DNA of 24,487 nucleotides from a virus. Positions 1 through 24,487 of this stretch are shown one piece after another (the first letter of the stretch is position 1; each line of letters begins with the position of its first letter). The stretch is taken from the IMG/VR virus record IMGVR_UViG_3300020400_000040, positions 1-24,487 of that record; one strand, given 5' to 3'. Position numbers and translations under genes: made by a program. The notes below the pieces were generated by a model. It saw only the letters and a program-made list of their open reading frames with translations, searched no databases and had not been told where the DNA came from.

Positions 1-112
1 GAACAAACAAAGTTGGTTTATACTTCAACTTTGAGTTTACTCTTTGACCGTTGACCACCTCTCGTATAAGAAGATTATTTCCGTAACGAACTACATTTGT
101 GTAAAAACTCAT
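1..112 (-). CDS. gp43: DNA polymerase gp43, N-terminal fragment cut by window edge
   Basis: Only the first 37 codons are inside the window; the frame is open to the left edge. The visible peptide starts MSFYTNV and continues with GNNLLIREVVNG and YKPTLFV, which matches the start of T4-type family B replicative DNA polymerases (a short beta hairpin followed by a 'P-T-L/M-F/Y' strand). The position supports this, because in T4-like phages gene 43 follows 45-44-62-regA, and here it follows that block after two extra genes. No Shine-Dalgarno sequence precedes the ATG at 112. Instead a TATAAT box ends 6 nt upstream, so the mRNA may be leaderless. The identification rests on a short stretch plus synteny. 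Confidence 0.82.
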   Translation of the reverse strand, partial: MSFYTNVVRYGNNLLIREVVNGQRVNSKLKYKPTLFV

Positions 113-118
113 AATATA

Positions 119-147
119 ATTATAATTTAAAAATGGGGGTTTGTCAA
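119..147 (-). promoter_or_regulatory. sigma70-type promoter for gp43, -35 inside terminator loop
   Basis: On the minus strand TTGACA (147-142), a 17-nt spacer and TATAAT (124-119) match the bacterial sigma70 consensus at all 12 positions. The -35 box lies in the loop and 3' arm of the hairpin at 133-154. The -10 box ends 6 nt before the gp43 ATG, so the expected start of transcription is at or next to the A of the ATG. Confidence 0.75.
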
Positions 148-154
148 CCCCCAT
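133..154 (-). terminator. rho-independent terminator after the DGQHR-type gene
   Basis: A perfect 9-bp stem (ATGGGGGTT paired with its complement) closes a 4-nt loop. On the minus strand it is followed by a run of T residues (TTTTTAAATT). It starts 5 nt after the stop codon of the upstream gene (stop at 160-162). The loop overlaps the -35 box of the gp43 promoter. A different role, as a translational operator of gp43, cannot be excluded. Confidence 0.82.
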
Positions 155-159
155 AGTCC

Positions 160-1149
160 CTATGCGGCATATTTTTTAGCAATTCCATCTGGGTCTACTA
201 AAAATTTTCTATAAACACTTCCATTAACCCTTTGCTTAAAATTTTCATGATTGCATTTTGTACCATCTAAAGAAAATTCACAATCACCTTTTGGTTTTTT
301 AATTATCTTATCAGCGGCATTACACAGCATAAAAAATCTAATATTTGATTTTTCAGTATTAGTTGTATCTGCACTTATGACACCACTTTTACTAAACTCA
401 TTAAAAGTTTTCATAAGATGATTTGTTTTACCTTCTGTATCATCTGTCATCATCTTTAAAAGATTAGATGCGTGTTCCTGTAAATCCTCATGTATCATTA
501 AAGCAGTGAAACCTAAAATTTCTTTACCCCATGATGAGAATCTATCCGTACTTCTAACATCTTTTGATAACTCTCTAGCTTTACGGACAGTTTTTTTCCA
601 AATCTTCCATAAACTAATTGCATTTTCCATTCCTAATTTGACTTCACCACCTCTTCTACCAAGTATTTGTCTAAGAGTTGTTTCGTCCTCTTTAACTGCT
701 GAATTATCTTCTATAAATATTTGGTCTATTGGATATCTTGCTTTAGGTGGTGATGTTAATGTAAATGCATCATTATCTGCTCCAAGAACTAATACCACAT
801 CAACAGTTAAACCAAGTTCCACTATTGTTTTAAGTCTGTGTTGAAATTCCATGAGGTTACCAGCAGTAGTGAATACACAAGCACCACCATCTTTTTTCCA
901 ACCTACATTTTGAATATTTGTATCTAACTTTTTCAACTGTGTTGAATAAAATCTTCTATTTTTTTTATTTAAAAAATGTAAAATAATTTGTGCTTTCTTT
1001 GGTGTCATTTTATACACCATAGCAATATATTTTTTTGAGAGAGGGTCAAATCCTAATATTCTTATTGCCTCATCAATCGTCATTCTTTCTAATTCTTCTG
1101 GAGAGTATAGCTCTCCTATTTTTTCTTCGTATTTTTTTAAAACCATCAT
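160..1149 (-). CDS. DGQHR/ParB-like domain protein (divergent QHR motif)
   Basis: The 329-residue product has the layout of a widespread phage and bacterial family: an N-R segment (NRRF, about 64-67), an 'x-G-W' step (NVGW, 81-84), an 'F-x-x-x-G-x-L' strand (93-99), a D-G-Q-H-R-L motif, then 'G-V-V-x-G' and an R/D pair. Here the motif reads E-F-Q-H-R-L (101-106), so the usual D-G is replaced but Q-H-R is kept. Related domains occur in DndB-type and ParB-like proteins; the biochemical role is unknown. It has its own consensus promoter and terminator, so it is a single-gene transcript. Two consecutive ATGs follow AAGGAG: 1149 is 3 nt from the SD core and 1146 is 6 nt, so 1146 may be the true start. 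The C-terminal 200 residues are not recognised. Confidence 0.72.
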   Translation of the reverse strand: MMVLKKYEEKIGELYSPEELERMTIDEAIRILGFDPLSKKYIAMVYKMTPKKAQIILHFLNKKNRRFYSTQLKKLDTNIQNVGWKKDGGACVFTTAGNLMEFQHRLKTIVELGLTVDVVLVLGADNDAFTLTSPPKARYPIDQIFIEDNSAVKEDETTLRQILGRRGGEVKLGMENAISLWKIWKKTVRKARELSKDVRSTDRFSSWGKEILGFTALMIHEDLQEHASNLLKMMTDDTEGKTNHLMKTFNEFSKSGVISADTTNTEKSNIRFFMLCNAADKIIKKPKGDCEFSLDGTKCNHENFKQRVNGSVYRKFLVDPDGIAKKYAA

Positions 1150-1187
1150 AAGCTCCTTAATAATTGTTATTTGGTTATATTTGAATC

Positions 1188-1216
1188 ATTATATACTAAT
1201 AAACTAAGTTTGTCAA
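1188..1216 (-). promoter_or_regulatory. consensus sigma70-type promoter of the DGQHR-type gene
   Basis: TTGACA (1216-1211), a 17-nt spacer and TATAAT (1193-1188) match the consensus at all 12 positions. The expected transcript start is near 1181, giving a leader of about 32 nt with a good AAGGAG site. Confidence 0.82.
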
Positions 1217-1232
1217 ATAATAATTAAACTTA
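1205..1232 (-). other. AT-rich stem-loop overlapping the -35 box
   Basis: TAAGTTT (minus strand) pairs with AAACTTA to give a 7-bp stem around a 14-nt loop that contains most of TTGACA. It lies 9 nt after the stop of the 81-aa gene. It is too AT-rich and lacks a clear T-run, so I call it only a possible weak terminator or operator. Confidence 0.35.
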
Positions 1233-1240
1233 ATTTATTA

Positions 1241-1486
1241 TCATAATTTAAGTGCCATCTGAACATCTTCATTTAGCAACTCTTGTGAACTATCAAAATG
1301 GTTTTGAACAGCCTCAAGTTTATCTTCTGCCTCTGCAATCTTTCCAAAGTGTACATCTAGCTCCTCTAGAAATTTTGAGTGTTCAGGTATAGAGATTGGA
1401 TTATTTAACATTATCTTAATGTTTACTTTTGCTTCTTCAATTTCTGCTTCATATTTCTTTTTTAGTGCGTCAAGTATTGTACTCAT
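1241..1486 (-). CDS. small conserved hypothetical, coiled-coil
   Basis: This 81-residue acidic protein is mostly predicted helix with heptad-like Leu/Ile/Ala spacing (for example ILDALKKKYEAEIEEAK at 4-20). It has a proline-containing break (PISIPEH, about 30-36) between two helical halves. It contains no cysteines or catalytic motif. Its ATG overlaps the regA stop as ATGA (1483-1486), so translation is probably coupled to regA. It is the last gene before the next promoter. No function is assigned; its place in the replication operon suggests a small replication or regulatory partner, which is inference. Confidence 0.7.
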   Translation of the reverse strand: MSTILDALKKKYEAEIEEAKVNIKIMLNNPISIPEHSKFLEELDVHFGKIAEAEDKLEAVQNHFDSSQELLNEDVQMALKL

Positions 1487-1863
1487 TTCTCTTCCTCTTT
1501 CTTTTTACCAATATTATATTTTGTTTCTAAAGTCCACTCATCTTTTTCTTTAAAAGATAATATCTTAATCTGACTTAATGGTGCAACAGGTTCTATCTTA
1601 CCCTCAACACCTACTAGATTCCAATCATTTAATAATTTTGCAATAGTATTTCTTCTTGCAATATCATTCTCTGATAGGTTTGTTTCTTTACCGTCTAGTG
1701 CAAAGAGTTCTTTAAAATGCACAATATAGTATTTACCTTGCTTGTGTAATATATGACAAGACTGATATAGTTTTCTTTCTTTTCTTGAAGCAACACCGAT
1801 ACGAGATAGAGTCTCTCTTACCTTTAGAAAGTCATCTGGCTCTTTCAGAGTGACTTGTAACAT
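1483..1863 (-). CDS. regA: RegA translational repressor
   Basis: RegA binds the start regions of early phage mRNAs and blocks their translation. The 126-residue product matches the family along its length: a start like T4 RegA (M-x-x-x-T-L-K-x-P-x-D-F-L-K-V), then LYQSCHILHKQGKYYIVHFKE near residues 32-52, and a C-terminal 'F-K-x-K-x-E-W' segment. T4 RegA is 122 residues. The frame is open further upstream (GTG at 1899, ATG at 1890), but I chose ATG 1863. Homology begins exactly there, AGGAG lies 3 nt before it (1867-1871), and it leaves a 16-nt gap after gene 62 instead of an overlap. If 1890 is used, the protein gains nine residues without family support. Confidence 0.92.
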   Translation of the reverse strand: MLQVTLKEPDDFLKVRETLSRIGVASRKERKLYQSCHILHKQGKYYIVHFKELFALDGKETNLSENDIARRNTIAKLLNDWNLVGVEGKIEPVAPLSQIKILSFKEKDEWTLETKYNIGKKKEEEK

Positions 1864-1866
1864 TTG

Positions 1867-1871
1867 CTCCT
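1867..1871 (-). promoter_or_regulatory. Shine-Dalgarno site that selects the regA start
   Basis: AGGAG lies 3 nt before ATG 1863. The alternative starts at 1890 and 1899 have only weak purine matches. Confidence 0.55.
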
Positions 1872-1879
1872 GTGACCAA

Positions 1880-2275
1880 TTATTTTCCATGTCTTCCACC
1901 CTTATTTAATTTATTCTTAATGAACTCAATTTGTTCATCATTTAGTATGGTGAGAGCAGACTTAGCCTTTTCATTACTATAACCATAATACTCTTTTACA
2001 TACTCTATATTACTCACTTTCTTAGACTTTAGCCAAGGAGTAAATCTATTTCTTTTCCTAAAACTATTTATCAAAAAGTCGAACTGTAACTTTTTATCTA
2101 AATGGTTCATCACATTCATTTCATTTACTAATAAACATTCTTCTTTACCAGTGGGTGCAAGACATTTATTTATAATATAGGCTGGGTATTTCTTTTCCCA
2201 AACTTCATCTTCACCGTCCATCAGTTTTTCTTTAGACTGATTGATTGCTTTTAGATATTCCTTCAACTCGTACAT
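1880..2275 (-). CDS. gp62: clamp loader small subunit gp62
   Basis: The product is 131 residues. It carries the segments usual in marine T4-like gp62: YPAYIINKCL (30-39), the short EMN motif (about 52-54), QFDFLINSFRKRNRFTPWLK (64-83) and a 'YYGYS-x-x-K-A' segment near 95. In T4, one gp62 joins four gp44 subunits to load the gp45 clamp. It is shorter than T4 gp62 (187 residues), as is common in cyanophages. Its start at 2275 lies inside the preceding dioxygenase gene (44-nt overlap) with AAAGGATTTAGATA before the ATG. The dioxygenase gene separates it from gene 44, to which it is usually adjacent. Confidence 0.9.
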   Translation of the reverse strand: MYELKEYLKAINQSKEKLMDGEDEVWEKKYPAYIINKCLAPTGKEECLLVNEMNVMNHLDKKLQFDFLINSFRKRNRFTPWLKSKKVSNIEYVKEYYGYSNEKAKSALTILNDEQIEFIKNKLNKGGRHGK

Positions 2276-2777
2276 TATCTAAATCCTTTGTTTTGAATAC
2301 CACGCAAGTTCTTAACTTATAACATTGTCTTGATACAGTTTGTGCTTGGTGTAAGTAACTTGCGTTAAATACTATTGACCTATTTCCTTTGTAGTCAATA
2401 AGTTCGTTTCCAATAATTGTTCCACCACCAAAATCTCTTTTCCAATCCATTCTTGGATAATAGATAATTGTGTAATCACCGTCATCTATGTGTGGGTGTG
2501 GTTCTATTCCATGTGTATGTGCATTGAGATACATTCTTTCCATTTGTAGTTTTACTTTATCAGATAGTTTGTGTTTGATTGATTCCCAAATCATAAGTAG
2601 ATAATCATAACCATTCTTTTCACATTCCTCTGGTGTATGACCACAGAATATGTGCCAGTGTTTATTTACACCGTTACCTGTAGAATTGTAATCATACTTC
2701 CAAGATAGATTACGAATAGACATATCAACTAATTCTGCATTGTGTCTTTCTAATGTATCGTCAATAACTTCTATCAT
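2232..2777 (-). CDS. 2OG-Fe(II) oxygenase between clamp-loader genes
   Basis: The 181-residue product has the facial triad and co-substrate arginine expected for an iron/2-oxoglutarate dioxygenase: H96-I-D98, distal H143 (YLHQAQ) and R156 (KLRTCVVF) on a following strand. The fold resembles prolyl-4-hydroxylase-like proteins found in many marine phages. Substrate unknown: protein side chain, nucleobase or small molecule are all possible. Its ATG overlaps the gene 44 stop as ATGA (2774-2777), and its last 44 nt overlap gene 62, so it is tightly embedded between two subunits of one complex and probably made with them. Confidence 0.85.
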   Translation of the reverse strand: MIEVIDDTLERHNAELVDMSIRNLSWKYDYNSTGNGVNKHWHIFCGHTPEECEKNGYDYLLMIWESIKHKLSDKVKLQMERMYLNAHTHGIEPHPHIDDGDYTIIYYPRMDWKRDFGGGTIIGNELIDYKGNRSIVFNASYLHQAQTVSRQCYKLRTCVVFKTKDLDNVRVEGISKSNQSV

Positions 2778-3712
2778 TTAAATTTTACCTCTGACATTAA
2801 TACTACCATACACGCAAGTAGATTTATTTCTTGGTCAGCCACAAACGCAGCTTTGTATTGATACTCCCCAATAGTGTGAACGGCATACTTAATACTTGTA
2901 TCGTCAGATAGATGCATAAGTAGAGTATCATAAATAGTACGGAAAATACGATTATGGTCATTGTCCAAATTATTAACAATCCATTTTCTGGTAGATTGTA
3001 AATCTTTTCTTCTAAGTGCTTCAATAAGTTCATTTACATTTACCTCTGATAAGTTTACTAATATTCCAGCATCAATCTTACCAGATGTAGAATATCTTTG
3101 CAATTCGTTGAGAGTTCTTCTCCAGTCTGGAAAGTATTTATTGATTAACTCAACTACAACTTTCTCTTCAAACTTAATATTCTCTTGTGTAAGAATATCT
3201 TTAACTCTTTTAAAGAAGTCCATTGCAAGTTTAGGTTTTTCTTGATTAGGTATCTTAAAATTAACCACACTACATCTAGAGTGCAAGGGTGGTATTAATC
3301 TGTTTTCATAATTACATGTGAGAATAAAACCACAGTTCTTATGAAACTCTTCCATGAAACCACGAAGTGCAGGCTGTGTAGATTGTGGATTAAGATAATC
3401 TGCTTCATCAAGTATCAAATACTTTCGACCACCCTCAAGAGAACTTGTAGATGCAAAGTTTTTAATCTTTGTTCGAAGAACATCTATACCAGACTCTTCA
3501 GAACCATTTATCATCATTGATGTTGCACCTATCTCATCTATCATAGCTTTTGCAATAGTTGTTTTACCAACACCAGCACCACCAGATAAAATAAGATTAG
3601 GTATCTGATTATCTTTTACAAACTCTTGAAAAGTTTGTTTTAAATTAGTCGGAAGAATACAATCGTCAACTTTCGTTGGACGGTGTTTCTCCACCCAGAG
3701 AAATTTTTCCAT
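2774..3712 (-). CDS. gp44: clamp loader large subunit gp44 (AAA+ ATPase)
   Basis: The 312-residue product has the size and motifs of T4 gp44 (319 residues): an N-terminal 'W-V-E-K-H-R-P' segment (6-12), Walker A SGGAGVGKTT (43-52), Walker B LILDEAD (99-105) and the S-R-C sensor/arginine-finger motif near residue 148. It uses ATP to open and place the gp45 clamp on primed DNA. The SD AGGAG overlaps the gene 45 stop region and sits 6 nt before the ATG. The order 45-44-(dioxygenase)-62-regA is the T4 order with one insertion. Confidence 0.97.
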   Translation of the reverse strand: MEKFLWVEKHRPTKVDDCILPTNLKQTFQEFVKDNQIPNLILSGGAGVGKTTIAKAMIDEIGATSMMINGSEESGIDVLRTKIKNFASTSSLEGGRKYLILDEADYLNPQSTQPALRGFMEEFHKNCGFILTCNYENRLIPPLHSRCSVVNFKIPNQEKPKLAMDFFKRVKDILTQENIKFEEKVVVELINKYFPDWRRTLNELQRYSTSGKIDAGILVNLSEVNVNELIEALRRKDLQSTRKWIVNNLDNDHNRIFRTIYDTLLMHLSDDTSIKYAVHTIGEYQYKAAFVADQEINLLACMVVLMSEVKFK

Positions 3713-3721
3713 GTTGCACTC

Positions 3722-4387
3722 CTAAGCAGAATAAGTTGATTCTGGTTCTAGTGCAATCCAGTATTGTGTTTTTCCGTTTTTAAAATGACTAATATTTTTA
3801 GAAGATACTTCTACTTCATACTTGCCTGGCAATAATTTTAAGTTTTCTGTCTTGAAGAAAAATTTAAATGTACCGTCATTCTTAACATCAATGTCAATCT
3901 GACAAGAGTTTGCAGTATCATTCTTTTTATCTTTGACAGTAAGTTTTACATCACCACCATCTTTTTCAAGAACTAAATCTGGTGCAGATAAAACTCCTGC
4001 AGCTTTAGATATTTCAGATATGTCTGCATCAGTTAATGTAAAAGTAACTTCATTACTTGGCATTGATATTTCTTTTGTGGGTGTCGTTACAACACTAGGG
4101 TCACTGTAAAAATACTTTACAGTCTTTCTACCATTCTCTTCTGTGATTTTTAGAAAACTATCTTCAAATGTTAGAATAGGATTCTTGAATAATGATAGAG
4201 ATGCAAGGAACTCATTCAAGTCATAGATTGCAACTTGTTTAGGAAATGTTTCCTCGACCTCAGCCTTTGCAACGATATTCTTCATTGCAGACATTGTTGA
4301 TATTGTATTACCTTCTTTAATCACTAAGTTCTGATTAATAGAGGCAAAGTTTTTTAATACTTGTATTGTATTAGTGCTTAGTTTCAT
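3722..4387 (-). CDS. gp45: sliding clamp gp45
   Basis: The product is the trimeric processivity clamp for the replicative polymerase; in T4 it is also the mobile activator of late transcription with gp33 and gp55. The 221-residue protein aligns with T4 gp45 from MKLSTNT onward, with LKNFASIN, VAIYDLNEFL and a C-terminal 'W-I-A-L-E-P-E-S-T' segment (compare T4 ALEADST). I set the start at ATG 4387 because homology begins there and GGAG (4394-4397) sits 6 nt upstream. An in-frame ATG at 4399 would add four residues. The first 17 nt overlap the end of the DUF3310 gene. Because gp55 is also encoded in this window, the clamp-late sigma link is probably kept. Confidence 0.95.
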   Translation of the reverse strand: MKLSTNTIQVLKNFASINQNLVIKEGNTISTMSAMKNIVAKAEVEETFPKQVAIYDLNEFLASLSLFKNPILTFEDSFLKITEENGRKTVKYFYSDPSVVTTPTKEISMPSNEVTFTLTDADISEISKAAGVLSAPDLVLEKDGGDVKLTVKDKKNDTANSCQIDIDVKNDGTFKFFFKTENLKLLPGKYEVEVSSKNISHFKNGKTQYWIALEPESTYSA

Positions 4388-4646
4388 CACTTTCTCCATT
4401 ATTTAAATGTAATGCGATTATACCATAATGTATAACCTTTAATAAATCTGCTCTATTTTTTCCATTCTTCTTTCCGTATCGTTGAGCATACTTCAAAATA
4501 TTTCCGATACAAAATCCTTCACCATGACCAGAGTCTATAATCATCTCTGTTGCTTGGTACTTACCTTTACTATAGTGTAAATCGTAAGTCTTGTCAATGT
4601 ATTCTTTTATCTCTTGTATAGATTTGTCTTCATCAAATTTGTACAT
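4371..4646 (-). CDS. DUF3310-like small protein
   Basis: This 91-residue protein carries the DUF3310 (SaV-like) pattern: Y-Q-A-T-E-M-I near 32-38, 'G-F-C-I-G-N-I-L-K-Y-A-Q-R-Y-G-x-K' (44-60), then a D-L-L-K-V-I-x-Y-G helix. The pattern recalls a nucleotide-binding or pyrophosphohydrolase-like helical domain, but the activity is unproven; it is often labelled nucleotide kinase on weak grounds. It lies 4 nt after the 270-aa dioxygenase gene and overlaps gene 45 by 17 nt. Confidence 0.8.
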   Translation of the reverse strand: MYKFDEDKSIQEIKEYIDKTYDLHYSKGKYQATEMIIDSGHGEGFCIGNILKYAQRYGKKNGKNRADLLKVIHYGIIALHLNNGESDETKH

Positions 4647-4650
4647 AATA

Positions 4651-5463
4651 TTATCTCTCTGCGAATTGTTTTGTCACCTCTGGTGAATCATGTATGTTGA
4701 AGTTTGCAGAAAGAGTTCGTCTTTCACCCTCTCCTCTAAAAGGCCACACCATGTGTGATAGCCAATTAGGAAACATCAACAGTTTACCCTCAACAGGTCT
4801 TACAACATGTTGAGTTTGTTCTCTTAGTTGATAGATATCTTTCATTGTATTTGCACCCCACTGAAACTGTGTCCAGCCATCAATTTCACCAGATGCATGA
4901 TTTAAGTTTGGTACTTCTATCTTTGGTTTATTCTTAATCGAGTCTGGAACTTTCAAATATAGAATACAAGATAAACCAGATTGTGTTTGTACGCCGTGGT
5001 CATGTAGTGGATTGTAATCACCTTCATAACTATGAACAGTCCAACACTCAAAACATTCTACTGACGACATACGATTATAAGGTTTTTGTATAAATGATTT
5101 ACCTATATTTTCAAGAACCTTTTTAAATTGCACACCAGTTTCATGTTCTTTCAAAGGGAAATTAAGTTGTGCAGATTTATCACTACTTAATTGTCCAACA
5201 AGTTTATTAGAGTAATCTTTATCATTAGGTATCACTACATCATCAATGTATTGATTAATCTCCTCTATAAAAACTTTTGGAAACTGTACCTCTAACCATT
5301 TTAGAGCAGGCATAGTTTTTAACTTTATACTTGCTTCAAAATCTTTACTTGTTAAATCAGTTCTGGCTTTTCTTACAGTTTGTCTACCCATTGCGTAAGG
5401 TTGACTTTTTGTAGATGTTTGTTTTCTTTCATCTAGTTGTTTTGATAAATCACTTAGTCCCAT
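4651..5463 (-). CDS. 2OG-Fe(II) oxygenase, PF13759-like (copy A)
   Basis: The 270-residue product has an N-terminal basic, flexible segment (about 1-45) and a dioxygenase domain from about 48. Key features are HDH at 154-156 in the context YNPLHDHG, distal H237 in FPNWLSH, and the GERR segment (246-249) that would supply the 2OG-binding arginine. Its domain is clearly paralogous to the C-terminal half of the preceding gene: YNPxHDHG, GLSCIxYLKVP and GEGERRT are shared. The ATG overlaps the upstream stop as TAATG (5461-5465), so the two are translationally coupled. Members of this family are abundant in marine myoviruses; the substrate is unknown. Confidence 0.85.
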   Translation of the reverse strand: MGLSDLSKQLDERKQTSTKSQPYAMGRQTVRKARTDLTSKDFEASIKLKTMPALKWLEVQFPKVFIEEINQYIDDVVIPNDKDYSNKLVGQLSSDKSAQLNFPLKEHETGVQFKKVLENIGKSFIQKPYNRMSSVECFECWTVHSYEGDYNPLHDHGVQTQSGLSCILYLKVPDSIKNKPKIEVPNLNHASGEIDGWTQFQWGANTMKDIYQLREQTQHVVRPVEGKLLMFPNWLSHMVWPFRGEGERRTLSANFNIHDSPEVTKQFAER

Positions 5464-6989
5464 TAGTGGTCACCTGTCAATCTTTCATTTGGTGTCACAT
5501 TCATATTACAAGAGAAAGTTCTTCTTTCACCTTCTCCAAAGAATGGCATTACACCATGTCTTAACCAAGCTGGAAACATTAACATTGTTCCAACTTCTGG
5601 TTTCACATATTCTTCTGTGATGGGTCTTAGTATGTTGATATCTCTCATACCATTTACACCCCAAGTCAAATAAGTAAATCCGTCTATTGCACCAGAAGAT
5701 TTGTTTAGTCCTTCAAAGTGTTCTGCTGGATTACCTAACTTTTCAATCTGTGGTGGAACTTTTAAGTAGAATATGCAAGATAGCCCCATAGGTGTTTTAG
5801 TGCCATGGTCATGCACTGGATTGTAGTCACCCTCATAACTATGAATTGTCCACATAGATTGCATTTCAATTTCTGAACCCATACCGACAACTCTGTCAAT
5901 ATATTCACTACCTAATCTTTTAATAACACCAGCAAATTGTTCACCTACACCACCGTCATCATGTGGGAAGTGTAATTGTGCAGACCTTTTGTCGTGACTG
6001 ATTTGTCCAACTAATCCCTTTGAGAAATCTTTATTAGCTGGTATAATAACATTGTCAATGTGTTCATTTATTTCTTTTACAACATCATCTGGTATTTGTA
6101 TTCTCATTATATTTACTGCAAGTTTAGGACGCATTGCAACTTGAAGACCGCCTGGATTTGTATTTTCAGTTGGTTGTTCTGGTTGTGGTGCTGGTGCTGG
6201 TTCTTGCGATTTAGTTTCCTCTAATTCTTTTTTTGCATGAGGATTAATATAGTCTGGGTGAAAAGAGTTTGTGACAGGTAATTCTTTTAGTTTACCCTCT
6301 TTATCAAGTCTATCATATTCTTGTTGGTCAAACTGTGTTCTTATCTTACGAGCTCTCTTTTCGAGAAACTTTATCTTTAGTTCCTCTGGAGTTGCTTCTG
6401 GGTGAGCTCTTTTTGCAAGCATCATATTCCTACTTCTTGCTTTACTCTCTTTGACAAAGTTATCAAAGTCATTCATAATTCTTTCGTTTGTTTCTTTTGT
6501 ATCATGTGGATTGTAATATTTTTGATTTGGGTCATTCAAATCTATTTCAGTAGATTCCTCTGCATCAAAATCCAGTTCTGCGTCTGGACTTATCTTTACT
6601 GTTTCGTTTTTAGGTTCTGGTTGAGAACTTCTCTCTGCAGCTCTATTTTGTGCATTGATAAATTGTTTTCTGGGCATCAGGTTATATGCATCTTCACTCA
6701 CTTCATTCTCCTTCATTAAATCAATTTTCTCTTGTTTTAATTTGTTACCGTCTATCAATATCTTATTTAGGTCTTGAATGGTAAAAATTTTCTCTTCTTT
6801 TTTTCTTATCTTTGTTCCCTCATTGGTTAACTTATCGACACCAATACCTTCTGGGACATAATCAAACATATCAAACCAACGACCATCTTTATTTCGTAGT
6901 CTAGTGTGAACAACATGTTCCTCAATCTTATCGTTTTCAGAAACAAATTCTTCTGGTTTTAATTTTATTCTTTTTCTTTTTTCAGTCAT
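5463..6989 (-). CDS. 508-aa fusion: unknown N-terminal region plus 2OG-Fe(II) oxygenase (copy B)
   Basis: Residues from about 285 to 508 are a PF13759-like dioxygenase (HDHG 393-396, FPAWLRH with H478, then GERRT), paralogous to the next gene. The first 270 residues are charged, contain no fold I recognise, and include a motif-rich start (RKRIKLKPEEF, GRWFDMFDYVP), helical Lys/Arg/Glu-rich stretches, and a Pro/Glu/Gln linker (EPAPAPQPEQP) just before the dioxygenase. I chose ATG 6989. The frame stays open to a TTG at 7025, but those 12 codons lie inside the terminator/promoter hairpin. ATG 6989 has no SD but lies 6 nt after a -10-like box, suggesting a leaderless transcript. Confidence 0.85.
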   Translation of the reverse strand: MTEKRKRIKLKPEEFVSENDKIEEHVVHTRLRNKDGRWFDMFDYVPEGIGVDKLTNEGTKIRKKEEKIFTIQDLNKILIDGNKLKQEKIDLMKENEVSEDAYNLMPRKQFINAQNRAAERSSQPEPKNETVKISPDAELDFDAEESTEIDLNDPNQKYYNPHDTKETNERIMNDFDNFVKESKARSRNMMLAKRAHPEATPEELKIKFLEKRARKIRTQFDQQEYDRLDKEGKLKELPVTNSFHPDYINPHAKKELEETKSQEPAPAPQPEQPTENTNPGGLQVAMRPKLAVNIMRIQIPDDVVKEINEHIDNVIIPANKDFSKGLVGQISHDKRSAQLHFPHDDGGVGEQFAGVIKRLGSEYIDRVVGMGSEIEMQSMWTIHSYEGDYNPVHDHGTKTPMGLSCIFYLKVPPQIEKLGNPAEHFEGLNKSSGAIDGFTYLTWGVNGMRDINILRPITEEYVKPEVGTMLMFPAWLRHGVMPFFGEGERRTFSCNMNVTPNERLTGDH

Positions 6990-6995
6990 GTAAGT

Positions 6996-7025
6996 ACCAT
7001 AACATAAAAGAGAGGTGTCTGTCAA
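6996..7025 (-). promoter_or_regulatory. probable promoter of the tandem dioxygenase/replication operon, overlapping a terminator
   Basis: TTGACA (7025-7020), an 18-nt spacer and TATGGT (7001-6996) with an upstream TG (extended -10, TGTTATGGT). The -35 box sits in the loop of the hairpin at 7005-7046. The -10 box ends 6 nt before ATG 6989. The -10 match is only 4 of 6, so this is weaker than the gp43 case. Confidence 0.5.
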
Positions 7026-7046
7026 ATAACTTTCACCTCTCTTTTA
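7005..7046 (-). terminator. hairpin terminator after the winged-helix-like gene
   Basis: A 13-bp perfect stem (core AAGAGAGGTG paired with CACCTCTCTT) encloses a 16-nt loop and ends in TTTTA on the minus strand. It begins 12 nt after the stop of the upstream gene (stop at 7059-7061). The short T-run makes efficiency uncertain, and read-through into the replication operon is possible. Confidence 0.65.
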
Positions 7047-7058
7047 AAACAACTAGGT

Positions 7059-7379
7059 TTAGTTTGCGTATGCGAACTTAGTACCTAGAACTTCTGCAAC
7101 ACCAGCTGCAATGATTGTGTCGTAAGATACATTCCTAATAGAATTAATCTTTGCAACACCTGCCTTAAGAATGGCTGCAGAAGGTTTACCTATTTGATAA
7201 AAGGTATGACCTTTGGTGTCTTTGTTTGCATAGACAACAAAACCATCTCTTCTGATTGTGTCTATCATAGCTCTAGGTGACTTCAAACCATAAGTGGTTT
7301 TTAGTTGTGTCCAAGTCACTTTACTGCCTCTTGTTAGAAGATTTAAAATCTTCGCTTTTTTAGAAAGTTTTTTATACAT
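7059..7379 (-). CDS. small winged-helix/HTH-like hypothetical protein
   Basis: This 106-residue basic protein has the look of a small helix-turn-helix: AKILNLLTRGSKVTWTQL (9-26) then 'Y-G-L-K-S-P-R-A-M-I-D-T-I-R-R-D-G-F-V-V', the typical recognition-helix-then-wing pattern, with 'K-G-H-T-F-Y-Q-I-G' as the wing. It could bind DNA and regulate phage or host promoters; that is inference from pattern only. I chose ATG 7379 because GGAG (7385-7388) lies 5 nt upstream. A GTG at 7421 in the same frame would abut the Hsp20 stop and has no good SD. It is co-transcribed with Hsp20 and ends in the 7005-7046 hairpin. Confidence 0.7.
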   Translation of the reverse strand: MYKKLSKKAKILNLLTRGSKVTWTQLKTTYGLKSPRAMIDTIRRDGFVVYANKDTKGHTFYQIGKPSAAILKAGVAKINSIRNVSYDTIIAAGVAEVLGTKFAYAN

Positions 7380-7422
7380 AATATCTCCATAGTGTATAAG
7401 GTTAAAAATACAACTAGGCACC

Positions 7423-7854
7423 TTACCTAATTGCTATTGTACGAGGTTTCTTTTCCTCTGGCACAATTCTCTCAAGGTCAATGGTTAATAAACCATTCTC
7501 TAACTTAGCACCCTTTACTTGTATATCATCTGCAATAGAGAACCTCTTTTCAAACTTTCTATAAGAGATACCTCTATGTACGATATCATCATCTTCAGAG
7601 TTTTCCTTGATTGACTTTACAGTGATTATACCATCTGCAACTTCAACATCAATATCTTTTTTACCAAAACCAGCAACAGCTAGTTCTATCTCATAAAGAT
7701 ACTCACTCTTCTTTTTGATATTGTAGGGTGGATAGTTAGACCCATGTCCTGCTTCAATAGCACTATTCAATCGGTCAAAGATTGAATCATATCCTACTGA
7801 ATACGGTGTTAGTGAATTTAAATTGTCGAATAGACTTAAAGATTTGCTTACCAT
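7423..7854 (-). CDS. hsp20: Hsp20/alpha-crystallin small heat shock protein
   Basis: The 143-residue product has a small N-terminal arm, an alpha-crystallin domain from about residue 45 (YEIELAVAGFGKKDIDVEVADGIITV), the 'G-I-S-Y-R-K-F-E-K-R-F-S-I' strand, 'L-E-N-G-L-L-T-I-D-L', and a C-terminal I-x-I motif (TIAIR). It would act as an ATP-independent holdase in the host cytoplasm. Hsp20 is a known core accessory gene of marine T4-like phages. SD AAGGAG precedes the ATG. It has its own promoter, which shares a 14-nt element with the MoxR promoter upstream. Confidence 0.95.
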   Translation of the reverse strand: MVSKSLSLFDNLNSLTPYSVGYDSIFDRLNSAIEAGHGSNYPPYNIKKKSEYLYEIELAVAGFGKKDIDVEVADGIITVKSIKENSEDDDIVHRGISYRKFEKRFSIADDIQVKGAKLENGLLTIDLERIVPEEKKPRTIAIR

Positions 7855-7905
7855 AGTATTTCTCCTTTATTAAGCAAGATTAAATATAAGACCCTTAATT
7901 GGCAT

Positions 7906-7919
7906 CTTATACTATTATA
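7906..7919 (-). repeat. 14-nt element shared by Hsp20 and MoxR promoters
   Basis: Second exact copy of TATAATAGTATAAG, covering the -10 to initial transcribed region upstream of hsp20. Confidence 0.6.
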
Positions 7920-7944
7920 TAGGGAGTCACACATCAAATGTCAA
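7916..7944 (-). promoter_or_regulatory. sigma70-type promoter of hsp20
   Basis: TTGACA (7944-7939), a 17-nt spacer and TATATA (7921-7916). TATAAT at 7919-7914 is an alternative -10 with a 19-nt spacer. The promoter core is framed by a 6-bp inverted repeat, ATAGGG/CCCTAT (7919-7952). Confidence 0.68.
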
Positions 7945-7952
7945 CCCCCTAT
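7919..7952 (-). other. inverted repeat framing the hsp20 promoter
   Basis: ATAGGG (7919-7924) and CCCTAT (7947-7952) are complementary and enclose the TTGACA box. There is no T-run after the 3' arm, so it is not a convincing terminator; an operator is possible. Confidence 0.35.
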
Positions 7953-7963
7953 GATAATTTTTT

Positions 7964-9151
7964 TTAGAAATCGTTTTCGTCATCTACTATTTCTTTTTTA
8001 ACTTCTTCTTCCTCTTTGTTTTCTGCAAGAGGGTCGATACCATTATCAATCTTAGTATAGAGCTCAATGAAACTCTCCTTTACTTCAGTATCAAATCTAC
8101 TCACACACAGTTCGATTGACTTCATTTTATCTTTGAAGATTGCAAAGGCTTTCACGATATGGTCTAATCTTCTGCTTGATATCACTTCATCAACACCACC
8201 ATCATAAAAAGTCTTTCTAATAACTTCTGACCACTGAACTAGATTGGTCGCAAACTTCTCATCAACTGCACCCTTCATATATTTTTTCATTGACCCTAGA
8301 ACAATCTTTTTTTCTACGGTGTTTGATGCGTATGGTTGTTCGATAGTCACTGCAAATCTCTCAAGGAATGCTTCATTCAGAATATTAGTCCCAATGAACC
8401 TACCGTCCTCTGAACCTTTACCTTTAGTATTGGCAGTTGCCATCACATTGAAACCACTCTTAGGAGTAATCCACTTATTTACCTTCTTAAGATAAACACC
8501 TTTACCCTCAAGAACTGGCTGTAAACACATTAACTTGTTTGAACCTAAATCACACTCATCAAGTAAAAGAGTACAACCTCTTTGCATCGCCTCGATAACT
8601 GGGCCAGGTACAAACTTTGTCTCACCATTTATTAATCTGAAACCACCAAGTAAATCATCTTCGTCAGTCTCGATTGTGACATTAACTCTGATTAACTCTT
8701 TTTTAAGTTCTGCGTGAACTTGTTCAATCATAAGAGTTTTACCGTTACCAGACAAACCTGTCACAAAGATAGGATAAAACATTCCAGACTTAACAACTTG
8801 TTTGATTGTGGAATGATGACCCCAAGAAACAAAACCCTCAAACGGTGAAGGAACTAAGTTTTGAATATCACTACCCATAACTAAATTAACCGTTGTGTTG
8901 TCTTGAACTGTTTTTTCAACAACCTCTTTGACAACTTCTTTTTTAGTAATAACTGCAACATCAGTTTTTGCAACATTGACGGTTTTAAGTTTAACCTTGT
9001 TACCAACAACCATACCAGCTTGTCTAATGTGACCAATACCAATCGCTCTCTTAATATCTTTGAGAACTTGTTGAGCTTGGTCGATACTGATAGTTGCATT
9101 TTCACCATACTGTTTAGTTGCCTCGACTAAAAAATTATCTATTGCTTTCAT
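7964..9151 (-). CDS. MoxR/CobS-like AAA+ ATPase
   Basis: The 395-residue product has a non-catalytic N-terminal region (1-105) and an AAA+ core: Walker A GLSGNGKT (132-139), Walker B LLLDECD (195-201), a sensor segment with 'N-V-M-A-T-A-N-T-K-G' near 231-240, and an arginine-finger region 'L-N-E-A-F-L-E-R-F' near 257-265. This is the MoxR subgroup that includes CobS and works with VWA-domain partners as a chaperone-like remodelling pair. In marine phages it is often labelled CobS, but no cobalamin pathway is seen here. Its partner is the upstream HExxH/VWA gene. It has its own promoter and GAGG SD. The C-terminal tail is acidic. Confidence 0.9.
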   Translation of the reverse strand: MKAIDNFLVEATKQYGENATISIDQAQQVLKDIKRAIGIGHIRQAGMVVGNKVKLKTVNVAKTDVAVITKKEVVKEVVEKTVQDNTTVNLVMGSDIQNLVPSPFEGFVSWGHHSTIKQVVKSGMFYPIFVTGLSGNGKTLMIEQVHAELKKELIRVNVTIETDEDDLLGGFRLINGETKFVPGPVIEAMQRGCTLLLDECDLGSNKLMCLQPVLEGKGVYLKKVNKWITPKSGFNVMATANTKGKGSEDGRFIGTNILNEAFLERFAVTIEQPYASNTVEKKIVLGSMKKYMKGAVDEKFATNLVQWSEVIRKTFYDGGVDEVISSRRLDHIVKAFAIFKDKMKSIELCVSRFDTEVKESFIELYTKIDNGIDPLAENKEEEEVKKEIVDDENDF

Positions 9152-9185
9152 ATCAACCTCATTATTATATTATTAAAACGAATCA

Positions 9186-9199
9186 CTTATACTATTATA
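9186..9199 (-). repeat. 14-nt element shared by MoxR and Hsp20 promoters
   Basis: Minus-strand TATAATAGTATAAG occurs here and again exactly at 7906-7919, in both cases at and just downstream of the -10 region. Confidence 0.6.
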
Positions 9200-9225
9200 A
9201 TACCAAATTATGGTATATTTGTCAA
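9197..9225 (-). promoter_or_regulatory. sigma70-type promoter of the MoxR gene
   Basis: TTGACA (9225-9220), a 17-nt spacer and TATTAT (9202-9197). The spacer holds a short inverted repeat, ATACCA/TGGTAT (9200-9216), which could be an operator. The leader is about 40 nt and has GAGG before ATG 9151. Confidence 0.75.
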
Positions 9226-9234
9226 GTCTTATTA

Positions 9235-11454
9235 TCATGCAACCTGACCTATAAACTTATTCAATAATTGTCTATTAAGAGTCTTACTCTTTGAGAACTT
9301 TGCAAAGGCTCTTTTTAAATCACCAGTTTTTGCATTATCTTTTACTTGAATACCGTCCTCGTCATTCTCATCAGCTCTTGGTATTGAAGGTAAAATGTAA
9401 TACTCATCATATCCAGCAGTCTTACAAACTAGAACTTTGTTTGTTCTTAGTTCTTTCTGATACTTCTTAAGAGTATCTGTATCACCCCAATTAAGACCCA
9501 TTTTTTCTTGAATAATTTCTCTTCTTACAATTCCTCTTGCACCAGACCCAGCAACAAAGAAACCTAAAACATTCATGTCTGGTATTCTCTTCTTAAGTAA
9601 TTTAAGTAATACAGTTGTCTGACCTTGACCAGAATATCTAGAGTTTTTATCAATAGTCAAAGTTGTATTTGTATCTTTATCTGTTATATAAACATCATTT
9701 GACCAAGCATCTAAACTCTCGTTAGAAACTTTTCTACTCACTTTGTGACTAACACCATCAGTTAAAAATACTGCATTTACTTTCTGAATACCATTCTTAG
9801 TCTTGAAACTTGGAATGATTGTCATCGCAGCCACAATCGCATGATTAAGAGGAGTACCACCTAAATTTAAATTTTTTGGTGTATTAATTGGATAAGCGTA
9901 GGTTTGGTAATTACTATATCCAGAATAGTAAGAACCCATCATATACCAATAGTGCATCATCTCATTTGTCTCATTTTTTCTCATCTTATCTGAGAACATC
10001 TCAATTAGTCTGAAACCAGAAATATCTAAGTCAGACTTGATATCCACATTTTGAGTAACAAGAGTTTTTTCACTAGAAACACTTCTGTAGTCAGGTGACA
10101 TACCATATGCATCAGAGAACGCATACACTCTATAAGGTATCTTAACTCTATCACAAAACCAAACTAAATTGTATAACTGTTTTAGTGTCTGTGTTAGATT
10201 GTACTGCATTGACCCAGACCAATCGAAGAACATAACTAATCCATGATTAGTAGCTCCGGGCATTGTAGTAACCTTTGCGAATAAATCCTCGTTAAACTTA
10301 TATGTGTGTAACGCACCCATATTTAAAGTACCAGTTTTTGAAACAGTTGACCTCTTATATAAGTCAGCAGACTTTTTCATTTCGAACTCTTTTACCATGT
10401 AAGAAACAACTTTCTTACTATCCATTTGAAATTTTGTTATCTCAGACTTAGTTAAAGTGTAAAATTTAGTACCACCTTCTCCACCTTTATATCTATTATA
10501 ATGTTCTCTACACTGTTCTAGAACTGACTTGTAATCAACAACAACTTTGTTATTTACTTTTGGGATAGTCGCATAAACTCTATCTCTACAATCTTTATCC
10601 ATTGCATCATCAAGTGACTTGTCGAATGATAAATCAGTTTTTGCAGAGTGTTTATACTCAGACCCACCTTGAATACCACCACTTGAATCTTGACCAGCTT
10701 CTGTATCTTCTTCTTCGTCAGTATCTTGAGAACTAGAACTTTGAACTTCTTCCTCACCATTCTCCTCATCACCCTCGTCATTAGAACCAGAACTTTGAGT
10801 ATCGTCAGTATCATCTATTTTCTTTGCATCATCTCTTAAATCTTCAAGACTTTCACCCTCATTAGAACCTACTGAACTTTGACTTTGTTGTTCTTCTTCT
10901 TTACCTTGAGAGTCTTTATTATCATCAATAAATTTCATTAACTGTTCTGCAAGGTCTAACACCTCGTCCTCAGTCTTAACTTTTGCAATCTTATTCACCC
11001 ACTCAAGCTCGACAGAAGAGAACGGAACATTCTCCGTTCCCTTAAAGTGCAGATTGATTCTGTCGGCTAGGTTGAAATCATTTAAATCTTTGTTTTTTGT
11101 TCTAAAGAAATCTCTAGATAATAACTCATTGTAACCCTTAGTGAAACATGACTTAGTACCAAGATACTTTTCTTGAACCATTTTTTCTATTCTTGCGTCC
11201 TCTATGATATTAACATAAGACTTGTTAATCTTTCTGTCTATCATTTTTTGTAACATGTCTTGTGAGGTATATAATGCATGACCTATTTCATGACATATAA
11301 ATAAATCTGAGACATCTTTTGACATCTCGTCTTTCCAAATCGGAAGTATTAATTCTCTAGTTTCTACATTAAAAGCTGCAGTCTGAGTTTTCTTGTGAAC
11401 TACCGAAATATCTTCCTCAGAAAGTAACTTTGCGATTATTGATTTTTTTGACAT
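9235..11454 (-). CDS. HExxH metallopeptidase-like plus VWA-domain protein (CobT-like)
   Basis: The 739-residue product is modular. An N-terminal zinc-peptidase-like motif HEIGH (55-59) is followed by a conserved-looking NIIEDARIEK (82-91), the usual place of the third zinc ligand. A very acidic Ser/Gln-rich stretch (about 175-265) separates this from a central helical part. A VWA domain follows with the MIDAS motif D-W-S-G-S-M (411-416), 'N-L-G-G-T-P-L-N' near 530 (MIDAS Thr) and 'F-L-T-D-G' near 564. VWA proteins of the CobT/BatA type pair with MoxR ATPases, which is the next gene. In phages these are called CobT or peptidase; cobalt insertion is unlikely without a pathway. It has its own promoter and GAGG SD. 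I infer a protein or complex remodelling/cleavage role. Confidence 0.85.
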   Translation of the reverse strand: MSKKSIIAKLLSEEDISVVHKKTQTAAFNVETRELILPIWKDEMSKDVSDLFICHEIGHALYTSQDMLQKMIDRKINKSYVNIIEDARIEKMVQEKYLGTKSCFTKGYNELLSRDFFRTKNKDLNDFNLADRINLHFKGTENVPFSSVELEWVNKIAKVKTEDEVLDLAEQLMKFIDDNKDSQGKEEEQQSQSSVGSNEGESLEDLRDDAKKIDDTDDTQSSGSNDEGDEENGEEEVQSSSSQDTDEEEDTEAGQDSSGGIQGGSEYKHSAKTDLSFDKSLDDAMDKDCRDRVYATIPKVNNKVVVDYKSVLEQCREHYNRYKGGEGGTKFYTLTKSEITKFQMDSKKVVSYMVKEFEMKKSADLYKRSTVSKTGTLNMGALHTYKFNEDLFAKVTTMPGATNHGLVMFFDWSGSMQYNLTQTLKQLYNLVWFCDRVKIPYRVYAFSDAYGMSPDYRSVSSEKTLVTQNVDIKSDLDISGFRLIEMFSDKMRKNETNEMMHYWYMMGSYYSGYSNYQTYAYPINTPKNLNLGGTPLNHAIVAAMTIIPSFKTKNGIQKVNAVFLTDGVSHKVSRKVSNESLDAWSNDVYITDKDTNTTLTIDKNSRYSGQGQTTVLLKLLKKRIPDMNVLGFFVAGSGARGIVRREIIQEKMGLNWGDTDTLKKYQKELRTNKVLVCKTAGYDEYYILPSIPRADENDEDGIQVKDNAKTGDLKRAFAKFSKSKTLNRQLLNKFIGQVA

Positions 11455-11475
11455 TTGAACCTCATTTACAAATAT

Positions 11476-11504
11476 ATAATGACATACTTATTATATAAAG
11501 TCAA
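11476..11504 (-). promoter_or_regulatory. sigma70-type promoter of the HExxH/VWA gene
   Basis: TTGACT (11504-11499), a 17-nt spacer and CATTAT (11481-11476); ATTATA one base further is an alternative -10. The rest of the 133-nt gap (11505-11572) shows no gene. Confidence 0.6.
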
Positions 11505-11572
11505 CCCCACCCAAAAAGTGTATATAAAACAAGGACTTATACAACCTCAAAAATATTGATGTATTATTTATG

Positions 11573-11590
11573 TAACGAATCGATTCGTTA
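11573..11590. other. perfect 18-bp palindrome at the end of def
   Basis: TAACGAATCGATTCGTTA equals its own reverse complement and includes the def stop codon (11588-11590). As RNA it gives a 7-bp stem with a 4-nt loop but no T-run follows, so it is not a standard terminator. It may be a protein-binding site or a 3' end-protecting stem. Confidence 0.6.
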
Positions 11591-12157
11591 TATCATTAGA
11601 CTTTGACCAAACTTTAGTTGTTTTTCTTGTTCTTCTTGTTGTTCCTTATATATGGCTGCTTTGATAAGTGCTTTCTTTTGTTTCTTCTTTGCCATATCTA
11701 ATTTTACTTTACTTACTCTTGATGTAAAATCAGTTCCTTCCATGTGGTCATATTCATGTAGGAATACTCTTGCTTCTAACCCATACATCATCGCCCTTGT
11801 TTTCTCACCATGCACATCTTCGTATTCTACTTCGATTGCCTCTGGTCTATTTACCTTCAACCATAAGCCAGGGAAAGACAGACACCCTTCGTCCATCAGA
11901 ACTTTCTTAGGTGATTCGTCTAGTATCTTAGGATTGAAACACGCAATAACCTCTCTTTTCTTTACATCAGAATACATTACGAATACTCTTTCCATAATAC
12001 CTATTTGATTTGCAGATAACCCAATACCTTGATAAAACTTCATGTGGTCAATAAGTTTCATCTTTATTTCCATACGATTTAAATCTTTACTACAATCCCC
12101 TAACTTAACCTTAAGTGATGGACTATCTGGTTCTATCAGTTTTATCATGTCAGTCAT
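11588..12157 (-). CDS. def: peptide deformylase
   Basis: The enzyme removes the formyl group from the N-terminal methionine of new proteins. The 189-residue product has all three family motifs: GIGLSANQIG (44-53; family G-x-G-L-A-A-x-Q, with Ser for the first Ala), EGCLSFPG (90-97, C92 metal ligand) and HEYDH (134-138, two His ligands and catalytic Glu). It has a C-terminal Lys/Gln-rich helix. Phage deformylases are common in marine T4-like phages and are thought to support processing of viral or photosystem proteins. Its ATG overlaps the methyltransferase stop as ATGA (12154-12157); GGAG lies 8 nt upstream. ATG at 12148 is an alternative start. Confidence 0.97.
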   Translation of the reverse strand: MTDMIKLIEPDSPSLKVKLGDCSKDLNRMEIKMKLIDHMKFYQGIGLSANQIGIMERVFVMYSDVKKREVIACFNPKILDESPKKVLMDEGCLSFPGLWLKVNRPEAIEVEYEDVHGEKTRAMMYGLEARVFLHEYDHMEGTDFTSRVSKVKLDMAKKKQKKALIKAAIYKEQQEEQEKQLKFGQSLMI

Positions 12158-12717
12158 GTCATATGCTCCTCTAATGTAGAGTGTTTTATCTCATTACCAA
12201 AGTAATCCCACCCTTTTGTTTGTTGTCTTGCAAATAGTTCTATTCTGGGTAAATCACCACATAGTTCAACTATTCTGTCTCTTACGCAGTCTGGTTTTCT
12301 AGAGTGTTCTCTAATTGGTTCATCTACTATTTGATGTACACTTTTTGATAATCTTTTAGGACTACCCTTTGTTGCAAGTAAACATAGCTCACTATTACTT
12401 CGTGTCCAATATCCCATACCCCAGAACCAACTATGTTCTCTTTTGTTTCTCTTAACCCAATTAAATCCACAAGTCTTATATGTAAATCCCCATGACTTAA
12501 TAGTATCTATACCCTCTATTAGATTAGGCATAGTAACCCATATAAACAATGTGCAGTTTTCATCTGCGATATCTTGAACAGGCATATCTTTTATATCTTG
12601 TATAGACATCACATCATAATGATTCGTTGCAGACCTTTTATTACCCTTTTCACTTCTAACTCTAAACAGCCAAGGTGGGTCTGCATATATTATCTGGTAT
12701 TTCTTTTTAGGAAACAT
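12154..12717 (-). CDS. MT-A70 family N6-adenine methyltransferase
   Basis: The 187-residue product carries the MT-A70 signature: YADPPW (11-16) as the catalytic D-P-P-W, a 'L-F-I-W-V-T-M-P-N-L' strand (57-66), 'W-G-F-T-Y-K-T-C-G-F-N-W-V-K' and a C-terminal 'E-L-F-A-R-Q-Q-T-K-G-W-D-Y-F-G-N-E' segment. It would transfer methyl from SAM to adenine N6, most likely in DNA in a phage, perhaps to protect phage DNA from host restriction. Neither target site nor nuclease partner is seen. The start overlaps the gene 46 end by 11 nt and the stop overlaps def by 4, so it is embedded in the 55-47-46 operon. Confidence 0.93.
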   Translation of the reverse strand: MFPKKKYQIIYADPPWLFRVRSEKGNKRSATNHYDVMSIQDIKDMPVQDIADENCTLFIWVTMPNLIEGIDTIKSWGFTYKTCGFNWVKRNKREHSWFWGMGYWTRSNSELCLLATKGSPKRLSKSVHQIVDEPIREHSRKPDCVRDRIVELCGDLPRIELFARQQTKGWDYFGNEIKHSTLEEHMT

Positions 12718-14413
12718 GACTAAAGTTCTTTACTTTTTCAAATCTAATCACACTTCTAAACTTATCTTGTAATGTATCACCCTTATGACTTATAACAAAT
12801 GTGTTCTCTTTTGACAAGGTGTTTAATATTTTAAGAAACTCATCTGTTCCTGTTCCGTCTAAACTACTGTCGAATATCTCATCTAATATTAATAGATTAG
12901 TATTTGTAGAGTTCTTCATCTTTGCAATGGCTCTCCAAGTAAATAACAATGCAAGGTCTATTCTCATCTTTTCACCTTCACTGAATGATGCATAGGTAAA
13001 CTCATCTCTATATCTAGACTTGATTGTTTCTTCAAAGTTCTCATTCAATGTAAAGTTTACATAAAACTCCATAGATGTAAGATAGGTGTTTATCAACTTA
13101 TTCATAATCGGTAGATACTGTTTGATTATCTTTGTCTTAATACCACTATCTTGTAACATGGACTTACTTGCTTCTAGATACATTTTATCTTCACGCAGTT
13201 TGTGTCTTTGTTCTTTTATCTTCTCTAGACTATTTTCTAGTTCTTGTAGTTTATCTTCATCAGCCTTACCTACACCACCCTCTTGAAATGATTTCATTTC
13301 TGTTTCTAATTGTGTATTAAACTTTTCTAGTTCTGTAATAGAACTTTGTAATTGTGCAACCTTTACATCATTTGTTCTAATTTGATTTGTTACCTCTTTT
13401 ATTTTCTTAGACCTTTCTTTACTTTGTTCTAGTTCTGTCTTAAGTTGTTTCATACCTTTAACAATTATATCTACATCTTTACTTTTATCTGTAATCATTT
13501 GTTTTTTAAATTCTTCTTCTATCATTTGTTTACACTCTGGACACTCATCATTGTTTTTAAAGAAGTCTATCTTTCGAGAATGGTGTTTGTGTTTTTCTAC
13601 AAGTGTAGAACGAATATCATTTAGTTTTGTAAGTTTATCTTCTACCTCTATTCTATCAGCTATATCTTGTAATAACATATCACTTTGTAATTTTAGAGTT
13701 TCTCTATCTCTTACTTTATCATCTATGATATCTTGATTGTCATCTATCTTAGATAACTTTTCTCTAATTATTTTGTCTTTATTTTTCTTAAGGTCTTCAA
13801 TATACTTACCTTGTAAATCTATCTTTTCTTCAGTAATCTCTTTATTGTAATCTATATCTCTAAGTTCATCTGTAACTTCTTTGATTTGATTTTTGACCAA
13901 CATATTCATTAGAGAAAATATCTTTATATCTAATATCTCCTCTACGACTTCTCTTCTATGTACAGACTTAAGTTGCATAAAAGGAATGAATGATGCATTA
14001 CCAAGTATTACCACTTGTGTAAAACTTCGATAATTTAATTTAAGGATATTTTGTTCTAGATATTTTTGATAGTCTCTAGAGCTTGCATCTTGATTTACCA
14101 TTTTGTCATTACAATAGATTTCAAACTTACTAGGTTTGATACCACGCATTACACGATACTTTCTTGTACCAATCTCAAAGTTTACTTCCACGACTGTTTC
14201 TGTATTGTTTACTGAGTTTACAAGTTGTGACTTTTTAACGATACGAAATGGTTTGTTAAATAATACAAAACATAGTGCATCAAGTATGGTAGATTTACCA
14301 GCACCATTATCACCTACGATTAAAGTCGTAGGTTGTTTATCTAAGTATATTGTAGTAAAAGTATTCCCAGTCGAAAGGAAGTTCTTCCACTTCACCGATT
14401 TAAATATTATCAT
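12707..14413 (-). CDS. gp46: recombination endonuclease subunit gp46 (SbcC/Rad50-like)
   Basis: The 568-residue product is an SMC-like ATPase: Walker A GDNGAGKST (34-42), a long coiled coil (about 170-420) interrupted by a zinc hook C-P-E-C (291-294), ABC signature F-S-E-G-E-K (477-482) and Walker B LLILDE (507-512). With gp47 it resects DNA ends for recombination-dependent replication and host DNA breakdown. It is close to the T4 length (560). The ATG overlaps the gene 47 stop as ATGA (14410-14413), the usual coupling for this pair. Confidence 0.97.
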   Translation of the reverse strand: MIIFKSVKWKNFLSTGNTFTTIYLDKQPTTLIVGDNGAGKSTILDALCFVLFNKPFRIVKKSQLVNSVNNTETVVEVNFEIGTRKYRVMRGIKPSKFEIYCNDKMVNQDASSRDYQKYLEQNILKLNYRSFTQVVILGNASFIPFMQLKSVHRREVVEEILDIKIFSLMNMLVKNQIKEVTDELRDIDYNKEITEEKIDLQGKYIEDLKKNKDKIIREKLSKIDDNQDIIDDKVRDRETLKLQSDMLLQDIADRIEVEDKLTKLNDIRSTLVEKHKHHSRKIDFFKNNDECPECKQMIEEEFKKQMITDKSKDVDIIVKGMKQLKTELEQSKERSKKIKEVTNQIRTNDVKVAQLQSSITELEKFNTQLETEMKSFQEGGVGKADEDKLQELENSLEKIKEQRHKLREDKMYLEASKSMLQDSGIKTKIIKQYLPIMNKLINTYLTSMEFYVNFTLNENFEETIKSRYRDEFTYASFSEGEKMRIDLALLFTWRAIAKMKNSTNTNLLILDEIFDSSLDGTGTDEFLKILNTLSKENTFVISHKGDTLQDKFRSVIRFEKVKNFSHVS

Positions 14414-15474
14414 ATATCTAGGTCTTGAGCTTCCGTATATAAAGTCCTTACTTCATTCTTTAGTCTAGACTTGTTCAGGTCAACTGGTAATTCGTCAACA
14501 TATTTATTTAGTAGTGTCAGAGTATCCTCTGAGTTTTCTACTATGTCATCTGATACACTGTTTGCATCTAAATCAGAAAAGTCTTCTATGATTTTAACTT
14601 CGTGTGTATCAGCCTTAAGTAACTTATCAATAAATCTATCAAACTGATATAAGTCTTTTTTATTTACAACTATGACTTTAATAAATTTATTATTGTATTT
14701 TGTTACATCTACATTTTCATAATTAGTTGTTGTATCATCATAATATATTTTATCAAAGATTGTCAAGGGATTAATTATTCTTTCAAGTTGTCTTGTTTCT
14801 GTATCAAAGATATGAAAACCTTTTGGGTCATTGTAATCATTCCAATATAATTCATAAGGTGTTCCTAAATAAAATATCTGTCCGTCATCTGACTTGTGAT
14901 GAAAGTGTCCAGTGAATACTGTTTCAAATCTTTTAAATGTTTCTTTTGGATACCCATGTTCAGATACGATTGCAGTCTTGTTCATCTTGAAACCATTTAT
15001 ATCTAAATGACCCATACATATATCAGCCTTTGTTTCATCAATCATACCCATTGCATAGATATAGTTTTGACTATTAATCCAAGGCATAAACAATATAGGT
15101 AATCCATCAAATGTTACCTCTTGTGCTTCTGGATATAAATGTATCTTTTTATATCTCTCACTAATTAATTCTTGTAATGAGTTTACATCATTTGTATTCT
15201 TGTAAAAGATATCATGGTTACCAACCAATGCATGTAGTTCTATATCTAAAGCTTGGAATGGTAATATAAATCTTTCTCTAAAGTTCTTTGCGATACGATA
15301 GGATACAAACTTTCGTCTGTCTAATACATCTCCTAAATGTATAACAGTTTTGATATTATGTTTCTGTAAATAAGGAAAGAACTGTCCCTCATAAAATTTA
15401 TAGAAATATTCATCAAACTGTACACTATCGTTTCTTGCACCGAAGTGTGTGTCAGTTATTATCGCTATCTTCAC
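14410..15474 (-). CDS. gp47: recombination nuclease gp47 (SbcD/Mre11-like)
   Basis: The 354-residue product is a calcineurin-like phosphoesterase with the Mre11 motif order: D-T-H (8-10), G-D at 48-49 (HLGDVLDRR), G-N-H-D (85-88) and G-H-F-H-H near 187-191. It is the nuclease partner of gp46. The start codon is GTG (15474-15472), giving MKIAIITDTHFG, which matches the family start exactly; GGA lies 8 nt upstream. The first 23 nt overlap gene 55. Length is close to T4 gp47 (339). Confidence 0.96.
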   Translation of the reverse strand: MKIAIITDTHFGARNDSVQFDEYFYKFYEGQFFPYLQKHNIKTVIHLGDVLDRRKFVSYRIAKNFRERFILPFQALDIELHALVGNHDIFYKNTNDVNSLQELISERYKKIHLYPEAQEVTFDGLPILFMPWINSQNYIYAMGMIDETKADICMGHLDINGFKMNKTAIVSEHGYPKETFKRFETVFTGHFHHKSDDGQIFYLGTPYELYWNDYNDPKGFHIFDTETRQLERIINPLTIFDKIYYDDTTTNYENVDVTKYNNKFIKVIVVNKKDLYQFDRFIDKLLKADTHEVKIIEDFSDLDANSVSDDIVENSEDTLTLLNKYVDELPVDLNKSRLKNEVRTLYTEAQDLDI

Positions 15475-16009
15475 TTTTCTTTTCCATAAAGTTTTCTAAA
15501 CCCTCTTTGCGTTCTACAGGTTTTTTCTTTTTAGGTTTATATACATCTTCATCTGGTAACATGATTGTTGGGTCAAACCCACTTACACTATAAGAGTTTT
15601 CATCTCCATGCATTGTTACGAATGCTCTATAGTCTTGTTTCTCAATCAATTTATTCTTTACATGAGTTTGTTTTTTCTCTCTTTGTATTCTTCTTATAAA
15701 TGCATAATATATTATTTGTGTAAAATATGCAAATGGATTATTTGATTTATCTGGATTGAAGTTATGAATATATTGTAAACAGTTTTCTATACCATCAGAA
15801 ACCATATCTTCTCTGAATGTGTAATTCATAAAGTTTGGTTTGTGTGATAAACCGTTTGCAATCTTAAGAAAACACTCACCTATGTAATTTGAAACTCTTG
15901 GTTTCTCCTCACCTGTTTGTTCTGCTTCCTCGCATTTTTCTCTCCAATCTTTCATAGCTTGAAGAAACTTTTTATTATCTACATAATGTGCAGTTGGTCT
16001 TTTTGCCAT
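15452..16009 (-). CDS. gp55: late-transcription sigma factor gp55
   Basis: gp55 directs host RNA polymerase to late promoters (TATAAATA) together with gp33 and the gp45 clamp. The 185-residue product matches T4 gp55 size and holds a sigma region 2-like segment, NPFAYFTQIIYYAFIRRI (91-108). The preceding 'D-G-I-E-N-C-L-Q-Y-I-x-N-F-N-P' stretch is also typical of the family. The C-terminal end is charged. SD AAGGA lies 8 nt before the ATG, and it has a strong early-type promoter, as expected for a gene needed before late expression. Three TATAAATA sites in this window are its likely targets. Confidence 0.95.
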   Translation of the reverse strand: MAKRPTAHYVDNKKFLQAMKDWREKCEEAEQTGEEKPRVSNYIGECFLKIANGLSHKPNFMNYTFREDMVSDGIENCLQYIHNFNPDKSNNPFAYFTQIIYYAFIRRIQREKKQTHVKNKLIEKQDYRAFVTMHGDENSYSVSGFDPTIMLPDEDVYKPKKKKPVERKEGLENFMEKKSEDSDNN

Positions 16010-16035
16010 ATTAAATCCTTCGCATATATTCTTCT

Positions 16036-16064
16036 ATAATACTAGAAATCTGCATAGTTGTCAA
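16036..16064 (-). promoter_or_regulatory. sigma70-type promoter of the 55-47-46-methyltransferase-def operon
   Basis: TTGACA (16064-16059), a 17-nt spacer and TATTAT (16041-16036). The -35 box forms the 3' arm of an inverted repeat, TGTCAA...TTGACA (16059-16083), with a 13-nt AT-rich centre. Confidence 0.8.
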
Positions 16065-16083
16065 ATTTATTTTTTACTTGACA

Positions 16084-16110
16084 GATTAGTGAATCATGAG
16101 TAAACTAATC
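16084..16110 (-). other. stem-loop after the Sm-like gene
   Basis: GATTAGT and ACTAATC form a 7-bp stem around a 13-nt loop, 21 nt after the stop of the upstream gene. There is no T-run; a weak terminator is possible but unproven. Confidence 0.3.
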
Positions 16111-16131
16111 CTTGAGGTTCGGTGAGATATA

Positions 16132-16557
16132 TTAATGTATAGTCTTATTATCTTCAAAATCAATATCATCTAAATCTGTTTCTTTAATGTCATCACTTAC
16201 TTCTAATTTACTATTTTTACTTTTTGGTACTTCTCTTTTTATTACTCTTTCTTTTGCGTCTGTTAGTTTTAATCCATCATAACTTTTTAATACATACTCA
16301 TAATATTTAGTCATACCTACAGATGCAGGAGCCATTATAATTATTGAGTTTGCTTCTATAAAGAAATGTTTCTCATCTGAGTAAGGTTGTATCCATCTTG
16401 TCAATGCAAGTGATTCTGTCAAACCTTTTGTAGATAAACGATTTACTGTTTCCATTTTTAGTGGAGATGAAACTTTTAGTCTACCATTTTCATTATCTAA
16501 TACATTACATATCAAGTCTTCACCATTCTTTAATTTAATTATTTGATAACTACTCAT
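16132..16557 (-). CDS. hypothetical protein with possible Sm-like fold
   Basis: The 141-residue product starts MSSYQIIKLKNGEDLICNVL, followed by 'E-N-G-R-L-K-V-S-S-P-L-K-M' (23-35). This pattern of short strands, with K-N-G-E then a conserved bend and 'L-x-V-x-x-P', resembles the Sm/Hfq small beta barrel. A middle part (about 65-115) of mixed strands and helices is not recognised, and the tail (120-141) is very acidic. If Sm-like, it may bind RNA. Its ATG overlaps the uvsW stop by 4 nt, a linkage that suggests co-expression with the helicase. Confidence 0.65.
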   Translation of the reverse strand: MSSYQIIKLKNGEDLICNVLDNENGRLKVSSPLKMETVNRLSTKGLTESLALTRWIQPYSDEKHFFIEANSIIIMAPASVGMTKYYEYVLKSYDGLKLTDAKERVIKREVPKSKNSKLEVSDDIKETDLDDIDFEDNKTIH

Positions 16558-18032
16558 AGTTTTATCCTATCTATTTTATAATTGAATTGTTCTTCGTTAT
16601 AGATATTTAGTCTTTCATTAAAGTGATTAAGTGTAAAGTTTACCTTACTTTTATATGATAAATCGTCTGACAAGTCGAACAGCCTAATGGAATCTTTAGT
16701 TGCACTTGTACGGAGTCCCCTACCGATTGACTGGAGAACTCTAATTCTACTCTTTGAAGGTGAACTGAACACGACATTGTTAATGTTCCTAATATTAATA
16801 CCAGTGCTAAATGTACCATATGACGCAATAATGATTGCATTCTTTTCTTTCTCCACTATTCCTCTTATATCTTCTCTTGTTTTTGTATCTGTTCCACCAT
16901 ATACAAAGAATACTTTTCTATCAAAGTCTTTCATAAGAGAATAAAGATTCTTTCCATGTTTCTCTACGAGTTGATACAAACAAAGTGTATTACCTTTTAG
17001 ATTACCACAAAGACTAGAAATAAAATTATTCCTATCAGGCTGTAATACCAAATAATCGATTTCTTCTGCATAACTATAATCCTTTACTAATTTACAATTT
17101 TCTTCCCTATGTTTTAAAACAATACAATCTATGTTTAGATTTGCAAGTGTTTTATTATCAATCAAATCTTTTGTTGATACCACCTTTTCTACTCCACCAA
17201 ACAATCCCTCTAAAACTAATCTGTGTGTTTGTGTTCCGTCTAGTGTACCAGTTAATCCAAATCTGTATTTACAGTCTACAAGTTTTGTCATAATATTAGT
17301 TAAAGATTTAGATTTAAATAAATGAGCTTCATCTCCAATCACACACCCAAAGTCTTTGAAGTATTCTTTCTTCATCTTGTATATCGATTGCCATGTAGAT
17401 ATGACTACATCTTTACTTACATTCTTATCATATCCTTGATATATTTTTTGACAATGATTATCAGTATCCCAACCATAATCTTTAAAATCAGAATACATTT
17501 GTTCTACTAATGAAGTAGTGGGAACTAATATCAAAGTTTTAAGTCCCATCATTTTGTAGTAACGAACTAACGAATATATAACTAATGATTTGCCCGAAGC
17601 AGTAGGAGAAACAAGAAGAGCCCTATTTGTCCTAAGAGAATACTCGACTGCGTCAATTTGATAATCACGAAGTTCAATCGGTTTACCTCTGGCCATGGGT
17701 TTAAGAGATTGGATAAATCCCTCCACAATTTCTCTAGTAATCTTTTTAACATCTTCAACTCCTTCATCTATATTTATTTGTATATCATTTCTATCACAGA
17801 ACTTTTTAAGATATTCTAATAGACCCACATATATTTTTCCAGTTGCAGTAGAAAATAATCTTATCTTACCGTCCCATATTTTATTACGATATGCAGGCAT
17901 AAACCTATGGCCTGGTACTTCAAATGTAAAGTAATCAGAAAGTTCTCTTGCGATACTTGGTTCAGTTTCTACTCTGAGGTGTACTTCATTAACTTTAGAT
18001 ATACGCATTTTGTAAAGTGTTTGGTTCTCCAT
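16554..18032 (-). CDS. uvsW: UvsW superfamily 2 helicase
   Basis: UvsW unwinds branched DNA and R-loops and helps shift the phage from origin-dependent to recombination-dependent replication. The 492-residue product has an N-terminal domain resembling T4 UvsW (F-x-F-E-V-P-G-H-R-F-M-P near 37-48, then W-D-G-K-I-R-L-F), motif I SPTASGKS (142-149), motif II D-E-A-H (234-237), 'G-L-T-G-T' and motif VI Q-S-I-G-R-G-L-R. T4 UvsW is 502 residues. I chose ATG 18032 since GAGG (18038-18041) lies 5 nt upstream; GTG 18038 would overlap that site. The first 38 nt overlap the dioxygenase gene. Confidence 0.96.
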   Translation of the reverse strand: MENQTLYKMRISKVNEVHLRVETEPSIARELSDYFTFEVPGHRFMPAYRNKIWDGKIRLFSTATGKIYVGLLEYLKKFCDRNDIQINIDEGVEDVKKITREIVEGFIQSLKPMARGKPIELRDYQIDAVEYSLRTNRALLVSPTASGKSLVIYSLVRYYKMMGLKTLILVPTTSLVEQMYSDFKDYGWDTDNHCQKIYQGYDKNVSKDVVISTWQSIYKMKKEYFKDFGCVIGDEAHLFKSKSLTNIMTKLVDCKYRFGLTGTLDGTQTHRLVLEGLFGGVEKVVSTKDLIDNKTLANLNIDCIVLKHREENCKLVKDYSYAEEIDYLVLQPDRNNFISSLCGNLKGNTLCLYQLVEKHGKNLYSLMKDFDRKVFFVYGGTDTKTREDIRGIVEKEKNAIIIASYGTFSTGINIRNINNVVFSSPSKSRIRVLQSIGRGLRTSATKDSIRLFDLSDDLSYKSKVNFTLNHFNERLNIYNEEQFNYKIDRIKL

Positions 18033-18603
18033 ACTCACCTCTGATTAAAATATTCCAAGATATGCTTACTCTCTCACTAACTGCTGGTGGTACGAAATGC
18101 ATTAACCATGCTGGAAATATATATCCAAAATCTTTCTCATGTTTAAATGCCATCATGTTTGATGTTAAATTATTAACTTGTGTTTTTCTTGGTTGCCAAA
18201 CAGAATTTACACCTCTTGGGTCTTTAAAATATAATGGTGTCTGTGTTTTACTATGGAGAGGAAACCAAACACCAGAAAAAATATTATTAGAGTGTGTATG
18301 TGGATAATGCATATCTCCTTTTTGTGATTGGTTAATCCACATATTAGTTATCTCTAACTCTTTATATTCGTACTCATACATTTTGCAAATTTCTTTTGTA
18401 CTGTCTAATATTGATTTGACTAATTTTTGATATTCATTTTTTTTATGTAGTTTATTATTTACTGAAGATGTTGAATGAAAGGTCATTTCTCTTTTTTTCA
18501 TATCTTCATTTTCTATAACACTTATTAAATTATTATCAGGAATATGTTTAAATTTAGAAACTAAAGTTGGAAATAAATAGTGGTGTTCAATTACATTAGC
18601 CAT
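17995..18603 (-). CDS. 2OG-Fe(II) oxygenase, PF13759-like
   Basis: The 202-residue product begins with the family's usual 'H-x-L-F-P-T-L-V' strand (8-15). It then has 'N-x-W-I-N' near 87-91, the metal-binding stretch HYPHTHSNN (99-107), SGVWFPL, distal H169 in FPAWLMH, and R178 (SERVSISWN). It belongs to the same broad family as the tandem pair at 4651-6989 but is more distant and has no N-terminal extension. The ATG at 18603 lies inside the end of the upstream dioxygenase gene (13-nt overlap) without an obvious SD, so translation is probably coupled. Substrate unknown. Confidence 0.85.
   Translation of the reverse strand: MANVIEHHYLFPTLVSKFKHIPDNNLISVIENEDMKKREMTFHSTSSVNNKLHKKNEYQKLVKSILDSTKEICKMYEYEYKELEITNMWINQSQKGDMHYPHTHSNNIFSGVWFPLHSKTQTPLYFKDPRGVNSVWQPRKTQVNNLTSNMMAFKHEKDFGYIFPAWLMHFVPPAVSERVSISWNILIRGEYGEPNTLQNAYI
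18038..18041 (-). promoter_or_regulatory. Shine-Dalgarno site that selects the uvsW start
   Basis: GAGG lies 5 nt before ATG 18032 and overlaps the competing GTG 18038, which argues against the GTG. Confidence 0.5.
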
Positions 18604-19136
18604 GTTACTATACTATACCTTGTACCTTTTTGTATTTTATTTACATAGTGTGGAAACATAAAGTTTGATGGAAATATAATCGCAGAGTTTCTTTTTGGTT
18701 TGTAAACTGTATCTGCAATTACTATCTCACCACCCTTGTAACCTTCATTAAGAAAAAATAAAAGTGATGCTGATGGATAACCATATTGTTGATTGTGACT
18801 ATGATGAATGTTATCTGCATGTTCAGACATAAATCCACCTTCTCCATATTTGTTTACTCTAAAGTCCGTTGTTCTGTTTGGATTGAAATACTTCATGTAG
18901 GGGTGTTTCTTTTGATATAACTTTACAACCTCTTTTGTTGCGTTAAGTAAGTCAACCCAATATATCATATTTTCTTTGATATAGGTTTCGTCCATCACAA
19001 CTCTTTGTAAACTATTTTCTGTTCTACCTTTTTCGTTAGAGTAAGTTGATTGTTTCCAACCTTTAGAGTTTAATGCGATATTTTCTGATAATTCATTTGT
19101 TAGTATATCTTCGTAATAACCAATCCATTCTTTCAT
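18591..19136 (-). CDS. 2OG-Fe(II) oxygenase, prolyl-4-hydroxylase-like
   Basis: The 181-residue product is a clear P4H-type domain: 'F-R-V-N-K-Y-G-E-G-G-F-M-S-E-H' leading to H106-A-D108, 'L-L-F-F-L-N-E-G-Y-K-G-G-E' (125-137), distal H163 (FPHYV) and R173 (GTRYSIVTW) for 2OG. All catalytic positions are present. It is a different subfamily from its immediate neighbour at 17995. The start overlaps the uvsY stop as TAATG. A role in modifying phage structural proteins, host proteins or nucleotides is possible; the sequence does not decide. Confidence 0.9.
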   Translation of the reverse strand: MKEWIGYYEDILTNELSENIALNSKGWKQSTYSNEKGRTENSLQRVVMDETYIKENMIYWVDLLNATKEVVKLYQKKHPYMKYFNPNRTTDFRVNKYGEGGFMSEHADNIHHSHNQQYGYPSASLLFFLNEGYKGGEIVIADTVYKPKRNSAIIFPSNFMFPHYVNKIQKGTRYSIVTWLM

Positions 19137-19564
19137 TACATCATTCCTGCTTCAAACTTTTTCCAATCGATTGCGTTCTTTATGTCCCACCCACGACTGT
19201 TTATGGATTTAAGAACACCATCAATATACTTGACAACTGTTTCTAAATATGCTACTTTATGTTCACATTGTATAATTTCTTCATCTGATTCTATATAAAC
19301 ACTTAAATCACTTTTTAATACCTTCAAGTCAAATGGTTTTGTCACATATACTTTTGCATCTGCTTTACCACCATAGTATTCCCATTTCTCACGATACATC
19401 TTTTTATAATCACCCTTTGCTTTGTGTAAGAGTAATTCGAATCGTGATTTGTGGTCTAGGTATTTTGCGTTAAGTTCTTGGTTCTTGAGAGCTTCAGTGT
19501 CAAGTCTTTCATCATTTACTTTCAACGCATTGTTAACTTCTTCTTTCAATTCATCAAGTGTCAT
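19136..19564 (-). CDS. uvsY: UvsY recombination mediator
   Basis: UvsY helps load the UvsX recombinase on gp32-coated ssDNA. The 142-residue product (T4: 137) is recognised from its start (M-x-L-D-E-L-K-E-E), 'K-A-R/E-x-x-Y-Y-G-G-K-A-D' in the middle, and the strongly conserved C-terminal 'S-R-G-W-D-I-K-N-A-I-D-W-K-K-F-E-A-G'. The SD is AAGGATTTATT before the ATG. A TATAAATA late promoter lies 17 nt upstream. The position directly upstream of the dioxygenase-uvsW string groups recombination functions. Confidence 0.92.
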   Translation of the reverse strand: MTLDELKEEVNNALKVNDERLDTEALKNQELNAKYLDHKSRFELLLHKAKGDYKKMYREKWEYYGGKADAKVYVTKPFDLKVLKSDLSVYIESDEEIIQCEHKVAYLETVVKYIDGVLKSINSRGWDIKNAIDWKKFEAGMM

Positions 19565-19580
19565 AATAAATCCTTTATAT

Positions 19581-19588
19581 TATTTATA
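19581..19588 (-). promoter_or_regulatory. T4-type late promoter before uvsY
   Basis: Minus-strand TATAAATA, an exact T4 late promoter, overlaps the stop codon of the tail-tube-like gene (stop 19584-19586) and lies 17 nt before the uvsY ATG. Confidence 0.65.
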
Positions 19589-20165
19589 GGGGAAATATTT
19601 CATATAGTTTATATGTAAAGTCTGCTTGAACAGTTATGTATTCTACATCTGATGAGTTTTGATTAAACTCTAATGCACCAAGTGATACTGGGTATAAATC
19701 TGAGAAACGAACTTCTACGATTGGATTATTTTTATTTGAAAGGACTGTAAGAGTTGCATCTGAAAACATTGACCTTGCACTTGTAGCTGCACCCACAGAA
19801 CCAACATCAACTTGAGGTGTTGCATTTGTTCCAGTCGGTGTATTGGAAGTTGTAGAACGAAAATCTCTAAACTGTTTTCTACTTTTAGGAAATCCTATTC
19901 CAATTAACCAGTCATGTAACTCTCGATAGTTCTCAAGAAACTCATCTACAATAAATGTAACAGATAGATTACTAAATGTAAGATTAGTACCCATCACAGG
20001 TATTGGTTTGAACGGTGTAGGTATAACTGCATCTGCAAGTGTTAAGTCTGGTACATTTGCAGCTGTGGTAAAAAACTCAACTTTTGGAAGTTGGTTAATT
20101 GAAAATTTAAACTGAGTTGGACTGAGATAATCTAACTTAGTAGGTTGTCTATTGACTGTTACCAT
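19584..20165 (-). CDS. gp19: T4 gp19-family tail tube-like protein
   Basis: The 193-residue product has the gp19-like tube pattern: an N-terminal 'F-K-F-S-I-N-Q-L-P-K-V-E-F-F-T-T-A-A-N-V-P' (18-38), 'P-T-P-F-K-P-I-P' (49-56), 'L-T-F-S-N-L-S-V-T-F-I-V-D-E-F-L-E-N-Y' (62-80), 'W-L-I-G-I-G-F-P' (86-93), and C-terminal 'S-D-L-Y-P-V-S-L' and 'V-E-Y-I-T-V-Q-A-D-F-T-Y' strands. It could be the tube protein itself or a paralogous tail completion protein; gene 19 usually lies near 18 and 20, so its place after 23 is a reason for caution. SD AAGGA lies before the ATG. Confidence 0.78.
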   Translation of the reverse strand: MVTVNRQPTKLDYLSPTQFKFSINQLPKVEFFTTAANVPDLTLADAVIPTPFKPIPVMGTNLTFSNLSVTFIVDEFLENYRELHDWLIGIGFPKSRKQFRDFRSTTSNTPTGTNATPQVDVGSVGAATSARSMFSDATLTVLSNKNNPIVEVRFSDLYPVSLGALEFNQNSSDVEYITVQADFTYKLYEIFPL

Positions 20166-20183
20166 TGTAAATCCTTTTGAACT

Positions 20184-20212
20184 ATTGTATCATATTACTT
20201 ATATTTAGTCAA
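20184..20212 (-). promoter_or_regulatory. sigma70-type promoter after the gp23 terminator
   Basis: TTGACT (20212-20207), a 17-nt spacer and TACAAT (20189-20184). The -35 box follows the terminator's T-run directly. Confidence 0.72.
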
Positions 20213-20217
20213 TAAAA

Positions 20218-20242
20218 AAGGGGACTGAAAGTCAGTCCCCTT
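20218..20242 (-). terminator. strong rho-independent terminator after gp23
   Basis: An 11-bp perfect stem (AAGGGGACTGA) with a 3-nt loop is followed by T-rich sequence on the minus strand. It begins 23 nt after the gp23 stop (20265-20267). Confidence 0.92.
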
Positions 20243-20264
20243 CTAGGTTTGGTAACGATTAGGA

Positions 20265-21602
20265 TTACATTAAGTTTGTTACTTTAACTCTTCTGTAATA
20301 CTTGTTGGTATTTCCTGTGATTGAAATCGCACCGTCAGCACTTGCAGCAACTGTTCCTGTGTGGAATGGGTTAGCAGCAATTCCGTATCTAGTTTTGAAA
20401 CCAATCTTTGGTTGGAAACTGTTCTCACCAACTGCTCTCACCATTTGTAGTGGAACATATGGGCAATAGAACATACCAGCATCATAAGGTGATGTACCTT
20501 TGTAACCTACAATGTAGTATTGTGAAGCTGCGATATTAGCTGCATATGGGTCTACATACACTCTATATCTTCCGTTCATCACACCAGCAAAAGTTGTTGT
20601 TGTGTCGTCTACATTTAGATTGTTATTTAAAGCAGGTGTGTAGTCTAATACACCAGCCATTTGAAGTGCAGATGCAACATCAGCAGAACAGATAATCATG
20701 TTACCTTTACCTCTTCTGGTTTGTTGACCGATTGCGTTTGCATCTCTTTCAACTGCGAACATTAAACCTTTGAACTTCTCAACTGACCATCTACCGTTTG
20801 AGTCTGTATCTAAGTCGAATATACCAGCAGTTGTTGTATTTGTTTGAGCACCTTTAACAGCAGATACATAAATGTTTCTTACAACTTCTCTGTTAATCTC
20901 TGCAAGTATTTCAGCAGACAAGATGTTTGCAAGTTCTGTTTCTGCGTCTAAACCATGAATTGCTTTAAGGTCTTGTGCAAGTTCCATAGTGTACTCAGCT
21001 TTCATTGCACGAGTAACAGCAGTCACAGTATGTTTCTCAATACTGAATGCCATTTCTGAGAATGCGTTAGTTCCACTATCTCCTAATGCTTCACCTTGTA
21101 CAGCAGTCATACCAGTTGCAGATGTATAAGTTCCAGCAGAAGGACTGTCGTTAAGAACGGCAGGGTTTGTTTCTGTTGAACCAATATCTCCACCACCGAT
21201 TGTTCCAGCAGCATTTTGGTTAGAAATATCTGGGAATGCTTCATCAACAAGTGCCTCTGCACCGTCCATAGATGCAAATCTTGCTCTCATTGCAAATATT
21301 AGACCAGTTGGGCCAGTCATTGGTTGCACACCACAGATGTCGTATGCGATTAGGTTTGGCATTGCTCTTCTAACTAGGGATATAAGAATCGGATCCCAGC
21401 TATCTAAAGACGCATTACCACCGAATGATGAGTTGGTTGGAGCAGCTTCTGATAAGAATGCTCTGTCTTCTTTTAGAGATTTTTCTTGGTTCTCTAAGAT
21501 AATTGTAGTAACAGCACGCTTGTAAGCATCTTCGATTTTTGGTAAATCTGGGTGCTCAAGGACTGGCTGCCACTTTTCTTGTAGATGTTCTGTTTGAAAC
21601 AT
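20265..21602 (-). CDS. gp23: major capsid protein gp23
   Basis: The 445-residue product matches the marine T4-like gp23 pattern: an N-terminal delta segment, then 'W-D-P-I-L-I-S-L-V-R-R-A-M-P-N-L-I-A-Y-D-I-C-G-V-Q-P-M-T-G-P-T-G-L-I-F-A-M-R' split over 69-106, and 'Y-R-V-Y-V-D-P-Y' near the HK97-fold core. A prohead protease site of the type (L/I)-x-E is visible at L50-S51-E52 before A53, so maturation would remove about 52 residues, as for T4 gp23. It is shorter than T4 gp23 (521) and close to cyanophage forms. SD GAGGAG precedes the ATG. Confidence 0.97.
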   Translation of the reverse strand: MFQTEHLQEKWQPVLEHPDLPKIEDAYKRAVTTIILENQEKSLKEDRAFLSEAAPTNSSFGGNASLDSWDPILISLVRRAMPNLIAYDICGVQPMTGPTGLIFAMRARFASMDGAEALVDEAFPDISNQNAAGTIGGGDIGSTETNPAVLNDSPSAGTYTSATGMTAVQGEALGDSGTNAFSEMAFSIEKHTVTAVTRAMKAEYTMELAQDLKAIHGLDAETELANILSAEILAEINREVVRNIYVSAVKGAQTNTTTAGIFDLDTDSNGRWSVEKFKGLMFAVERDANAIGQQTRRGKGNMIICSADVASALQMAGVLDYTPALNNNLNVDDTTTTFAGVMNGRYRVYVDPYAANIAASQYYIVGYKGTSPYDAGMFYCPYVPLQMVRAVGENSFQPKIGFKTRYGIAANPFHTGTVAASADGAISITGNTNKYYRRVKVTNLM

Positions 21603-21626
21603 TAGTTTCTCCTCATTTTAGTTCTA

Positions 21627-23129
21627 CTATTTATATTTCTTTGCACTTTTGACACCCTTACCTATGGCTTTCATATAGACTGCCATTGTATCGGAAGTAT
21701 CAATGTCCTGTGCGTTGCCAGTTTCTACATCATCTGTTGTTTCAGACACTACTTGTTTATTCTTTGGGAAATAACTTTCCTTAAGAGTATCCAACTTATT
21801 TCTGAAAGATGTTTCATCTGTGAAATCTACATCTTCAGTAAGTGACTTAAACTTTTCAATTTCGACATCAGTTAAATCTCCAGTACATTCAGAGATTACT
21901 TGTTCCCTAACCAACTTTGCATTGTTGTTCTTGTAAGATACATTCTTTTCCATCTCCTCGTTCAACTTTGCTTCTAGTTCGGAAATCTTTTGTGATTGTG
22001 CTTCGAGAACATCATATTTCTCATCTGGCACATCAATGTAGTGGTCTTCAAAGAGTTGTTTCAATCCAGAAATGAAATCTTCTGCAATCTCACCTTTTAG
22101 TCCTCTTTCGATTGCAAGTTCATTTTCTTTCGTCCATTCTTCCACGACATAGTTGAGATAGTTATCAACTTTCTCTGTCAATTCTTCTTGTGTTTTGACC
22201 ATGTTTTCTTCTAGGTCATTCCTATAGTCTTCTTCTAATCTTGTTACTTCTTCACGCACTTTAGATTTTACTGCAGCTTCAAACACTGTTGCAGCTTTTC
22301 TCTTGAACTCTTCTGAAAGGTCACCCTCTCCGTTCATTAATGCGTCTACATGTTCTTTAACATTGATATCTTTGACTCTTCTTTCAATGGCTTCAGACTT
22401 TTCTTTCTCTTCTTCGTCATCTTCGTGTTCACCTTCCTTTTTCTCGTCAGGTAAGTGTCCACCCATTGTCATCATACTATTATAAGTTGCGACTAAATCT
22501 GCTTTCTTACCATTTTTAGCTTTTTTCATCATCATGTCCATTGCAGCCATTAACTCAGTTTTAGTCATTTTCTCTGGGTCTTTCTTTTCTTCGTGATGAG
22601 CCTCAGTTGCAAGAATCTTCATATCTTTTGCATTGACTTTTTCTTCGATACCATGTTTAAATCTTACATCATACCATGATACATATCCGTTATCATCAGG
22701 TATTGCGTGTGAGTTTTTAACTGGTTTACCTTTACCAAACTCTGGGTGTTCTACGAATGTTGCACAGTCGTGGTCTTTAGAATGACATAGTTCTCTGATT
22801 TCGTCATCTGTGTAACCCATTGCAAGTGGTTTGTTTACACCAGCAGGTTTTGGTTTTTGCATTTTGTCTGGTTTACCTTCACCCTTTTGTTGTGCATCTC
22901 CACTGACTTCTTTAGAACTCTTTGACGCATCTTTACCTGTTGGGGGTGAGACTTTAGTTGGTGTACTACCACCGATATCTTCTTCACCAGTCGCACCATC
23001 AGATGGTTTTTTCTTCATTGGTTCAGAAGCAGTTGCACCTTTTTTTGGAGCATCATGAGCACCTTCTTCTAATTCGGCAATCACTTCCGCTTCCAACTCT
23101 TCTATTGTTTTATCTAGTTCGTTTGCCAT
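21627..23129 (-). CDS. gp22: prohead scaffold gp22 with an extra N-terminal domain
   Basis: The 500-residue product sits between 21 and 23, as gp22 does. The C-terminal half (about 240-430) is scaffold-like: highly charged, helical, rich in Glu/Lys, with 'Y-L-N-Y-V-V-E-E-W-T-K-E-N-E-L-A' and coiled-coil heptads, then a short tail ending K-K-Y-K. T4 gp22 is 269 residues, so this one is nearly twice as long. The added N-terminal part has a low-complexity Lys/Pro/Gly stretch (28-100), a compact segment (GYTDDEIRELC, a short Cys/His part, then 'S-W-Y-D-V-R-F-K-H-G-I-E', about 104-173) and a Met/Lys-rich helix pair (188-221). SD AAAGGAG and a late promoter precede it. Confidence 0.85.
   Translation of the reverse strand: MANELDKTIEELEAEVIAELEEGAHDAPKKGATASEPMKKKPSDGATGEEDIGGSTPTKVSPPTGKDASKSSKEVSGDAQQKGEGKPDKMQKPKPAGVNKPLAMGYTDDEIRELCHSKDHDCATFVEHPEFGKGKPVKNSHAIPDDNGYVSWYDVRFKHGIEEKVNAKDMKILATEAHHEEKKDPEKMTKTELMAAMDMMMKKAKNGKKADLVATYNSMMTMGGHLPDEKKEGEHEDDEEEKEKSEAIERRVKDINVKEHVDALMNGEGDLSEEFKRKAATVFEAAVKSKVREEVTRLEEDYRNDLEENMVKTQEELTEKVDNYLNYVVEEWTKENELAIERGLKGEIAEDFISGLKQLFEDHYIDVPDEKYDVLEAQSQKISELEAKLNEEMEKNVSYKNNNAKLVREQVISECTGDLTDVEIEKFKSLTEDVDFTDETSFRNKLDTLKESYFPKNKQVVSETTDDVETGNAQDIDTSDTMAVYMKAIGKGVKSAKKYK
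21628..21635 (-). promoter_or_regulatory. T4-type late promoter of gp23
   Basis: Minus-strand TATAAATA, an exact late promoter, is formed by the last codons and stop of gene 22 (stop 21627-21629) and lies 26 nt before the gp23 ATG. Confidence 0.85.
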
Positions 23130-23165
23130 GATGGCTCTCCTTTTAATTGGTCTTTTATAATATAA

Positions 23166-23173
23166 TATTTATA
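23166..23173 (-). promoter_or_regulatory. T4-type late promoter of gp22
   Basis: Minus-strand TATAAATA, an exact late promoter, lies 36 nt before the gp22 ATG in the gap after gene 21. Confidence 0.8.
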
Positions 23174-23175
23174 AA

Positions 23176-23832
23176 TTATAACAATTTGAGGAACTTCGCA
23201 AACTCCAACGCATCTTCTTTTGCGTGTCGACTGCGTGTTCTTCTTTCAATTCTATCCTTCATTCTTACTAATTCTGCTTCTACAAGTGTTCCATGATTCC
23301 AAACCCACTCTTTTCCTTCCATAATACCTTGTACAAAGGCATTTGGTGCAGAGGGGTCTGCAACTATGTCAGCTGCAGTTGCAAGGTAAAAATCATCTCT
23401 TACATAGTTTGCACCGTTCTTCTGATTTAAACTACCCATTCCTCTTGATGATACACCTAACTTTGCACCGTCATCTAAAAGATTTTCTACTATCTTACCC
23501 ATAGGTGTTGATAATATCTTTGCTTCTCCGATAAAGTTCTTTCCATCAGGATATAACTTTGTAATCATGTGAGATGCTCTCTCAAGATTTATGGTTGGGC
23601 CTTCTGGGTGACCTAGTTCTCCATATGCCCTATTGTTATTGATTTGGTCTTTGTTGTACCTACGCACTTCTTTTTCTAAAACTTCTTGTGGATATATACG
23701 ACCATTTCGGTTCTTTATATCTGCTTGCATAAAGATACCTTTAATCTTGTAGTTCTTTTTACCGTTTTCTTTTTCTTCGGTAATATACTCTACATCTTGT
23801 ATTTCTTCTGATATGAGTTTGACTGTATTCAT
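23176..23832 (-). CDS. gp21: prohead core protease gp21
   Basis: gp21 is the serine protease that cleaves scaffold and capsid proteins after prohead assembly. The 218-residue product (T4: 212) has the two catalytic regions: A-Y-G-E-L-G-H-P with H75, and L-G-V-S-S-R-G-M-G-S-L with the nucleophile in S128-S129. A C-terminal L-V-E-A (about 191-194) could be a self-cleavage site of the (L/I)-x-E type. The start follows AGGATAACTT, 3 nt after the upstream stop. Its order 21-22-23 matches T4. Confidence 0.96.
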   Translation of the reverse strand: MNTVKLISEEIQDVEYITEEKENGKKNYKIKGIFMQADIKNRNGRIYPQEVLEKEVRRYNKDQINNNRAYGELGHPEGPTINLERASHMITKLYPDGKNFIGEAKILSTPMGKIVENLLDDGAKLGVSSRGMGSLNQKNGANYVRDDFYLATAADIVADPSAPNAFVQGIMEGKEWVWNHGTLVEAELVRMKDRIERRTRSRHAKEDALEFAKFLKLL

Positions 23833-23835
23833 AAG

Positions 23836-24303
23836 TTATCCTAGCATTTCTGTTACTACTTCTACATGAACACCACCATCACTACCAGCAGTTTCATTAA
23901 TTGCAGATAATGTGACACCTACTTCTGCACCATCTAAGAGTATTCTATCGTGTTCATCTAAACTATTTTCATCTGTACCCTCTAATGTTATTGGGTCACC
24001 AGCATTAGCTGCAGTGTCTTGAACAATACGACCACCTGTTTCTCCACCAATATTTTTAAATCTTGAACCTTCTGGAGCTATGAGAATAGATGTACTTCCC
24101 TTGAGATATATTCCGTTTGATGATGTAGCTGCTGTTGCTGTATCTGAGTCAGTTACCTTGACAAACACATCTTGTCCAGCAAACTCACTAACTCTAATTA
24201 CTTGTCCTTTTCCAAGTAAACCACAATCAACAGTATGAGCCGCATCATCACCCATTGTAGAGGCAGTAATTGTTCCAGCGTGTCTTATTAATTTGATTGC
24301 CAT
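23836..24303 (-). CDS. hypothetical, beta-rich probable structural protein
   Basis: The 155-residue product is rich in Thr, Gly, Ala, Asp and Val in alternating strand-like patterns, has no cysteine after C27 and no recognised enzymatic motif. 'I-R-V-S-E-F-A-G-Q-D-V-F-V-K-V-T-D' (36-52) suggests a beta-sandwich. Such composition fits small virion proteins (decoration, fibre or plug proteins). It lies between the truncated upstream gene and prohead protease 21, so a head role is likely but not shown. SD AGGATAAC precedes the ATG. Gap to gp21 is 3 nt. Confidence 0.7.
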   Translation of the reverse strand: MAIKLIRHAGTITASTMGDDAAHTVDCGLLGKGQVIRVSEFAGQDVFVKVTDSDTATAATSSNGIYLKGSTSILIAPEGSRFKNIGGETGGRIVQDTAANAGDPITLEGTDENSLDEHDRILLDGAEVGVTLSAINETAGSDGGVHVEVVTEMLG

Positions 24304-24307
24304 TTTG

Positions 24308-24487
24308 TTATCCTATCGTTAAAACTTCTTTCTCAAAATACTTCATCATATCTTTATTAGACACCTTATATTTCCTAGATATTTCTTTTACACTTTTTTC
24401 AAAACTATTTAGGAAATCTGAAGGTTTAGAGTCCATTTTTTTAAATAAATCGTCCACAGCCTTACGCATCTTAGGACTTAACTTTTT
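24308..24487 (-). CDS. C-terminal fragment of an unknown gene cut by window edge
   Basis: The last 59 codons of a minus-strand frame are visible, ending in TAA at 24308-24310. The peptide is basic and helical: 'K-A-V-D-D-L-F-K-K-M-D', then 'F-L-N-S-F-E-K-S-V-K-E-I-S-R-K-Y-K-V-S' and 'M-M-K-Y-F-E-K-E'. It lies 4 nt before the next ATG, so it is in the head operon. Charged helical fragments in this place suit a prohead core protein (gene 67/68 region in T4), but I do not recognise it. Confidence 0.7.
   Translation of the reverse strand, partial: KKLSPKMRKAVDDLFKKMDSKPSDFLNSFEKSVKEISRKYKVSNKDMMKYFEKEVLTIG

Follow-up and report, generated by a model that had tools for sequence, protein, structure and literature searches.

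A putative terminator–promoter junction before the gp43 DNA polymerase gene of a T4-like virus and the promoter spacing of its relatives

How can the DNA polymerase gene of a T4-like phage (gp43) be expressed when a terminator-type hairpin, a consensus promoter and the start codon are packed into about 45 nt behind a neighbouring gene? This question is raised by the minus strand of a 24,487-base virus record (IMG/VR), which was analysed at its full length and is called the window below. It had been predicted that these three elements are fused here, and the promoter (12/12), the hairpin and the ATG were all recovered by scanning. In our opinion, the junction is, with a probability of about 80%, a composite terminator–promoter giving a leaderless gp43 mRNA, in which the promoter would be old and conserved and the terminator would have been added together with an upstream gene of 329 aa; this estimate is based on sequence comparison.

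The virus and its gp43 junction

The minus strand of the window, on which all the features described below are located, contains replication genes of the T4 type, arranged as sliding clamp, clamp loader gp44, gp62, RegA, an 81-aa gene of phrog_1811 (1241–1486), the 329-aa gene (160–1149; phrog_5931, with no assigned function) and the start of gp43. Further products are a UvsW-like helicase, an SMC-like nuclease subunit, a metallophosphoesterase and a capsid scaffold protein. Only the first 37 codons of gp43 (1–112) are present before the gene runs off the window. The 37 aa opening at ATG 112 match T4-type DNA polymerase PHROGs, and the full gene (832 aa in L002) is visible in contigs L002 and L003, identical to the window in the shared part. 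The nearest named phages are the Methylophilales phages Melnitz (64.6% identity in gp44 and 63.9% in gp43), followed by cyanophages and Pelagibacter phage HTVC008M. The nearest cultured relatives are marine, and the window phage is probably an uncultured marine T4-like virus of bacteria. Rfam gave no match and ARAGORN no tRNA or tmRNA in the window or in L091, a contig of the same phage type.

The junction begins with a terminator-type hairpin (133–154), in which the 5' arm (154–146, ATGGGGGTT) and the 3' arm (141–133, AACCCCCAT) enclose the loop GACA (145–142). It is followed by TTTT (129–132) and then AAA, which can be read from the sequence as a modest U-tract. The −35 hexamer TTGACA occupies 142–147; the original prediction placed it in the loop of the hairpin, which is right for GACA, whereas TT is paired in the stem. 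The −10 hexamer TATAAT lies 17 nt after the −35 and is separated from the start codon by the 6-nt discriminator TATATT (113–118), which leaves no room for a Shine–Dalgarno (SD) sequence. The complete arrangement is ATGGGGGTT-GACA-AACCCCCAT TTTT AAATTATAAT TATATT ATG or, with the spacer shown, ATGGGGGTT-GACA-AACCCCCAT-TTTTAAAT-TATAAT-TATATT-ATG. The coordinates of the −10 (119–124) and of the ATG (112) agree with the 6-nt distance that had been claimed, and the claimed lack of an SD sequence, a property of leaderless mRNAs, is reflected in the SD duplex energy of +1.7 kcal/mol. Since six bases separate the −10 from the ATG, the expected transcription start is the A of the ATG (112), the same as in lambda cI.

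In the promoter scan, the gp43 promoter (147–119) scored 12/12 (TTGACA, 17 nt, TATAAT), its hexamers being spaced within the 16–18 nt of sigma-70 promoters, and only one more perfect promoter lies in the first 20 kb of the window. That one (1188–1216, TTGACA-17-TATAAT) precedes the 329-aa gene and is followed by a leader of about 32 nt with the SD sequence AAGGAG, which makes this gene a leadered contrast to gp43 in the same phage. The promoter at 1216–1188 also resembles the gp43 promoters of relatives and could be the original gp43 promoter left behind by an insertion.

The hairpin at 154–133 is the first listed of 12 terminator-like sites in the window (6.1 expected). Its stem of 9 bp, including 5 GC pairs, is as stable as required for an intrinsic terminator, and folding of a 62-nt stretch gave −17 kcal/mol (z −2.15); the MFE and centroid structures both contain the 9-bp stem. 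The tail consists of TTTT together with the last T of the stem, followed by AAATT; it passes the scan rule (5 T in 8) though it is short, and for an intrinsic terminator such a U-tract (TTTTAAATT) is a weak one. The description of a perfect GC-rich terminator hairpin holds apart from the shortness of the U-tract. Only 5 nt separate the stop codon of the 329-aa gene from the hairpin, whose folding a ribosome could therefore impede.

If the junction acts as a composite, RNA polymerase leaving the 329-aa gene would make the GC-rich hairpin, pause on the short U-run and be released inside the gp43 promoter spacer, before the −10, and upstream transcription would thereby be kept from invading the start of gp43. 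As double-stranded DNA, the same stretch would serve the host RNA polymerase as a consensus sigma-70 promoter for starting gp43 at the A of the ATG, and the resulting mRNA would be read by leaderless initiation and not via an SD sequence. The leaderless promoter would be the older part, and the terminator would have come with the inserted 329-aa gene in a modular insertion of the type known for promoter early stem-loops (PeSLs).

Promoter spacing at gp43 in related phages

The position of the promoter was compared at 80 related gp43 loci, named phages included, by a search that also accepted last −10 bases other than T (TATAAC sites included). The best promoter was found exactly 6 nt from the start codon at 58 of the 80 loci (31/45 after dereplication). 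With a fixed-position cut of 9/12, the −10 ends 6 nt before the start at 56/80 loci, and Markov-shuffled upstream regions reach this cut in 0.95%. All 56 of these loci have an ATG start, in agreement with the AUG expected of leaderless mRNAs, and an extended −10 TG occurs in 50 of them; TTG starts were found only among leadered gp43 loci.

In a separate IMG/VR scan, a consensus promoter was sought 3–33 nt before a start of the form ATGnnnTTYTAYAC. Its tally, a sample and not a census that also takes in loci from the earlier set, comprises at least 79 distinct gp43-like starts with a bimodal spacing: among the 79 matches listed, 53 are at 6 nt, 2 at 9 nt, 4 at 12 nt and 20 at 23–33 nt, with none at 3, 4, 5, 7 or 8 nt. 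Among the same matches, SD motifs are present in 0/53 starts at 6 nt versus 17/20 at 23–33 nt (p = 1e-10), where the zero is partly forced, since the −10 fills part of the SD region; the return of the SD with the longer leader is not forced by the −10 position. The spacing kept in relatives (56/80 at the 9/12 cut and 53/79 among the matches listed) argues strongly for the leaderless gp43 mRNA that had been predicted.

This layout is specific to gp43 and is not a general habit of these phages, since in 26 records an ATG lies 5–7 nt past the promoter for 12 of 16 gp43 promoters versus 10 of 83 other consensus promoters (p = 8e-7). Mapped on the gp43 tree, the 6-nt state shows strong clustering (9 changes versus 23.2 in shuffles) and fills most of the clade, and the Melnitz group is a mixture of leadered and 6-nt loci.

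A start of transcription 1–3 nt away, or even a dominant read-through transcript, would be compatible with the same layout. It is unlikely, in our view, that gp43 is translated mainly from read-through or polycistronic mRNA, with only a minor role for the promoter at the ATG and with translation either coupled to the upstream gene or begun at position 154. Such a route is suggested by an in-frame ATG at 154, overlooked in the original prediction, which is the first base of the hairpin, lies 5 nt past the upstream stop and opens the longest gp43 frame (846 aa); in cyanophages, moreover, gp43 overlaps or abuts the preceding gene and has no such promoter. However, ATG 154 sits in the hairpin stem, and in 51 of 56 relatives the 14 codons preceding the homologous start are interrupted by an in-frame stop, which makes 112 the likely gp43 start. 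The 14-aa N-terminal extension from ATG 154, which is not conserved, was rejected on the same grounds. Selection appears to keep the promoter at exactly 6 nt among the matches listed, and the relatives among them with 23–33 nt regain an SD sequence, both of which argue against the read-through route and for the leaderless one.

Some minor features of the related loci may be mentioned. In about 20 relatives, AGGT(G) occurs about 14 nt before the ATG as an imperfect and badly spaced SD sequence overlapping the extended −10. In L027, L030, L043, L050–L055 and others, AAAGGTGATATAG is found at about −17 to −12, with an SD-like AGGTGA too distant for a normal SD. In L050, L055, L075 and L080, for example, the TTGACA of the gp43 promoter contains the TGA stop of the upstream gene, and the commonest distance from the end of the upstream stop to the gp43 ATG is 31 nt (21 loci). 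In the cultured phage HTVC008M (L006, 4020–4062), the gp43 promoter has TTGACT in one arm of an AT-rich palindrome (TTGACTT-TTT-AAGTCAA), and the predicted leader of about 6 nt without an SD sequence would make this gene near-leaderless; L436, a relative, has exactly 6 nt. For Melnitz, which is cultured as well, a 20-nt leader with an SD sequence is predicted, in contrast to HTVC008M.

Comparison with known systems and possible significance

Leaderless mRNAs are well known. To our knowledge, those of phages are known mainly for repressors such as lambda cI. The cI mRNA is an established leaderless example (PMC9031893), and it served as a positive control: its −10, TAGATT, ends 6 nt before the ATG. 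The gp43 layout shares with cI (PRM) this exact distance, the lack of an SD sequence and the ATG start, but differs in belonging to an essential replication enzyme, in its consensus −35 and usually extended −10 and in its conservation across a clade. In Deinococcus-Thermus, genes with a '−10 motif adjacent to ORF' carry TANNNT a few bases before the ORF and are expressed without leaders (PMC12340547). The closeness of the −10 motif to the ORF is common to both; however, the bacterial arrangement is a host-wide mode, often without a −35, whereas the phage layout is concentrated on gp43 and has a consensus −35.

The regulatory region of the same gene is organized differently in T4 and RB69, where the leader of gene 43 contains an RNA hairpin operator that overlaps the ribosome binding site and mediates autoregulation (PMC3014915). 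The original prediction had drawn this contrast correctly: if transcription starts at 112, the window gp43 mRNA has neither a leader nor an SD sequence, and a leaderless mRNA offers no place for such an operator.

The terminator half recalls the PeSLs of T4-like phages, which were reportedly described by Arbiol and co-workers in 2010 and by Comeau and co-workers in 2014 (in Genome Biol Evol). PeSLs occur at high density in hyperplastic regions and mediate homologous exchange. T4-like phages are on record as having such composites, compact units of an early sigma-70 promoter and a stem-loop terminator at gene junctions, tied to gene insertion or exchange (PMC4503421). The gp43 junction likewise unites an early promoter and a stem-loop terminator in one short unit and goes along with an insertion: in 41 relatives gp43 comes immediately after the phrog_1811 gene, and in the window the 329-aa gene sits between the two. 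It differs from PeSLs, however, in standing directly before a core replication gene, in using the −35 itself as the hairpin loop and in having a −10 that touches the start codon, so that the product would be leaderless. From these comparisons, the junction can be regarded as a PeSL-like unit placed atop a conserved leaderless gp43 promoter, the latter apparently undescribed. No description of a conserved leaderless gp43 was found in the limited open-access literature, outside which most subscription papers lie, and the same literature contained nothing relevant on phage polymerase genes or cyanophage transcripts without leaders. The Melnitz paper includes a genome-wide promoter prediction, the relevant passages of which do not mention the 6-nt gp43 layout, and a gp43 promoter is likewise absent from the pelagimyophage paper.

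More tentatively, and with some doubt on our part, a wider proposal may be put forward for a large T4-like clade known mainly from marine contigs. There, the T4 mode of gp43 control by leader, SD and RNA operator might have been replaced by a leaderless early promoter fixed at 6 nt; polymerase synthesis would thus become independent of variable upstream inserts, with 70S/leaderless initiation favoured in infection. The exact start layout shared by many related phages suggests that a replication enzyme is made from mRNA without a ribosome-landing leader. If this is true, gp43 would do without the T4-style autoregulation through a 5' RNA operator, these phages would rely on host leaderless initiation early in infection, and promoter spacing would by itself suffice to check start-codon annotation. 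With its two modes (6 nt without an SD or 23–33 nt with one), the spacing provides a clean test set of close polymerases with and without a leader, and the junction itself points to a route by which a gene can be inserted ahead of an essential one whose expression stays undisturbed.

Distribution of the hairpin and a second composite

The terminator half is distributed quite differently from the promoter. At gp43, a terminator with TTGACA in its loop was found only in the window phage and its identical or near-identical copies L002 and L003, and at none of the other loci of the general scan. A search of relatives for the same layout, as had been proposed, thus recovered the promoter spacing but not the hairpin, and this lack of conservation at gp43 counts against the composite reading. 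The idea of a conserved TTGACA-in-loop terminator before gp43 was rejected, as the other scanned loci are without it and HTVC008M has only its AT-rich palindrome.

The window phage type has two composites of the TTGACA-in-hairpin form. The second one, AGGGGGAGTT-GACA-AACTCCCCCT-TTTTGT-TATAAT, was found in L091, 6.9 kb downstream of the gp43 start. In related contigs, the stems change in pairs, with TTGACA, T-run and −10 retained. In the composite stem alignment, 95% of cells are standard pairs, 5 of 10 pairs are changed on both sides and TTGACA is invariant; when the stem partner was slid by one column as a control, no pairs were changed on both sides. Because this alignment joins sites at different genes, it indicates that the composite form is maintained and not the gp43 copy in particular.

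It seems quite improbable to us that a protein operator (a repressor dyad), and not a terminator, is formed by the palindrome at the −35. In IMG/VR, 104 stretches have TATAAT at promoter spacing after GGGTTGACAAACCC, versus 11 with the scrambled TAATAT, and many of these sites have stems of only 5–6 bp without a T-run (at least 5 T in 8 in 19/83); such short-stem sites may themselves be operators, and they lend the idea some weight at gp43. The gp43 stem, however, has 9 bp and is followed by a T-run, a T-run is retained in every row of the composite alignment, and the paired stem changes of the related composite leave RNA pairing intact, whereas the sequence of a fixed operator would be changed by them. 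A chance meeting of a strong promoter and a hairpin without joint function, which would suit the restriction of the gp43 hairpin to one phage lineage, is very improbable, as composites with a promoter match of 10/12 or better, the −35 within a GC-rich hairpin and a tail rich in T number one in the window versus 0 in 200 Markov shuffles, and the second composite of the same form in this phage type has covarying related copies.

The 86-aa gene behind the L091 composite was considered as a second leaderless case and was not accepted, as an in-frame ATG 42 nt later has the SD sequence GAGAGG. A conserved non-coding block (L091, 7400–7540) lies before this composite; it contains a covarying stem (e.g., GATTCGCATG..CATGCGAATC), ends in GTAAGTCATTGTTnTTAnTA and gave no Rfam, tRNA or tmRNA match. 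Its last 20 bases recur in the unrelated contigs L309, L312, L313 and L318, where unrelated sequence follows. In L229 and L282, TTGACA was found in a palindrome 7 nt before the ATG of 370-aa ORFs, without a T-run, and these sites are possible operator-type promoters with leaderless genes.
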